Positions 1-64,000 of a stretch of 64,000 nucleotides of DNA are shown piece after piece; position 1 is the stretch's first letter; every line of letters begins with the position of its first letter. Location: the IMG/VR virus record IMGVR_UViG_3300034954_001540, positions 16,865-80,864 of that record; one strand, 5' to 3'. The position numbers and the translations under genes were made by a program. A model generated the notes under the pieces. It ran no database searches. It saw only the letters and a list, made by a program, of their open reading frames with translations, and was not told the origin of the DNA. The stretch is from a virus.

Positions 1-1
1 T

Positions 2-3000
2 CCTGGATCTAACTTCATTCCTAACGACGTTGTTAGTGTCAACACTAATAATATCACTTTGGCAGAAGATGAGAAGTCTGTTGAGATCTCTGGTTTTGCA
101 TCTGTCAAGAAGATTCGTGTAACAGCACGTCTTGAGAAAGACATCATCATGACTGGTAGTGTTAGGACTGATAAGGTGTATTTCACATCTAATACTCCTC
201 ACTTCTATAAAGCAAACGATATTCTCTTTACCGAAGGATTCCAAGGTAATCAATTCAACGGATCTTTCTTCGTTGATGATGTTATCGGATCTAGAGAGTT
301 TACACTTGGCATTAGAGCAGCAGCAGTTTCTGATCCTGCCTTTGTCAATAATGGTATCCAGAATGTAAACGTCTATGCTAAGCATCCTACCCTTCTGTTT
401 ACCAGAAATCACCAGTATAACTTCGATGTTGGCGATCCTTCCAACTTCGGATACTACCTGTCCTTCTCTCAGGATAACCAGTATAAGTTGGAGTATTCCT
501 TCAATAATACTGTAAGAGATGGCACTCCTGGTATTGCAGGTGCTGGTGCAGGAAATCCATTCGTTAAATTCTTGGTGCTGGGCGATGTCACAAACATTTC
601 TTACTACTTCGATCCTTCTAGGACAGGAGCTAATTCTCCAGTCGGTGATAACTCGTATATTGACGTTATCACAACACCATATCAAGGTAGATTCAGAATC
701 AGCGAAATTGTAAGCGATACTGAATTCAAATTCCCACTTAATAGAGAGCCTGAGCGTAATAATGCTGAGATTGGGGCAAATGATCAAGGTCAGGAGTATT
801 CTTTCTACTCTACTACTTCTACAAGAGCAGTTGGACCTATCAACTCGATCAAACTGGTTTCTCCTGGTGGATTCTACAAAAAACTACCAATTATCTCCGA
901 TATTGCATCCTTCCGTCAAATTGAGAAGGTTGTTATCAATGACGGCGGCACAGAATACGCACCTGGCGTCTATTATGACGTTCCTGTTGCTGGAGACGGC
1001 GAAGGTGGTAAAGTTACCGTCACAGTTACTCCAGACGAGGAAACTGGGTCTGGAGCAATCAGTCTTGTCCAAGTTGCCGATCCAGGCAAAGGTTATACCG
1101 TTGCAAGCGTTGATATTGACGCTATTCCTGGCATTCTTGGTCCCACACTGTCTGGATCTGGTGGATCTGTCACAGTTGTGATTCCTAGCGAAGGTAGTGG
1201 TGCATCCGTCTTCTTGACTGGTAAAAATATCGGTAAGATCAAGAGACTTAAGAATAATGAGTTTGGTTTCGGTTATTCTCACGATTATACTCTGAAACCA
1301 GAAATTACCTTCCCTGTTAACCTCCAACTCTTCAATACTTCGATTCTTTCTGAAATTAAGATTATTGATCCAGGTGCTGGTTATACATCGACTCCTGCAG
1401 TTGTTATTGAAGGTGGTGGCGGTGAAGGTGCTGATGCAGTTGCCGTTATCAAGAATAATAGACTCAGTGAGATCATTATTAAGAATCCTGGTGCTGGATA
1501 CTCATCTGAGCCCACAGTTACGCTGAAGTCCGAGTTTAACTACGTTGTTAACCTTGACCTCAACTATCTGCAGTTTAACTTCCCTCACGGCATTACAACT
1601 GGTGCAGAAATCCAATTCCGTGCTGAAAATGTCGGTAGCACTGAAGGTATCCTGCCTAAACCCTCTAGCGCAGGTTTGACCTCTTTGGTTGAAGGTCAGA
1701 TCTACTATGCAATCGCTGGTCAACAAAATTCACTGGAATCCGACCAAATTCGCTTTGCACTGACTTTACAAGCAGCACAAGCAGGTGATTACATCACATT
1801 CCTGACTCAGGGTAGTGGTCGTCAAGTATTGCTCACCGAAGTCTTCGGTGGTCGTGCAGAAGCAGTTGTTGAGACATCTCGCTTCCTTGAAGGTGAAGAA
1901 GTCTACCAAGGTAGTGCAGTTGAGCTTGCAAGTGCAACTGGTAAGGTTTCTACCAATACTGGTTGGCAAATCGGTCCTAAGATCCTTAAAATCGTCGATT
2001 ACGACGGAGATTGGCAAGTTGGCGAAAAAGTCACTGGATCTATCTCTAAAGCGTCTGGTGTCATCGATAACTTGAGTATTGCTCGTGGTGTGCTGAATAT
2101 CGGCTCTCTGACAAGGACTCCTGGTAAGTTTATCGATAATGTCGGTAAACCTTCCGAAATTGTCCAAAAAATCCAAGATTCCTTCTTCTATCAAAACTTC
2201 TCTTACGTTATCAAGTCTGAGATCCCTATTACCGAATGGAAGACTCAAATCCTTGAAAACAACCACCCTGCTGGTTTCAACATGTTTGGTCAGTTGCAAC
2301 TGGTCGGCGGTAAGGATGTTTCGGGTAGAAAGGTCGGTACTGAGTTTACGAAGGAAGTTAACATCAATAACTACTCCAACGTTAACCAGATCACATCTTT
2401 CGGTGCAGCACAACCAATTTACACCGATTACAACAATACTGAAGTCCTCTTCCGTAAAAAGCGTCTGACTTCCTCTGAGGAAATCTTGACCTCTATCGTG
2501 AAGAAACTGGATGACATTGCTCCTCAGTTTAACGGTATTGACAAGTCCTTCCCAATTACAGTCGAAGGTGAGCAAGTTATCGTCCAGCAGAATCAGTTGA
2601 TGATTACCATCAACGGTGTGATTCAGGCACCTGGCGTTTCTTACTCTATTGTTGGTGGCAACATTGTATTCGCTGAGCCTCCCAAACCTGCATCTAGAGT
2701 TAACTACAGATCTATAGATATCACTCCTACACCAATTTACAGAATTGAGTTGTATTCTGGTCAGGCGGGTCCACCAAACTTCGGTATCTTCCCAACATTG
2801 GGTCAGCAAATCCAAGGTGCAGATAGCGACGTTGTTGCTACTGTTATTGACTCTGGCACAACCCATATTGACGTTATCAACTTGGTTGGTGGCACATTTA
2901 ACCTGAATGAAGAAATTACTCGTGGCACTCTCTTCTCAGCACTTGTCCAAAGTGTTACTCAGCTGAATAGCGATACCATCTTCCAGTTTGGTGAGTCTAT

Positions 3001-6000
3001 CACTAACCTTGAGGGTGATACTGCTATCATTGAAGAAACTAATATTGATGATGCTGGTAATGTCACTGACAGAATTGTGGTCAGTAAGACCTCAGGTACT
3101 GCACAGTTTGAAACTGGCATATTTGATCTGAGACTGAATGAGTATGTTTACTCAGCATCTTCTAAGATTGCAGGTCAGATTACATTCATCTCTCCTTATA
3201 TTGATCCCGCTACTAGCGACGCTGTTGACGAGTTGATCATCAACCCAGGCTCCACTTTCTACGGTCTGCTGTTTGAGCGTCTGGTTAGTATTACTAATCC
3301 TAATGTTATCCTTGATAACATTTCACAATCTTCTATCACACCTACTGAGCTCTACGATTCTGCCAGCAGAATCAATGCTGACTTCCTTGACTTTGAAGAA
3401 GTTAGAAATACTGAAGTCCAGTATACTCAGTTGTCAGGTGGTAACTTCCAAGAAGGCGACATTGTAATCAACAACAGAGCAAACTACGGCAACCCTGTTT
3501 CTGTATTCCATGGTGTTGCTGCAAACAGATTCAAGGATGCTTCGGCAATGATCCTTGGTAACAAGCAGCAAATCATCGATTTTGCTGAGGCAGAGATCGC
3601 TGTTAGACATCCTAGATTCTATTTCCCTGGCGATGTTATTACCAACTCTTGGAGCAGATATTCTGATGCATATCGTCTGATCCAAAGAAACAAGGAATAC
3701 ATTGCTAATAAGGCATACGATGAGATGATGACGCAATATACGTCACTCACCGTGCCTGATCCTTCTAAGTGTATCCGTGACCTTGAGTTGTATATCGATG
3801 CAATCTCTATCGATATCTTCCGTGGTGGTAACGTCTATACTCGTAAACTTTGCCAAAAGTATTTTGATACAAATGGCAACTTTGTGTATGTCAATAATGA
3901 GTCTGCTGAGACTCGTTATGGATTTGAGAAGGCAAAAGATTTGATGAAGTTGGCAATCACCAACAATCTGACTTCTAACTTCACAGCACCATCTGGTCAA
4001 CCCAATGGTGGCGTTACATTCATTCCTTGGAGTGAAATTGATCACGGTGGTTACGATGGTAACGGTATTACTGCTGACCCATCACCTAACGATCCTTACG
4101 GCACTAACGGTGCTAACCAGTCTAATAATGGCACTGATAACTGCACAGATGTGCAGGCAGCAATCACAACCCTCTATGAAGTTGTTGATGAAACTCTGCT
4201 GAATGGCACACTGGCTGACCTCCCTGATGAGTCTCTTGGCACATATTCTCCTGGTCAAATCAAGTGTCGTCGTGATATCGGTTTGATGATCGATGCTCTT
4301 GCAGAAGACGTTTCTCAGGGTGGTAACTACAACATCATTGAATTTACCAAGAAGTATTTCGATGCTGCTGGAGCACCTATTACTAACGGTTTGATCGGTG
4401 AATATGCAGAATCTTTGACTGCTATTGACAAGGCAATGCACTTGTCCTTCCAAGCAATCAACAACCTCCTTTATTATCAGGTCAATAGCAGAACCTCTGT
4501 TACTGGTTTCATGCTGAAAGATCCTACAACATATCAGGGTCCTTACAGTGGTGGTGAAGCAGACCTTGAAGAGTTTGATGTTTCTGCTGCAGTTTACACA
4601 CCTTCTAATGGTCAGTTGGTGTTGACTATCGGTAATCATACTCTGACTACATCCGATACTATTAAGGTTCGTCCACACTCTCTGAAGTTTACCTGTGATG
4701 CTGATGGCGATAGGACTTTCCACGATTATCCTCGTGCTGGAGATCCTGCATTCAATACTGCTGTCGCTATTACTGCCACAACTGGCACTACAATCACAGT
4801 AAACATTGGTGCATCTCCTCTGGTCCAATACACACCAACTGCTGCTACCTACAACCCAGCAACAGGTGATATGGAATTGACCATTGGGTCACACAGTCTT
4901 GAGATCAATGACTATGTGACGATTGCCAATGATTCGTTGACATTTACATGTGACATGGATAGTAATGGATCTAACCATACCTATCCTCGCTCTACTGACC
5001 CTGCTTCTGGTAAGCGTCTGTTTATCCATGCTGTAACTCCAACTACTATTACAGTTAACGTTGCTGCATCCCCTGCTGATCAGCAGTATGCTCACACCTT
5101 TGTTTCTGCCTCTGCTAATGCAGTTAGCAGTGGTGGTGGATATACTCACCAATTCATCAGCGCACTGCCTAATGCAGTCTTCACTGGCGGTGGCACAACT
5201 GCCAAATATTACGACCCGAATTACTACTCAGGCCGAAATGAGTCGATCCAGAATTGTGCCGATGTCCAAGCATATATCGCTACGCTCGTAGACATCTCTA
5301 CGACTGCGATTGCAGCACAAAACCTCAACAATATTAACGCTCTCGCAAGCATTACTGACGGCACCTTCGTTGCTGGTGAAAATATCCGCACCACGAAGAT
5401 TGCATATAAGGATAGTCAAGGTGGATTGTTTATTGTTGGAGATAACATCAGTGGTGTTACTAGCGGTGCAACATTTGAGGCAATCGGATCTAACTCTGGT
5501 CTGAAGTGGATCTTTGCTGATCAAGTTACTGGATCCTTCCAAGAGGGTGAATACATTACTAACTCCACACTCGCTAACCAAAATAACGTTACTCAGAGTG
5601 TTATTGAAAAATACTATAGATTGAGTGGTAGCAAGTCTGTTAGATTCCCATCTAACGGATATCTGGTTACTAGAGATAGTTACGACTTCTCCTTTGGTAA
5701 CACTGCAGACTTTACCATTCAGGGTTGGTTTAGAGCAGATAACCTGAGCACAACTCAGCACCTGTTTGACTTCCGTCGTCTTTCTGCTTCCTCTGGTTTG
5801 AGAATTACTCTCCAGACCTCTGGTGCAATCACAGTTTATAACGGCACATCTCAACTACTGACTGGCGGCACATTGCTCGCTAACAACTGGCATCACGTTG
5901 CAGTGGTTAGGACATCTAGCGTCCTTCAACTCTATGTTGATGGCACACAAGTTGGCGGCAACTATGCTGACACTAACGATTACGGTTACGCTGCAATCTA

Positions 6001-9000
6001 CATTGGTGCTGACTTCAACGGTGGTAACCAATTTACTGGTTACATGGATAACGTAGTTGTTAAGAATGGTCAGTCTGACTTCAACGCAACATTCGTGCCA
6101 CCCACGCAGATTGATTACTCTAACCAGTATGTCAAGTTTGGTCTTGACGGTGAGCAACCCTTCGTCATGGATAATCAGGAAACATATGCTACCTATACAG
6201 GTCAGCGTATTTCCTCTGCTGCAGTTAAGGAGCTCAACTACGATCTCAACTTTGCAATTATTGAAAACGTTGATCTTGGTAGATCTGCTCACAGAAATTG
6301 TGCTGATATTATTGACCTCAACGCAGCATGGATTGCTGAAGAGGCAGTCGGTAGAATGGAAGCAGCATTCCCTGATTTTGTCATTCCTGGCAACAACGTG
6401 GCCGAAGGCACATACCAAGGCACCAACAAGTGTATCAGGGATACTAAAGACTACATTATCGGCGCTCTTGTTAAGGACTTGAGAGACGGTGGTAACTACA
6501 ACTCTCTTTACACCGCTCGTACTTACCTTGAGGCATCAGGCAAACTGAAGCACGTTGGTAACGAGATTCTGCAAACTCTGTATGCATGGGATCAAGCATT
6601 CGTCCTTTCCAAGTATGTAATTACTACAACTGACACAAATCTAACTGGCACCTATACACAGAGACTGAGAATTCCTAACAACTTTGCATCTCCTGCATCT
6701 CAAGCCATTCAAGATGAGTTTGATCTGTTGGGTCGTGAAGTGCTGGAAGTCTTGGCACCTAATCCTGATATCTTCAGAGATACTGGCGTCCTTATCTGGA
6801 AAAACCGCAACTATATCGCAGAAGAAGTTGCTGGATATATTCTCGACAAGTATGAGATCAACCTTAATGGCACCGAGACTCAATTCCTCGTTATGCCTGG
6901 TTATGGTCAACCATACTGTGAGAGAGACGTTAAAGACTTCATTCTCCCTGCTGTAATTGCTGATCTTTGCACTGGTGGCACATATCAGACTGAAGCAGTT
7001 ATTGATCAGTATCTGGATTCTCAAAACAACATCTTGCATGTTGAGCATGAGTTGAATCCAATGTTGGACGCATTTGATCACGCTAAGATGCTTGCACAGA
7101 AAGCAGGAAACAACTTGCTTCTCTCACCTGGCGAGGTTTCTGCAGATCTAGGCGCTCCTGGCTGGGCACAAGATGATTATCACACTCCTCTGTATACTTC
7201 TCGTGGAGCATATAGAGATGATACCATCACAATCGATGACGAAGGTTATCCTCAAGATAACGTTTCTAACTGGAATCGTTTCAAGGATGCTACTAACGCC
7301 CTCAAGGCTAACATTGATCTGATTGCTCATGAGGCAGTTGAGACAATGAATGACATGTCTAAGTATGCACAATTCAAGATCAAGGGTGGTCCTGTAAACT
7401 GCACCGATGACGTTAAGGACATCCTTAACGCTATGGTCCATGACCTCAATTACAACTGTAATGAAAGAACTTGGGATGCTGCAAGTCTCTATGTTGAAAC
7501 AGAGAATAATTCTCTGAAGCACATTGAAGATGACTGGGAAGCAACTATTTCTGTCATGAAACTGGTCAGAGATATTGCTACCGTTACCATCAGAAATGGA
7601 TTCGGTAGAGATTATATTCCTGGCAATGATCCTAATAATGTCGATCCTTCTACTTACGAGGCAAACCCCAGAGAGCAAATCTTTGCTGATTGTGCTGATG
7701 CTATTGATTCAAATATTCGTTGGATTGCTGAGCAAGCAGTTAAGGCAGGCACCACACAGTATCCTTCATTGCAAATCAATGGTGGTGCTAGTGCAATGTG
7801 GTGGAAGGAATTCACTCCCACCAATGCAACTTATGTTGCTACCTCTGGTGTATTGACTCTTACAATTCCTGATCATGGACTCAACGTTGGTGAGCATATT
7901 AGTATTGCAGCAAATGGTCTTACATTTACCTGCAGTCAAGATAATTATGGATCTAACCATCCATATCCAAGAAATACTGACCCTGTTTATGAGAAGCGTA
8001 TCGTAATTACAAGTACAACTCAAGATACAATCTCAGTAGATGTTGGTGTGTCTCCTGCTGGTCAGCAATATACTCACCAGTTTGTATCTGCAGTCTCTGG
8101 CGCTATCCGTTATGGATGGAGCGATGGTGGAGAGCCCTTTACCCCAACTGCTATTACCTACACAGCAAGCACGGGTGATATGGTAATGACCATCCCCAAC
8201 CACTCTTTCAACGTTGGTAATAGACTGTCTATTTCTGAAGATTCTCTGACATTCACTTGCTCTCAGGATGCCTACGGTAGTGAGCATTCTTATCCACGCA
8301 AGAGCGATCCTGCATATGGCACAACTCGTGCTGTCACTGCAGTTGGCACATCTAGTCAGAATGTTACTGGTGCAACTTACGACCCAGTTTCAGGTCTGAT
8401 GACAATCACTACGAGTGGTAATCATGGATTGGTAACTGGAAACAGAATCAAACTTGCTACTGATTCTCTGACATTTACTTGCACAATGGATGGCAATGGT
8501 AGCAACCATGCATATCCTCGCTCTACTGACCCTGCTGCTAATAAGTGGTTGTTTGTCACTCGCGTTGATGATGATACATTCTCCTGCTATGTGGGTGTTG
8601 CTGCAAATTCAAATCAGTATGCACATACATTTGTGAGTGCTTCTGCTGGTGCAGTTATCAAGCAAGATGGTCAAGTTACAGTCAACGTTGGTGCATCTCC
8701 TGCTGGTCAACAGTATACTCACCAGTTTGTGAGTGCTAGACCAGATGCAATTATCTCCGCTGGAAGTATTGATTGTGTCCATGACGTAACTGATATTCTC
8801 AGAGCGTTGGTCTTTAACCTCAAGTATGGTGGTGACAACTGGATTAACTGGGTATCTGAATTCTATACAACATACTCTGGATCTCTTGCACACGTTACCT
8901 CACTGGCAACAGAAGTTAATTGGATTCTGGAAGAAACCAAGAGACTGGTTAAGCGTGCAATGCGTGGTCAGATCATCAATAACGTTGCAAATTATGGTGG

Positions 9001-12000
9001 ATCTCTTGAGACAAATGGTGGGCAGACATTTACAAATGCCACACCTAAACCCACCACGGTGCTTCGCAACTCTACACCTGATGGTGGTATTACTCTGGGT
9101 GGTGACTATAGCAACACCGTTACCCGCACATTTACTAACGGCACAAGCAACATTGCAAGTGGATCTGCTTCTGCAACTGGTATAACCAATGATGAAGATC
9201 TGGTTGGTAGTTGTGTGACGGTGCTTCCTGCTGGCACACCTTCTGATGGTTGCCTCTGGGAGCTTGGTGGTAATGGTGCTGGTTCTTGGCTCGGTATTAG
9301 AGACAGCGGCACATACCTCCGTCTCCGTGCTGGTAATGGTGCCAACTCTTATTCTGGTGGTGCATCTACCTCTACCGACGCAGGTCTTGCACTCCTTGAT
9401 GTCCAAGTCTCTAGTCTCTCAGCATACTTTGATGGTGGTCAGCATGAGATTACTTGGGAAATCAAGATTGGTGGCACAGTTGCCGCTGGAAACGGTCGTG
9501 TCAAACTCTGGATTGATGGTAATGAAATCGGTGATGCATCAACACCTGGATTGAATGTTGGTCTTTATGAAGCAGGTGGATTGTTGGCAGGTGGATCGCA
9601 GGGTGGTTTTGGTAGAGCATCTAGCGATAACAGCGTCCCACAAGGCGAACCTACTGCAGCATGGGCATACGCAACAGGTGACATGTCTTACTACAGATCA
9701 CGTCTGGTTGATCCTAACTACACAGGTCAGGAGTCTGATAGCGTTGCTACTGAGATTGATGATCTGATGGCACTGGTTACAGATGCAATCAGTAATCCTG
9801 GTAACGTTGCAAACCGTGTCAGCATCCTACCCTACATCTGGCCAATTAAGTATACGCCTGAAATTGCAGTTAGAGACACCACTTTGACATTCGACAGTGC
9901 TGCTGCTGAATGGAATCAAACTTGTGCTGAGGTTGCGTCTGGTATTGATACTTTGATGGATATCTATATCGATACGATTGAAAACGCAGCAAATAACAAT
10001 ACTAATCAGTTGAGCTCTATCTCTAGGACAACTAGAGCATCACAATACACAAATACTGTATATCAAGCAGGTACATGTGAAGGACCACAATCCGCCATTG
10101 ATACTCTGTTTGATCTCATGTCAGATACTCTTGGTGCTGGTTTCAATACCGACAAGGTTATTGCCAACATGATCCTCTTTAATAAGGATGCTATTGCACA
10201 GAGAGCATATGATGAGACTCTGGCATATTATGGCACCACTAATATGACAGTGGACTTTACTGCCAATATCGTCAAGGCAATCAGATATGACATGATCACC
10301 AGCGGTAACGCAGGTGGATTTAGACTGGTCCAAGATTGGTTTGATGGTGAGGGCAACTTTATCGCATTCCAAGATGTGTCTCGCACACATCTGATATATG
10401 CAACTACTCGCGTGCGTGAGTATGTCAAGTCTGTCTTGTATCAGTTGACTGAAGATCCTGGTTGGAATACTTACAACACCTATCAGTTGGGTCTGAATGG
10501 TCGTTTGGATTACAACCGTGAGGCATCTGAATTTATTATTGACTCTTCTATCAACCCTGTCGAGTATGCACTAGAAACATCTAAATTCCCAACAGAAGGT
10601 AGTGTTACTTGGGTGCCTAGCAGTGATGTAGAAAACATCAGCACAAAATATGAGTTGGGTTATGACTACAACACTGATCCTGCTCTGGTTACTCTTACTC
10701 CTATTGTCCCAGTTGGTTTCGACCGCGCTGAATATAGAGTTAGAATCAATCGCACCAACTCCTTCCGTCGTGGTGATATCCTCCAGTATATCCCAGCATC
10801 TGAGACTTCTGTCAAAGCATTCGCTGGTCAAACTTACTGGTATGTGATGACTGCTACTGCACAGTGGTTTGAAATTGGTGCCCATTACATGCACGATGGT
10901 AGATTCAGAAAACTTGAAGTTGATACCTCTAATAGTGGTCAACAAATTTTCTCTGTCGTCAGACGTAGTGGTATCTCTAGGAATGCTCCTAAGTATCCTG
11001 CAGATCCTTCACAGACACCTATTCAGGGTGGATTCAACCCCGCAGACGTTATCTACGGCACCACCTCCGAGTCCTCTTCTGAAATTGGTAGCGTTTCGCT
11101 CAACCAAGCAGAAATCAACAGACTCTATACTCGTTACGAGTTGGATAATGTCAGTCAGAATCTGGGTGTATATGAAAACTTCATTAACGGTGAGCAAGTC
11201 ACTGTCCAAGCAAATCCTGCCGTTTCAGGCACGATTCTCCAGACAGGTAAGACAAATCTCGATGGCGAAAACTTCGTTAATCTGATTACTGTCGCAGGCG
11301 TTATTAACGTGGGTGATGTCTTGGTTGGTGCTGATAGTGGCACGACTGCTGAGGTTGCATCCTTCGATTCTCGCATGTTGATCAACGTGGAGAGAGGATC
11401 ATTCGCACAAGGCGACTGGTTGTTTGATAAGGATTCTGCGACTGAAGCATACGCTAACACATACCTCAACAAGTCTGGATCTCTTACAGGTAATGACGGT
11501 GGTCGTATCACGATTGACGTTGAGACCATTGGCGATGCATGGGAAGCTGGTGATGTTATCTACGGTAGCGTCACTGATTACATCCTTGAAGTTAAGGGTC
11601 TCTCTGGCACACAGATTCAACTTAACCAGTATATCCACGGCACCAACGTTTACCAGTTGGAGCTTGGTCCTCCAATTATTGACACGGGTATCTCTGATAC
11701 ATTCCGTGTGGGTGATGAAGTTGTCCTCCTGCAGGGCACCACACGCAAAGATCCTGGATTCTCTGCAACTGTCACAGAATACATTAACGGACTTGATATC
11801 ACTGATAGCAACGATCCTAACTATCAGATTCACCGACTCTTTATCGGTAACTTGCGTGATATTGGCACTGGCGAACCTATCTCCGCTGTCACTCAACCTG
11901 CTAACAACATCGGTAAACTTGACCTTGGATCTAACTTCCCAAGCATTTATGCCAACGTTACATCCTACACCGACACTGGATATACATCCTACGGGCGCGT

Positions 12001-13444
12001 GGCAGCGATTGAGCAATCTGGTATTACTGCAACTATCTGGGTTGAAAATGCTCAGGGTGCATTTGTTGATAACATGTCTGTCATCTCTGACTATGGTTGG
12101 GGTGGTGCAGTTGCTAAGGCACGCACGCTTGAGGGTCGTGTTGATCGTTACTTCCGTGGTTTCGACGGTGATCAGACACAGTTTGATCTCACGATCAGTA
12201 ATGGTGAAGCATACTTCCCAGATCCTGCTGGTCACATGCTCATCTTCGTCAACGGTATCCTACAACCACCTGGCGGTAACAATTCCTACGTCGCATTCTC
12301 TGACAAGATTAACTTCTCCGAGGCACCTGAAATTGGATCCGAATTCGTTGGTTACTATGTTGGTAAACTCCGTCAGATGGATGACATCAGCTTCGAGTTT
12401 GACTCCTTGCGCTCGTCCTTCAACCTCAGACGTGAAGGTCTCTTCTACTCACTGACTCTGACTGAGGGTGTTTCTTCTAACGTGATCCGCCCAGAAAACA
12501 ACATCATTGTTTCACTCAACGGTATCATTCAGGAACCTGGCGTCGCATACGAGATCGTCGGATCTAGAATCATCTTCGCTGAAGTGCCTCGCGCAGGATC
12601 AACCTTCGTTGGATTCTCCTACATTGGATCTGACACAGACGTGATCGCTGCAACCGTTGTGCCTCCTGTGGAAGCAGGTGACAAACTTGAGATTGACGGT
12701 GAGGAATTTGCTCGTGACGTTGCTCTGATCGAATCTTCCAACTCCTTGATTACCTTTGAATACACAGGATCTGTTAAGGGTCGTAACGCTGCTGCACTGG
12801 CAACTATCCGCTCTGGTCAGTTAACAAGTGCGATTCTCACCAATCCTGGTGATGGTTACACCTCACGTCCTAACGTGGATGTGATCTCCTCCTCTGGTTT
12901 CGACGGTCGCATTAAGGCACTCATGGGTGTTACACGCATTGACGTGAAGACTCCTGGCACTTCTTATCTAAATCCAATCGTCCAGATCGACAACGTTGTC
13001 CCTGATGACTTTGTTAATCCTTCAGGCACGCCCGTGAATGGTGGTAGAGACATCTACGACGCCTCTGAATCTGGTGGTGAGGGTGGTGTCACTATCGATC
13101 CTGGCACGATTGCAATCACTCAGGATCCTGTCAACGTTACTGTTAACCAAGGTCAGACTGCATCCTTTACGGTTGCTGCTACTGTCACCAACGGTCAGCA
13201 ACTTAACTACCAGTGGCAGAAGAAGGAGTATGGCACAACTACTTGGAGCAATATCATTGGCGCTAACCAAGCAACCTACAATACCAGCAATGCCGCTCAG
13301 GCAGACGATGGTGATGAATACAGAGTTGCAATTACTGCTGCAGGTGCTACACCTGTCTACTCACTGTCTGCTATCCTCACGGTCCAGACTGGTGCTACGG
13401 TAATTTCTAACTTCAGTCCAGTACAAATCTTCGACGACATCTAA
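2..13444 (+). CDS. Giant virion structural protein (5' end outside window)
   Basis: The reading frame is open from base 2, so the gene starts upstream. The in-frame TTG at 59 is not a convincing start. At least 4,480 residues are visible. Seen: GxGY beta-units near 1350-1530 and 12826-12895; three 'NGxxQxPG..Y' units (about 2590-2720, 12240-12400, 12500-12640); six Cys-anchored helical units of CxRD/CxxD type (about 3766, 4264, 6430, 6918, 7404, 8775); a LamG/concanavalin-like domain (about 5630-6085); nested beta-modules (4589-5197, 7811-8760); and a C-terminal Ig-like domain (about 13105-13400). This mosaic is typical of the very large tail-fibre or baseplate-associated proteins of cyanomyoviruses, and its place in front of gp8 fits. 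The exact role is unknown; receptor or glycan contact is an inference from LamG and Ig-like folds. A virion role is fairly sure, a specific function is not. Confidence 0.85.
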   Translation, partial: PGSNFIPNDVVSVNTNNITLAEDEKSVEISGFASVKKIRVTARLEKDIIMTGSVRTDKVYFTSNTPHFYKANDILFTEGFQGNQFNGSFFVDDVIGSREFTLGIRAAAVSDPAFVNNGIQNVNVYAKHPTLLFTRNHQYNFDVGDPSNFGYYLSFSQDNQYKLEYSFNNTVRDGTPGIAGAGAGNPFVKFLVLGDVTNISYYFDPSRTGANSPVGDNSYIDVITTPYQGRFRISEIVSDTEFKFPLNREPERNNAEIGANDQGQEYSFYSTTSTRAVGPINSIKLVSPGGFYKKLPIISDIASFRQIEKVVINDGGTEYAPGVYYDVPVAGDGEGGKVTVTVTPDEETGSGAISLVQVADPGKGYTVASVDIDAIPGILGPTLSGSGGSVTVVIPSEGSGASVFLTGKNIGKIKRLKNNEFGFGYSHDYTLKPEITFPVNLQLFNTSILSEIKIIDPGAGYTSTPAVVIEGGGGEGADAVAVIKNNRLSEIIIKNPGAGYSSEPTVTLKSEFNYVVNLDLNYLQFNFPHGITTGAEIQFRAENVGSTEGILPKPSSAGLTSLVEGQIYYAIAGQQNSLESDQIRFALTLQAAQAGDYITFLTQGSGRQVLLTEVFGGRAEAVVETSRFLEGEEVYQGSAVELASATGKVSTNTGWQIGPKILKIVDYDGDWQVGEKVTGSISKASGVIDNLSIARGVLNIGSLTRTPGKFIDNVGKPSEIVQKIQDSFFYQNFSYVIKSEIPITEWKTQILENNHPAGFNMFGQLQLVGGKDVSGRKVGTEFTKEVNINNYSNVNQITSFGAAQPIYTDYNNTEVLFRKKRLTSSEEILTSIVKKLDDIAPQFNGIDKSFPITVEGEQVIVQQNQLMITINGVIQAPGVSYSIVGGNIVFAEPPKPASRVNYRSIDITPTPIYRIELYSGQAGPPNFGIFPTLGQQIQGADSDVVATVIDSGTTHIDVINLVGGTFNLNEEITRGTLFSALVQSVTQLNSDTIFQFGESITNLEGDTAIIEETNIDDAGNVTDRIVVSKTSGTAQFETGIFDLRLNEYVYSASSKIAGQITFISPYIDPATSDAVDELIINPGSTFYGLLFERLVSITNPNVILDNISQSSITPTELYDSASRINADFLDFEEVRNTEVQYTQLSGGNFQEGDIVINNRANYGNPVSVFHGVAANRFKDASAMILGNKQQIIDFAEAEIAVRHPRFYFPGDVITNSWSRYSDAYRLIQRNKEYIANKAYDEMMTQYTSLTVPDPSKCIRDLELYIDAISIDIFRGGNVYTRKLCQKYFDTNGNFVYVNNESAETRYGFEKAKDLMKLAITNNLTSNFTAPSGQPNGGVTFIPWSEIDHGGYDGNGITADPSPNDPYGTNGANQSNNGTDNCTDVQAAITTLYEVVDETLLNGTLADLPDESLGTYSPGQIKCRRDIGLMIDALAEDVSQGGNYNIIEFTKKYFDAAGAPITNGLIGEYAESLTAIDKAMHLSFQAINNLLYYQVNSRTSVTGFMLKDPTTYQGPYSGGEADLEEFDVSAAVYTPSNGQLVLTIGNHTLTTSDTIKVRPHSLKFTCDADGDRTFHDYPRAGDPAFNTAVAITATTGTTITVNIGASPLVQYTPTAATYNPATGDMELTIGSHSLEINDYVTIANDSLTFTCDMDSNGSNHTYPRSTDPASGKRLFIHAVTPTTITVNVAASPADQQYAHTFVSASANAVSSGGGYTHQFISALPNAVFTGGGTTAKYYDPNYYSGRNESIQNCADVQAYIATLVDISTTAIAAQNLNNINALASITDGTFVAGENIRTTKIAYKDSQGGLFIVGDNISGVTSGATFEAIGSNSGLKWIFADQVTGSFQEGEYITNSTLANQNNVTQSVIEKYYRLSGSKSVRFPSNGYLVTRDSYDFSFGNTADFTIQGWFRADNLSTTQHLFDFRRLSASSGLRITLQTSGAITVYNGTSQLLTGGTLLANNWHHVAVVRTSSVLQLYVDGTQVGGNYADTNDYGYAAIYIGADFNGGNQFTGYMDNVVVKNGQSDFNATFVPPTQIDYSNQYVKFGLDGEQPFVMDNQETYATYTGQRISSAAVKELNYDLNFAIIENVDLGRSAHRNCADIIDLNAAWIAEEAVGRMEAAFPDFVIPGNNVAEGTYQGTNKCIRDTKDYIIGALVKDLRDGGNYNSLYTARTYLEASGKLKHVGNEILQTLYAWDQAFVLSKYVITTTDTNLTGTYTQRLRIPNNFASPASQAIQDEFDLLGREVLEVLAPNPDIFRDTGVLIWKNRNYIAEEVAGYILDKYEINLNGTETQFLVMPGYGQPYCERDVKDFILPAVIADLCTGGTYQTEAVIDQYLDSQNNILHVEHELNPMLDAFDHAKMLAQKAGNNLLLSPGEVSADLGAPGWAQDDYHTPLYTSRGAYRDDTITIDDEGYPQDNVSNWNRFKDATNALKANIDLIAHEAVETMNDMSKYAQFKIKGGPVNCTDDVKDILNAMVHDLNYNCNERTWDAASLYVETENNSLKHIEDDWEATISVMKLVRDIATVTIRNGFGRDYIPGNDPNNVDPSTYEANPREQIFADCADAIDSNIRWIAEQAVKAGTTQYPSLQINGGASAMWWKEFTPTNATYVATSGVLTLTIPDHGLNVGEHISIAANGLTFTCSQDNYGSNHPYPRNTDPVYEKRIVITSTTQDTISVDVGVSPAGQQYTHQFVSAVSGAIRYGWSDGGEPFTPTAITYTASTGDMVMTIPNHSFNVGNRLSISEDSLTFTCSQDAYGSEHSYPRKSDPAYGTTRAVTAVGTSSQNVTGATYDPVSGLMTITTSGNHGLVTGNRIKLATDSLTFTCTMDGNGSNHAYPRSTDPAANKWLFVTRVDDDTFSCYVGVAANSNQYAHTFVSASAGAVIKQDGQVTVNVGASPAGQQYTHQFVSARPDAIISAGSIDCVHDVTDILRALVFNLKYGGDNWINWVSEFYTTYSGSLAHVTSLATEVNWILEETKRLVKRAMRGQIINNVANYGGSLETNGGQTFTNATPKPTTVLRNSTPDGGITLGGDYSNTVTRTFTNGTSNIASGSASATGITNDEDLVGSCVTVLPAGTPSDGCLWELGGNGAGSWLGIRDSGTYLRLRAGNGANSYSGGASTSTDAGLALLDVQVSSLSAYFDGGQHEITWEIKIGGTVAAGNGRVKLWIDGNEIGDASTPGLNVGLYEAGGLLAGGSQGGFGRASSDNSVPQGEPTAAWAYATGDMSYYRSRLVDPNYTGQESDSVATEIDDLMALVTDAISNPGNVANRVSILPYIWPIKYTPEIAVRDTTLTFDSAAAEWNQTCAEVASGIDTLMDIYIDTIENAANNNTNQLSSISRTTRASQYTNTVYQAGTCEGPQSAIDTLFDLMSDTLGAGFNTDKVIANMILFNKDAIAQRAYDETLAYYGTTNMTVDFTANIVKAIRYDMITSGNAGGFRLVQDWFDGEGNFIAFQDVSRTHLIYATTRVREYVKSVLYQLTEDPGWNTYNTYQLGLNGRLDYNREASEFIIDSSINPVEYALETSKFPTEGSVTWVPSSDVENISTKYELGYDYNTDPALVTLTPIVPVGFDRAEYRVRINRTNSFRRGDILQYIPASETSVKAFAGQTYWYVMTATAQWFEIGAHYMHDGRFRKLEVDTSNSGQQIFSVVRRSGISRNAPKYPADPSQTPIQGGFNPADVIYGTTSESSSEIGSVSLNQAEINRLYTRYELDNVSQNLGVYENFINGEQVTVQANPAVSGTILQTGKTNLDGENFVNLITVAGVINVGDVLVGADSGTTAEVASFDSRMLINVERGSFAQGDWLFDKDSATEAYANTYLNKSGSLTGNDGGRITIDVETIGDAWEAGDVIYGSVTDYILEVKGLSGTQIQLNQYIHGTNVYQLELGPPIIDTGISDTFRVGDEVVLLQGTTRKDPGFSATVTEYINGLDITDSNDPNYQIHRLFIGNLRDIGTGEPISAVTQPANNIGKLDLGSNFPSIYANVTSYTDTGYTSYGRVAAIEQSGITATIWVENAQGAFVDNMSVISDYGWGGAVAKARTLEGRVDRYFRGFDGDQTQFDLTISNGEAYFPDPAGHMLIFVNGILQPPGGNNSYVAFSDKINFSEAPEIGSEFVGYYVGKLRQMDDISFEFDSLRSSFNLRREGLFYSLTLTEGVSSNVIRPENNIIVSLNGIIQEPGVAYEIVGSRIIFAEVPRAGSTFVGFSYIGSDTDVIAATVVPPVEAGDKLEIDGEEFARDVALIESSNSLITFEYTGSVKGRNAAALATIRSGQLTSAILTNPGDGYTSRPNVDVISSSGFDGRIKALMGVTRIDVKTPGTSYLNPIVQIDNVVPDDFVNPSGTPVNGGRDIYDASESGGEGGVTIDPGTIAITQDPVNVTVNQGQTASFTVAATVTNGQQLNYQWQKKEYGTTTWSNIIGANQATYNTSNAAQADDGDEYRVAITAAGATPVYSLSAILTVQTGATVISNFSPVQIFDDI
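4589..5197 (+). repeat. Beta-module pair, one copy nested in the other
   Basis: Two copies of a unit of about 100 residues with the hallmarks 'LTFTCDxDxxGxxHxYPRxxDP' and 'GASP..QYTHQF.SA'. The outer copy stops after 'GASPLVQ' at about 4828 and resumes with 'YTHQFISA' at 5141. The second, complete copy lies between (about 4829-5140). Confidence 0.75.
7811..8760 (+). repeat. Beta-module cluster, three copies, one nested
   Basis: Three further copies of the same unit. The first is uninterrupted (about 7811-8110). The second is split after 'AVGTSS' (about 8356) and resumes with 'VTVNVGASP' at 8675. The third lies in between. The DNA around 'SPAGQQYTHQFVS' is nearly identical at about 8050 and 8697, suggesting recent duplication. 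Confidence 0.75.
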
Positions 13445-13447
13445 ATA
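13441..13447 (+). promoter_or_regulatory. Putative T4-type late promoter
   Basis: CTAAATA overlaps the stop codon of the giant gene, 12 bases before the ATG of the next gene. It resembles the T4 late element TATAAATA. A gp55-type sigma factor is encoded in this window. Confidence 0.5.
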
Positions 13448-13458
13448 AAAGTAAAACC

Positions 13459-15051
13459 ATGGGAGCAACGGCAAGTTTTAACGATGCCACTGACATTCTT
13501 ACGGTAGCGGCGGACGGTCTCCCCGCTCCTGTAAGTTTTGGCACGTTTCCTAATGAAAACAACCCTAACACGGTAGCAGAGCAGGACTTTGATCATGCTT
13601 TCACTTACCGTGGTGGATCCTTTGGTATTAGTCGTACTTTCGATTCTGCTACTTGGAATCAAGATGGATTCATTAGATCCATCACTATATCTTTGAATGA
13701 CAATTCTTTGTTTGGAGATGAGATTCAGGTAGGTGACAGACTAATGTTTACCTTTAGTGATGGCATTAAAAGAGTATTCCTTTATAAGGGCACTACTTTT
13801 ACATCTATTGAAGATGAATGTTGGTTGGCAACATCGGATAGACTTGACTTGATTATGAGAGACCAAGAGTCTCTTACAACAGGCACTTATGAGTACTATG
13901 ATCAACGGAATGGCAGAGGTGCAACTCCTCTGGGCACTATTGGCATTGCCGCTAACGGCGTTGCTTTGTTTAACCCTTCTGCGGGTAATGGTGGTAACCC
14001 GCCAGTAGGATTCAGTTGGAATGCCCACTACCCACAATCCCCCGTGGACTTTGGTGATGATGATTGTGGTGGGCATCCTGAGCAGAATGGACAGTATCAC
14101 TATCATGACACGCACTTTCTAGATTGTTGGCGTGCTGGATCAGCGATGGCAGGATACAATGATTATTATGGAAGCACACAATATAATGGTGACAACCTGA
14201 GACATCCTGACGGTCATTCTAAGATCGTTGGTATTGCGTTTGATGGATTCCCCATCTATGGACCTTATGCTTACGATTCACCTTGGGATAATCTGAGTGG
14301 TCCTAGAATTATGTCATCTTCCTATGCAACTAAATCAGTTGAGGCAGATGGGAGACCTGACTATGGTAATACTATCCAAAACCCTCCCGCAGGGGCACTG
14401 GTCGAAGACTGGGAGTATGTAGAGGCAACTGGTGACCTTGACTACCATAATGGTAGATTTTGTATCACACCAGAATTTCAGAATGGCACATATGCATATT
14501 TCTTATCTGTAGATCCAGAAGATCTTGATGCTCCTGAGTTTCCATACATGATTGGAAAGTCTACTAGAGAGACTATCAATACAAACTTTACATTACAACC
14601 ACCAACAACTCCTGGCGGTGGTGGCGGTGGTGGAGGGACACCACCTCCTGCTGCAACTCTGGTGTTTACACAACAACCTCAGAATGCAACAACAAATCCT
14701 GGCGAGACAGCAACGTTTACTGTGCAGGCAGAGATTACTCCAGAAAACGGACCTATTGCATATCAGTGGTATCGATCCACAGATGGTGGTTTCGCATTTG
14801 CTGCTATCACAGGCGCGACCACAAACTCTTACACTCTCAGCACCCTAGGATACATGACGGGATACAGATTCCGTTGCCGTATCATTGGACCTTTGGGAGT
14901 CCCAACCCAAGCGGAAAACTCACCTCTTGACTCCAATGCAGCAGTATTAACTGTCACTGGATCTGGTGGTGGTAGCGGATCTACCGCTAATAGATTCGAC
15001 AGCACGCAGAGCACACTGGACTCTACGGCGCAAACCTTCGATGGCACCTAA
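13459..15051 (+). CDS. Virion protein with YHYH domain and Ig-like domain
   Basis: A 530-residue protein starting 14 bases after the giant gene and behind a CTAAATA element. The middle carries 'QYHYHDTHFLDCW' (about residues 212-224) followed by 'HSKIVGIAFDGFPIYGPY', the signature of the YHYH family (PF14240), a domain of unknown function. A Gly-rich hinge (about residues 390-397) and a Pro/Gly linker lead to an Ig-like domain of about 100 residues with the pattern 'FTQQPQNATTNPGETATFTV ... YQWYR'. It resembles the Ig-like domain ending the preceding giant protein, so the two may be parts of one fibre or baseplate appendage. The C-terminus is a short Asp/Ser/Thr-rich tail. A structural role is inferred from context; no enzymatic activity is claimed. 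Confidence 0.8.
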   Translation: MGATASFNDATDILTVAADGLPAPVSFGTFPNENNPNTVAEQDFDHAFTYRGGSFGISRTFDSATWNQDGFIRSITISLNDNSLFGDEIQVGDRLMFTFSDGIKRVFLYKGTTFTSIEDECWLATSDRLDLIMRDQESLTTGTYEYYDQRNGRGATPLGTIGIAANGVALFNPSAGNGGNPPVGFSWNAHYPQSPVDFGDDDCGGHPEQNGQYHYHDTHFLDCWRAGSAMAGYNDYYGSTQYNGDNLRHPDGHSKIVGIAFDGFPIYGPYAYDSPWDNLSGPRIMSSSYATKSVEADGRPDYGNTIQNPPAGALVEDWEYVEATGDLDYHNGRFCITPEFQNGTYAYFLSVDPEDLDAPEFPYMIGKSTRETINTNFTLQPPTTPGGGGGGGGTPPPAATLVFTQQPQNATTNPGETATFTVQAEITPENGPIAYQWYRSTDGGFAFAAITGATTNSYTLSTLGYMTGYRFRCRIIGPLGVPTQAENSPLDSNAAVLTVTGSGGGSGSTANRFDSTQSTLDSTAQTFDGT

Positions 15052-15054
15052 ATA
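15048..15054 (+). promoter_or_regulatory. Putative T4-type late promoter
   Basis: CTAAATA spans the stop codon of the YHYH gene, 22 bases upstream of the next ATG at 15077. This is the same arrangement as at 13441. Confidence 0.5.
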
Positions 15055-15076
15055 ACACTGTAGAAATCTACCAACC

Positions 15077-16561
15077 ATGGCAAAGCAGAATCTTAGTATT
15101 GGAGCGTCAGCAAACGACGGGACAGGTGATAGTCTCAGAGATGGTGCTATCAAGCTGAATAGCGTTATTGACGAGATCTATACCGCTCTTGGTAATGACA
15201 CCAACTTGTTGGTGAATGTCGGCACTCCTGCCTCAGGGCAAGTGTTGAAATGGAATGGATCTCAATTTGCTGAGGGACATTTTGATGCACTGAGTGCAGA
15301 CCTCAACGTCAAGACACATAAAATTGTGTCTGAAAGTAATGGAGATATTAACATCCAACCTGATGGTAGTGGTGATATTAAATTCTGGCGTGGTGGTGCT
15401 GGTAGCGCACTGGCATATGTTGACGGTGCTGATGGATACTTTAAGTGGTCTGCTCCATATGCAACCTTGGCAGATCTACCTGATGTAGCAACACACCATG
15501 GTATGTTTGCTCATGTCCACGCTGAGGGACATGGTTACATGGCACATGGATCTTGGATTCAGTTGATTGATTCCACATCATCCATTGGTGAGTTGACTGA
15601 CGTTGACATGACAGTCGGCGGTGGTCCTTCTGATGGTCAGGTCCTTAAATGGTCTGCTGCTAATAGCCACTGGTATCCAGACAATGATGAAACTGGATCT
15701 GGCGGTGGTGGTGGCACTACACAGAATTTATTTGAAGGTATCAATGCTGATTCGGGGTCTACTACTGCGAGTGCTCCTACTGATGTGCTTACTGTTGCTG
15801 GTGGCACTAACATCTCCACATCTATTGCTGGAGATACCCTAACAATCAACATGACGGGGACGTTGGGCGATGAAGATCAAAACCTCTTCTCTGTTATCGG
15901 CTCTGACTCAGGGTCGAAGACGGCTAATTCTACTACTACTGCTATTAACTTTATCGGTGGCACTGGGATCACCACTGCTATTTCTGGTGATAATCTGACG
16001 ATCACAAATAGCTCACCCAACGCGGACCAGTTTATTATTCAAGGTGTTAATGGTGACAGTGGATCTTATACCTCTGCTGATGTTGAAGGGGTAATCACGG
16101 TCGCTGGTGGTAATGGTATTACTACATCCGTTTCTGGTAGCACAGTTTCTATTGTTGCTGATCTGTATCTTACCAGTGGCACAACCCTGTCGGAAAATCA
16201 GAATTTCATTACTAATGCGTCTGGTGAGGTTGAAGCAGTTGCAACTCCTGCTGTTGGTTTTGAGATTTCTGGAAGCACAAGTACTGGTTATAACTTCAGC
16301 AATAATGGTTGGAATGGTAGTGGTAACCCAACAATCTATGTCTATCGTGGATTCACTTATAGGTTTAATAACACCACTGGATCTGGTCACCCATTTGCTC
16401 TGAGACAAACAAATGGTGGATCTGCTGTAACTGCTGGTGTGAGTGGATCTCAAACTGGTGTCCAATATTGGACCGTGCCCATGTCTCTTGCAGCGGGCAC
16501 AACATATGTCTATCAATGCACCATCCATGGTGGGATGGTCGGTAATCTCGTAGTTGTCTAA
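15077..16561 (+). CDS. Fibre-like virion protein with C-terminal cupredoxin domain
   Basis: 494 residues. The N-terminus carries 'NDGTGDSLRDGAIKLNSVIDEIY', a motif frequent at the start of cyanophage fibre-like proteins (quoted in two parts: 'NDGTGDSLRDGAIK' and 'LNSVIDEIY'). Next come three related units with 'FEGINADSGSTTA', 'FSVIGSDSGSKTA' and 'QGVNGDSGSYTS' (about residues 215-365). The last 100 residues look like a cupredoxin: His438 in 'GHPFALR', then Cys481-x2-His484-x2-Met487 in 'YQCTIHGGM'. The C-x2-H-x2-M spacing is that of amicyanin, whereas plastocyanin has C-x2-H-x4-M. Copper binding is an inference from these residues. Spacing to the next gene is a TAATG overlap, so translation is probably coupled. 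Confidence 0.8.
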   Translation: MAKQNLSIGASANDGTGDSLRDGAIKLNSVIDEIYTALGNDTNLLVNVGTPASGQVLKWNGSQFAEGHFDALSADLNVKTHKIVSESNGDINIQPDGSGDIKFWRGGAGSALAYVDGADGYFKWSAPYATLADLPDVATHHGMFAHVHAEGHGYMAHGSWIQLIDSTSSIGELTDVDMTVGGGPSDGQVLKWSAANSHWYPDNDETGSGGGGGTTQNLFEGINADSGSTTASAPTDVLTVAGGTNISTSIAGDTLTINMTGTLGDEDQNLFSVIGSDSGSKTANSTTTAINFIGGTGITTAISGDNLTITNSSPNADQFIIQGVNGDSGSYTSADVEGVITVAGGNGITTSVSGSTVSIVADLYLTSGTTLSENQNFITNASGEVEAVATPAVGFEISGSTSTGYNFSNNGWNGSGNPTIYVYRGFTYRFNNTTGSGHPFALRQTNGGSAVTAGVSGSQTGVQYWTVPMSLAAGTTYVYQCTIHGGMVGNLVVV

Positions 16562-18444
16562 TGCCAAGAACAGTTCCTGGATCTGGTGCCGCTATCTTCC
16601 CCGTATTCAATAGTATATTCGGGGTAAGAGAGGTTTACGTTACTGCTGGAGGTAGCGGGTATGACCCTGCTGATCCTCCTAGACTTCGTATTGAAAATTG
16701 TGGCACACCAATTAGGGATGCTGTGCTTAGACCAGTTATTGAAGGTGATGCTGGAGAGATCACTGCTGTTGAAGTGCTTGATCCAGGCGAGGGATATGAT
16801 CCCATGCGTTTGGAAATTGAAGATGATGGTGCAACTGTCCCTGCAGAAGGTAAGATTTTCCTGAAGCCAGACGGTGGTATTGACTTCATCCAGATGACTC
16901 AGTTTGGTGATGAATATTTTAATGCTACTGCACAAGTTAGAGGTGGTGGTGGATCTGGATCTGAATTGGTGCCTATCACAGGTCTGGTTACAGGTCTTGC
17001 TATTGAAGAGTTTGGTAGAAACTATACAGAAGAAGACGTTAATATCATCATCTCAGGTGGTGGTGGATCTGGTGCAACTGGTGTTGCTGGCGTCAACCCA
17101 TTCGGTAAAGTTACTGCAATCACACTTACCAATGCTGGTGAATTCTTTGAAGACCCACCTCTGATTCAAATTATTGGTGGTGGTGGATCTGGTGCTAGTG
17201 CTCAGGCATATATTGATCTTGGTGCTATCACAACCATTGACCTGCTAACAGGTGGTGATGGTTATGTTAACGCTCCTCAGGTTATCTTTACTAGAGATAC
17301 AAACCTGATTAAGACTGCACGAAACAGACAGTCTCTAAACTCTGTTGTTTACAATTTGTCAGGTATTCTTACCGACGTAACCACTGGTGCTCAGACAATC
17401 TATACTGAGTCAACTGCACCTTATCCAGGATCTGGTAAGGTTTTGCTAGGTAGAGAGATTGTCAGATATACAGGTAAAACTGCAAACTCTTTCACTGGAT
17501 GTGATAGAGGCACAAACTTCCGTTTTGATCAGAAGGTCATTCTCGACACATTGCAGAATGATCCTATCACCAATGAAACACTTTATTCTTTTCAGGTTAC
17601 TGACAAAGTAAGACGTGTAGTTGAATCTGCAACTAACAGAGTCGCTATCGTTTATGACTGGGATCCTGTTGAGAGAGCACTTTATCTGACCTTTGAGGTT
17701 GATGAATTGGCATTTATTGATGCTGGTAGATCAAACGAGAAGTCTAAAATTATTGCATTCTTTGCAGGTACATCTGCATCTTCAGGCACTGGTGTTGCAC
17801 CACATACTTTGGTTGAAGTAGAAGGTGAAGATATTGTTGCATTTACTAACCCTTTGTCAATCATTCAAAACAGAAAGTTTGAGGATGATGACGAAGAGTT
17901 TACAGATGCTAATGGTGTGCAACAGTTTGGAGATGGTATTCCCGATCTTCTCAATACTGGCACGGACTATGAAAACCAGATCAATCTAGATGGGGGCATC
18001 GCCTCGTCTAAATATGGTATTGAGGAAGAATTAGGTGGCACCAACACTACGCTCTTCCAAGTGGGTGATCAGATCTATGATGGTAGTCCTAACCAGTTGG
18101 TTGCTACTGTCCAATCTGCAGGTGCTCTGGGTGATGGAGATGCTCACATCTCTACTGCAACTATTACTATTGAATATATTACTGCATCTCTGTTTAATGT
18201 TCCTGGTGCTGGTGGCGAAGAGACAGTCACTGGTCAAACCTCGGGTATTGCAGCAACAACTACAAATAGAAGACTTGGACCTAAGGCAGGTCAATTCTAT
18301 CTAGACGTTAAGTCACTGGTTGCTAATGACCCAACTTATAAGTTTACTCCTGGTGAGCAACTTAACGGAAACTCCTCTGGCGCTCAAGCAAGAGTGCTTG
18401 CTGTCGAGTATAACAACTTCCTCAGAAATGAGGGCGAGTATTAA
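16561..18444 (+). CDS. Glycine-rich virion structural protein, upstream of gp8
   Basis: 627 residues, starting at a TAATG junction with the previous gene. The first 240 residues are tandem beta-units with 'GGSGYDPADPP', 'GEGYDP', 'GGGGSGATG' and 'GGGGSGASA', the same GxGY unit seen in the giant protein and in gp8. Around nt 17390-17540 there is a module 'GREIVRYTGKTANSFTGCDR' related to the 'DDEIMQIT...RG' module of gp18 and of the DUF4815 protein. An acidic stretch lies near residues 440-452. The position directly before gp8 suggests a baseplate or wedge-associated protein. I cannot match it to a particular T4 gene. Confidence 0.8.
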   Translation: MPRTVPGSGAAIFPVFNSIFGVREVYVTAGGSGYDPADPPRLRIENCGTPIRDAVLRPVIEGDAGEITAVEVLDPGEGYDPMRLEIEDDGATVPAEGKIFLKPDGGIDFIQMTQFGDEYFNATAQVRGGGGSGSELVPITGLVTGLAIEEFGRNYTEEDVNIIISGGGGSGATGVAGVNPFGKVTAITLTNAGEFFEDPPLIQIIGGGGSGASAQAYIDLGAITTIDLLTGGDGYVNAPQVIFTRDTNLIKTARNRQSLNSVVYNLSGILTDVTTGAQTIYTESTAPYPGSGKVLLGREIVRYTGKTANSFTGCDRGTNFRFDQKVILDTLQNDPITNETLYSFQVTDKVRRVVESATNRVAIVYDWDPVERALYLTFEVDELAFIDAGRSNEKSKIIAFFAGTSASSGTGVAPHTLVEVEGEDIVAFTNPLSIIQNRKFEDDDEEFTDANGVQQFGDGIPDLLNTGTDYENQINLDGGIASSKYGIEEELGGTNTTLFQVGDQIYDGSPNQLVATVQSAGALGDGDAHISTATITIEYITASLFNVPGAGGEETVTGQTSGIAATTTNRRLGPKAGQFYLDVKSLVANDPTYKFTPGEQLNGNSSGAQARVLAVEYNNFLRNEGEY

Positions 18445-18448
18445 CCCC

Positions 18449-18455
18449 ATAAATA
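18449..18455 (+). promoter_or_regulatory. Putative late promoter of gp8
   Basis: ATAAATA (in CATAAATAAA) lies 24 bases before the gp8 ATG and just after the preceding stop codon. It matches seven of the eight bases of the T4 late element TATAAATA. Confidence 0.6.
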
Positions 18456-18479
18456 AATCTATAGGATAATTGGTAACAA

Positions 18480-20015
18480 ATGGCGCTACTAACCGACCAA
18501 TTTAGAATTTTTACTGCCAGCCGACTTATTAAGTCCCTGCAAGGTCCTGACCCTGCTCAGTCTGATAACGATGCTGGAAGTAGTCGTGACCGTCTGTACG
18601 TTTTCATTGGTCGTCCCCAACCATGGGATAACGAGAATGCAGCGCCAGACCCCGTGGACTCTTTCCAAGAGTTTAGTGATGACTTCGCTGACATGATCTC
18701 CATGAAGCGTGTCCTCGCAAATGACACCATCCAAGTCATTCGTCGTACTGACTGGATTCCCCCAGAGCAAACCACTGGTGGTCTGGGTTATGTTTATGAT
18801 ATGTATCGCCATGATTACAGCGCAACCAAAACGGCATCGTCGGGTGCTACGAAACTTTACGACGCAGATTTCTACGTTGTTAACTCGTCCTATCAAGTTT
18901 ACAAGTGCATTTACAACGGGACATCTCCTTCTGATCCTAACGGTAAACCTTCTACTGTTGAGCCTACTGGCACCTCCACTAGCATTATCACAACTGCTGA
19001 TGGTTACCGTTGGAAGTATATGTATACGATCCCTGTTGGTCTAGTCCTTAAATTCTTCTCCAACGAATACATGCCAGTGCTGGAAGATACCGCTGTGGTG
19101 TCTGATGCAATCGGTGGTGAGATTGATACTGTTATTATTTCTTCTTCTGGTGCAGGATACAACAATGGCACTTATGAAAATGTCCCCATTAAAGGTGATG
19201 GCGTTGGCGGGCGTGTTTCGCTTGTTGTTGATGGTGGTCGCATTGTGTCTGCCACTGTTACGTCAGGTGGATCGGGATACACCTTCGGAAAAGTCATCAT
19301 CGATGAAGTCAACGGTATCGGTGCAGGTGCAGGATCAGGCGGCACCGTCGAAGTGATTATTCCTCCTACCACAGGTCATGGTGCAGAGCCAGCGACTGAG
19401 ATGGGTGGATATCGAGTAATGATCAACACGAAGTTTACCTACGCTGAAGGTAGCGGTGACTTCCCAACTGATAACGATTACCGTCGTATCGGTTTGGTGA
19501 TCAATCCTAACAAATACGGTACAACAGAATTGGCAGCAGATCTTACTCTGTCTGCTACAAAGTCAGTGATCTTTGCTCCTACCTTTACAGGTAACTTTGC
19601 TACTGACGAAATTATCACACAGTCCCGCACGATTGGTGGTCAGCAAGTGACTGCTCGTGGACGTGTTATCTCATGGAATAGCACTACTAAAGTGCTCAAG
19701 TATTACCAGAATAGAATCGATGGTGTCTTCCCAGAATTCACTGGTAGTCTGATTGAATTTGAGGGTGGTAACCCTGTCGTGGGTGCAACATCTGGTGCAT
19801 CTGCTGACCCTGATATCAACTTCCCCATTGTCTCAGGATCCTCTACTCGTGTTATTAACAACACTGAGTATGACTTGGGTATGTCCTTTACCAACGGTTA
19901 TGCAAAACCAGAGGTTGAGCCAAACTCGGGTCGGGTTATTTACATAGATAATAGAGGTGCGATTACTCGTGCTGGTGACCAAATTGAAGACATTAAGATC
20001 GTAGTAGAGTTCTAA
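18480..20015 (+). CDS. gp8: gp8 baseplate wedge protein
   Basis: Baseplate wedge subunit that would join gp6/gp7/gp10-type proteins in the tail wedge. Recognised by comparison with T4 gp8: N-terminal 'VFIGRPQPWDNEN' (T4 has a matching FGR..PW.NEN), 'YRWKYMYTIP' (T4 YVWEYLFEIP) and a C-terminus 'GRVIYIDNR...DQIEDIKIV' (T4 GEMIYMENRPP...EEINILF). It is 511 residues long against 334 in T4. The excess is in the middle, about residues 205-300, where GxGY beta-units ('SSGAGYNNGTY', 'GGSGYTFGKV') are inserted, and near residues 370-440, where a 'GEFATDEI...SGA'-like unit is found. The gene is preceded by a late promoter and followed after 3 bases by the DUF4815 gene. Confidence 0.92.
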   Translation: MALLTDQFRIFTASRLIKSLQGPDPAQSDNDAGSSRDRLYVFIGRPQPWDNENAAPDPVDSFQEFSDDFADMISMKRVLANDTIQVIRRTDWIPPEQTTGGLGYVYDMYRHDYSATKTASSGATKLYDADFYVVNSSYQVYKCIYNGTSPSDPNGKPSTVEPTGTSTSIITTADGYRWKYMYTIPVGLVLKFFSNEYMPVLEDTAVVSDAIGGEIDTVIISSSGAGYNNGTYENVPIKGDGVGGRVSLVVDGGRIVSATVTSGGSGYTFGKVIIDEVNGIGAGAGSGGTVEVIIPPTTGHGAEPATEMGGYRVMINTKFTYAEGSGDFPTDNDYRRIGLVINPNKYGTTELAADLTLSATKSVIFAPTFTGNFATDEIITQSRTIGGQQVTARGRVISWNSTTKVLKYYQNRIDGVFPEFTGSLIEFEGGNPVVGATSGASADPDINFPIVSGSSTRVINNTEYDLGMSFTNGYAKPEVEPNSGRVIYIDNRGAITRAGDQIEDIKIVVEF

Positions 20016-20018
20016 CCG

Positions 20019-23000
20019 ATGCCCCAGAATACCAATCTAAATATTGCTCCTTATTTTGACGACTTCGATAAGGACAAGAATTTCTACCGAGTGCTATTCC
20101 GTCCTGGTTATCCTATTCAGGCGCGTGAATTAACTACTCTACAATCTATTCTACAGAATCAGATTGAATCCATTGGTCAGCACTTCTTCAAAGAAGGTGC
20201 CATGGTTATTCCTGGTCAGGTTGGTTATGACCTGAATGTGCAGGCAATTATTCTGCAACAATCTTTCTTGGGTGTCGATGTTGAAACCTACAGGACTCAA
20301 CTTCACGGTCAGATCGTTGAGGGCATCACGACTGGTGTGAAGGCGAAAGTCTTGTACTCTATCTCTGCTGCAGAATCTGAGAGAGGTTACGTCACCCTAT
20401 ACGTTAAGTATATCGAGTCTGGCGATACAGTTTCTGATACTACTATCAAAGGTTTCCAACCTAACGAGCAGTTGCTTGCTGAAAACGAAATCACTTTCGG
20501 CACTACACTGATTGAAATCGGATCTCCCTTTGCACAACTTCTTCCTGTTGATTCTACTGCAGTTGCATCTGCAGCATACATCAATAATGGTGTGTACTTT
20601 ATTAGAGGTCACTTTGTTGATGTCCAATCAGCAAACCTGATCCTTGAGCAATATAGCAATAATCCTTCTTATAGAATTGGTCTTGAGGTTAGTGAATCTA
20701 TCGTCACTCCAGAAGACGATCCATCACTGAATGACAACGCTGCAGGCACTTCAAACTACTCAGCACCTGGCGGTCACAGATTTAAGATTAAGACCTCTCT
20801 AGTCAAGAAAGCAATCAATGATTCAACTGACAAAAACTTCGTTGAATTGCTACGAATCAACAATAGTAAGGTTGAGCAGTTTGTTGATTCTACTGCATAC
20901 TCTGAGCTTGAGAAGTCTCTTGCACGTCGGACCTACGAAGAGTCTGGTGACTATGTTATCGACACTTTCAGTATTAAGGCAAGAGAGTGTCTGGATGATG
21001 GTTTTAACAACGGCGTCTACACTCCTACTCAGACGACTCAGCAAAACAATACTCCTACAGATGATCTCCTAACATATGAGATCTCACCAGGTAGAGCATA
21101 CGTTAAAGGTTACAGGACTGAATTCCTTACACCTCAATATGTTGATGCTGCTAAACCTAGAGATTTTGCTTGTGTAGAAAACGGCATTATTCACTTTAGA
21201 CTTGGTAACTTTGTTAAGGTATACGATCAGTATGGTTGGCCTAACCTGACTGGTGAGGGTGTGTCTGATGCATATCAAGTTATTGAATTGTATGATGACT
21301 GGAATACTGGTGTATCTAACTCTGTAGTTGGTAACCAAATCGGTCGTGCTCGTGTTGTCCAGATTCAGATCGATCAAGTAAACCAGTATGACATGTGGTT
21401 CTTTGACCCACAGATGTTTACTGCTATCAACTTTGCAGCTGGTAATAACTCTGTTTCTATTGGTGATGTGCTTAGAGGTCGCACCTCTGGTGCTCGTGGT
21501 TTCGTTGCTGACAATGGTAGCGGCACCCACTGTAAACTGGAGCAGGTCTCTGGTGTCTTCCTGAATAACGAAGTTATTGAAAGAGACGGTCGTGTGATCG
21601 GCACCTTGGAAGCAGCACATACCTATAACTTGTCTGATGTCCGTCGTTGTCTTGGTAGAAACTCTAGCAACGTTGTGACATTTGCAGCAAACTGGTTGCT
21701 CAACGATAACGCTTCTATTGAATCTTCTACTGTTACTCTTAGCGGTAGTGGCACTCTTGCTACAGGTTTCAGGACCAAGTTTGCACAGGATCTACGTCCT
21801 GGCGATGTTGTTACTACAACTGCATCTGGTCTGAATGGTAGCAATACTGTAAGAATTAAGAGAGTTGACCCAACTCTGATTGCTACTAACACTGGTAACA
21901 TTGCTACTGGTGGCACACCAATCTTTGACTACCTCAACCAAACTGCTATTGTTGATGCTTCTCTGAAGAAGGGCACTGGTAACGCAGACGGTGAATACGC
22001 TGAGATGGTTAGGATGCGTCCTTTCATCTTCCAGAAAGATTATCAGAATGGTGAGTTGTCGATTGACACACCTCGCACATCGATGAAGTCGATCTCTGAT
22101 GAATCATTCTTTGTCTATAGGACATTTGCTAACAAGACTGTTGTGTCTGGTGGTGTTACTGTGTCTCTGCCTGAATCAGAGCAGTTTGCATCTCTTGACA
22201 ACGAAAACTATGTCTTGACGATTGTTGCTGAGTCTGGATCTTCTTATAGTGTTGGTGACAACCTTGACATTGATAACCTCAATGACCTTGGATCTCTTAC
22301 TGTTACCTTCGGTGCTGATGCACAGTCTATTACCATCTCTGGTTTGACTAACGTCAACACTGTTAAGTTGACCGCTCTGATCTCTAAGAATATCGTCACC
22401 AGAAAGATTAAGACTGCCGCTAAGATGCGTGCATTGAAGGTGACCCGCACAAGAATTAACAATGACCAAACCAAGTATGGTCTGGCATATGGTAACCTCT
22501 ACGGCACCCGTATTGAAGACGAAGAGATTTCATTCGCACTGAATGATGTTTATAAGATTCATGCTGTATATGAATCAGAAGATGACAACGATGCCGAATC
22601 ACCTTATATGGTGTTGTCGGAATCTACCTTCTTCGATAATGGATCAGTTGTTGTTGGTAAGACATCGGGTGCTCGTGGTCGAGTCATTCAGTTTGTTAAC
22701 GCAACACTGAGACTATATTTTGTTGCCTTGAATGAGATTCCATTCATTCCTGGTGAGACCATCGATGGTGTTGATGATGATGGCAATCCTCTGCAGGCAA
22801 TCGTTGATGACTCTGAAGGATCTGTTTCTAAAGGATCTAAAGTTATCACAACTCAATTTGAGTTGGAGTCTGGTCAGAAGGCACACTTCTATGATGTTTG
22901 TAAACTGACTCGTCTTCCTGGTTTCTCTCCCCCAATCCGTAAGATGCTGGTAGTCTTTGACTACTTCTTGCATGAGTCTTCAGGTGACTATTTCTCCTCC

Positions 23001-26000
23001 CAGTCTTATACTGGTATCCTTTATAAGGAGATTCCAAAATATAAACTGGATGGATCGATTAACTACCTCCGTGACCAGATTGACTTCCGTCCTGGCATCG
23101 GTGAATTGGCATCTGGATCAGGTACGATTACTGCACCTTTCTTTGTGAATTGTGCTTCGCTTGATTTTGGATCTAGACAGTTTGATACCTCTGGTGGTGT
23201 TGGTGGATCTACTATCTTCGATATTCCTAAGGTTAACACAGAATTTAGATGTGACTACTGTTTCTATCTTCCTAGAGCAGACAAGTTGTATCTGACACAC
23301 GACAATCAACTGAAGATTGTGAAGGGTGTGTCCTCCGAGGATCTTCCTCATCCTGATAAGATTGACAATGCGATGCTTCTCGCAACGATTGAGATGCGTC
23401 CTTATGTCTATGACGTTGAGCGTGATGTCCTGATCTATCCTGAGATCATCCGTCGCTATACCATGAAGGACATTGGCGATCTGGAGACTAGACTCTCTCA
23501 CGTTGAATACTATACTTCACTTTCTCTGCTGGAAGTACAAGCAGACAATACTAAGACATACGATGACAACGGTTTCGACCGTCTGAAGAATGGTTATGTT
23601 GTGGATGACTTCACCGACCACACTGTTGGTGACGTGCTCAACATTGACTATAAGTGCTCTATGGACTTCAAAGAGGGTCACCTCCGTCCTTCGCACTACA
23701 CTACTAACGTGCCTCTGCAGATCAACATGGCTGCATCCAGCAACGTCGTTAAGACTGCTGGAAACATGGTGATGCTTCCTTATGAAGATCTTGCAGTTAT
23801 CACACAACCTTATGCATCTAGGACTGAGAATGTTAACCCATTCAACGTCTTTACCTTCATCGGTCGTATCGACCTAACACCTGCATCTGACGACTGGATT
23901 GATATTGAGCGTCTTCCTGCTCGTGTTGAAAACGTTGAAGGTGACTTCTCTGCTGTTGCTAGAGACCTTCAGATTGACCAGAATGGTTTTGCTCCTATCC
24001 AATGGGGTGGTTGGCAAACTAACTGGACTGGTGAATCACTGCAGTCTACTTCTAGATTCTCTAACAGATCTGGTAGTTTCTCTGCTGGTGGTCGTAGACT
24101 CGGTAGATTGGGTCATGGTCAGGGTCGTCAGCCTCTCTTCTTGCATGAGAGACGCACCTATCGTGTTGTTAACAACCAAGCACGTCAAGGCGTGAGAACT
24201 CGCGTTACGCCCAAGATTGATAGAAAGTCTTTGGGTGATAGCATCCTGTCACAAACAGCAATCCCTTGGATTAGATCCAGAAATATCGGTTTCAACATTG
24301 ACCGTCTTAAGCCTCGCACAAGAATGTATTTCTTCTTCGATGGCGTTAACGTGACTGGTTATGTGACACCTAAAGTTATTGAGCTTACTAAGTCTTCTAC
24401 TTCTGATCCTAACTCCAACGAGACACCTTTCGTTGTTGGTGAGACCGTAGTGGGTCAGACCTCTGGCGCAAGACTTAAGGTTGCCGCTGCCAACGATGGT
24501 TATAAGACTGACCCTTATGGTGTTGGCGATGGTGCTCTTGCAGAATCTTATGCATCGCAGACTAGCTTCCTTAACATTGACATCACTGCAATGGCAGAGA
24601 CAGTCAACCCTAACTTCTACGGTAACGTTAACGTGGGTGAAGTCCTTCTTGGACTGACCTCTGGTGCTCGTGCTGTTGTTAGAGATCGTCGTCTGCTGTC
24701 TGATAACATTGGTAACCTGCAGGGCACTCTATTCATTCCTTCTCCTAAGAATGATTCTAACCCACGTTGGGCAACTGGCACAAGGACAGTTAGAGTTACG
24801 ACTTCTGATGTGAATGATCGTACACCTGGCAACGTGGACTCCTCTGCTGATGCTACTTACTCGGCAAGCGGCACATTGCAGACAGTTAGAGAAAATATCC
24901 TTGCTGTCCGTAACGCTGAAATCGTCCGTGACACGGTTAACGATGAGAGGACTGTTATTACAACTAGGACTGAGCAACGTCAGATTGGTTGGTATGACCC
25001 TCTTGCACAATCCTTCATTGTTGACGAAGAAGGTGGTAGTTATCTGACTGGTGTTGATGTCTTCTTCAGGACTAAGGATGCCAACATTCCTATCTCTATT
25101 CAGATCAGGACCATGGAGAATGGTTATCCTACTAAGGATATTCTTCCTTTCTCTGATACTACTATCGATCCTGACACTGTTGAGTTGTCGGAAAACGCAA
25201 GTATTCCTACTAGATTTACATTCAGATCTCCTGTTTATATTAAGTCAAACATTGAATATTGTTTCGTCCTTCTGTCTGACTCCAACGAATATAACGTTTG
25301 GATCTCCAGAATGGGTGACATCGATGTATCTGGCACAAGGACTATCTCTGAGCAACCATATGCTGGTGTGCTCTTCAAGTCACAAAACGCATCTACATGG
25401 ACTGCTGACCAGTATGAAGATTTGAAGTTTACCATGTATCGTGCTGAGTTTACTCAGAATCTGGGCACCGCGCTGTTTAACAACGCTGAGCTTGGTAAGG
25501 GTAACGGTGGTATTCACAGACTGATTGAGAATCCAATCCAGACTCTGAAACCTAAGCAAACTCTCACACTCCCTGTTGGTGGTAACTATACATTCACAGT
25601 TGGTGCAAGAATCGTCCAGACACCTTCTGGTGCAGAAGGCACGATTACTGAATTCGATGCTGTGTCTGATCCTGAGACTATCACCATTACTGATATTGAA
25701 GGTATCTGGTCATCTGGTTTCTTGGATGCTAACAATAATCCTTTCCAAGGTATCGCCTCATCTCAATCTGTCGCCACGATTGTATTGTCTGCAATCTTCA
25801 ACGGCACCTTTGAGATTGGTGATGTGGTCAGTGGATCTACATCTTCTGCAACTGGTGTTGTCACAGCATATGACGTTGGCACTCAGACTCTGACACTTAA
25901 CTACATTACTAGAGCATTCGATGTTTCGGATACTCTGTCTGAGCCAGGCGGCACATCTGCAACGATTACCAGCATTAACTATAGCGGTGACTCCTACGAC

Positions 26001-27326
26001 GCATATCCTACTGCTGCTCCTTCTTATCCTAATGATGACAAGGAAGTGTTGGTTTATCACAGAAACCACGGTATGCACCAACGTAGTAACAACGTTGAGG
26101 TTGAGGGCATTATCTCTGAAGTGCCTCCTACCACACTAACAACTACTTTGACTGCTGGCGCTACTTCGATTCAGGTCAACGATGCATCTCAATTCCACAC
26201 CATTATTGGTGGTGCTCCTATCGGTAACCTCAATCAGGGTTATCTGATGATCGATGATGAGATCATTCAATACTCTGCAATCTCTGCTAACGGGCAGGTG
26301 ATCACAGTTGCTACCTCTGGTAGAGGTAATAACGGCACTGCTGATGTTGAGCACGCCTCTGGCGCAGTTGTGAAGTGTTACAACCTTGATGGTATTCCTC
26401 TAACAGAAATCAATAAGGTCCACACTAGCATCTCCTGCCCATGGTTGGATACCTACATGCTGCACATTGATCATGTTGCAACTAATGGTATTCGTGGCGG
26501 CGGCACAGATGTGTATGCTTCTCAGAATGTCCAGTTTGAAACCATCACACCTACTGTGTCTACGATGGTCTTACCTGACACTCAGATTAGTGCTCGCTTG
26601 AATACTACCACTGCTACATCTGTCGGAGACGGATCTACTGTGGTTGATCAAAACTCTTTCATCAACAACGGCACTTATGTGGACATTGTGTTGAATGAGC
26701 AAAACCAGTTTACTGCTCCTCAGATGGTTGCATCTAAGATCAACGAGCAAAACAAACTGGATGGTAACAAGTCTCTTACCATGTCGATCATGCTTGAGAC
26801 TGACAGGACAAACCTTTCTCCTGCTATTGACCTTGACCGTGTGTCACTGATTACAACATCTAACCGCGTGAATATGTGGCCAGGTGGACAATCAACTTAT
26901 GGTCAGCAATCTCAGATTGATAGAGATCAAGATGTTTCTACTCTTGCTATCGGTGATCAAAATGATGCTGTCTATATTACACGTCTCGCCCGCTTGGGTA
27001 GAGAAGCACGCTCACTGAAGATTGACTTCCAAGTCACCCGTCACCCTGCTACCGAGCTTCGTATTTACTACAAGGCATTCAAGGTTGGCGACGCGACCGA
27101 TCCTAATACTATTGGTTGGACACAAATGGGTCTACCCACTTCTAACCAAAACTTGGGTGAAGCATATGACACGACTCCTACAGAAGAGTATCTCTGGAAG
27201 GATTATACATATGAAGCAAGGGGACTTAACTTCAACGCCTTCCAAGTGAAGATCGTGATGAGATCTAAGAATCAGGCTCGAGTACCACTTATAGCTGACT
27301 TAAGGTCTATTGCTCTTGCAACCTAA
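20019..27326 (+). CDS. Very large DUF4815 virion protein (tail/baseplate)
   Basis: 2,435 residues, starting 3 bases after gp8. The N-terminus ('NIAPYFDDFDKDKNFYRVLF', 'RPGYPIQARELTTLQSILQN') is the hallmark of DUF4815, found in cyanophage and other T4-like structural proteins. Several 'VGE.V.G.TSGAR' units follow (about nt 21460-21600, 22630-22760, 24435-24480, 24630-24680, 25815-25960). A 'DDEIIQYS...GRGNNGT' unit lies at about 26140-26390. The C-terminal 150 residues are non-repetitive and beta-rich ('AVYITRLARLGREARSLKID'). Its position after gp8 corresponds to the gp9/gp10/fibre area of T4, so a baseplate-to-fibre connecting role is plausible but unproven. Confidence 0.85.
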   Translation: MPQNTNLNIAPYFDDFDKDKNFYRVLFRPGYPIQARELTTLQSILQNQIESIGQHFFKEGAMVIPGQVGYDLNVQAIILQQSFLGVDVETYRTQLHGQIVEGITTGVKAKVLYSISAAESERGYVTLYVKYIESGDTVSDTTIKGFQPNEQLLAENEITFGTTLIEIGSPFAQLLPVDSTAVASAAYINNGVYFIRGHFVDVQSANLILEQYSNNPSYRIGLEVSESIVTPEDDPSLNDNAAGTSNYSAPGGHRFKIKTSLVKKAINDSTDKNFVELLRINNSKVEQFVDSTAYSELEKSLARRTYEESGDYVIDTFSIKARECLDDGFNNGVYTPTQTTQQNNTPTDDLLTYEISPGRAYVKGYRTEFLTPQYVDAAKPRDFACVENGIIHFRLGNFVKVYDQYGWPNLTGEGVSDAYQVIELYDDWNTGVSNSVVGNQIGRARVVQIQIDQVNQYDMWFFDPQMFTAINFAAGNNSVSIGDVLRGRTSGARGFVADNGSGTHCKLEQVSGVFLNNEVIERDGRVIGTLEAAHTYNLSDVRRCLGRNSSNVVTFAANWLLNDNASIESSTVTLSGSGTLATGFRTKFAQDLRPGDVVTTTASGLNGSNTVRIKRVDPTLIATNTGNIATGGTPIFDYLNQTAIVDASLKKGTGNADGEYAEMVRMRPFIFQKDYQNGELSIDTPRTSMKSISDESFFVYRTFANKTVVSGGVTVSLPESEQFASLDNENYVLTIVAESGSSYSVGDNLDIDNLNDLGSLTVTFGADAQSITISGLTNVNTVKLTALISKNIVTRKIKTAAKMRALKVTRTRINNDQTKYGLAYGNLYGTRIEDEEISFALNDVYKIHAVYESEDDNDAESPYMVLSESTFFDNGSVVVGKTSGARGRVIQFVNATLRLYFVALNEIPFIPGETIDGVDDDGNPLQAIVDDSEGSVSKGSKVITTQFELESGQKAHFYDVCKLTRLPGFSPPIRKMLVVFDYFLHESSGDYFSSQSYTGILYKEIPKYKLDGSINYLRDQIDFRPGIGELASGSGTITAPFFVNCASLDFGSRQFDTSGGVGGSTIFDIPKVNTEFRCDYCFYLPRADKLYLTHDNQLKIVKGVSSEDLPHPDKIDNAMLLATIEMRPYVYDVERDVLIYPEIIRRYTMKDIGDLETRLSHVEYYTSLSLLEVQADNTKTYDDNGFDRLKNGYVVDDFTDHTVGDVLNIDYKCSMDFKEGHLRPSHYTTNVPLQINMAASSNVVKTAGNMVMLPYEDLAVITQPYASRTENVNPFNVFTFIGRIDLTPASDDWIDIERLPARVENVEGDFSAVARDLQIDQNGFAPIQWGGWQTNWTGESLQSTSRFSNRSGSFSAGGRRLGRLGHGQGRQPLFLHERRTYRVVNNQARQGVRTRVTPKIDRKSLGDSILSQTAIPWIRSRNIGFNIDRLKPRTRMYFFFDGVNVTGYVTPKVIELTKSSTSDPNSNETPFVVGETVVGQTSGARLKVAAANDGYKTDPYGVGDGALAESYASQTSFLNIDITAMAETVNPNFYGNVNVGEVLLGLTSGARAVVRDRRLLSDNIGNLQGTLFIPSPKNDSNPRWATGTRTVRVTTSDVNDRTPGNVDSSADATYSASGTLQTVRENILAVRNAEIVRDTVNDERTVITTRTEQRQIGWYDPLAQSFIVDEEGGSYLTGVDVFFRTKDANIPISIQIRTMENGYPTKDILPFSDTTIDPDTVELSENASIPTRFTFRSPVYIKSNIEYCFVLLSDSNEYNVWISRMGDIDVSGTRTISEQPYAGVLFKSQNASTWTADQYEDLKFTMYRAEFTQNLGTALFNNAELGKGNGGIHRLIENPIQTLKPKQTLTLPVGGNYTFTVGARIVQTPSGAEGTITEFDAVSDPETITITDIEGIWSSGFLDANNNPFQGIASSQSVATIVLSAIFNGTFEIGDVVSGSTSSATGVVTAYDVGTQTLTLNYITRAFDVSDTLSEPGGTSATITSINYSGDSYDAYPTAAPSYPNDDKEVLVYHRNHGMHQRSNNVEVEGIISEVPPTTLTTTLTAGATSIQVNDASQFHTIIGGAPIGNLNQGYLMIDDEIIQYSAISANGQVITVATSGRGNNGTADVEHASGAVVKCYNLDGIPLTEINKVHTSISCPWLDTYMLHIDHVATNGIRGGGTDVYASQNVQFETITPTVSTMVLPDTQISARLNTTTATSVGDGSTVVDQNSFINNGTYVDIVLNEQNQFTAPQMVASKINEQNKLDGNKSLTMSIMLETDRTNLSPAIDLDRVSLITTSNRVNMWPGGQSTYGQQSQIDRDQDVSTLAIGDQNDAVYITRLARLGREARSLKIDFQVTRHPATELRIYYKAFKVGDATDPNTIGWTQMGLPTSNQNLGEAYDTTPTEEYLWKDYTYEARGLNFNAFQVKIVMRSKNQARVPLIADLRSIALAT

Positions 27327-27365
27327 CACGGTTGATTATAATAATTATTCTTTGATATGTCAAGC
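27319..27365 (+). promoter_or_regulatory. Promoter-like element, duplicated at 62848-62895
   Basis: An AT-rich stretch with TATAAT at 27337-27342, in front of and overlapping the start of the gene at 27357. A near-copy lies upstream of gp55: a 23-base core differs at only two positions and the flanking CAACC and TGTCAAGC are also shared. No good -35 box is present at standard spacing, so the promoter role is uncertain. Confidence 0.4.
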
Positions 27366-27626
27366 GAAGATTACATCAAACCCTTCAAAGAAGACCTAAT
27401 CCCTGTCGAGGGCAGGGAAGGTTGGTTTCGAGATCCTGACAGTAATGCAATCGTAAATTGCAATCAGTCGGAGTATGACAATTATATGGCAGCATATAAG
27501 CGTCGCGAAGCTAAAGAAAAGAAGATGACCACTTTACAAGATGAGGTATCTGAGTTAAAATCAGATATAGGTGAAATCAAAAACTTACTTAAATCATTAC
27601 TACACGGAGACAACAATGCCAGCTGA
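27357..27626 (+). CDS. Small conserved phage protein with coiled coil
   Basis: 89 residues. The N-terminal half ('KPFKEDLIPVEGREGWFRDP') looks like a small folded domain. The C-terminal half ('TTLQDEVSELKSDIGEIKNL') is a heptad-like coiled coil. The ATG is chosen because a promoter-like AT-rich stretch ends just before it. It overlaps the next gene by 11 bases and sits between two giant tail genes, so a chaperone or small structural role for fibre assembly is possible. No function is recognised. Confidence 0.75.
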   Translation: MSSEDYIKPFKEDLIPVEGREGWFRDPDSNAIVNCNQSEYDNYMAAYKRREAKEKKMTTLQDEVSELKSDIGEIKNLLKSLLHGDNNAS

Positions 27627-27861
27627 TGTGACTGAAACTGCATCTCAAGAAGAGCTTCTTGAGCAATTCAAAACTCGTTATCAGAATCTCTTGAAAGAGA
27701 ATCGCGAGTTGTCAGAAAAAATTAAGAGTAACGAGGCAACTGCTCTTAAACTTCTCGGTGCTATTGAGACTCTGGAATATCTCAATCCACCTGCTGCCGA
27801 AGAAGAAATCGAGCCTCGACCAGATGGGACTATCGATCCCGACGATCTGGATAAGACTTGA
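27616..27861 (+). CDS. Small coiled-coil protein
   Basis: 81 residues starting at the ATG in 'acaacaATGccagc', which overlaps the end of the previous gene. An upstream in-frame ATG at 27571 would bury half of that gene and is less likely. Residues about 8-55 form a charged helix or coiled coil ('EELLEQFKTRYQNLLKENRE'), followed by an acidic Pro/Asp tail ('EEEIEPRPDGTIDPDDLDKT'). A strong terminator follows directly. Function is unknown; pairing with the preceding coiled-coil protein is suggested by the overlap. Confidence 0.75.
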   Translation: MPADVTETASQEELLEQFKTRYQNLLKENRELSEKIKSNEATALKLLGAIETLEYLNPPAAEEEIEPRPDGTIDPDDLDKT

Positions 27862-27868
27862 CCCCTTG

Positions 27869-27889
27869 CCCCCGTTAAGGGGGTTTTTT
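27869..27889 (+). terminator. Rho-independent terminator
   Basis: CCCCC, loop GTTAA, GGGGG, then TTTTTT directly after the stop codon at 27861. An alternative CCCCTT/AAGGGG pairing overlaps it. It ends the upstream tail-gene transcript before the fibre gene. Confidence 0.85.
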
Positions 27890-27895
27890 CGTGAC

Positions 27896-27903
27896 ATAAA
27901 TAA
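27896..27903 (+). promoter_or_regulatory. Putative late promoter of the fibre gene
   Basis: ATAAATAA lies just downstream of the terminator and 40 bases before the ATG at 27944. A terminator followed at once by a late element indicates an independent late transcript for the large fibre. Confidence 0.6.
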
Positions 27904-27943
27904 GTCAGACAGACTAACTGTTGTGCTAGGATCCTTTTAAGCA

Positions 27944-30900
27944 ATGGCAAATAGAATTCAATTAAGACGTGACGGTGCTCAGCAGTGGGCAAACGTCAAC
28001 CCTATTCTCGCTCAAGGTGAGTTAGGTATCGAAATTGATACTTCGCGTATCAAGATCGGTGATGGCGTCACCGCATGGAACTCTCTGAAGTATGAGAGAC
28101 CGATCGAGACCGAATCAAACACCGCTAACACGTTGGTGAAACGTGATGCTGACGGTAACTTTGAGGCGGGTGCGATTACTGCTTCGTTGGTGGGTAACGC
28201 TGCCACGGCAACACGACTGGCAAACGCAAGACAGATCGCTCTGGGTGGCGACATGTCTGGTGCAGGTACTTTTGATGGATCCTCTAACCTCACCATTACT
28301 GCCGAATTGAATTATGTGGTGGCACTTCCCCACTACGATGAGAATGACCTAGCAGCAACAGGACAGTATACCCGTATCACAGTTGACTCTCGTGGTCGTA
28401 TTGTGGATGCTGATAACCCAACATCACTGGGTGCATTCGGTATTACTGACGCACAACCTTTGGATACTGATCTAACCTCACTTGCTAACATGGCAGGTTT
28501 TGGTCTTATCTCTAGACAGTCTGAAGGCACACTGGTCAACCGCAGTATTACTGGTGGTAGTGGTCGTATCATTGTACAGAATGGTAACGCTCAGTCTTCC
28601 AACCCATTTATTGACTTAGCAGATACCACAGTTGTGGTGGGTAAGTATAATACCCTCAACTCAATGGATCCTCTGGTCAATCCTTTGATCAGTGCTACAA
28701 CTGGTGAGCAGACTGTTAACACTGTCAACATTCAAGTTGACAGATATGGTCGTTTAGTTTATGCTAATACTTCCCCTATCGCTACAGCAACGGAGGGCGC
28801 GAAGTCTGGCACATCTTTCACCACTTACGATAACGCTACTGTCTATCCTAGATTTTCAAAGGTTATTGCTTCTAACGGTCGCTGCTACCAAGCGGCTATT
28901 AGGGATATCCCTGCAGGACTCGGAGAGCCATCACATAACATCCAAAATGGTGATGCAGACGATCAAGGTGGATGGAGAGATCTGGGTACTGATGGCATCG
29001 AGCAAAAAGGTCTGGCGAGTTTCGACCAAGAAGACTTCGATGTAGATGCTAACGGTCATGTAACAATCGCTGCAAACGCTATTGAGAATTCTCAACTACA
29101 ATCGTTGGGTCGTCTCATGTTTACTGACCAAAATGCTACGGAGACTTTTGAGCTTGACCCCGAAAGGACAACTGATAATGCTTATCATGGCATTACCAAG
29201 CTTAATCACATTAACATTAACAACAGAACTGGCGGTAGCGTATTCCGTATCGTTGGTTACGATACTTCTGAATATCCTTTCCAACCTGGCATTCTGGATC
29301 AGGGCAATTCCTATCCTGCTGTTAATGCTGACGACGCTAACGGTAACGGTAGTGCCACCAGTGGATCATCTCTCACTGGCGCTGTTGACATTAACCTCGA
29401 CACTACCATCGCTGGTAACATTACTCTTGATGTTACAAAAGCCGACCAGTTTATTAAGCGAACGTCGGGTAATCTAGAGATTGCTCTAGAAGTTAATGAA
29501 GCGAATAATCGCTCTATGGACATCAACGTCACCAATGCTGGTGGTGGAGATGCGACTTTCAACCTGACTGCTGATCAGGACATCACAATCAACGTGACTG
29601 ATGTTGACCACAGAGTCAACATTGAGGACTTCCATATTCAGGATAACGTCCTCTCAACTACAAACTCCACGATGATCCTTGATCCCAATGATGACGATGA
29701 TGCCACTGGCGTCGTCAGAGTCCGTGGTGATCTTACTGTTGATGGCACAACCACAACAGTTAACTCAACTGTGGTGACTATCCAAGACCCCATCATGACG
29801 CTGGGTGGTGAGGATACTCTTACAACAGATGACAATAAGGACCGTGGTATCGAATTTAGATACTATGATAGCCAAGAGAGATTTGGTTTCTATGGGTGGG
29901 ACGAAGATTACGCGGACGCTAACATATGGTCTGGCACTGGCGGGTATCGCTTCCTCTACAACGCGACTAACTCAAGCGAAGTTTATTCTGGCACTGACGC
30001 TCCTATCATTGCTGGTAACCTCCGACTAACTACAAATACTTCTTCTACTTGGAAGACACCTACAACTGGCACCTTGGTGGTGACTGGTGGCACAGGTATC
30101 TCTGAGAATCTTAACGTCGGTGGCACGACTCACCTGAATGGTAACGTTGAGATTGATGGCACAGTTGACATCGATGCCAACTTCGCTGTTAGAAACAATA
30201 CTACTGACAAGTTTACTATCGAGAGTGCAACTGGTAACACAGTTATCGAAGGCACACTAGATATCCAACTTGAAACAGAGATTACAGATAACCTGATTAT
30301 CTCTGCAGATAATAAAGAATTCATTATCCGCACTGCTGGTAATGTCAATAAGTTTACTGTTGATACTGATAACGGTAACACTGAAATTCAGGGCACAGTC
30401 CACGTCATCAATGCCGTTGACTTCGATTCAACTCTTAACGTTGATGACGATGTTACATTCAACGCCAACTTTGATCTGGATGGCACTGCGCTCTTCCATA
30501 ACGATATTACTCTTGATACCACTGGTAAGTATTTCACTATTACCAATGGCAGTAGTCAAACATTCCGAGTCCTAAGCACTAATGGAAACACTGACATCGA
30601 AGGTAGTCTTAATGTTGGTGGTGTCAACACTTTTGAGCGCACTAACAATATCACTGTTGCTACGACTGACTCAGACATCACTCTGAGCAGCGGCGGCAAT
30701 GCCACCTTTGCTGGTGGTGTCAACATGGATAAGGATCTCCGTGTTGGTGGTGACATCTATCTGGCAGACCGTCTGGTCGTCAAAGATGCTGGCACAGCAC
30801 GCACACGTCCTTCTCTGCTCAACAACGTTGATGTCTTGTATCGCACCTATATGGGTGGTGGCACAGCACACAACGCATCCTTTGCAGATGATGCTGATGC

Positions 30901-33900
30901 TCAGTTGAGAGTTGCTGGTGGTGTTGGTATTGTCCAAGACCTGCATGTTGGCGATGACTTCTACATTGGCAAGGTCAACACTAACGACAACGTTGAATTC
31001 TCTGTCCTTGGCGAATCTGGTTTCACAACCATCGGTCGTGTGGGTCAGGGTAACGCTACTGATGGTGCTATCGTTGTCCACGGTTACGCTACATTCAACG
31101 AGAGATTTACAATCAATGGTCCTCTGACCACGATTGGTGATTCTGCTACTGATGTGTTGACAGTCAACGCTGTCTCTACATTCACCGATAACGTTACTAT
31201 CAATGGTGACTTCGACATCGATGGCAATGCCATTATCGAAGGTAACTTGACAGTTAACGGAGTTACGACTACAGTAAATAGCACAGTAATGACGCTGGAT
31301 GATCCTGTCATTACTTTAGGTGGGGACACTGCTCCTACCCAGTCGGATGCTAAAGATCGTGGTATCGAATTCCGATACTACGATTCGACTGCCCGTGTTG
31401 GTTTCTTCGGTTGGGATAACTCCGCTTCGCGTTACGCTCTTTACCATAATGCAACCAACTCTAGTGAAGCATTCAGCGGCACAAGATCGGGTCTTGACGC
31501 TGGCTCACTTAAATTATTTGATACAACAAATGCAACCAACTCTTCTTCTGGTACTCTCATCGTTGGCGGTGGCGCTGGTATCGGTCTTGATCTTTATGTT
31601 GGGGACGATCTTATCGTTACCGACAATGGCTCCTTCGGGGGTAACGTTGGGATCACTGGCACATTGGATGTTGCCGATGACTTCGCAGTTGCCTCTACAT
31701 TTACTGTAGATGCACAGACTGGTAATACATTTGCTAATGGCACATTTACTGTCAACGGCAACTCTATAATTGGTAACCAGTCCTCTGACTCCCACACAGT
31801 AAACGGCACAGTCCAGTTTAACGAAGCAGTTACTGGTGCTGCAAGATTCAACATTCGCGATCTTAAGATCGGCACAGATGCTGCTAACGAGATTGGCACT
31901 ACTTCTGGTAACCTGATTCTCGATTCTGCTGGTGGCACTGTCAACATCACAGATAATGCTGACGTAGACGGTAACCTCAATGTTGATGGCAATACACAGA
32001 TTGATGGCACGCTCACGGTCGATGGCAACGCAACTATCGGTAATGCTGCTGGGGATGCTCACAGCGTCACGGGTACTGTCCAATTCAACCAAGCGATTAC
32101 TTCCACCGACATCACGGCGGATAACATCAAGATCGGCGTTGATGGTGCGACCGAAATCTCCACCACAGCGGGAGATCTAATTCTCGATTCTGCTGAAGGT
32201 AAAGTCCACATCACAGATAATGCTGAGATTGATGGAGCACTTACAGTTGATGGAAACACTCAACTTGGTGACTCTTCTGGCGACACTCTGACAGTTAACG
32301 CTACATCTACATTTAATGCTGCAATCACCTCCACAGACATCACTGCTGACTCTGTAAGAATTGGTGTTGCTGCTTCTAACGAGATTGATACCTCCGCTGG
32401 TAACCTTGTCCTTGACTCTGCTGGTGGCACAGTCAACATTACTGACGATGCTACAGTCAGCGGCACTCTGGTAGTTAGCAATCAGGCAACTATCAATGAT
32501 ACTCTGCTTGTAGATGCTACCAATGAAAACTTTGTCATCAGATCTTCTCTGGTTGATAGATTCACTGTTGATACTGACAATGGTAACACCTTCATTGCTG
32601 GCACAACTCAGATCGAAGGTCTGACAACCATCAATGATAATCTTGACCTCAACGGTAACATCGATGTATCTGGCACGTCTCAGTTTGGTGGTCGTGCAGA
32701 ATTCAACGGCATCGTTGATATTGATAATAATTTTGCAGTCCGCTCTGGCACTACTGATAAGTTTACTATTGAGAATGCCTCTGGTAATTTCTCCACTGCT
32801 GGTAACGGTAGTATCACAGGCACTCTGGCAGTTACAAACACTGCTGCCTTTGCTGAGAAGGTCACACTCAGTGCTAATGAAACCGCTAACCGTCTAACTG
32901 CTAACGCAGCATTGATGGTCCCCAACGGTGGTATCGCAGTTTATGAAGATTCTTACTTCGGTGAGGATGTATTCATCGGACCTGACCAGAATGAAACCAT
33001 CACCCTCTTCGGTGCTACAGGTAATATCACTGCAGATGGCACAATCACCTCTGCCACAATGGTTGCTACTACAGCAAACATTGCTACCGTCAACACGACT
33101 TCTAACGTCAACGTTGGTGGATCGATTCTTGTTAACACTAACAAGTTTATTGTCCAAGGATCTACAGGTAACGTTACTGTTGCTGGCACCCTAGATGTTG
33201 CAGGCAGGACTATCATCGATGATACCCTGAATGTTACTCAGAATGTTGACTTCGATGCTGACTTGAATGTTGATGGTAATCAGCAACTGGACGGCACACT
33301 GACTGTTGACAGCACCTCACTGTTTAAGGACAGCATGGTCCTCCGTGGTGCTACTAAGACACTCAAGTTGCAGAATGGTAGCGGCACTGACAAGATCACC
33401 CTGCACTCCACATCTGGTAATGCAGAGATCACAGGCACCTCTACTCTGGGCACTCTGGCAGTCACCAACAACACCACTATCGGTGGCACACTAGGCGTTA
33501 CAGGACAGATCACTGGTGATATTACTGGTGACCTGACAGGTACTGCAGACAAGGCAAATCTGGTTGATGTTACTGAAACTGGATCTTCTAACCTTACTTA
33601 CTATCCTGTCTTTGTTTCTGCTAACACAGGTCACACTGAAATCAGGACTGACTCTCAGCAACTCCAGTACAATCCATACGAAAACAGACTTACTGTTACT
33701 AACTTCAGATCAACCACTGACTTTGAAGTCCAAGGTAACTTGAATGTTACTGGTGCTTTGACATTCATGCAGTCACAGGTTGGTAGTATTGCTAACCATG
33801 ATACTGACGCTCTGTCAGAAGGCACTACTAATCTCTACTTCACTAACGAGAGAGTTGATGATCGTGTTGCTGCACTAATCGATGGCGGCACAGGTATTTC

Positions 33901-34948
33901 GGCAACGTATAATGATGCTGGTAACCTTCTGTCTCTTGCTGTTGACTTCGGTGAGATCAACACTGACAATCTGACTGAGGGCAGCACCAATAGATTCCAT
34001 ACTCAAGCGAGGGTCAGAAATGCGTTTACTTATGGCACTGGTATACAGCACGACGGCAGTGGCGGTCTTTCAGTTACTCAGTCGGATATCAATACTGATA
34101 ACGTCACAGAAGGATCAACCAACATCTTCTTTACTAACGCCCGCACTCGTGGTGCATTGTCTGTTAGTGGCGACCTCGGTTACAATGCTTCTACTGGTGT
34201 CTTCTCCTTCACCGAGCGCACTGATGCTGAGGTAAATGGACTTGCTGATGCTCGTATTGCACTGAATGTTGGCACAAACCTTGACCTGAGCAATCAGGAT
34301 ACTGGTGACCTTGCAGAGGGCACAAACCTCTACTACACCAACGCTCGTGCTGATGCTCGCATTGCACTTCAAGTTGGTGCAAACCTTGATATTAGCAACC
34401 AGTCCACAAGCGACCTGTCTGAGGGCACTAACCTCTACTTTACTAACGCTCGTGCTGATGCTAGAGCAGATGCAAGAATTGCTGCTTCAGATACGAATAA
34501 TCTTAGTGAAGGATCTAATAACCTTTACTACACCGATGCTCGTGCTGACGCTCGTATTGCTAATGCTGCAGGTAACTATGCAACTGCTGCACAAGGCACG
34601 CTGGCAGATTCCGCTACACAACCAGGAGATCTGGCAACTGTAGCAACCAGCGGATCTTACAATGATCTGTCTAACTTGCCTACGCTCTTCTCTGGAGCAT
34701 ATGCTGACCTGACTGGTAAACCTACATTATTCTCTGGTGCTTATGCTGACCTGACTGGCAAACCTACATTGGGCACTGCCGCTGCTACTGACAGCACTGC
34801 ATATGCAACTGCTGCACAAGGCACACAGGCAAACACCAATGATACTGACATTGATGATCTCTACACCGCTCTCAATGCGATCGGTAATGATGCTTCTATC
34901 ACCAATATGACTCAACTCAAGGCTGCTCTTGCCGCTCTCACTCGCTGA
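27944..34948 (+). CDS. Large tail fibre protein with Mtd-like N-terminus
   Basis: 2,334 residues. The first 50 residues ('NRIQLRRDGAQQWANVNPIL', then 'GELGIEIDTSRIKIGDGVTAW') match the N-terminal fold of the major tropism determinant, common at the virion-attached end of fibres. The body is a long array of beta-solenoid-like repeats ('VDGNTQIDGTLTVDGNATIG', 'TTSGNLILDSAGGTVNITD', 'NFAVR..TTDKFTIE...GN'). A block of about 90 residues with 'TTTVNSTV.T..DP..TLGG' and 'KDRGIEFRYYDS' occurs twice (about 29740-30000 and 31255-31500). The C-terminal part holds 'SEGTNLYFTNARADARIA' repeats and '.Y.DL..KPTL' tail repeats. It probably forms a trimeric receptor-binding fibre (inferred from architecture). 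Confidence 0.88.
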   Translation: MANRIQLRRDGAQQWANVNPILAQGELGIEIDTSRIKIGDGVTAWNSLKYERPIETESNTANTLVKRDADGNFEAGAITASLVGNAATATRLANARQIALGGDMSGAGTFDGSSNLTITAELNYVVALPHYDENDLAATGQYTRITVDSRGRIVDADNPTSLGAFGITDAQPLDTDLTSLANMAGFGLISRQSEGTLVNRSITGGSGRIIVQNGNAQSSNPFIDLADTTVVVGKYNTLNSMDPLVNPLISATTGEQTVNTVNIQVDRYGRLVYANTSPIATATEGAKSGTSFTTYDNATVYPRFSKVIASNGRCYQAAIRDIPAGLGEPSHNIQNGDADDQGGWRDLGTDGIEQKGLASFDQEDFDVDANGHVTIAANAIENSQLQSLGRLMFTDQNATETFELDPERTTDNAYHGITKLNHININNRTGGSVFRIVGYDTSEYPFQPGILDQGNSYPAVNADDANGNGSATSGSSLTGAVDINLDTTIAGNITLDVTKADQFIKRTSGNLEIALEVNEANNRSMDINVTNAGGGDATFNLTADQDITINVTDVDHRVNIEDFHIQDNVLSTTNSTMILDPNDDDDATGVVRVRGDLTVDGTTTTVNSTVVTIQDPIMTLGGEDTLTTDDNKDRGIEFRYYDSQERFGFYGWDEDYADANIWSGTGGYRFLYNATNSSEVYSGTDAPIIAGNLRLTTNTSSTWKTPTTGTLVVTGGTGISENLNVGGTTHLNGNVEIDGTVDIDANFAVRNNTTDKFTIESATGNTVIEGTLDIQLETEITDNLIISADNKEFIIRTAGNVNKFTVDTDNGNTEIQGTVHVINAVDFDSTLNVDDDVTFNANFDLDGTALFHNDITLDTTGKYFTITNGSSQTFRVLSTNGNTDIEGSLNVGGVNTFERTNNITVATTDSDITLSSGGNATFAGGVNMDKDLRVGGDIYLADRLVVKDAGTARTRPSLLNNVDVLYRTYMGGGTAHNASFADDADAQLRVAGGVGIVQDLHVGDDFYIGKVNTNDNVEFSVLGESGFTTIGRVGQGNATDGAIVVHGYATFNERFTINGPLTTIGDSATDVLTVNAVSTFTDNVTINGDFDIDGNAIIEGNLTVNGVTTTVNSTVMTLDDPVITLGGDTAPTQSDAKDRGIEFRYYDSTARVGFFGWDNSASRYALYHNATNSSEAFSGTRSGLDAGSLKLFDTTNATNSSSGTLIVGGGAGIGLDLYVGDDLIVTDNGSFGGNVGITGTLDVADDFAVASTFTVDAQTGNTFANGTFTVNGNSIIGNQSSDSHTVNGTVQFNEAVTGAARFNIRDLKIGTDAANEIGTTSGNLILDSAGGTVNITDNADVDGNLNVDGNTQIDGTLTVDGNATIGNAAGDAHSVTGTVQFNQAITSTDITADNIKIGVDGATEISTTAGDLILDSAEGKVHITDNAEIDGALTVDGNTQLGDSSGDTLTVNATSTFNAAITSTDITADSVRIGVAASNEIDTSAGNLVLDSAGGTVNITDDATVSGTLVVSNQATINDTLLVDATNENFVIRSSLVDRFTVDTDNGNTFIAGTTQIEGLTTINDNLDLNGNIDVSGTSQFGGRAEFNGIVDIDNNFAVRSGTTDKFTIENASGNFSTAGNGSITGTLAVTNTAAFAEKVTLSANETANRLTANAALMVPNGGIAVYEDSYFGEDVFIGPDQNETITLFGATGNITADGTITSATMVATTANIATVNTTSNVNVGGSILVNTNKFIVQGSTGNVTVAGTLDVAGRTIIDDTLNVTQNVDFDADLNVDGNQQLDGTLTVDSTSLFKDSMVLRGATKTLKLQNGSGTDKITLHSTSGNAEITGTSTLGTLAVTNNTTIGGTLGVTGQITGDITGDLTGTADKANLVDVTETGSSNLTYYPVFVSANTGHTEIRTDSQQLQYNPYENRLTVTNFRSTTDFEVQGNLNVTGALTFMQSQVGSIANHDTDALSEGTTNLYFTNERVDDRVAALIDGGTGISATYNDAGNLLSLAVDFGEINTDNLTEGSTNRFHTQARVRNAFTYGTGIQHDGSGGLSVTQSDINTDNVTEGSTNIFFTNARTRGALSVSGDLGYNASTGVFSFTERTDAEVNGLADARIALNVGTNLDLSNQDTGDLAEGTNLYYTNARADARIALQVGANLDISNQSTSDLSEGTNLYFTNARADARADARIAASDTNNLSEGSNNLYYTDARADARIANAAGNYATAAQGTLADSATQPGDLATVATSGSYNDLSNLPTLFSGAYADLTGKPTLFSGAYADLTGKPTLGTAAATDSTAYATAAQGTQANTNDTDIDDLYTALNAIGNDASITNMTQLKAALAALTR
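34688..34771 (+). repeat. 42-bp tandem repeat in fibre gene
   Basis: Two consecutive 42-base units encode 'FSGAYADLTGKPTL' twice, with only silent differences; a related degenerate unit precedes them. This is the '.Y.DL..KP.L' pattern of phage tail-fibre repeats. Confidence 0.8.
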
Positions 34949-34954
34949 TAACTA

Positions 34955-35758
34955 ATGGCTAAACCTACTTCTAAAGCAGAATTAAAGGAGTACTGCCTCC
35001 GTAGACTGGGTAAACCAGTCTTGGAGATCAATGTCTCCGATGATCAGATCGATGATGCTATCGATTATACCCTGCAGAAATTCCAACAGTTTCACTACGA
35101 TGGATGTGAAAAGGTTTATCTGAAGCATCAACTTACTCAGGATGATATTGACAGAGCAAAGCTCGTCACTAACACAACTGGTGATGGTGCTAACGCATCT
35201 ATTTGGTCGGAGTATCGCAGCTACATTGAGATTCCTGAGCACATTCTTTCTGTTGAAGGTCTCTTCGGTTTTACCGACAAGGGCACCAGAAACATGTTTG
35301 ATATTCGTTATCAGATGAGACTGAATGATTTGTATGACTTTACGTCTACACAGTTTTATCATTACTATATGATCCAGCAACATCTGGAAACGATTGACTT
35401 CTTGCTGGAAGGTATGAAACCAGTTAGATATAGTGCTGTCCAAGACAGACTTTATATTGACTTTGACTGGAAGGCAGATGCTCTGGTTGATCAGTATATT
35501 GTTATCAAAGCATATCGTGCTCTGGACCCTGACACATGGACAGAGATTTACGACCAGATGTGGGTCAAAGATTATGCCTCTGCTAAAATTAAAAAGCAAT
35601 GGGGCACAAACCTCACCAAGTTTACTGGAGTCCAAATGCCAGGTGGCGTGACTCTGAATGGTGAGATGATTTATAACGATGCTGTAGATGAGCTCAAGAA
35701 TCTAGAAGAGCAACTACGCACCGAATGGGAATTACCACCACTAGACATGATCGGCTGA
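34955..35758 (+). CDS. gp13: gp13 neck protein
   Basis: Neck (head completion) protein that would join gp14 at the portal after packaging. 267 residues; T4 gp13 has 309. Recognised from the N-terminus 'LKEYCLRRLGKPVLEINVSD' and 'QIDDAIDYTLQKFQQFHYDG', and from its place directly before gp14, gp15 and gp16 as in T4. The start ATG follows the fibre gene stop by 6 bases, and the next gene begins 1 base after its stop, so it is part of one transcript with the neck genes. Nothing unusual is seen. Confidence 0.9.
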   Translation: MAKPTSKAELKEYCLRRLGKPVLEINVSDDQIDDAIDYTLQKFQQFHYDGCEKVYLKHQLTQDDIDRAKLVTNTTGDGANASIWSEYRSYIEIPEHILSVEGLFGFTDKGTRNMFDIRYQMRLNDLYDFTSTQFYHYYMIQQHLETIDFLLEGMKPVRYSAVQDRLYIDFDWKADALVDQYIVIKAYRALDPDTWTEIYDQMWVKDYASAKIKKQWGTNLTKFTGVQMPGGVTLNGEMIYNDAVDELKNLEEQLRTEWELPPLDMIG

Positions 35759-35759
35759 T

Positions 35760-36641
35760 ATGGCAACTAACTCCTACTTTACACAAGGCACAACTGGGGA
35801 GCAGGATCTCACAGAGAATCTTGTCATCGAGCAGATCAAGATGTTCGGTAAAGATGTGTACTATATCCCGAGGACGTTGGTCAATGAGGATACTGTTTTT
35901 GGAGAGGATAATCTATCAGCATTCAATGGCGCTCATCTTATTGAGGCGTACATCGAAGACGCGAATGGCTTCCGTGGTGATGGAGACATGTTTAGTAAAT
36001 TCGGAGTCAGAATCTCCGACCAAGTAACGTTTATTATTTCACGGAAAAGGTTTACTGAAGAAGTAGACGACAACGCACAACTTATAGTAGAAGGACGACC
36101 AAATGAAGGTGACCTCGTATATTTCCCCCTTGCTAACAAAACTTTTGAAATCCAATTCGTTGAGCACGAAGTACCCTTCTATCAGCTCGGAAAGATTCAT
36201 GTCTGGGGTTTACGTTGTGAGCTCTTTGAGTACTCTGACGAAGACTTCAATACAGGAGTCGCAGAGGTCGATGCTATCGAGCTCAACTTTGCCAACGCTA
36301 TCACCGTCACCCTCGCTTCGGGTGGGTCAGGAGACTTTACCGTTGGTGAGACTGTTACGGGCGGTACCACCAACACTACTGCTGATGTGAAGTCTTGGGA
36401 TTCTGCAACTGGTAGACTCGTTGTTATCAACAGGTCTGGCAGATTTACTATCCCTGAGACTATTACTGGCAATACCTCCAGTGCATCTTGGACGAGTGCA
36501 AATTACAACACCCTAAATAATGTGAATACTTCTGACACAATCGATACCAACTGGACCATCGAAACACAGGCAGATGGAATCATCGACTTCACTGAGGGTA
36601 ATCCCTTTGGTGAGTTTGGTAACTCTGGAGGCACTCTGTAA
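35760..36641 (+). CDS. gp14: gp14 neck protein
   Basis: Second neck protein, 293 residues (T4 256). 'LVIEQIKMFGKDVYYIPRTL' with 'FGED' matches the conserved N-terminal part of T4 gp14 ('ESIQMRGVECYYVPR', 'FGED'). The C-terminal third is extended by a beta-unit 'VGETVTGGTTNTTADVKSWD' (nt about 36340-36480), of the same family as units in the tail proteins, and ends in a Gly/Asn-rich tail. It overlaps gp15 by one base at a TAATG junction. Confidence 0.9.
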   Translation: MATNSYFTQGTTGEQDLTENLVIEQIKMFGKDVYYIPRTLVNEDTVFGEDNLSAFNGAHLIEAYIEDANGFRGDGDMFSKFGVRISDQVTFIISRKRFTEEVDDNAQLIVEGRPNEGDLVYFPLANKTFEIQFVEHEVPFYQLGKIHVWGLRCELFEYSDEDFNTGVAEVDAIELNFANAITVTLASGGSGDFTVGETVTGGTTNTTADVKSWDSATGRLVVINRSGRFTIPETITGNTSSASWTSANYNTLNNVNTSDTIDTNWTIETQADGIIDFTEGNPFGEFGNSGGTL

Positions 36642-37438
36642 TGCTAGGCACTTACACATATCACGAAATTATTAGAAAGACAGTTGTCGGATTCGGCACA
36701 CTGTTTAATAACATCGAGCTTCGTCGCACAAAGGGATCGAAGACTGAAGTTATGAAGGTGCCTCTGGCATACGGTCCCAAGCAGAAATTCTTGGCACGTC
36801 TCCGCCAAGTCGGTGATCTGACTACACAAGATCAGGCACAGATCACACTTCCTAGAATCTCCTTTGAGATTCAGGGTATCTCGTATGATCCTACTAGGAA
36901 GTTGTCTCCCATCTCTGCTATCAGAAACACTAAGTCTGATGGTAACGAGGCAAAGTCTTTCATGCCTGTGCCATATAACGTGAATTTTGAATTGGCAATT
37001 CTGGCAAAGAATCAGGATGACTCTCTACAAATTCTGGAGCAGATTCTTCCTTATTTCCAACCCAGTTTTAATCTCACCATGAATCTGATTCCAGATCTGG
37101 GTGAGAAGAGAGACTACCCAGTGACCCTTACGTCAGTGGATTACAGTGATGAATATGAGGGTGACTATGACACACGTCGCACACTTGTATATACGCTGCA
37201 ATTCGTTGCTAAGACCTACCTGTACGGTCCTGTAAACGACGCAACAGGCGAAGTCATCAAGAAAGTCCAAGTGGACTATTCAACCGAGGTAGATCGCACA
37301 GCACCTCGCGAAGTGCGCTACACGGTCCAACCAGATCCTCTTACTGCGGATCCTACAGACGATTTCGGATTCAACGAGTTTACATCAGTCTTCGTTGATT
37401 CTAAAGATTATAACCCAGTCACAGGACAAGATGAATAA
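36641..37438 (+). CDS. gp15: gp15 tail terminator / proximal sheath stabiliser
   Basis: 265 residues (T4 272). It would cap the tail and connect it to the neck. 'GTLFNNIELRR' and especially 'ILEQILPYFQPSFNLTMN' correspond to T4 gp15 ('VEQILPYFQPHFNTTM'). It overlaps gp14 by one base and gp16 by eight, so translation is coupled through the neck/terminase block. No anomalies are seen. Confidence 0.93.
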   Translation: MLGTYTYHEIIRKTVVGFGTLFNNIELRRTKGSKTEVMKVPLAYGPKQKFLARLRQVGDLTTQDQAQITLPRISFEIQGISYDPTRKLSPISAIRNTKSDGNEAKSFMPVPYNVNFELAILAKNQDDSLQILEQILPYFQPSFNLTMNLIPDLGEKRDYPVTLTSVDYSDEYEGDYDTRRTLVYTLQFVAKTYLYGPVNDATGEVIKKVQVDYSTEVDRTAPREVRYTVQPDPLTADPTDDFGFNEFTSVFVDSKDYNPVTGQDE

Positions 37439-37847
37439 TTTTGAAGGTATCGAAGACGCTCTTGATGTTGCTAGTGATATCGTCCCAGCATCAAAACCTG
37501 CACCTCCAGTGCCAGTAGAAGAGTTTGCTTCCACAAAGGAGCAACTCAAGAAAGATTATGAATACACAAGAGGCAACCTATACTCTCTCATTGAGAAAGG
37601 ACAGGAAGCAGTTGACGGTATCCTTGATCTTGCTCAACAGTCTGATCAACCAAGAGCATTTGAAGTTGCTGGTCAGTTGATCAAACACGTTGGTGATGTA
37701 GCAGACAAACTCGTAGATCTTCAAAAGAAAGTTAACGAGATTGAAAATCCCAAAAAGTCCAAAGAAGTTAATACCACAAACAATACTATGTTTGTAGGTA
37801 GCACAGCAGATCTCGCTAAGTTTCTAAAACAACAACGCGATAAATAG
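37431..37847 (+). CDS. gp16: gp16 terminase small subunit
   Basis: 138 residues (T4 164). The ATG at 37431 is chosen because it gives a compact 8-base overlap with gp15; an earlier in-frame ATG at 37395 would lie deep inside gp15. The middle is helical ('LYSLIEKGQEAVDGILDLAQ', 'GQLIKHVGDVADKLVDLQKK'), as expected for the DNA-recognition and oligomerisation core of T4-type small terminases. Position after gp15 supports the call. In T4, gp17 follows directly; here the two terminase genes are about 10 kb apart. Confidence 0.88.
   Translation: MNNFEGIEDALDVASDIVPASKPAPPVPVEEFASTKEQLKKDYEYTRGNLYSLIEKGQEAVDGILDLAQQSDQPRAFEVAGQLIKHVGDVADKLVDLQKKVNEIENPKKSKEVNTTNNTMFVGSTADLAKFLKQQRDK
37840..37846 (+). 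promoter_or_regulatory. Putative late promoter
   Basis: ATAAATA overlaps the end of gp16, 25 bases before the ATG at 37872, with a GGAG ribosome-binding site in between (GTAGGAGTAC). It would start transcription of the inserted region between gp16 and gp17. Confidence 0.55.
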
Positions 37848-37871
37848 TAATCGTAGGAGTACGTATTAACA

Positions 37872-38405
37872 ATGTCAGTATTAAATGTCCTTGACACCCA
37901 AACTATTTCAGGAAGTGGCACTGGCTACGTCGTAGTGAAATCGGGTGTTGTCCGCTGCTATGCAGCATCCGCGTCTTCGATTCAATTTGACGCTGGTCCT
38001 GCGATCACTTTGGCAGCAGGTGAAGCATTGCTCCTCTCCGTGGGTAAAGCAAAGAATGCATCTATCAGTGCAGGCACAAACGCTGCTACTAGCGTGTTGA
38101 CCGTATTGGGTGGTGGCACCCCCGCACACAGGTTTGTCGTTGGCGATTATATTCAGACCGCTGCAAATGGAGACACCGCTTTTACGAGTGATTTTGTTTC
38201 TGCAGCATCTGCTGGTAAGAAGGTAACTGCTGTTTCCGATACCACTATCACCACCGATATTGATGCGTCTGGTGCAGGAGGTAACTATGCATTATCTGAA
38301 GCCGATGTCATTGCTGGGACCGTCCCAGTATTGCAGCGAGCAGTCAAACTCACCGCTGGATCTGCCGACGTTGTTGTCGAGCAAGTCCAAGTCGTCGGAG
38401 GATGA
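37872..38405 (+). CDS. Putative virion-associated beta-rich protein
   Basis: 177 residues, rich in Ala, Gly, Ser, Thr and Val, nearly free of Trp and Met, and without membrane segments. It reads as alternating beta-strands ('SGTGYVVVKSGVVRCYAASA', 'VTAVSDTTITTDI'). The late promoter and strong Shine-Dalgarno sequence in front suggest late expression, so a small head or tail decoration protein is plausible. I do not recognise the family. It starts the block inserted between the terminase genes. Confidence 0.65.
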   Translation: MSVLNVLDTQTISGSGTGYVVVKSGVVRCYAASASSIQFDAGPAITLAAGEALLLSVGKAKNASISAGTNAATSVLTVLGGGTPAHRFVVGDYIQTAANGDTAFTSDFVSAASAGKKVTAVSDTTITTDIDASGAGGNYALSEADVIAGTVPVLQRAVKLTAGSADVVVEQVQVVGG

Positions 38406-38408
38406 CGA

Positions 38409-40703
38409 ATGCCAGCAGTCTCAAGAGCCCAACAAAGATTCTTCGGGATGGTTAGAGCGGCTCAAAAGGGGGATCTCAAATCGCCGTCGCCACAGGTTCA
38501 AAGAACTGCTGCCAGCATAAAGAAAAAGGATGCTAAGGATTTTGCATCCACCAAACATAAAGGTTTACCAGAGAAAAAAATGAAATCTTTTTCCGAAATG
38601 CAACACATCCCTGAAGAGGGATATGATCACTGGCGTGATAAGCAACTTGAGAAGTATGGCTCAGGTTATAGATCTGCAGGTAGTCGCCGCAGTGTTGCAA
38701 GGTCTGGTGGGACGCAACCAAAACCCATGCCTAAGAAGAAAGAGGGTGGTGACTCTGCTCTTGACTATGTGAAGAAGTCCATCGAAGCAAAGTATGGCAA
38801 GGGTGCCATCATGGATACTTCTAAGAAAAAGAATGAAGAGGTTGTAACTGAGAAGAAGAAAGGTCTCTGGGACAACATTCACGCTAAGAGAAAGCGTGGT
38901 GAGAAACCTGCTAAGCCTGGTGATAAAGATTATCCTAAGACTCTCAACGTCGAAGGTTATGATAAACCAGACGAGAAGTTGAAGACTGATCGGGATATGT
39001 TTAACATCCCTAAGGAAAAGCAGAATGCTGCAAAGGAGCGTCTTCTCGCTAAAGCAAAAGCAAAGCGTGCAAAACTGAAAGAAGATGTTTGGGATCAGGT
39101 TGACATCTTTGCAGAGATGAATGACTGGGAGATCTCACTCCTTAATGATACTATTATCGAAGATATCATTACTGATGTCTTCATCGAAGAATTACAAGAA
39201 GGTAGAGATATTGATAGCGTCACAGATATGCTCTGTGAGTCTGTTGATTACTCTCTTAATCTCTTGACAGAAGTATCAGATAAGTATTATGATAGTGCTG
39301 TTGCTTCTTCTAAAGCAGCAAGCAGGACTCCTGAAGTAAAGGCTGCTAACCGCAGACAAAAACTTGAAAAGGTTAAGAGTGCTGCTAAGAAGGTTGGATC
39401 TGCACTGAAGTCTGGTCTTAAGACTGGCGCTAAACTTGCACGCAAAGGTGCTGTTAAGGGTGCTGAAGTTGCTGGTAAGGCAGCAGGTCACGCGAAAAAT
39501 CTCGCGAAAGACATGGGTAGTGCCGCTAAGAAAGGTTACCAGTCCACTCAAAAGGACTCATCTTCTAGCGACTCTGATTCCTCCTCTTCTTCTTCCTCAT
39601 CTTCATCCTCCTCTTCTTCTAGCGAGTCCAAGCCTAAGAAGCCTGGTCTGCTCAGCAGAATTGGTAGCAAACTGAAGCGTGGTATCAAGAAGGCAGTTGG
39701 TGCTGGTGCAAGAGCTCTCTCCCGTGGCGCACGCAATGTTGCACGCCGTCTGGGTGAAGAGACTCTCCTAGAGAAAGGAATGTCCGAGAAGGATATGGAT
39801 TCTGCTCTTAAGGGTCACAAGTACAGTAAGAAGCAACTCATGGACATGAGTAAGAAGTCTACTAAAGAAGGTAGACACGGTGAAGCACAGTCCATGTATA
39901 AGGCTGCCCGTGCCATGAAGGAAGACACCATCAATGAGCGTGGTGATTTCTGGCATCCTGATCCTGAGAAGGATCGTAAACTGGGTGGTCCTGGCGCTAA
40001 CCAGCGTGCTCGTGAAGATCGTGCTGCTGCATCTAAACCTGCTGCTAAGAAGGAAGATCCTAAGAAACTGCGTAAGGGTGAGTCCTACATGGACTATGCC
40101 AAGCGTCAGCCAGGTTACAAAGCACCCGCTAAGAAAGAAGGTTTGCGTGACAAGATCAAGCGTAAGCTTGGTTTGAAGAGAGAGGAAGTCGAAGTCCTTT
40201 CTTTCAATGCATATCTCTCAGAGGGTAACCGCACTGGTCGTATGATGCAGAAGTCCAAGACTCAGGTCACTGGACACATCTCTGCTGACAGGGGGTCCGA
40301 CGAAAAAAAGAATCGTGAGGGTCGTAAGTCTCTAGAGAAGGATCTCAAGAAGCATGGCATCGGTCACAAGAAAGGTGTCGGTGAGTATAAGTATGACAGT
40401 GGAGAAACTGGCCGAGAAGTTTCCTATCAGACTTCAAAACCTGATAAGATGTCAAAACGCCGTTTCGGAAAGGTCATGCGTCGCATGGGACGCAAGCACG
40501 GGCAAGAATCCGTGATCACTAAAGACAAAGACAAACCTGCAAAATTGCATTATACTGAGAAAGGTAGTAAAGCAAAATCCGATAGTATCGGAAAGACTAA
40601 GGCAGGTAAGCATCCCGAAGGTTATGGTGAAACTTCTGGCACCAAAGTCAGAGGTGGTAAGCTTCCCAAGAAAACTAACAAATCATCTTATCATTATGGC
40701 TGA
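38409..40703 (+). CDS. DUF3008 protein with basic repeats and Ser-rich linker
   Basis: 764 residues, very basic. The N-terminus ('MPAVSRAQQRFFGMVRAAQK' and 'KKKDAKDFASTKHKGLPEKK') is the DUF3008 signature, a phage family of unknown function. Residues about 320-380 are Lys/Ala/Gly-rich ('VGSALKSGLKTGAKLARKGA'). A run of Ser and Asp of about 25 residues follows (nt 39555-39630), then a second basic block ('SKLKRGIKKAVGAGARALSR') resembling the first. The C-terminal 150 residues follow 'LSFNAYLSEGNRTG', which resembles a T4 prohead-protease site (hydrophobic-x-Glu before a small residue). A DNA-binding internal head protein is a hypothesis only. Confidence 0.7.
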   Translation: MPAVSRAQQRFFGMVRAAQKGDLKSPSPQVQRTAASIKKKDAKDFASTKHKGLPEKKMKSFSEMQHIPEEGYDHWRDKQLEKYGSGYRSAGSRRSVARSGGTQPKPMPKKKEGGDSALDYVKKSIEAKYGKGAIMDTSKKKNEEVVTEKKKGLWDNIHAKRKRGEKPAKPGDKDYPKTLNVEGYDKPDEKLKTDRDMFNIPKEKQNAAKERLLAKAKAKRAKLKEDVWDQVDIFAEMNDWEISLLNDTIIEDIITDVFIEELQEGRDIDSVTDMLCESVDYSLNLLTEVSDKYYDSAVASSKAASRTPEVKAANRRQKLEKVKSAAKKVGSALKSGLKTGAKLARKGAVKGAEVAGKAAGHAKNLAKDMGSAAKKGYQSTQKDSSSSDSDSSSSSSSSSSSSSSSESKPKKPGLLSRIGSKLKRGIKKAVGAGARALSRGARNVARRLGEETLLEKGMSEKDMDSALKGHKYSKKQLMDMSKKSTKEGRHGEAQSMYKAARAMKEDTINERGDFWHPDPEKDRKLGGPGANQRAREDRAAASKPAAKKEDPKKLRKGESYMDYAKRQPGYKAPAKKEGLRDKIKRKLGLKREEVEVLSFNAYLSEGNRTGRMMQKSKTQVTGHISADRGSDEKKNREGRKSLEKDLKKHGIGHKKGVGEYKYDSGETGREVSYQTSKPDKMSKRRFGKVMRRMGRKHGQESVITKDKDKPAKLHYTEKGSKAKSDSIGKTKAGKHPEGYGETSGTKVRGGKLPKKTNKSSYHYG

Positions 40704-40824
40704 AGAAAAACGCAAGTGTAAGTATTGTGGCATCACTGCCCCTCTTGGGCATCACCGTCCTACCACATGGATGGAGAAGCACGAGTTGAATTGTGCCAGA
40801 AACCCTAAGAATAAAGAAGAATGA
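40696..40824 (+). CDS. Small zinc-finger-like protein
   Basis: 42 residues. The ATG at 40696 overlaps the end of the previous gene by 8 bases. 'CKYCG' and a later His/Cys pair in 'EKHELNCA' form a possible Cys2-His-Cys zinc site. Its stop overlaps the next start (ATGA). Function is unknown; a small nucleic-acid or protein-binding adaptor is possible. Confidence 0.65.
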   Translation: MAEEKRKCKYCGITAPLGHHRPTTWMEKHELNCARNPKNKEE

Positions 40825-41294
40825 AATCCTTTTCCCAATTCGTAGCAGAGCAAGACAACGTAGATGAAGCCGTTGGTCTAGCAATCGCGAGAGCGATTGA
40901 TAAGACTAATCCCCCATTGGGTAGACCTTCTAGACGTAGAGATCTTTCTCATGCTCTGAAGATGAGGGAGGTGCTTAAAGGTGCCAAGAAGAGGAAGGAT
41001 GATAAGAAAAAATCTCCTGTTAATTTCATGCAGGATAAGAAAGAAACAAATGAAGACTGGCAGAAAAAGTCAGGCAAAAACCCTGAAGGCGGATTAAATG
41101 AAAAAGGTAGAAAGTCGTATGAGCGTGAAAACCCAGGAAGCGATCTTAAGGCACCTTCAAAAAAAGTTGGGAACCCTCGTAGAGCGAGCTTTTGTGCGCG
41201 AATGAAAGGGATGAAGAGGAAACTCACATCTAAGAAGACAGCGAGCGATCCTGATAGTAGAATTAACAAATCACTTAGAGCTTGGAATTGTTGA
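40821..41294 (+). CDS. Basic protein with T4 CTS-like N-terminus
   Basis: 157 residues, strongly basic. The N-terminus 'MKSFSQFVAEQDNVDEA' closely resembles the capsid-targeting sequence of T4 internal proteins ('MKTYQEFIAEA'), which directs proteins into the prohead and is removed by gp21. The C-terminal half ('KNPEGGLNEKGRKSYERENP', 'GNPRRASFCARMKGMKRKL', 'DPDSRINKSLRAWNC') is a conserved cyanophage block that I believe is DUF6321. It overlaps the previous gene by an ATGA junction. An internal head protein ejected with the DNA would fit, but this is inference. Confidence 0.7.
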   Translation: MKSFSQFVAEQDNVDEAVGLAIARAIDKTNPPLGRPSRRRDLSHALKMREVLKGAKKRKDDKKKSPVNFMQDKKETNEDWQKKSGKNPEGGLNEKGRKSYERENPGSDLKAPSKKVGNPRRASFCARMKGMKRKLTSKKTASDPDSRINKSLRAWNC

Positions 41295-41305
41295 GGTATT
41301 AGATT

Positions 41306-41602
41306 ATGTCAAACGATAAGGAGTTCTCTGACTTTAAGTTGGAGAGGAAGGAGTGTGAGAAGTGTGGTGCAACTTGGATTAACGGACAACATGTCTGGAG
41401 GGGCACAGGTGCTCAGACAAAGGACAGTGAGTTAGATCTTGCTGGTCTAGTCTGCAATAAACTTGGCAATCATCAGTGCATCAATCCTAAGAAAGGAGAG
41501 GATGGTGGACAGACTTGGGAGTATCGTGCTGGATATATTGATGGTCTGATTAGAGGTAAAACAGACACTATGAAAGAGTTAGGAAAGCTTGACAATTCAT
41601 AG
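41306..41602 (+). CDS. Small Cys-rich conserved phage protein
   Basis: 98 residues. A 'CEKCGATWINGQHVWRGTG' motif near the N-terminus and two more cysteines ('GLVCNKLGNHQCINP') suggest a metal site. A charged helix at the C-terminus contains 'GYIDGLIRGKTDTMKEL'. It is the last gene before petE. Function is unknown. Confidence 0.7.
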   Translation: MSNDKEFSDFKLERKECEKCGATWINGQHVWRGTGAQTKDSELDLAGLVCNKLGNHQCINPKKGEDGGQTWEYRAGYIDGLIRGKTDTMKELGKLDNS

Positions 41603-41649
41603 TATTACTACCTAAAAACGTAGCTATATAAGGCAGTTAGTAACAAGGT

Positions 41650-41973
41650 ATGAAGTTTCTAATTGCTTTTTTCGCTTCAATTTTTCTCGCTGCTCCAGCG
41701 TTTGCCGTCGATGTCCAAATGGGATACGACGGTAATCTTGTATTTGAGCCTGCCGAGGTTACAATCTCCGCTGGAGAATCAGTCCATTTCGTCAACAACA
41801 TGTTGCCACCTCACAACGTTATTGTAGAGGATCATCCTGAATTGGGTCATGAAGCCCTTGCAATGATGCCTGGTGAGGAGTTTGATGTTGCATTTCCTGA
41901 AGCAGGGGTGTATACTTATTGGTGCGGTCCCCATAAAGGGGCTGGTATGATAGGCACTGTAACCGTTGAATAA
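41650..41973 (+). CDS. petE: Plastocyanin (phage-encoded)
   Basis: Type 1 copper electron carrier between cytochrome b6f (or c-type donors) and photosystem I in the thylakoid lumen. 107 residues with a signal peptide ending at Ala-Phe-Ala19, leaving a mature protein of about 88 residues, slightly shorter than typical plastocyanin (about 97-99). The copper ligands are all present: His55 ('PPHNV'), Cys92, His95 and Met100 in 'WCGPHKGAGM'. An AAGG lies just before the ATG. It overlaps talC by one base (TAATG), making it the first gene of a metabolic run. Phage plastocyanins are known in cyanomyoviruses and probably help keep electron flow going during infection. Confidence 0.95.
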   Translation: MKFLIAFFASIFLAAPAFAVDVQMGYDGNLVFEPAEVTISAGESVHFVNNMLPPHNVIVEDHPELGHEALAMMPGEEFDVAFPEAGVYTYWCGPHKGAGMIGTVTVE

Positions 41974-42629
41974 TGAAAATCTTTTTAGATACTGCTGATG
42001 TCTCTGAAATTAAAAAGGCATACAGCACAGGTTTGATTGATGGAGTAACAACAAACCCGACACTGATTTTGAGATCGGGGGATACACTTTATAATGTAGC
42101 ATCAAGACTACTTAAAGAATGTCCAGACTTTATCAGCGTCTCCACGGAGGTGGTTGCAGAGACAGCTGACGAAATGATTGAGCAAGCAAAAACTTATTTT
42201 CCACTAGGTGATGCAGTTACAATCAAAGTCCCTTGCACTGTTGAGGGACTGAAAGCATGTAAGATCCTTTCGGATCAAGGCGTCAAGGTCAATGTAACTC
42301 TCATCTTCTCAGTGGCACAAGCATTGTTGGCAGCAAAGGCAGGGGCAGCATATGTCTCTCCCTTTGTTGGTCGCTGCAATGACAACTCATTTAGTGGAGT
42401 TGAGTTGGTCCGTGCAATCGCTAATGCATTTAGTGTGCAGATGATGACCACTGAAATCCTCGCAGCATCACTGCGAGATGTCCATCACGTTTCTCGCTGC
42501 TACACATATGGTGCGAGTGTTGTGACTATGCCACCTAAGGTATTCTGGAAAATGTATGATCATGTGTTGACTAGAGAGGGACTTGATCTTTTCCAAAAAG
42601 ATTGGGAATCTGCTAATGCAAACACTTAA
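41973..42629 (+). CDS. talC: Transaldolase (TalC type)
   Basis: Short-form transaldolase of the pentose phosphate pathway, moving a three-carbon unit between sugar phosphates; cytosolic. 218 residues, the length of the TalC/fructose-6-phosphate aldolase-like family. 'MKIFLDTADVSEIKKAYSTG', 'GVTTNPTL' and the Schiff-base lysine Lys85 in 'VTIKVPCT' are visible, as are 'NVTLIFSVAQALLAAKAGA' and 'YVSPFVGR'. It starts one base into the petE stop and overlaps the oxidase gene by 14 bases. TalC is one of the most frequent cyanophage metabolic genes and acts together with gnd and zwf here. Confidence 0.96.
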   Translation: MKIFLDTADVSEIKKAYSTGLIDGVTTNPTLILRSGDTLYNVASRLLKECPDFISVSTEVVAETADEMIEQAKTYFPLGDAVTIKVPCTVEGLKACKILSDQGVKVNVTLIFSVAQALLAAKAGAAYVSPFVGRCNDNSFSGVELVRAIANAFSVQMMTTEILAASLRDVHHVSRCYTYGASVVTMPPKVFWKMYDHVLTREGLDLFQKDWESANANT

Positions 42630-43119
42630 TAAATTCGCAATCGCGATAAGTATCGGTATCCTTGACTTCCTTTATGAAGGTAGGGATTACCAACGTTTCT
42701 GGGTGCTTGAGGAAATTGCTCGCGCACCCTATTTTGCTTTCCTAAGTGTGTTACATCTTCGTGAAAGCATGGGACTTCGTGGTCCTGACCATCTATATTT
42801 GATGAAGCAGCACTTCGAGCAGAGCGTCAATGAAACTGAGCATCTGGAGTATATGGAAAGTCGGCACGGTAATCGTTATTGGATCGATCGCTTTGTTGCC
42901 CGACACCTCGTACTCCTATATTATTGGATCAACGTGGCTTATTACTGGTTGGCTCCTCGCGCTGCATACCATCTGTCATATGAAATAGAAATCCATGCGG
43001 CAACTACATACGGTAAGTATATTGCAAAGAATGGGAAGGATGAAAAGATCCTTGAGATCTTAAATGATGAATTGCACCACTCAACAGAATTGAAAGAAGC
43101 TATGGAGATGATTAAATGA
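42616..43119 (+). CDS. ptox: Plastoquinol terminal oxidase (PTOX)
   Basis: Diiron oxidase that passes electrons from plastoquinol to oxygen, a safety valve when photosystem I is limiting. 167 residues from the ATG at 42616; an upstream in-frame ATG at 42583 lies inside talC. The alternative-oxidase ligand pattern is complete: Glu32 ('LEEIARAPYF'), Glu73-x2-His76 ('NETEHLE'), Glu123 or Glu125 ('YEIEIHAATTY') and Glu152-x2-His155 ('DELHHS'). A hydrophobic patch around residues 97-117 would anchor it in the membrane. It is shorter than cyanobacterial forms. It overlaps gnd by an ATGA junction. Confidence 0.93.
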   Translation: MQTLNKFAIAISIGILDFLYEGRDYQRFWVLEEIARAPYFAFLSVLHLRESMGLRGPDHLYLMKQHFEQSVNETEHLEYMESRHGNRYWIDRFVARHLVLLYYWINVAYYWLAPRAAYHLSYEIEIHAATTYGKYIAKNGKDEKILEILNDELHHSTELKEAMEMIK

Positions 43120-44174
43120 AAGTAGGACTTATCGGTCTCGGACGTATGGGCGAGGGTATGTCTCGCCGTATGATGGCAGCAGGTCATGAAGTCTGGGGAT
43201 ATCGTCGCAACCTAAAGAAAGCAGAAGAGGCATACGAAAAAGGGTATGTCAGTGGCATCGCTTATGGACTGCAGCAACTGTCTGAAGTAGTGCATAGAGG
43301 GACTTCCATTTATGGAGAGAAGTCTGGAGAAACTGTCTATAAACCAGCAGTTTTTATGATGGTTATTCCAGCAGAATTAGTCGAGGACACACTCAATGAG
43401 TTACTACAGTTTTGTAACGAGGGAGATATTATTGTTGATCATGGCAATAGTAATTTTAAGGATAGCAGGAGGAGGGCAGAGAAACTTGCTAAACTGGGTA
43501 TCCAATACATTGACTGTGGCACTAGCGGTGGTGTTTACGGTTTGGAGCGTGGATACTGTCTTATGGTTGGTGGTACAGATACTGCAGTATCCGTCTGCTC
43601 TCCACTCTTTAATGCACTCGCACCAGGAATTGCTGCTGCCCCACGCACCCGCGATGGCGACTTCGTTAGGCAGTCTGAGTTAGGATGGTTGAGATGTGGT
43701 GGTCCTGGTGCAGGACACTTCACTAAGATGGTCCACAATGGTGTTGAATATGGCATTATGCAAGCATATGCAGAGGGTTTTAATATCCTTAAAGAGGCTA
43801 ATGCAGGAAGAGCTTATGTTGCTGAGGGTGATGCCGAGGTGGCTCCCATGGAATGCCCCGAGGATTATTGCTACGACATTGATGTACCTGAGGTTGCTGA
43901 GCTATGGCGTCGCGGTAGCGTGGTTGGGTCTTGGTTACTTGATCTTAGTGCGGATGTATTATACGGCAATGGTGAGCTTGATAAGTTTGACGGCGGTGTC
44001 TCCGATAGTGGGGAAGGTCGTTGGACTGTGCATACCGCTGTGGACCTTGGCGTACCCGCCCCTGTATTATCTGCAGCGTTATATGAAAGATTCACTTCCC
44101 GTGGTCTAGGGAAGTATGCAAATAAAATCCTTAACGGGATGCGTTACATGTTTGGAGGACACAACGTACGATGA
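43116..44174 (+). CDS. gnd: 6-phosphogluconate dehydrogenase (decarboxylating)
   Basis: Oxidises 6-phosphogluconate to ribulose 5-phosphate, releasing CO2 and reducing NAD(P)+. 352 residues, the short bacterial form. An N-terminal Rossmann fold 'MKVGLIGLGRMGEGMSRRMM' is followed by the substrate signature 'DHGNSNFKDSRRR', then 'YIDCGTSGGVYGLERGYCLM' and the active-site region 'GPGAGHFTKMVHNGVEYGIM'. It overlaps PTOX by an ATGA junction and the next small gene by four bases. Together with zwf it would supply NADPH and pentose for nucleotide synthesis. Confidence 0.95.
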   Translation: MKVGLIGLGRMGEGMSRRMMAAGHEVWGYRRNLKKAEEAYEKGYVSGIAYGLQQLSEVVHRGTSIYGEKSGETVYKPAVFMMVIPAELVEDTLNELLQFCNEGDIIVDHGNSNFKDSRRRAEKLAKLGIQYIDCGTSGGVYGLERGYCLMVGGTDTAVSVCSPLFNALAPGIAAAPRTRDGDFVRQSELGWLRCGGPGAGHFTKMVHNGVEYGIMQAYAEGFNILKEANAGRAYVAEGDAEVAPMECPEDYCYDIDVPEVAELWRRGSVVGSWLLDLSADVLYGNGELDKFDGGVSDSGEGRWTVHTAVDLGVPAPVLSAALYERFTSRGLGKYANKILNGMRYMFGGHNVR

Positions 44175-44398
44175 AACAAACTGAGTCAAATACTCAACTT
44201 CTAGAGAGGTTTGAAAAAAGAATCAAACAACTCTCAGAAGAGCAAGGCAAACTTGATGTTGCCTACCAACGGTGGTTGGAATTGGATGTGATGCTGAATC
44301 GTCTGGAAGGATCGAAGCAAGCGATTGAATATCTGGAGTATGGTAGACTCCCTAATGATGGTCAGCACACTGGCATGGAGGATCATGCACCTAGGTGA
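44171..44398 (+). CDS. Small coiled-coil protein between gnd and zwf
   Basis: 75 residues, highly charged and helical ('LLERFEKRIKQLSEEQGKLD', 'MLNRLEGSKQAIEYLEYGRL'). It begins in an ATGA overlap with gnd. Function is unknown. Its position within the pentose phosphate genes could mean a regulatory role, but nothing in the sequence shows this. Confidence 0.7.
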   Translation: MKQTESNTQLLERFEKRIKQLSEEQGKLDVAYQRWLELDVMLNRLEGSKQAIEYLEYGRLPNDGQHTGMEDHAPR

Positions 44399-44516
44399 CT
44401 TCTTACTTTGGATCTCAATACCCTTTGTATGTGCCACCATCACATTTGGAAGACTTAAAGGTGAAAATGACTATTACGAAACTGACAAATATGACGGAAA
44501 CGGCACCGCTCACTAG
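44385..44516 (+). CDS. Small single-pass membrane protein
   Basis: 43 residues. The ATG at 44385 is preceded by GGAGG at 3 bases' spacing. One hydrophobic segment 'FLLWISIPFVCATITFG' is followed by a charged tail ('LKGENDYYETDKYDGNG'). It overlaps the end of the previous gene and the start of zwf in other frames. The clean membrane helix and strong ribosome-binding site support it being real. Confidence 0.55.
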   Translation: MHLGDFLLWISIPFVCATITFGRLKGENDYYETDKYDGNGTAH

Positions 44517-45831
44517 GGGCATTGTTATCTTCGGAGCAACGGGAGACCTATGCAAGAAGAAACTAATCCCCGCACTATACAAACTCTGGCAGAAGGAATT
44601 GCTGCCAGAGAATTTTCTTATCACTGGAAGTGCTAGGAGAGAGCCTACTACACAGATGTGGAAGGAATCTCTTGGTGACTATCCAGATGATTTTTTACAG
44701 AATTTAGACTACCAATGTGCTGATCTGGAGAATGTAGAGTCTCTTAGGAATCTCCCAGCATACATTGATGACATGACATATTTCCTCTCAGTCCCACCTG
44801 AGAGATATGCTGCAGCAATTCAAAATCTAAAGGAGGCAGGTTGCCTTGAAGACCCAGAAAGATCCCGTGTGGTTGTGGAGAAACCCTTTGGGCACGATTA
44901 TAAATCTGCTCATCATCTACAGTCAGTGGTGGAGCGACATCTACGCGAAAAACAAATTTATCGCATTGACCATTATCTCGGTAAAGATACTGTTAATAAC
45001 ATTATCACCACTCGCTTTGGTAATATTCTACTGGAGCCGCTATGGAATAGGGACTATGTAGAAGAGATTCAGATCTTTGCATCCGAGACAATCGGATGTG
45101 AGGGTAGATCACAATACTATGAAACCGCAGGTGCAGTAAGGGACATGCTGCAAAACCATATCCTGCAAGTGTTGGCACTCATTGCCATGGAGCCACCTGT
45201 CAAAATGAATGCTAGGGAACTCAGACGTGAGAAGACAAAACTATTGTCCGCAACTAGACTTTCCACAGATGTTATCTTAGGTCAATATGAATCCTATAAA
45301 TCTGAAGACGGTGTTGATCCTAGGAGTCACACTCCTACCTATTTTGCTGGCACTCTATTCATCGATAACTGGCGTTGGTCGGGAGTACCTTTTCGTGTCA
45401 TGACAGGTAAGCAACTACCCTATGCATGTGTTGAGGTAGTTGTTAAACTCAAGACACCCACTATTCAACTGTACGAGGGGGAGCATGGAGATCGCATTGT
45501 CATTAGGCTTCAGCCTAATCCTCATCTGGATATTCGCATGGATATGAAAACGCCAGGTTTGACAAACTTAGTTGAGCACGCTACACTTACCTATGATTAC
45601 CCTCAAGAGAGGGCGATTGATGGTTATGAAAAACTGCTCTACGACGCTATCGAAGGAGATCAAAGTCACTTTATCCATGCTGATGAGGTCATGGAGTCAT
45701 GGCGCATCGTTGATGATCTTCTTTGCACTGGTGATTCTTGTCCTATTCGTACAACCCCTTATCTATATAAAGGAGGATGGGGTCCACAATACAAAGTAGA
45801 TTTCATTACCAACTGGGATTATCCACAATGA
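44467..45831 (+). CDS. zwf: Glucose-6-phosphate dehydrogenase
   Basis: First step of the oxidative pentose phosphate pathway, yielding NADPH. The nucleotide-binding start 'IVIFGATGDLCKKKLIPALY' and the active-site motif 'YRIDHYLGKDTVNNI' are clear, as are 'VVEKPFGHD' and 'FHADEV'-like 'FIHADEVMESW' near the C-terminus. The frame opens at GTG 44395, but ATG 44467 is chosen because AAAGGTG lies just upstream; ATG 44491 is also possible. This gives 454 residues, shorter than the usual 480-510. It overlaps the next gene by ATGA. Cyanobacterial G6PDH is tuned by OpcA and thioredoxin; neither partner is encoded here. Confidence 0.94.
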   Translation: MTITKLTNMTETAPLTRGIVIFGATGDLCKKKLIPALYKLWQKELLPENFLITGSARREPTTQMWKESLGDYPDDFLQNLDYQCADLENVESLRNLPAYIDDMTYFLSVPPERYAAAIQNLKEAGCLEDPERSRVVVEKPFGHDYKSAHHLQSVVERHLREKQIYRIDHYLGKDTVNNIITTRFGNILLEPLWNRDYVEEIQIFASETIGCEGRSQYYETAGAVRDMLQNHILQVLALIAMEPPVKMNARELRREKTKLLSATRLSTDVILGQYESYKSEDGVDPRSHTPTYFAGTLFIDNWRWSGVPFRVMTGKQLPYACVEVVVKLKTPTIQLYEGEHGDRIVIRLQPNPHLDIRMDMKTPGLTNLVEHATLTYDYPQERAIDGYEKLLYDAIEGDQSHFIHADEVMESWRIVDDLLCTGDSCPIRTTPYLYKGGWGPQYKVDFITNWDYPQ

Positions 45832-46028
45832 GAAACGAAATTCTTACTGCTCTCAGGACAGACGCTGAGGGCAACATTCAAAAAGCAAGACTCAACATTG
45901 AGATCTATCTAAAAAATCCTGTAGGTATCGGTGAGCATCCCGATGTCCTCGGTGCTATTCAAGAGCAACTGGATATCATTGCCCACGAGCAAGAGCGCAT
46001 TGATATGCTGCAGAAATACTTCTCATGA
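45828..46028 (+). CDS. Small helical protein
   Basis: 66 residues from the ATG in the ATGA overlap with zwf. Amphipathic and helical ('LGAIQEQLDIIAHEQERIDM'). No family is recognised. It belongs to the chain of overlapping small genes between zwf and the terminase gene. Confidence 0.65.
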   Translation: MRNEILTALRTDAEGNIQKARLNIEIYLKNPVGIGEHPDVLGAIQEQLDIIAHEQERIDMLQKYFS

Positions 46029-46195
46029 ATTTCTTCCATGCTGCAGGACACTTCTCTGCTTGGGTCCTAAATACTTGGTGGACTATGGCAATTCTAGGAT
46101 GGTCATTGGTCTTCGTGCCTATCATAGGTATGCATCTTGTCCACAAGTATGGGTGGGAGCATTGGCAACCCTTCACTAAAAAGCATGGAAAATGA
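46025..46195 (+). CDS. Small membrane protein, 56 residues
   Basis: Starts in an ATGA overlap with the previous gene and ends in an 11-base overlap with the next. Hydrophobic, Trp-rich core 'WTMAILGWSLVFVPIIGMHL' with a basic C-terminus ('KYGWEHWQPFTKKHGK'). Probably one membrane pass. Function is unknown. Confidence 0.6.
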   Translation: MNFFHAAGHFSAWVLNTWWTMAILGWSLVFVPIIGMHLVHKYGWEHWQPFTKKHGK

Positions 46196-46394
46196 AGAGA
46201 GTAGTTTCGGCTACGAGTGGACTATACAGGACATATATCTCCTGTACCACTGTGTATGCGAAACGATTAGGATGTGGCCAGGGGCACCTGCTCGACCAGC
46301 AGAAGAGCAGGAGCATCTGAGAATATTGAGAGACGAGCTATATAAGGGAGTATTAGACTACAAATTTCACCACATGGATGTTGATGAAAAATGA
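46185..46394 (+). CDS. Small hypothetical protein
   Basis: 69 residues from the ATG at 46185, overlapping the previous gene. Contains 'WTIQDIYLLYHCVCETIRMW' and 'RILRDELYKGVLDYKFHHMD'. No family is recognised. Its stop overlaps the next start (ATGA). Confidence 0.6.
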   Translation: MENEESSFGYEWTIQDIYLLYHCVCETIRMWPGAPARPAEEQEHLRILRDELYKGVLDYKFHHMDVDEK

Positions 46395-46597
46395 GTGCAA
46401 AACTTCTCCTATGTCTAGCACCTCTTGGTATAATTTTTATTATGATGAAACTTGCTGTTTGGTTGAGTGCCGTTAATGAGGAATCTAATTATGTCATTAG
46501 AGAACCTTTACGAAAGCGAGGACCCTTCGTGGCAAATCCATATGAGGATGTTGACCAAGAGGAAGAGGAATATGGAGATCGCACAGACTATAGATAA
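46391..46597 (+). CDS. Small membrane protein with acidic tail
   Basis: 68 residues. An N-terminal hydrophobic segment ('LLLCLAPLGIIFIMMKLAVW') is followed by an Arg/Lys patch and a very acidic tail ('NPYEDVDQEEEEYGDRTDYR'). It starts in an ATGA overlap. The tail region is also read in another frame by the following gene. Function is unknown. Confidence 0.6.
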   Translation: MSAKLLLCLAPLGIIFIMMKLAVWLSAVNEESNYVIREPLRKRGPFVANPYEDVDQEEEEYGDRTDYR

Positions 46598-46718
46598 GGC
46601 ACTCAAGGAGTGGTATGGTGAAAGGGGACTTGATGTGCCCGAGTGGAAGCAATGTAGAAATCCACAATGGTGGACTGACTACCTAAAAGAATTAGGAATA
46701 GATCCCCAAAATCCGTGA
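46491..46718 (+). CDS. Small hypothetical protein, overlapping the previous gene
   Basis: 75 residues if started at ATG 46491, giving an overlap of 107 bases with the preceding gene; ATG 46572, preceded by GGAAGAGGAA, would give 48 residues and almost no overlap. 'TIDKALKEWYGERGLDVPEW' and 'CRNPQWWTDYLKELGIDPQN' look like a small folded protein. The start is undecided. It overlaps the next gene by GTGA. Confidence 0.55.
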   Translation: MSLENLYESEDPSWQIHMRMLTKRKRNMEIAQTIDKALKEWYGERGLDVPEWKQCRNPQWWTDYLKELGIDPQNP

Positions 46719-46921
46719 ATTTATTTTTACGTCCATTAGAAGATTACAATGACCCCACTTGGAGCATAATTATCATGCTGATAATGCTCCTTGCTGGGGT
46801 ATTATATGTTGTTGTCTATATACTAGGTATAGATGAGCGAGAATCACATGGGAGCCATGACACCCCCGAGCAGGAAGAGCTGCTACACATTCCGAGTGAC
46901 GGAGATCAATCGTGTTCTTGA
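46715..46921 (+). CDS. Small membrane protein (GTG start)
   Basis: 68 residues starting at GTG in a GTGA overlap. A clear hydrophobic segment 'IIIMLIMLLAGVLYVVVYIL' is followed by an acidic C-terminus. Its last 89 bases overlap the start of the nuclease gene in another frame. Function is unknown. Confidence 0.6.
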   Translation: MNLFLRPLEDYNDPTWSIIIMLIMLLAGVLYVVVYILGIDERESHGSHDTPEQEELLHIPSDGDQSCS

Positions 46922-47306
46922 CGGCGATACTATTGATGTCACCATTGATCTTGGGTTTGACTTATACAAGAAAGAAAGAGTTAGAGTTGCAGGCGTTGAT
47001 ACGCCAGAAAAAAGGACAAGGGATCTCGAAGAAAAGGAGTTAGGCATTGACGCAACCAACTGGCTCAAAGAAAAACTGGAAGGTGCCATTTCTGGTGACG
47101 ATGACCTTGTTATTAGGACTGAACTTGTTGGCGGGGTTGGCAAATATGGGCGTCTTCTTGGCTGGTTATACATTGGGGATGCAGAGTTGTCCCTTAATGA
47201 AGCAATGATTGAAGAGGGATATGCTTGGGCATATGATGGAGGCACCAAACAAAAAGACTTTGAAGAATTGAGAGAGATCAGGAGGGCGCACGGAACGCTG
47301 GTGTGA
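46833..47306 (+). CDS. Thermonuclease-like (SNase) protein
   Basis: Staphylococcal-nuclease fold that would cleave DNA or RNA with Ca2+. 157 residues. The family motifs are present: 'VLDGDTIDVTIDLGF', 'RVRVAGVDTPEKRTRD' (catalytic Arg and acidic pair) and 'GKYGRLLGWLYI', then 'NEAMIEEGYAWAY'. The start is uncertain: ATG 46833, 46848 and 46857 are all in frame before the domain. There is no signal peptide, so action in the host cytosol is expected, perhaps host nucleic-acid turnover. It overlaps the oxygenase gene. Confidence 0.85.
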   Translation: MSENHMGAMTPPSRKSCYTFRVTEINRVLDGDTIDVTIDLGFDLYKKERVRVAGVDTPEKRTRDLEEKELGIDATNWLKEKLEGAISGDDDLVIRTELVGGVGKYGRLLGWLYIGDAELSLNEAMIEEGYAWAYDGGTKQKDFEELREIRRAHGTLV

Positions 47307-47914
47307 TGGATATAATTAAGTATGATCAGGTGATGGTGATTGATGACCTCTTCACATCAGAAGAGGTAGAGATGATGGATACATATTTCACTTACTTTGA
47401 CGGGTGGCAACTTATCTTTGATGACAGTCCCGACGACAACCTTTCAACCTTCTCTTTGGGAAGAGCAATCGACCACCCCAACTATGGGGAGTTTGATTAT
47501 TTCTGTAAAAACCATGCATTTCAACGCGCTGGGATTCCCATTCCTGCATTTCATAGAGTCGTTTATAATGCTTTCCGTTTTGGTGATAGTCCTTCTATCC
47601 ACTGTGACGGAGAATCTTTAGACGCAATTAGTTTCCTTGTTTACTGTAACAAGGAGTGGAAACCTGAGTGGGGCGGTGAGACCGTCTTCATGAATGGTGA
47701 CCGAATCACAGATACAGTCATTCCAAAACCAGGAAGGGTTGTAGTATTTCCAGGACTTGTCCCACATGGAGGCAAAGCACCAACAAAACATTGTCCTGTC
47801 GCTGCTAGGTATAGTGCAGTCTTTCAATACTGTCCTGGTCAGGAAGATGTTGTAGAAGCACACGCAGCGGTGCAAGAAAAAAACAGGAGACCATTCCCGT
47901 ATGAGCCAAAATGA
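47306..47914 (+). CDS. 2OG-Fe(II) oxygenase
   Basis: Non-haem iron dioxygenase of the prolyl-4-hydroxylase-like superfamily. 202 residues from ATG 47306; GTG 47303 is an alternative. The iron ligands are in 'IHCDG' (His-x-Asp) and 'LVPHGG' (distal His), and the 2-oxoglutarate-binding Arg is in 'AARYSA'. 'GGETVFMNG' matches the usual strand before the distal His. Such oxygenases are common in cyanomyoviruses; the substrate is unknown. It overlaps gp17 by 14 bases. Confidence 0.88.
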   Translation: MDIIKYDQVMVIDDLFTSEEVEMMDTYFTYFDGWQLIFDDSPDDNLSTFSLGRAIDHPNYGEFDYFCKNHAFQRAGIPIPAFHRVVYNAFRFGDSPSIHCDGESLDAISFLVYCNKEWKPEWGGETVFMNGDRITDTVIPKPGRVVVFPGLVPHGGKAPTKHCPVAARYSAVFQYCPGQEDVVEAHAAVQEKNRRPFPYEPK

Positions 47915-49568
47915 TATCTATCTAGGTAATCCTAACCTAAAGAGAGCTAACGTTTCACAGAATTTCACCGATCAGCAGGTGGAGGAGTTTGTCAAGTGCT
48001 CACAGGATCCTGTCTACTTTATTAAAAACTACATCCAGATTATCTCGCTGGACCGTGGTCTGATTCCGTTTGAGTTGTATGACTTCCAATCGGACATGGT
48101 GAATAAGTTTCATGCAAATAGATTCAACATTGCAAAACTTCCTCGTCAGTCTGGAAAGTCAACAGTTGTTACAGCATACTTGCTTTGGTATTGTCTATTC
48201 AACGATAATGTAAACATTGCCATCCTTGCTAACAAGGCAGCGACGGCACGAGAGATGCTACAACGTCTGCAACTATCATATGAAAACCTCCCCAACTGGC
48301 TCCAGCAAGGAGTCGTCAACTGGAACCGAGGCAGTTTGGAATTGGAGAATGGAAGCAAAATCATGGCTGCTTCTACTTCGGCTTCTGCTGTGCGGGGTAT
48401 GTCTTTTAATATCATATTCTTGGATGAATTTGCATTCATCCCAACGCATATTGCTGACGAGTTCTTTAGCTCTGTTTATCCTACTATTTCTTCTGGTAAA
48501 TCAACCAAGGTGATTATCATCTCCACGCCCAAGGGGATGAATATGTTTTACAAACTCTGGCATGATGCAGAGAAGGGCAAGAATGAATACGTTACTACAG
48601 AAGTCCACTGGTCAGAGGTGCCAGGTAGAGACGCGGACTGGAAAGAGCAGACGATTCGTAATACATCTGAAGAGCAGTTTAATCAGGAATTTGAATGCGA
48701 ATTCCTAGGATCGGTTAACACTCTCATTACATCATCTAAACTAAAAACTTTGGTATACGATGATCCTTTGAAGTCCAATCAAGGACTAGATGTGTATGAA
48801 GAGCCGAAACCCGATCATACTTATGTATGTACAGTTGACGTTGCTCGTGGTATTACTAAAGACTACTCAGCATTTTGTATTATTGACACCACAGAGATTC
48901 CGTATAAGTTGGTAGCGAAGTATAGAAACAATAAAATTAAACCACTACTATTCCCAAACATCATTCATCAGGTATGCTCAAGTTATAATCATGCATTCAC
49001 TCTGATTGAAGTCAATGATATTGGTGGACAGGTAGCAGACATCATGCAGTTTGATCTGGAGTATGACAACCTGCTGATGTGCTCCATGCGTGGACGTGCT
49101 GGTCAGGTTGTGGGTCAGGGATTCTCTGGATCTAAGGTGCAACTAGGTGTCAAGATGTCCACCACAGTCAAGAAGACTGGGTGTGCAAACATGAAACAGT
49201 TGATTGAAGATGACAAACTTATCTTTAATGACTATGATATCATTGCAGAGTTGACCACATTCATTCAGAAGGGTCAGGCATGGGAAGCAGAAGAGGGATG
49301 TAATGATGACCTCTCTATGTGTCTGGTAATCTTCTCATGGTTGGCAACAACAGATTACTTCAGAGAGTTACATGACAATGATGTCAGGACTAGAATGTAT
49401 CTGGAGCAGAAAGAAGCAATCGAAGCAGACATGGCACCCTTTGGATTCATGGATGATGGTCTCGGTGAAGAGACATTTACAGATCCACAGGGACAGACAT
49501 GGCATAATGCAGAAAGAGAATCAATCGCTGACTATGGTGATATGTCATATATGTGGGACTATCGATGA
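47901..49568 (+). CDS. gp17: gp17 terminase large subunit
   Basis: DNA-packaging motor ATPase and nuclease. 555 residues (T4 610). Walker A 'LPRQSGKST' (80-88), Walker B plus catalytic Glu 'IIFLDEF' (171-177) and coupling motif 'IIISTPKGMNMFYKLWHDAE' are clear. The RNase H-like nuclease domain starts near residue 310 with 'VDVARGITKDYSAF', and 'EVNDIGGQVADIM' carries a second acidic position. The gene lies at the end of the inserted metabolic region, overlapping the oxygenase gene, and is followed by two small genes before gp18. Confidence 0.96.
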   Translation: MSQNDIYLGNPNLKRANVSQNFTDQQVEEFVKCSQDPVYFIKNYIQIISLDRGLIPFELYDFQSDMVNKFHANRFNIAKLPRQSGKSTVVTAYLLWYCLFNDNVNIAILANKAATAREMLQRLQLSYENLPNWLQQGVVNWNRGSLELENGSKIMAASTSASAVRGMSFNIIFLDEFAFIPTHIADEFFSSVYPTISSGKSTKVIIISTPKGMNMFYKLWHDAEKGKNEYVTTEVHWSEVPGRDADWKEQTIRNTSEEQFNQEFECEFLGSVNTLITSSKLKTLVYDDPLKSNQGLDVYEEPKPDHTYVCTVDVARGITKDYSAFCIIDTTEIPYKLVAKYRNNKIKPLLFPNIIHQVCSSYNHAFTLIEVNDIGGQVADIMQFDLEYDNLLMCSMRGRAGQVVGQGFSGSKVQLGVKMSTTVKKTGCANMKQLIEDDKLIFNDYDIIAELTTFIQKGQAWEAEEGCNDDLSMCLVIFSWLATTDYFRELHDNDVRTRMYLEQKEAIEADMAPFGFMDDGLGEETFTDPQGQTWHNAERESIADYGDMSYMWDYR

Positions 49569-49699
49569 AAGAAAGAGAGCCTTGGGAGTCACCCCTAGAT
49601 GACGAGGAATGGGCACCAGTCCAAGAACCTGGTGATATTGATTTTGAAAAAGAAGAAGTGATGAAACTGAAGTTTAGTGATTATAAAGGAAACCCATGA
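49565..49699 (+). CDS. Tiny acidic protein after gp17
   Basis: 44 residues starting at an ATGA overlap with gp17 and ending in an ATGA overlap with the next gene. Acidic with Trp residues ('EPWESPLDDEEWAPVQEPGD'). The two tight overlaps make it likely to be real; function is unknown. Confidence 0.6.
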   Translation: MKEREPWESPLDDEEWAPVQEPGDIDFEKEEVMKLKFSDYKGNP

Positions 49700-49923
49700 A
49701 TCTCGAAGAAGATTTTGAGCTAGAAGAGTTTCTATTTGTAGATAGGCAGTGCCGTAAGTGTCTTCGCACTCTCACCTTGGTTGATCATTTTTACAAGACA
49801 AGACCTGATAGAGGTAAGAATATGTCAGCCTATTCTTATATCTGCAAGCAATGCACAGTGAAACGCAATGCTGCTTATAGAAAGAAGAAGCGGCAATGGA
49901 TTACAGATTATCCTGACTGGTGA
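49696..49923 (+). CDS. Small zinc-ribbon-like protein
   Basis: 75 residues. Two CxxC pairs, 'CRKC' and 'CKQC' about 35 residues apart, in the order 'FVDRQCRKCLRTLTLVDHF' then 'YICKQCTVKRNAAYRKKKR', suggest a zinc ribbon with a basic C-terminus. It may bind nucleic acid. It overlaps the preceding gene by ATGA. Confidence 0.7.
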   Translation: MNLEEDFELEEFLFVDRQCRKCLRTLTLVDHFYKTRPDRGKNMSAYSYICKQCTVKRNAAYRKKKRQWITDYPDW

Positions 49924-49959
49924 TTACGTCTTGTTTACCCTCTGAAAATACTCCTTATT

Positions 49960-49967
49960 CTAAATAG
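49960..49967 (+). promoter_or_regulatory. Putative late promoter of gp18
   Basis: CTAAATAG lies 38 bases before the sheath ATG, in the first true intergenic gap after the metabolic region. A strong AGGAGA ribosome-binding site follows. Confidence 0.6.
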
Positions 49968-50005
49968 TTTCAGCATCCGACTAGGAATCTAATCAGGAGA
50001 ATCAA

Positions 50006-52777
50006 ATGGCATCAACACAACTTTCACCAGGGGTTGTTGTACTTGAAAGAGACCTAACCGCCGTAGCAAACGCAACAGTTGATAATGTTGCTGCTATCGT
50101 CGGTAGTTTTGAAAAAGGTCCTGTTGAGGCTCTCACCACAGTTACGAGCGAGCGTGAGCTCCTCGCTATCTTCGGCAGACCCAACGAGTATAACTACGAG
50201 TACTGGTTTACCGCAGCACAATTTTTGCTGTATGGCGGCACCTTGAAGGTGGTCCGCGCAATGAATTCATCGCTTAAGAATGCGATTGACACAGCACAAT
50301 TCATTGTTACTACTTTTACTAGCACTGACACCACACTGTCAGTAGGGTCAGCAACTGATATCGACGTTAACGATCTGCTCCTCGTGGACGCAGAATTGTT
50401 GGTCGTCCAAGCAGTTTCTGGTAACGACGTTACTGTCCTCCGTGGTCAACTTGCAACATCTGCTGCATCTCACGCTGCTGCTGCACCTATCACTCTTATC
50501 GAGCCTGCAGGCACCAGCTCTACAATCAACGAAGGATCTACCTTCACTGATTCAGATACAACTTTGACCGTGACCTCTGCTACCACTCTTGCTGGTGGCA
50601 CCAACTCTTACATTAGAGTTGACGACGAGATCATGCAGATCACTGGTGTTTCTGGTAATAACCTTAACGTGAGTCGTGGTCTTCTCGGCACAACTGCTTC
50701 GGCACACACCGATGGATCTACTGTTACTCTCCAGACTGTTACTGCTCAGAAAACTGAGATCAACGAAACAACAGCAACTGGTGTTAGTGCTCCTCTCATC
50801 AAGAATGATGACGAGTATGAAACAAACGTTGAGACTGCTGCAAACAACTGGAAGTGGGCTGCTAAGTCTGCTGGTGAGTTTGGTAACTCCATCCGCGTGG
50901 TGATGACCGACGCTGGTGCTGATCAGGTCTTGTCTCTGGCACAACCTACTAGCACTGAGTGGCAATTCACTGCTGGTGCTGAGGTTGCATACTCTGCTGC
51001 TAACATCTACGGTAAGGTTTACTCCTACGACACAATCGTCACTCTGACTGACGACAGCACATTGGTTGGATCCTTTGAGAAGGACAACTACATTACTGCT
51101 GTTAGTGGTGGTGTTACTGGTCGCGTTGTTGCTTGGGATCCTGAGACTCGTTTCCTAGAAATCGCTATCGATTCTTCCTCTGCTGACGTGTTGGAAATTG
51201 GTGATACCATTTCTGAGTTGGCAAACAATAGCAACACTCCTGGTAGTGCAACTGGTGACGCTGGTACTGTTGAGGCAATCCGCAGAGAGTTGAGAGTTTC
51301 TCTCAATCCTGGCTCTCCTACATTCCAAGCAAACCAGAATGTCGCTGACGCAAACGCAACTACTGTGTTGATCGCAGCAGTTGAGAATGACTACGACACC
51401 CGTCTTTATGGTGTGAATCAGCGTTGGGCATCTATTGCTCCCCGTCCTACTACATCCGCATGGGTGGAAGACAGAGGCGGTTATAACGACCTGATGCACA
51501 TCTTGGTCCTTGATGGTGACGGCAAACTGACTGGCACACCTGGCGCTCTCCTTGAGAAGCACCTCAACGTGTCTAAGGCATCTGATGCTAAGTCTCCTCA
51601 GGGTGACAACATCTATTACAAGAACCAGATCAAAACATATTCCCAGTATCTGTATTGGGGATCCCACGAGACTAACAACATCTATGATCGTGACAGCAAC
51701 GCCTCTGGCGGTTTCGGTCTGAGTGGTGTTAACAGAGAGTTTGACTTGATTAAGTCTGACAACTCCCTTAACAACCTTGATGATCCTACTGGTCTCAACC
51801 CCCTCGCTGTGCCTCTGGTTGGCACAAAGGGTCGCGCAACTCTGCGCTTCGCTCTCCAAGGTGGCGTTGATGGTTACACCGTCTCACGTCCTAACATCCT
51901 TGGTGCATACAGCCTCTTCAATGATGCTGAGACGGTCCAACTGGATTACATCCTGATGGGTCCTTCGATGAGTACCTTGAATGATACTATCGCTAAGGCG
52001 CAACATATCATTGGTATTGCAGATTCTCGTAAGGATTGTATCGCTTTCATCTCGCCTTACCGCGCTGATGTTGTCGGTCAACCTGCTGTTTCGACCATCG
52101 TCTCCCGCACTGTTGAATACTTCGATCAACTCGGATCTTCTTCTTATACTGTCTTCGATAACAACTACAAGTATATCTACGACAAGTATAACGACGTTTA
52201 TCGTTACATCCCTTGTAACGCTGACTTGGCAGGTCTGGTCCTGAGCACAACATTGAATCAAGAGCCTTGGTTCTCTCCCGCAGGTTTCAACCGTGGTAGC
52301 CTCAGAAATGCTATTAAACTGGCATACTCACCTCTGAAGGATCACAGAGATCTGCTCTACGCAGCAAGAGTTAACCCCATCGTTGCATTCCCTGGTCAGG
52401 GTATGATTCTCTTCGGAGACAAGACTGCATTGGGTTACCAATCTGCATTCGACAGAATCAACGTCCGCAGACTCTTCCTCGTTATCGAAGAAGCAATCTC
52501 TGACGCTGCTAAGACTCAACTCTTCGAGTTGAATGACGAGTTTACTCGCCAACAATTCAAGAATATCGTTGAGCCTTACTTGAGATCTGTCCAATCACGT
52601 CGTGGTATTGTTGACTTCTTGGTTGTCTGTGATGGCACCAACAACCCTGCAGACGCAATCGACCGTGGTGAATTCTACGCTGAGATCTTTGTGAAACCCA
52701 CAAGATCCATCAACTTCATCACCTTGACCTTCACGGCAACAAGGACTGGCGCTAGCTTCACCGAGCTCGTTTCCTGA
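50006..52777 (+). CDS. gp18: gp18 tail sheath protein
   Basis: Contractile sheath subunit, 923 residues against 659 in T4. The N-terminus 'LSPGVVVLERDLTAVANATV' and the C-terminal domain ('EPWFSPAGFNRGSLRNAIKL', 'DPGLYAAR'-type 'DLLYAARVNPIVAFPGQGMI', 'RRLFLVIEEAISDAAKTQLF') are typical. The extra length lies mainly at about residues 100-250, where two tandem 'DDEIMQIT...SRG.LGTTA.AH' modules are inserted (nt about 50306-50740), plus a 'VGSFEKDNYITAVSGGVTGR' unit near nt 51060-51230. These probably project from the sheath surface. Late promoter in front. Confidence 0.95.
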   Translation: MASTQLSPGVVVLERDLTAVANATVDNVAAIVGSFEKGPVEALTTVTSERELLAIFGRPNEYNYEYWFTAAQFLLYGGTLKVVRAMNSSLKNAIDTAQFIVTTFTSTDTTLSVGSATDIDVNDLLLVDAELLVVQAVSGNDVTVLRGQLATSAASHAAAAPITLIEPAGTSSTINEGSTFTDSDTTLTVTSATTLAGGTNSYIRVDDEIMQITGVSGNNLNVSRGLLGTTASAHTDGSTVTLQTVTAQKTEINETTATGVSAPLIKNDDEYETNVETAANNWKWAAKSAGEFGNSIRVVMTDAGADQVLSLAQPTSTEWQFTAGAEVAYSAANIYGKVYSYDTIVTLTDDSTLVGSFEKDNYITAVSGGVTGRVVAWDPETRFLEIAIDSSSADVLEIGDTISELANNSNTPGSATGDAGTVEAIRRELRVSLNPGSPTFQANQNVADANATTVLIAAVENDYDTRLYGVNQRWASIAPRPTTSAWVEDRGGYNDLMHILVLDGDGKLTGTPGALLEKHLNVSKASDAKSPQGDNIYYKNQIKTYSQYLYWGSHETNNIYDRDSNASGGFGLSGVNREFDLIKSDNSLNNLDDPTGLNPLAVPLVGTKGRATLRFALQGGVDGYTVSRPNILGAYSLFNDAETVQLDYILMGPSMSTLNDTIAKAQHIIGIADSRKDCIAFISPYRADVVGQPAVSTIVSRTVEYFDQLGSSSYTVFDNNYKYIYDKYNDVYRYIPCNADLAGLVLSTTLNQEPWFSPAGFNRGSLRNAIKLAYSPLKDHRDLLYAARVNPIVAFPGQGMILFGDKTALGYQSAFDRINVRRLFLVIEEAISDAAKTQLFELNDEFTRQQFKNIVEPYLRSVQSRRGIVDFLVVCDGTNNPADAIDRGEFYAEIFVKPTRSINFITLTFTATRTGASFTELVS

Positions 52778-52823
52778 TAACTTCATCCATCTAACCTCAT
52801 AAACATCGGAGTACTTCACCAAA

Positions 52824-53501
52824 ATGGCTGACAAATACCCAGGGCAGACAGAAGGCAAGATGGTCAATGCACCTATTCTTGACTTCAGAAACAGAATCGG
52901 GGATCTCGCCCGCCCCAACCTTTTCCAAGTGGAAATCGGTTTCCCATCTATCGTTGATGAAGGCACCCCCGCATCGGGTGCCACACCTGGATCTCAAGAG
53001 AAGCGTCAGCAGGAATCTGCTGGTGCTTCCCAAGCAGGATCATCCGCATCTTCTGGATCTCTCGCTACTTTCCTTGTGAAGGCAGCAAACATTCCCGCTT
53101 CTACAGTGGGTGTGATCGAGGTCCCTTACAGAGGTAGGACTCTTAAGATCGCTGGTGACAGAACCTTTGAGCCTTGGACAGTTACTGTCCTTAACGACAA
53201 AGGATTCGCACTGCGCTCTAAGTTTGAAGAGTGGTCCACTAAGATCCAAAACCTTCAGCAAAACTTGCAAACCCCTCGCACCATTGGCGAATATCAGTCT
53301 AGCGCACTTGTGCGTCAGTATGATAGACAAGGCGGAGTGGTCAGATCGTATCAGTTTGTTGGCATTTGGCCTTCAAACATCAGTGCAATCGACCTTGCTT
53401 GGGATAGCAACGATACTCCTGAAGAGTACACTGTTGAATTCCAGGTTCAGTACTGGACATACGCTAACGATAACAACGCAGGTAACTCTGTAGACGGTTA
53501 A
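52824..53501 (+). CDS. gp19: gp19 tail tube protein
   Basis: Tail tube subunit, 225 residues (T4 163). 'GDLARPNLFQVEIGFP' and 'LKIAGDRTFEPWTVTVLNDK' match T4 gp19 strongly, as does the C-terminal 'GIWPSNISAIDLAWDSNDTP'. Between the first strand and 'AANIPAST', where T4 has a short loop, there is an insertion of about 36 residues rich in Ala, Ser, Gly and Gln ('EGTPASGATPGSQEKRQQES', then 'AGASQAGSSASSGS'). A weak ATAAACA element precedes the gene at 52799-52805. Confidence 0.95.
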   Translation: MADKYPGQTEGKMVNAPILDFRNRIGDLARPNLFQVEIGFPSIVDEGTPASGATPGSQEKRQQESAGASQAGSSASSGSLATFLVKAANIPASTVGVIEVPYRGRTLKIAGDRTFEPWTVTVLNDKGFALRSKFEEWSTKIQNLQQNLQTPRTIGEYQSSALVRQYDRQGGVVRSYQFVGIWPSNISAIDLAWDSNDTPEEYTVEFQVQYWTYANDNNAGNSVDG

Positions 53502-53511
53502 ATTTAAGGCG

Positions 53512-53519
53512 TATAAATA
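53512..53519 (+). promoter_or_regulatory. Late promoter of gp20 (exact T4 consensus)
   Basis: TATAAATA, identical to the T4 late element, 25 bases upstream of the gp20 ATG. Confidence 0.75.
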
Positions 53520-53544
53520 ATTGATAATGTATAGGGACAGTTGA

Positions 53545-55179
53545 ATGTCACAACTATTTGGTTATTCCCTAGATCGAAAGAAAGGGAAGGGCTCTGAAAA
53601 GGGTCCTTCTTTCGTGCATAAAGATTCGGATGATGCCGCGCAACCCATTGTTGCTGGTGGTTATTTCGGACAGTATGTTGATCTGGGGGACGCAGCAAAC
53701 AAAGCTAGCGATGTAGATCTTATCGGTAGATACCGTGAGATGTCACTGCATCCTGAGGCAGATGCTGCCATCAATGATATCGTGAATGAGGCAATCGCTG
53801 GAGATCTTGACGATCACCCTGTTGATATTGAGCTTTCTAATCTAAAAGTGTCTGACTCTGTTAAGACACGCATCCGCGAGGAGTTTGAGAATGTTCTCAG
53901 TCTCCTCGATTTTGATAGAAAGGCGTATGATATCTTCCGCAGATGGTATATCGACGGTCGCCTCTTCTACCACAAAATGATTAACCCTGATAATCCTAAG
54001 GAAGGGATTACAGAGTTGAGGTATATTGATCCTCGTAAAATCAAGAAAGTTATTGAATACGATAAACCCAAGGATCGGGTATCACCTGCAGATCCTCAGG
54101 TAAACGTATTGATTCCTAAGGCAGTTGAGTATTATATTTACTCCCCTAAGGGACTCAGAGGTTACGAAAATAACGGTATCAAAATTGCACCTGATGCAAT
54201 CTGTTTTGCACACTCAGGTCAACTTGATATGCAGCGCAACTATGTGCTGTCACACCTCCACAAAGCAATTAAGGCACTCAATCAGCTGAGAATGATTGAG
54301 GATTCCTTGGTTATCTACAGATTATCCCGCGCACCTGAGCGTAGAATTTTCTACATTGACGTGGGTAATCTACCCAAACAAAAGGCTGAGCAATACCTCC
54401 GTGAGGTGATGTCTCGCTATAGAAACAAACTTGTATACAATGCAGACACAGGGGAAATCCGAGACGACAAAAAATTCATGTCGATGCTCGAAGACTTCTG
54501 GCTCCCAAGAAGGGAAGGCGGAAGAGGCACTGAGATCACTACGCTCCCAGGTGGACAAAATCTTGGAGAGCTTGAGGACGTAAAGTATTTCCAGAAGAAA
54601 CTTTACAGATCACTCAACGTGCCAGAGTCACGTTTGGAATCTGACTCTTCCTTTAACGTTGGTAGATCCGCAGAGATCACCCGCGATGAAGTTAAATTCC
54701 AAAAATTCGTCGTTAGACTCCGCAAGAAGTTTGCAGATCTCTTCAATGATCTGCTTAAGACTCAACTTATTCTGAAGGGTGTCTTCACTCATGAGGAATG
54801 GGAAGATGCTAAAGAGCACATCCAGTATGACTTCATTGCTGACAACTACTTCTCCGAGCTGAAAGAGCAGGAGATCATGAATGCACGCATGGCACTGCTG
54901 CAGCAGATGGATCCTTTTGTGGGTCGTTACTTCTCGCTGGAGTATATGCGTCGTCAGATCTTGAAGCAACCCGATGCCCTGTTTAAGGAAGTCGATAAGC
55001 AGATGGAGAAAGAGATCGCGGAAGGAAAAGTCATGGATCCTATGGCAATGCCAGCCATGGAGCACGAGCAAATGGCAATGCAACTCCAACCTGAGCCAGT
55101 TGATCCTCAGCAGCAAGCGATGGATCAATACGCGGAGCAGGGCATCGATCCTGCGGATCGTAAAAAAGGAGATTTCTAA
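53545..55179 (+). CDS. gp20: gp20 portal protein
   Basis: Dodecameric portal at the DNA-packaging vertex. 544 residues (T4 524). Characteristic stretches are 'EADAAINDIVNEAIAGDLDD', 'DGRLFYHKMINPDNPKEGIT', 'LHKAIKALNQLRMIEDSLVI' and 'RRIFYIDVGNLPKQKAEQYL'. The C-terminal tail is Met/Gln/Pro-rich ('MAMPAMEHEQMAMQLQPEPV'). Preceded by an exact late promoter; followed by gp67 and gp21 in the T4 order. Confidence 0.96.
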   Translation: MSQLFGYSLDRKKGKGSEKGPSFVHKDSDDAAQPIVAGGYFGQYVDLGDAANKASDVDLIGRYREMSLHPEADAAINDIVNEAIAGDLDDHPVDIELSNLKVSDSVKTRIREEFENVLSLLDFDRKAYDIFRRWYIDGRLFYHKMINPDNPKEGITELRYIDPRKIKKVIEYDKPKDRVSPADPQVNVLIPKAVEYYIYSPKGLRGYENNGIKIAPDAICFAHSGQLDMQRNYVLSHLHKAIKALNQLRMIEDSLVIYRLSRAPERRIFYIDVGNLPKQKAEQYLREVMSRYRNKLVYNADTGEIRDDKKFMSMLEDFWLPRREGGRGTEITTLPGGQNLGELEDVKYFQKKLYRSLNVPESRLESDSSFNVGRSAEITRDEVKFQKFVVRLRKKFADLFNDLLKTQLILKGVFTHEEWEDAKEHIQYDFIADNYFSELKEQEIMNARMALLQQMDPFVGRYFSLEYMRRQILKQPDALFKEVDKQMEKEIAEGKVMDPMAMPAMEHEQMAMQLQPEPVDPQQQAMDQYAEQGIDPADRKKGDF

Positions 55180-55203
55180 ATAGTATTATTGAATTCTAAA
55201 TAA
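55176..55203 (+). promoter_or_regulatory. Tandem late-promoter elements before gp67
   Basis: CTAAATAG at 55176-55183 and CTAAATAA at 55196-55203. The first is at a usual distance from the ATG at 55206. The second ends two bases before the ATG, so it would start transcription inside the gene. Confidence 0.55.
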
Positions 55204-55205
55204 TC

Positions 55206-55454
55206 ATGCCTACACAATCTGCGCTTGAGATAGTCAACGCATTGTTTGCAGGTCAAAAAGACCTTTCAGATTATGTGGACGCCGCTATGAAAACCGTAGC
55301 AGTGGATCAAATTGACGCAAAGAAACAAGAAATCGGATCCTCCATGTTTAAGGAGCCCGAGGAAACACCTGAAGTCGAAGCATCTGCAGAGACTGAAGTA
55401 ACTGATACACCACCAGAGGAAACTACAGATGAAACTGATCAGGGAGGAGATTGA
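55206..55454 (+). CDS. gp67: gp67-like prohead core protein
   Basis: 82 residues. A helical N-terminus ('ALEIVNALFAGQKDLSDYVD') is followed by a very acidic Glu/Thr/Pro tail ('EPEETPEVEASAETEVTDTP'). Length, acidic tail and position between portal and protease match T4 gp67 (80 residues), an essential core protein shaping the prohead. It overlaps gp21 by 26 bases. Confidence 0.75.
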   Translation: MPTQSALEIVNALFAGQKDLSDYVDAAMKTVAVDQIDAKKQEIGSSMFKEPEETPEVEASAETEVTDTPPEETTDETDQGGD

Positions 55455-56076
55455 ATCCGCTAAGGTAACAATCACTGAAGGTAAGGATGGCAAAAAGCGC
55501 CACTTTATCGAAGGTGTTTTCCTGCAGGGTGAAATCAAGAATAGAAATGGACGCATGTATCGCGCAGAAACTCTTCAGCGCGAAGTTGCTAAATACAACG
55601 AGCAATACATTTCCAAAGGTCGCGCACTAGGTGAGTTGGGTCATCCTGATGGTCCTACTATTAACCTAGATAGAGTGTCCCACCTGATTACTTCTCTGCA
55701 AAGAGAGGGTAATAACTTCGTAGGTAAGGCAAGACTTCTCGATACCCCCATGGGTAACATCGCTAAGTCCCTTCTCGATGAAGGTGTGAAACTAGGTGTA
55801 TCTTCCAGAGGTCTCGGATCTATCAAGGAAGAAGGTGGTATTAAAGTTGTCGCTGATGACTTTATGCTCGCAACTGCTGCGGATATCGTAGCAGATCCTT
55901 CCGCCCCTGACGCTTTTGTCAATGGCATTATGGAAGGAAAAGAGTGGGTTCTTGCTGGAGGCGCAATCCAAGAGCAAAGAATTGATCAAATCAAGCAAAG
56001 AATTGATAAGGCACACCGCTCTCAGTTGGATGAGATGAAACTTTCCGCGTTTCACTCCTTCATCAAAAATCTTTAA
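55429..56076 (+). CDS. gp21: gp21 prohead core protease
   Basis: Serine protease that processes scaffold and capsid proteins during head maturation. 215 residues (T4 212). The likely catalytic residues are His72 in 'LGELGHPDGP' and Ser125/126 in 'LGVSSRGLGS', as in the herpesvirus-like S77/S78 protease group. A substrate-type site is visible in gp23 (Thr-Glu before Ala-Ala at residue 52). The start overlaps gp67, coupling the two. Confidence 0.93.
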   Translation: MKLIREEIESAKVTITEGKDGKKRHFIEGVFLQGEIKNRNGRMYRAETLQREVAKYNEQYISKGRALGELGHPDGPTINLDRVSHLITSLQREGNNFVGKARLLDTPMGNIAKSLLDEGVKLGVSSRGLGSIKEEGGIKVVADDFMLATAADIVADPSAPDAFVNGIMEGKEWVLAGGAIQEQRIDQIKQRIDKAHRSQLDEMKLSAFHSFIKNL

Positions 56077-56078
56077 TC

Positions 56079-56087
56079 TATAAATAA
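56079..56087 (+). promoter_or_regulatory. Late promoter of gp22
   Basis: TATAAATAA, an exact late element, 38 bases before the gp22 ATG and directly after gp21. Confidence 0.75.
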
Positions 56088-56125
56088 CTATAGCAAATAT
56101 CGCACGTTTGTACCCAGGAGACAAA

Positions 56126-57172
56126 ATGTCACAAGAGATTGAAACAACTCTGGATGAATCGAGTGTAACCGCTGGCGCAAAACCTGCTGACCCAATGCCC
56201 AAACTGGGCGCTGACGGTAGTAGTCTCGCTGGTGTGCAAGACCTCGGTGGTCCAACACCCCAAAACAGCAAACCCACTGATGACAGCAATAAGTATAAGA
56301 CTATTGCTGGTGGTAATGCCCCCGCTCCAACAACTAAGCCCTCTGATGCCTCTGGCGCTAAAGCAGAATTTGCTGCTAAGGGTGATGTGAAAGCTGGTCA
56401 CGAGCCTGAAGGCGACGTGATTGCTGAAGAGCCCGCTGAAGAAGCACAGGAGACAGTGATCGAAGTTGATCTGTCTGCCGACGTTGCTGCTCTCACAGAA
56501 GGTGAAGAACTGTCTGAGGAATTCAAAGAGAAAGCTAAGACTATCTTTGAAGCAGCGGTCGTTTCCAGAATCAACGAAGAGCTGGAGCGTATGCACGAGG
56601 ACTACGCTAAAGTCCTTGAAGAAGAAATTGAGACTGTTAAGTCCGACCTCGCAGAAAAAGTCGATGAGTATCTGACTTATGCGGTTGGTCAATGGATGTC
56701 CAAGAATGAGCTCGCCATTGAGAACGGTATTAAGACCGAGATGGCTGAGAACATGTTGACTGGTCTCAAGCAAGTTTTCGTGGAGAACTATATTGATCTC
56801 CCCGAAGAGAAAGTTGATGTCGTTGAAGAAATTCAGGCACAACTTGATACCATGGAAGCAAAACTCAACGAGTCTATTGAAGAAAATGTCGAGCTCTCTA
56901 AGAGTGTTGGCGTCTATATCAAGAATGGGATTGTGACAGAGATCGCTGAGGGACTTTCGCTCTCGCAACGCGAGAAGCTTGTCTCCCTAGCGGAAGCTGT
57001 TGAGTTTGAAAATGAAGAGTCTTTCCGTGCGAAGGTCTCTACCCTCCGTGAATCGTATTTCTCTACAAAACCTGAAGCGACTACGGTCACTGAGGATGTT
57101 GAAGTCGAGAACGCACCTACTGGCGACGCAATGGCAGCATATGCCCAAGCGATCTCCCGTTGGAGCAAATAA
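56126..57172 (+). CDS. gp22: gp22 prohead scaffold protein
   Basis: Main scaffold of the prohead core, degraded by gp21 during maturation. 348 residues from ATG 56126, which has CAGGAG in front; the frame opens earlier at a TTG. The N-terminal 100 residues are Pro/Ala/Gly-rich and low in complexity. The rest is acidic helix and coiled coil ('EELERMHEDYAKVLEEEIET', 'KVDVVEEIQAQLDTMEAKLN'). Position between gp21 and gp23 is as in T4. Confidence 0.92.
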   Translation: MSQEIETTLDESSVTAGAKPADPMPKLGADGSSLAGVQDLGGPTPQNSKPTDDSNKYKTIAGGNAPAPTTKPSDASGAKAEFAAKGDVKAGHEPEGDVIAEEPAEEAQETVIEVDLSADVAALTEGEELSEEFKEKAKTIFEAAVVSRINEELERMHEDYAKVLEEEIETVKSDLAEKVDEYLTYAVGQWMSKNELAIENGIKTEMAENMLTGLKQVFVENYIDLPEEKVDVVEEIQAQLDTMEAKLNESIEENVELSKSVGVYIKNGIVTEIAEGLSLSQREKLVSLAEAVEFENEESFRAKVSTLRESYFSTKPEATTVTEDVEVENAPTGDAMAAYAQAISRWSK

Positions 57173-57205
57173 TTTTCCTTTCACTTTCAAATAAAGAGTA
57201 CTAAA

Positions 57206-58567
57206 ATGTTTAACGCTGAAGCACTCCAAGAGAAGTGGAACCCCATTCTTGAGCACAATGAGCTCGATCCTATTAAGGATACCTACAGAAAGGCGGTTAC
57301 CTCTGTCCTCCTGGAAAACCAAGAAAAATTCCTCAAGGAAGAGCGCGGTCTGGTAACAGAAGCTGCTCCTACTAACTCCTTGGGAGGAACAGGATACTCT
57401 GGTAGCAGCACTGCTACAGGTCCTGTTGCAGGTTTCGACCCTGTGCTGATCTCTCTGATCAGACGCTCCATGCCTAAGCTTATTGCTTATGACATCTGCG
57501 GTGTGCAGCCTATGACTGGTCCTACTGGACTGATCTTCGCAATGCGCTCCACTAAGGGCACTAACAGAGACATCGCTAACAGCGGCGTTGAGACCTTCTT
57601 CAACGAAGTTGACACTGAGCATTCTTCTGAGAATAGCTCCAACGGTCTTGCCTCTAACACTCAGACTGGTAGCAATCCTGGTCTGCTTGCTGACGCTGCT
57701 GGTAACTACACCATCGGTGGTCAAGGTATGACTACTGCTCAGGCAGAAGCCTTGGGCGATGGCGCTACTAACCACTTCAACGAGATGGGATTCTCGATTG
57801 AAAAGGTTACAGTTACTGCGAAGTCAAGAGCCCTCAAAGCTGAATACAGCTTGGAGCTTGCTCAAGACCTGAAGGCAGTGCATGGTTTGGACGCTGAGTC
57901 TGAGCTTGCAAACATCCTCAGCACTGAAGTGCTGGCTGAAATCAACCGTGAGGTTGTCAGAACTGTTTACAAGATCGCTAGACCTGGTGCACAAAACAAC
58001 ACTGCAACTGCAGGCGTGTTTGACCTCGACGTTGACTCCAACGGTCGCTGGTCGGTTGAGAAATTCAAAGGTCTTCTCTTCCAAATCGAAAGAGACATGA
58101 ATGCTATCGGGCATGAAACTCGTCGCGGGAAGGGCAACATCCTCATCTGCTCTGCTGATGTGGCATCTGCTCTGTCCATGGCTGGTGTGCTTGATTACAC
58201 TCCTGCTCTGTCTGGTAACAGCAACTTGCTGCCCGACGACAACAGCAGCACTCTTGCTGGTACACTTAACGGTCGTATTAAGGTCTACGTCGATCCTTAC
58301 TCTGCCAACGTTTCCGATGCTCACTTCTATGTGGCTGGTTACAAAGGTAGCAGTGCTTATGACGCAGGTCTCTTCTACTGCCCTTATGTGCCTCTCCAGA
58401 TGGTTCGTGCTGTGGGTCCTGACACCTTCCAACCTAAAATTGGATTCAAGACTCGTTACGGAATGGTCGCTAACCCATTCGCTGAGGGTCTTACACAAGG
58501 TCAAGGCGCACTTACAGCTAACGCTAACCGTTACTACAGACGTGTTAAGGTTACTAACCTTATGTGA
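57206..58567 (+). CDS. gp23: gp23 major capsid protein
   Basis: Hexameric capsid subunit, 453 residues (T4 521). 'RRSMPKLIAYDICGVQPMTG', 'KSRALKAEYSLELAQDLKAV' and 'FKTRYGMVANPFAEG' are the standard signatures. The propeptide resembles T4 ('KWNPILEHNELDPI', 'LLENQEKFL') and probably ends at Glu52 in 'GLVTE' before 'AAPTN', equivalent to the T4 cleavage in 'FLTE' before 'AEIGG'. A strong terminator follows. No gp24-like vertex gene follows, unlike T4. Confidence 0.97.
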   Translation: MFNAEALQEKWNPILEHNELDPIKDTYRKAVTSVLLENQEKFLKEERGLVTEAAPTNSLGGTGYSGSSTATGPVAGFDPVLISLIRRSMPKLIAYDICGVQPMTGPTGLIFAMRSTKGTNRDIANSGVETFFNEVDTEHSSENSSNGLASNTQTGSNPGLLADAAGNYTIGGQGMTTAQAEALGDGATNHFNEMGFSIEKVTVTAKSRALKAEYSLELAQDLKAVHGLDAESELANILSTEVLAEINREVVRTVYKIARPGAQNNTATAGVFDLDVDSNGRWSVEKFKGLLFQIERDMNAIGHETRRGKGNILICSADVASALSMAGVLDYTPALSGNSNLLPDDNSSTLAGTLNGRIKVYVDPYSANVSDAHFYVAGYKGSSAYDAGLFYCPYVPLQMVRAVGPDTFQPKIGFKTRYGMVANPFAEGLTQGQGALTANANRYYRRVKVTNLM

Positions 58568-58589
58568 TCTATATTTCACATACTTTTTG

Positions 58590-58615
58590 GAGGGGCTTGA
58601 CGCCCCTCTTTTTTT
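58590..58615 (+). terminator. Terminator of gp23
   Basis: GAGGGGC, loop TTGAC, GCCCCTC, then seven T. A perfect 7-bp stem 22 bases after the capsid stop codon. The loop also forms the -35 box of the following promoter. Confidence 0.92.
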
Positions 58616-58625
58616 ATGCCATAAT
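58597..58625 (+). promoter_or_regulatory. Sigma-70 promoter embedded in the gp23 terminator
   Basis: TTGACG (58597-58602), a 17-base spacer and CATAAT (58620-58625), with a TG at 58617-58618 that fits an extended -10. The predicted start is around 58632, the first base of the 5' hairpin of the ncRNA candidate. Confidence 0.6.
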
Positions 58626-58631
58626 ATATTT

Positions 58632-58854
58632 GTTGAGTTGATCGCTCAACACGGGAGTGACCGAATAACCCTGTTGGAATTTGGCGGGGTAAGGTAAATG
58701 ATTAGAGGTGGTGCTCGCTGCTAGGTCCGTCCTAGAGAACCCCAACCAAGGGAATCATTGTTGTTATGCCCAAAATTTCGCACTAGCGATTCCCATAACA
58801 TGAGGGTAAAATGTAATCCCTCCTCCCACACCCACCCCTTGGGTGTATTTTTTT
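58632..58854 (+). ncRNA. Candidate structured non-coding RNA, about 223 nt
   Basis: No convincing coding frame. Visible pairings in order: GTTGAG/CTCAAC at the 5' end (58632-58637 with 58645-58650); a long-range stem TTGG-C-GGGGT (58681-58690) with ACCCC-AA-CCAA (58739-58749), enclosing a hairpin CTAGG/CCTAG (58721-58725 with 58731-58735); GGAATC (58751-58756) with GATTCC (58788-58793), interleaved with TGTTATG (58762-58768) and CATAACA (58794-58800); GAGGG/CCCTC (58802-58806 with 58818-58822); and a terminator hairpin at the end. It has its own promoter and terminator. I cannot assign it to a known RNA family from memory. Confidence 0.6.
58828..58854 (+). terminator. Terminator of the candidate ncRNA
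   Basis: ACACCC, loop ACCCCTT, GGGTGT, then A and seven T. A 6-bp stem with T-tract. Confidence 0.75.
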
Positions 58855-58998
58855 GTCTATGTGTAAAGGCTTTGTAAAAAAGCAACAAATGTATATTACG
58901 ATACCAAAACAATTATAAGTAGTAATAGAATTATGAGAGGTGGAGACATGAAATGAAAGTTTTTTCATACATCATGGAGTCACATATGGAGGTCAGTT

Positions 58999-59172
58999 AT
59001 GCACAACATAACTTCGCGAAATCAACTCGACGAGTGGCGTCATTTTGAAGATACGATCGATGAGATGGACATCGAGAATCAGAAACTTAATGACTACTAC
59101 GAATGTTTAATTGATTGCGATATCCAACACAATACCAGCTGCAAGAGATATTGCAGGAGGATTCTTATGTGA
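58999..59172 (+). CDS. Small Cys-containing protein, 57 residues
   Basis: The ATG at 58999 has GGAGG eight bases upstream. Acidic helix ('DEWRHFEDTIDEMDIENQKL') followed by four cysteines in 'YECLIDCDIQHNTSCKRYC', a Cys-x3-Cys ... Cys-x3-Cys pattern that I believe is common in small cyanophage proteins. A terminator follows its stop by 26 bases, so this is a short transcription unit. Between the ncRNA and this gene (58855-58998) there are only AT-rich bases and very short frames. Function is unknown. Confidence 0.65.
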   Translation: MHNITSRNQLDEWRHFEDTIDEMDIENQKLNDYYECLIDCDIQHNTSCKRYCRRILM

Positions 59173-59198
59173 GAAACCCCTAACACTACTCGTTTCTA

Positions 59199-59222
59199 GC
59201 GACCCTCAGGGGTCGCTTTTTT
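59199..59222 (+). terminator. Rho-independent terminator
   Basis: GCGACCC, loop TCAG, GGGTCGC, then six T. A perfect 7-bp stem after the 57-residue gene. Confidence 0.9.
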
Positions 59223-59254
59223 GTTAAATAATTACTATACTTACTGGTAATACT

Positions 59255-59419
59255 ATGGGTCGTAGCATTATGCGAAAGGTTGATCTGGAGGCTAGGGTTT
59301 ACAAATTGAAGACAGAGCTGTATAATGGGACCTACTGGGATAAGAATGGGGACTGGCACGACGGTGCCCATCACACTCTCAACAAAATCCTCGACATCCT
59401 ACAAGAGTATGCTCAATGA
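59255..59419 (+). CDS. Small conserved protein, 54 residues
   Basis: Starts at ATG 59255 (ATG 59270 is also in frame). Contains 'VDLEARVYKLKTELYNGTYW' and 'GDWHDGAHHTLNKILDILQE', a compact conserved-looking sequence. Ends in an ATGA overlap with the next gene. Function is unknown. Confidence 0.65.
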   Translation: MGRSIMRKVDLEARVYKLKTELYNGTYWDKNGDWHDGAHHTLNKILDILQEYAQ

Positions 59420-59598
59420 GTATTAAAGATTTAGACTTCATCGACAATTTCTTCATGGACGAAGAGGACCTCAAACAACTCTCACAGAAAGCAAAGGAAA
59501 TGAAAAACCGAATACTTATGGAAGAGCCTTGTCCAATCTATGAAGGCGACGCAGAAGACTGGGAAGACTTCTGGTATAACGAGGACACAGATGACTAA
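59416..59598 (+). CDS. Small acidic protein
   Basis: 60 residues, highly acidic, Trp-rich at the C-terminus ('YEGDAEDWEDFWYNEDTDD'). ATGA overlap with the previous gene and an 8-base overlap with the next. Function is unknown. Confidence 0.65.
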   Translation: MSIKDLDFIDNFFMDEEDLKQLSQKAKEMKNRILMEEPCPIYEGDAEDWEDFWYNEDTDD

Positions 59599-59788
59599 TG
59601 GTACTCCTATTACTAAAGAAGAAGTCAAGGAGATGATTGATGATGCCATACGACAGCATAATCGTAACGCTTCAATTATCAGTTTTTGTGTTGGTTGGGT
59701 TGTTCTTGCACTTTTTGCTGAGGGTCTGCTTCGACTTATTGGAGTAATACCGCCCCTGCTGCCATGGCTACAAATCACATTGAAGTAA
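59591..59788 (+). CDS. Small membrane protein
   Basis: 65 residues from ATG 59591. A charged N-terminal helix ('ITKEEVKEMIDDAIRQHNRN') is followed by a hydrophobic segment ('IISFCVGWVVLALFAEGLLR') and a Pro/Leu-rich end. Probably one membrane pass, N-terminus in the cytosol. Function is unknown. Confidence 0.6.
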   Translation: MTNGTPITKEEVKEMIDDAIRQHNRNASIISFCVGWVVLALFAEGLLRLIGVIPPLLPWLQITLK

Positions 59789-59961
59789 TAGGTGTAATAC
59801 TTCTATTTCTATTCTCCATTTCTATGTTTGTGCAGGGTTACCTGATCTTACATGGGAAGGGAGGATATTCTAATGTACATAAAGATAAGTGGACTGCTAT
59901 AAATACCAGAAGAAGACTAGAGAAACTCCTTAAGGACAAGACACATGGCGACATGGAATAA
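59764..59961 (+). CDS. Small membrane protein with basic tail
   Basis: 65 residues, overlapping the previous gene by 25 bases. N-terminal hydrophobic segment 'VIGVILLFLFSISMFVQGYL' and a basic C-terminus ('TRRRLEKLLKDKTHGDME'). It overlaps gp3 by 17 bases. Two adjacent small membrane proteins could act together, but no function is recognised. Confidence 0.6.
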   Translation: MATNHIEVIGVILLFLFSISMFVQGYLILHGKGGYSNVHKDKWTAINTRRRLEKLLKDKTHGDME

Positions 59962-60499
59962 GCAAATTGAAAACAGGAATTTCCTGTCACCTATTGGGTT
60001 TAGGTTTACGCTTGCCAAGTATCCTAAGGTTGCATACTTCGCTCAGTCTGCCAATATCCCACAGATTACACTGGGTATCCAGCAGCAACCCACACCATTC
60101 AGAGCACTGCCTTTGGAAGGTTTCATGACGTATGAGCCCCTCACCCTACAATTCCTAGTAGATGAGGACATGACCAACTATATGATCATGCATAACTGGA
60201 TCCGCGCACTCGGCACACCTGATGACACTGTAGAGAGACGTGACTTCAGGAGTCGCATGGTTGCACTGTTTGGTAACGATGATCTATATGCTGACGGCAC
60301 ACTGTCTGTGCTCAATAGTAATTTCAAAATGAATTTCAACGTCCAGTTTGAGGACCTGATTCCTACTGGGTTGAATGCACTAGAGTTTAATGCTACAATA
60401 GATGGCACAGAGTATGCCATGGCACAGGTAACATTCAATTACCTACGCTATGAGATACAGGATACCGTCAATTACTCGCGTGATAAGCGACTTACTTAA
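59945..60499 (+). CDS. gp3: gp3-like tail completion / sheath stabiliser
   Basis: 184 residues (T4 gp3 176). It would cap the distal end of the tail tube before gp15 and gp13/14 join. The fold resembles a tube protein, with '(Y)EPLTLQFLVDEDMTNYMIMH', quoted here as 'EPLTLQFLVDEDMTNY', and 'FNVQFEDLIPTGLNALEFNA'. Assigned mainly because gp3 lies between gp23 and uvsY in cyanomyoviruses. It overlaps uvsY by one base. Confidence 0.75.
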   Translation: MATWNKQIENRNFLSPIGFRFTLAKYPKVAYFAQSANIPQITLGIQQQPTPFRALPLEGFMTYEPLTLQFLVDEDMTNYMIMHNWIRALGTPDDTVERRDFRSRMVALFGNDDLYADGTLSVLNSNFKMNFNVQFEDLIPTGLNALEFNATIDGTEYAMAQVTFNYLRYEIQDTVNYSRDKRLT

Positions 60500-60942
60500 T
60501 GAATCTAGAAAAAATTGAGGAGATGTGGAAGAAGGACGCTGAAGCATTCTTTGACCACCGAGAGTTGCCTGAGCTGCTCGCTAACGACAGTATGGAAACT
60601 CCTCGACTCCATGCAAAATACCTGCAGTTTTATAATCAATTCAAACTGATGCTATCAGAAGCAGAGGTGAAGCGCAAGGTGATGCTTCGCGAGAAGTTTG
60701 AATACTATTCTGGCAAGGCATCTGCCTCTGTATACAAAGAGAAACCCTTTGCACTCAAGGTGCTCAAGGGAGATCTCCCTATGTACATTGACAGTGACCC
60801 AGATCTGACCAGAGCACAACAGAAAATCGACTACCTAGAAACTTGTATAAATTCTATTGATAGGATTCTAAAACAGATCGACAGTCGTGGATTTGCCATC
60901 AAGAATACTATCGAGATTGTGAAGTATTATGGTATCAGATGA
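60499..60942 (+). CDS. uvsY: UvsY recombination mediator
   Basis: Loads the UvsX recombinase on gp32-coated single-stranded DNA. 147 residues (T4 137). 'KVMLREKFEYYSGKASASVY' (T4 'LKARLDYYSGRGDGDE') and the C-terminal 'IKNTIEIVKYY' after 'IDSRGFAIKN' (T4 'IKSRGFAIKH') identify it. It starts in the gp3 stop and overlaps uvsW by ATGA. Confidence 0.92.
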   Translation: MNLEKIEEMWKKDAEAFFDHRELPELLANDSMETPRLHAKYLQFYNQFKLMLSEAEVKRKVMLREKFEYYSGKASASVYKEKPFALKVLKGDLPMYIDSDPDLTRAQQKIDYLETCINSIDRILKQIDSRGFAIKNTIEIVKYYGIR

Positions 60943-62399
60943 TAACTATCGAAAAGAAAAACGAAGTTTTTCTGAAGGTTGAAGGTGAGCAACATATCCA
61001 TAAAGAATTAAGCGAGCACTTCCAGTTTGAAGTGCCTGGCGCTAAATTCATGCCGCAATTTAAGAGGAGAGTATGGGACGGTAAGATCAGATTGTATTCT
61101 CCTGGCACAGGAGAGATCTATGTCGGACTATATGATTACCTAACACAGTATCTTGACCAGAAAGGATACGAGTATACTATCAAAGATAGTCAATACTTTG
61201 GTCTACCCAATGACGAGGAGGAATATGTCTCACCTGAAAGCGTTGCGTCTTTTGTTAGATCTCTGGGACTCCCATTTAAGATTCGAGACTACCAACTCAA
61301 AGCACTTTTCACGGCAATTAAGCAGCGTCGCAAGTTACTACTATCCCCGACGGGATCGGGAAAATCCCTAATCATCTATGGTCTGGTCCGCTGGCATCTC
61401 AAGGCGGATAGAGAGATCCTAATCATTGTACCTACAGTCTCTCTGGTCTCGCAGTTGACGCAAGACTTCAAAGACTATGGTTGGAAGGCAGATGCTTATG
61501 TCCATCAGATCATGGGTGGGCAAGAGAGATATGTAGAAGCGCCTGTTGTTATCTCTACATGGCAGAGCATCTACAAAGAGCCCAAGAAATTCTTTGAAAG
61601 GTTTGATGTAATCATCGGTGACGAAGCACACCTCTACAAGGCAAAGTCACTGACAGGTATTCTTAATAAGTGCCACGACGCAAAGTATAGAGTCGGGCTG
61701 ACAGGCACGTTGGATGGGATGTACAGTCATCAGCTTGTGCTGGAAGGTTTATTTGGACGTTGCGACAAGGTGACGACCACTGTTGACCTGATGAAGAAGG
61801 GTCAACTGACACCTCTGAAGGTGCGTGTGCTTCTGATGCAGCATGGTCATGTGCCATTCGATACTTATCAACAAGAGATGGAGTATATAGTATCACATCC
61901 TACAAGAAATAATTTTATTTGTAACTTAGCAGAAGATCTAGACGGTAATACACTCATCCTATTCAACTATATCGAGAAGCATGGTGACCCTTTATGGGAG
62001 ATGCTAAATAATAAGGTGAGTAAAGATCGAAAGATCTTTTTTATTCATGGCGGTGTCGATGCTGTTGAAAGAGAAGAGGCTCGCAAGATATGTGAGCAGG
62101 AAAAGAATGCGATTATCCTCGCATCCTATGGCACATTCTCTACAGGCATCAACATTCGTAACCTACATAATGTAATCTTTGCAAGTCCATCTAAATCAAG
62201 AGTAAGAAACCTCCAGTCCATTGGACGTGTCTTGCGTAAAGGAGACAATAAAGCCCAAGCAGTGTTGTATGACATTGCCGATGATTGCTCCCGAGGTAGC
62301 AGACACAACTACACTCTCCGTCACCTCATAGAACGATTGAAGATCTATGATGAAGAGAAATTTGATTATGAAGTAACTAAGGTAAACCTACGAAAATGA
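60939..62399 (+). CDS. uvsW: UvsW helicase
   Basis: Superfamily 2 helicase that unwinds branched DNA and R-loops, moving the phage from origin-dependent to recombination-dependent replication. 486 residues (T4 503). Walker A 'LLSPTGSGKSLIIYG', DEAH box 'IIGDEAHLYKA', motif III region 'RVGLTGTLDG' and motif VI 'QSIGRVLRKGDNKAQ' are all present. It overlaps both neighbours by ATGA. Confidence 0.96.
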   Translation: MITIEKKNEVFLKVEGEQHIHKELSEHFQFEVPGAKFMPQFKRRVWDGKIRLYSPGTGEIYVGLYDYLTQYLDQKGYEYTIKDSQYFGLPNDEEEYVSPESVASFVRSLGLPFKIRDYQLKALFTAIKQRRKLLLSPTGSGKSLIIYGLVRWHLKADREILIIVPTVSLVSQLTQDFKDYGWKADAYVHQIMGGQERYVEAPVVISTWQSIYKEPKKFFERFDVIIGDEAHLYKAKSLTGILNKCHDAKYRVGLTGTLDGMYSHQLVLEGLFGRCDKVTTTVDLMKKGQLTPLKVRVLLMQHGHVPFDTYQQEMEYIVSHPTRNNFICNLAEDLDGNTLILFNYIEKHGDPLWEMLNNKVSKDRKIFFIHGGVDAVEREEARKICEQEKNAIILASYGTFSTGINIRNLHNVIFASPSKSRVRNLQSIGRVLRKGDNKAQAVLYDIADDCSRGSRHNYTLRHLIERLKIYDEEKFDYEVTKVNLRK

Positions 62400-62839
62400 T
62401 TAACTACATCCGTCACGACAACGAATTCTACGGCATTGTTAAGTTGGTGTCTGGTGAAGAAGTAATGGGATCAATGATCGCCACGAATGAAGACAACTGC
62501 ACAATGGTATATGTGTCTGACCCTCTCACTCCTACCCTAACTCCTATCGAAAAAGATGGTGAGATGGGTATTGCTGCGGGATTTACTAAATGGATGATGT
62601 GGTCAGATGAAGAGTTTTATATAATCCAAGAACCTGACATCGTAACGATTGCTCCAATGTCTACAGAAGCAATCATGATGTATAAGATGTGGTGGAGAAA
62701 AGCAGGTAACGGTGGGGAGGATAAGGATCCTGGTGTGCCCATGAATGAAAACATGGGTCTTGTGGGAAAGGTGTCAGAGATGAGAAAGAAACTAGAGGCT
62801 CAGTGGAAGAAACCACCTAAAGAAAAAGACTCTAAGTAG
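62396..62839 (+). CDS. Conserved phage protein, possibly Sm-like
   Basis: 147 residues. The N-terminal 90 residues alternate in strands ('GIVKLVSGEEVMGSMIATNE', 'TMVYVSDPLTPTLTPIEKDG'), reminiscent of an Sm/Hfq-type barrel, where a strand pair near 'LxxGEEV.G' is common. The C-terminus is basic ('SEMRKKLEAQWKKPPKEKDS'). The family is not recognised for certain. It overlaps uvsW by ATGA and is followed by the gp55 promoter region. Confidence 0.7.
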   Translation: MINYIRHDNEFYGIVKLVSGEEVMGSMIATNEDNCTMVYVSDPLTPTLTPIEKDGEMGIAAGFTKWMMWSDEEFYIIQEPDIVTIAPMSTEAIMMYKMWWRKAGNGGEDKDPGVPMNENMGLVGKVSEMRKKLEAQWKKPPKEKDSK

Positions 62840-62847
62840 TTCCTTTC

Positions 62848-62924
62848 CAACCCTTACATGGTTGAGTATAATTATTATTCTTAACTGTGTCAAGCTTGAC
62901 CTTTCAAGCATTATCTTTTATAAT
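62848..62924 (+). promoter_or_regulatory. Promoter region of gp55 with duplicated element
   Basis: Contains a near-copy (62848-62895) of the element at 27319-27365, with TATAAT at 62867-62872, followed by a consensus sigma-70 promoter: TTGACC (62896-62901), 17-base spacer, TATAAT (62919-62924). The second promoter sits 24 bases before the ATG at 62948. It would allow the unmodified host polymerase to make gp55. Confidence 0.8.
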
Positions 62925-62947
62925 GATTAAGTGAGAAAAAATTAAAT

Positions 62948-63424
62948 ATGACTGTAATGCCTCCTAAGAAAAAACAACATTACGTTGATAACAAAAAGTT
63001 TCTTAGCGAGATCGTTAAGTATCGAGAAGCAGTTGAGACTGCCAAGCTACAAGATAGACCTAAACCTAGGATCACTCACTACCTAGGGGATTGCTTCTTG
63101 AAGATTGCCACCCACCTGTCATATAGACCTAACTTTATTAACTACATGTATAAGGAGGACATGATCTCCGATGGTGTAGAGAATTGTGTCCAATACATCG
63201 ACAACTTCGATCCTGCCAAGAGTAAAAACCCATTTGCATATTTCACACAGATCGTGTATTATGCGTTTCTGCGACGAATCGCCAAAGAAAAGCGTCAGAT
63301 GGACATCCGCGACAAACTCATCGAGAAGAATGGTTACGATCAAGTCTTCCACTCAGATGAGAATGATAACCATGCGGACATGAATTCTATCAAGAGTCGT
63401 ATCGAAACCAATATGCGTAACTAA
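62948..63424 (+). CDS. gp55: gp55 late-transcription sigma factor
   Basis: Sigma-like factor directing polymerase to TATAAATA late promoters. 158 residues (T4 185). 'LGDCFLKIATHLSYRPNFIN', 'MISDGVENCVQYIDNFDPAK' and 'NPFAYFTQIVYYAFLRRIAK' form the region 2-like core found in T4 gp55. An in-frame ATG three codons later is also possible. Its presence supports the late elements annotated through the window. Confidence 0.93.
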   Translation: MTVMPPKKKQHYVDNKKFLSEIVKYREAVETAKLQDRPKPRITHYLGDCFLKIATHLSYRPNFINYMYKEDMISDGVENCVQYIDNFDPAKSKNPFAYFTQIVYYAFLRRIAKEKRQMDIRDKLIEKNGYDQVFHSDENDNHADMNSIKSRIETNMRN

Positions 63425-63717
63425 TGACCACTGAGACGAAAAGAGCAACCCTTGCAACGTCGCTGGGATCTAATCCCACGATTGAGAAGCACATCCCCGA
63501 GGATGTCGAATGGATTGATGATGCCTTCTACATCAAGAAGACCCGCTTTGGTCTCTACACCAGTGTAGTTAGGGATCCCCTTGGTGCCAACTTCCTTACA
63601 GGGGGCACTTATGAAGGTGTCCTTAAGATGACGAGATGGCATCTCAAGTGCTTGCAAGAAGGCACCATGCACCTGTATACTAGACACGTTAACACTACCA
63701 AAGGAGTTAAACTGTAA
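63424..63717 (+). CDS. Hypothetical protein downstream of gp55
   Basis: 97 residues with a compact, Trp-containing sequence ('HIPEDVEWIDDAFYIKKTRF', 'GLYTSVVRDPLGANFLTGGT'). One-base overlap with gp55 and with the next gene. No family is recognised; the position between gp55 and gp47 suggests middle-phase expression. Confidence 0.7.
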   Translation: MTTETKRATLATSLGSNPTIEKHIPEDVEWIDDAFYIKKTRFGLYTSVVRDPLGANFLTGGTYEGVLKMTRWHLKCLQEGTMHLYTRHVNTTKGVKL

Positions 63718-63860
63718 TGACACGAGACGGAAATCAAGAGTTGCACGATGCCCAAGAGCGTGACAACCCCTGCTCCGATAGTAATGACCGTGGTTATTGG
63801 CGTCGCCGCCTCCGTGATCTAGAGAATGGTAAAAGGAATGAAGATTCTACTGATAACTGA
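63717..63860 (+). CDS. Tiny hypothetical protein, 47 residues
   Basis: Begins in a TAATG overlap with the previous gene and ends 23 bases into gp47. Charged and Arg-rich ('GYWRRRLRDLENGKRNEDST'). Tight overlaps on both sides favour a real gene; function is unknown. Confidence 0.55.
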   Translation: MTRDGNQELHDAQERDNPCSDSNDRGYWRRRLRDLENGKRNEDSTDN

Positions 63861-64000
63861 TCAACACTTTGGCGTTAGAAATGACAATAATTTCTACACC
63901 AAGTTGTATCAAAAATTTTATAATGATATAGTCATCCCTTACATCGATCGAGAAGGTATTACTCAGGTCATTGCGCTTGGTGATACCTTTGATCGTCGTA
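63838..64000 (+). CDS. gp47: gp47 recombination endonuclease subunit (3' end outside window)
   Basis: The first 54 residues of an SbcD/Mre11-type nuclease. 'MKILLITDQHFGVRNDNN' carries the Asp-x-His metal motif, and 'QVIALGDTFDRR' carries the Gly-Asp-x-Phe-Asp motif, matching T4 gp47 ('LGDWHLGVK', 'YGDIFDVR'). AAAAGGA lies directly before the ATG. With gp46 it would process DNA ends for recombination-dependent replication. Confidence 0.9.
   Translation, partial: MKILLITDQHFGVRNDNNFYTKLYQKFYNDIVIPYIDREGITQVIALGDTFDRR

Follow-up and report, generated by a model that had tools for sequence, protein, structure and literature searches.

A manA RNA with its own promoter and terminator behind the major capsid gene of a T4-like cyanophage

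The DNA analysed here (the window, 64,000 nucleotides) comes from an 80.9-kb virus record, and the segment of interest lies between the major capsid gene gp23 and a small open reading frame on the same strand (Table 1). The preliminary description called the 223-nt segment 58632–58854 gene-free, and we found no credible gene inside it; only one same-strand open reading frame of at least 30 amino acids is confined to the segment, and it has 31. The downstream open reading frame starts 171 nt behind the CTCCC strand that closes the RNA, with a terminator in between, and is preceded by a conserved non-coding block (which includes ..TTACGATACCAAAACAATTATAAGTAGTAATAG..) that is possibly its promoter.

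Table 1. Features at the manA locus (window positions).
Feature	Position	Strand	Evidence or remark
gp23, major capsid gene, upstream neighbour	57206..58567	+	ORF; PHROG 138, E 8e-171
gp23 terminator; loop with -35 box of manA promoter	58589..58616	+	8-bp stem and T-run
Predicted sigma-70-type promoter TTGACG-17-CATAAT	58597..58625	+	position conserved across relatives
manA RNA (RF01745)	58631..58832	+	121.2 bits, model positions 1-192
First helix, TGTTGAG...CTCAACA	58631..58651	+	sequence; transcription start predicted at 58631-58632
GGGAG, 5' strand of closing long-range helix	58653..58657	+	paired in 38/38 sequences
CTCCC, 3' strand of closing long-range helix	58823..58827	+	paired in 38/38 sequences
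Intrinsic terminator ACACCC..GGGTGT with T-run, directly behind manA	58828..58855	+	stem probability 0.90-0.997
Conserved block before next gene, ..ATAAGTAGTAATAG	58890..58936	+	also in manA-less L141, L142 and L148
Next ORF, 57 aa, function unknown	58999..59172	+	PHROG 665, E 1e-28

The segment is the manA RNA of a T4-like cyanophage. A cmscan search of the whole window against Rfam gave a single match above cut-off, RF01745 (manA), with 121.2 bits against a curated cut-off of 55.2; matches to SorX, the L20 leader and Xist at or near the segment score far under their own cut-offs and were rejected. The conserved blocks GUGACYGAAUAA and GGUGGUGC are present in the alignments. The preliminary description had proposed a new structured RNA, had named manA among the families to be searched and had stated that a match to a known family would make the RNA known; by that measure it is a new member of a known family. 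The stable fold and the promoter and terminator of its own might have spoken for an undescribed family, but the full-length match refutes this and we regard the idea as having practically no chance of being right.

The manA RNA was published by Weinberg et al. in 2010 as an element that probably regulates metabolic genes in cis from their 5' UTRs (PMC2864571); its alignment was revised in Rfam 14 (PMC7779021), where the family carries the type label Cis-reg. The window copy shares with the published RNA the full-length covariance-model match, the helices including the long-range helix, the conserved blocks and the kind of host virus, but differs from it in having its own terminator, in lying behind gp23 and in having no mannose, fructose or photosynthesis gene nearby. 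In the isolated cyanomyovirus S-CREM1, a manA of the same family (100.6 bits) was reported and listed as cis-regulatory from Rfam (PMC9964418); unlike the present analysis, that report left promoter, terminator, copy number and place unanalysed.

The description of the segment as structured and densely paired is borne out. Folded alone, the 223-nt strand has a minimum free energy of -72.1 kcal/mol (z = -2.4), equalled by 3 of 200 shuffles. RNAalifold predicted 33 pairs from 38 diverse manA copies, 18 of them with both sides changed, and the window's own helices contain 19 both-side-changed pairs against a shuffle mean of 12.6, with none of 500 shuffles as high, although this shuffle ignores relatedness among the 38 sequences. 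When shifted by -3, -2, -1, +2 or +3 columns, the structure performed less well by every measure; at +1 the covariation score was similar (0.194 versus 0.180), since MAFFT takes no account of structure and the mapping leaves helices 4, 6 and 7 partly out of register. The closing GGGAG/CUCCC helix is replaced by the compensatory GGGUG/CACCC in P-RSM1 and MED4-213 (A-U to U-A, two of the 38 sequences), and P-HM1 shows it as well; compensatory changes in related phages are what the preliminary description had demanded. The alignment of the 38 copies also shows conserved unpaired bases at an aptamer-like density.

A sigma-70 promoter of its own had been claimed for the segment, and TTGACG-17-CATAAT is present in the sequence. 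With three promoter matches in the region and 3.8 expected, a single match alone is not significant; the relatives argue for it. An exact-pattern scan of IMG/VR returned at least 119 stretches with a manA block, and among the matches listed 103 of the 111 distinct upstream sequences have, at the right distance, a promoter that scores 10/12 or more, a score reached at that distance by 0.18% of base-shuffled upstream sequences. The spacing from the -10 box to the first helix is 5 nt in 77 of these 111 copies. By consensus and conservation, the promoter is positioned to start transcription at the first helix, the 5' end of the RNA. The start had been placed on the first base of a hairpin; hairpin and promoter are there, but the manA match begins at 58631, one base earlier. 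A host sigma-70-type promoter fits early rather than late transcription. We note that at 58589-58625 the TTGAC of the -35 box sits in the hairpin of the gp23 terminator, so that the upstream stop and the manA start are fused. No other such fusion was found within the window, and the arrangement is found in 39 of 108 promoter-bearing manA copies among the matches listed, the window included.

At the other end, the intrinsic terminator claimed earlier is confirmed as a hairpin with T-run. The region holds eight terminator-like sites where 1.8 are expected. The stem directly behind manA forms with near certainty and with no competing upstream pairing in a nested model that does not treat pseudoknots; within that model it is therefore unlike a riboswitch-controlled terminator, and an attenuator at this site was rejected. 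At the orthologous loci L026, L030 and L031, the terminator stem is kept while its loops differ, so the 3' end is defined here and in the orthologues, though not in all copies of the family. Three close relatives have no manA behind gp23 (in L141, gp23 is 98% identical to that of the window). They have a plain terminator there, followed by a similar block, ..TTACGATA(C/T)CAAAAC..ATAAGTA(G/A)TAGTAG, ahead of the next gene, which therefore seems not to need manA. The gp23-based sample of 50 contigs consisted mostly of contigs too short for judging the absence of manA.

The Rfam model gave exactly one match in each of the 63 manA-bearing records searched, the record of the window included. Because manA was the reason for choosing these records, what counts is the absence of a second copy; 17 of them are phage genomes of 172–252 kb described as complete or genomic. 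The single copy lies at unrelated genes: behind gp23 (which some of the records annotate as head vertex or as major head protein) in P-RSM1, MED4-213, P-HM1, P-RSM4, S-SSM5 and metaG-MbCM1; behind pstS in S-SSM4, P-SSM3, P-SSM4 and P-RSM3; behind regA in P-SSM2; before talC in P-TIM40 and P-RSM6; before gp32 in P-HM2; and before tRNA-Gly in S-SSM7. The pair P-HM1 and P-HM2, which have been placed in one species (gp23 87% and gp32 89% identical), is instructive, as P-HM1 carries manA behind gp23 and lacks it before gp32, and P-HM2 the reverse. This would be unexpected for a leader serving its neighbour and expected for an RNA needed once, anywhere. At the pebS-gp32 junction, a promoter-like TATAATAAATAGT is shared by P-HM1 (L288) and P-HM2 (L133), and in P-HM2 manA follows it, as though inserted precisely where transcription begins. 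No match to manA was obtained in five other Synechococcus myophages, and none was found in plasmids. The genome-contig matches listed, mostly chance 15-mer matches, include only L341, L391 and L394 as convincing copies, whether of phage or host origin.

Some copies are bounded by tRNA genes. In L010, L061 and L114, which look like one lineage, the promoter is missing and the last base of a tRNA-Thr gene directly precedes the first of manA, with a gap of 0 nt (in L114, tRNA 1120-1191 and manA 1192-1384); the sequence upstream of manA in L062 is tRNA-like, with no tRNA called there by ARAGORN. On the 3' side, tRNA-Gly begins 4 nt behind CUCCC in S-SSM7, and several contigs have tRNA-Asn or tRNA-Gly 4–18 nt behind manA. 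Processing of the tRNAs would give manA nearly the same ends as promoter and terminator do elsewhere, and this would fit an RNA whose ends matter. Other copies are placed differently: in 50 of 163 distinct copies (a sample enriched for the 3' module described below), an open reading frame begins no more than 60 nt behind manA and no terminator separates the two. Unless it is cleaved off, manA there forms the 5' portion of an mRNA and would act while attached to it.

Many relatives have a further hairpin element, GACCTAAGATGCAACT...AGTSGGGCAGATGGTC, between manA and the following gene, which is absent from the window. A scan for this 3' module found 86 IMG/VR stretches (including L016:3492-3528). 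Of the 80 that were tested, 73 have manA blocks upstream, six have the 3' end of manA on a truncated contig and one is too short, so the module occurs only directly behind manA wherever this can be tested (79/79). The sequences that follow it vary (open reading frames, tRNA-like genes), the module has no match in Rfam, and the copy in L025/L120 shows a G-C to A-U change in the outer stem. It looks like an undescribed, optional part of the manA RNA. Separately, a glutamine-riboswitch-like sequence lies shortly behind manA in L079, L090, P-SSM3 (L129) and P-SSM4 (L128); in L079 it exceeds the Rfam cut-off, and in the other three it was seen as a sequence motif. Small "hypothetical protein" genes have been annotated in or across manA (GU071098 SSSM7_180, AY940168 PSSM4_169.1, GU071101 PHM1_121, GU075905 PHM2_011 and PHM2_012, GU071097 SSSM5_127) and are probably spurious reading frames within the RNA.

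We suggest, with a probability of roughly 0.6, that manA at this locus is a complete small transcription unit and that the family is a single-copy RNA of mobile place, most likely acting in trans. Host-type RNA polymerase would begin at the first base of manA, copy about 220 nt and stop at the terminator directly behind it; the RNA would accumulate and, in free form, bind a host or phage factor from early infection. In these phages manA would then be a single-copy RNA gene that changes its genomic place, and not the control leader of one gene. Trans action is the most likely mode since the copy is single, its place changes and no gene is fixed beside it. Family membership, promoter, terminator, the single copy per record and the change of place are read directly from sequence, whereas the accumulation of a 220-nt RNA, its action in trans and the early timing are inferred. 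As judged from sequence, the stand-alone reading is well supported at this locus and moderately so for the cyanophage family, and it goes against the Rfam label.

That label states the main alternative, a cis-regulatory leader, probably a riboswitch, with the terminator here serving as the expression platform of the next gene. We consider this distinctly less probable. In its favour, the class was published as cis-regulatory, the unpaired bases are conserved as in an aptamer, and the third or so of the copies within 60 nt of an open reading frame do occupy the 5' UTR position of a leader and count against the stand-alone reading. At the present locus, manA does not lie in the 5' UTR of a gene it would regulate, and no expression platform exclusive with the aptamer fold was found, the terminator having a probability near 1 with pseudoknots outside the model. 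A leader is also hard to square with one copy per genome at unrelated genes, with the different sites in P-HM1 and P-HM2, with tRNA genes directly before or behind manA, and with the upstream block that the next gene keeps where manA is missing. The claim that the RNA is independently transcribed and not a leader is thus supported at this locus by the conserved promoter, the non-competing terminator and the manA-less relatives; of the preliminary description as a whole, the structured RNA with promoter and terminator, standing alone here, survives and the new family does not.

A different possibility is that manA is a general 5'-terminal element whose target is the transcript it belongs to or the polymerase making it, for example a put-like antiterminator or a stabiliser of the RNA end, whatever gene follows. 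The put RNA of phage HK022 lies at the very start of its transcript, directly behind the promoter. manA resembles it in this, but its size is much greater, each genome has a single copy whose place varies, and a terminator is kept behind it here. The invariant place at the transcript start, the varied downstream genes and the P-HM2 copy, which occupies the very start point of a promoter that P-HM1 retains in the absence of manA, would suit such an element. We nevertheless think it unlikely, given one copy per genome in changing operons, the conserved terminator that immediately follows manA here and the tRNA junction of L114, where the 5' end of manA is not at a promoter.

Extending the stand-alone reading to cyanophages in general, manA would be a trans-acting single-copy RNA gene of changing place and not a riboswitch, widespread in marine viruses, with ends determined either through a promoter and terminator of its own or through the processing of a tRNA that abuts it, and with the undescribed 3' module GACCUAAGAUGCAACU...GGGCAGAUGGUC in many phages; we give this wider proposal an even chance. 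Term searches in the P-HM2 infection RNA-seq paper (PMC5082946), the comparison of T4-like cyanophage genomes (PMC3037559) and the environmental ncRNA paper (PMC7368042) turned up no mention of this RNA. Since 2010, manA has counted as a riboswitch candidate of the orphan kind and has been investigated as the leader of metabolic genes. Should it be a free RNA gene, its role ought to be sought among host or phage partners and no longer among ligands and the genes downstream, and this could be tested directly in culturable phages such as P-HM1, P-HM2, P-SSM2 and P-SSM4.
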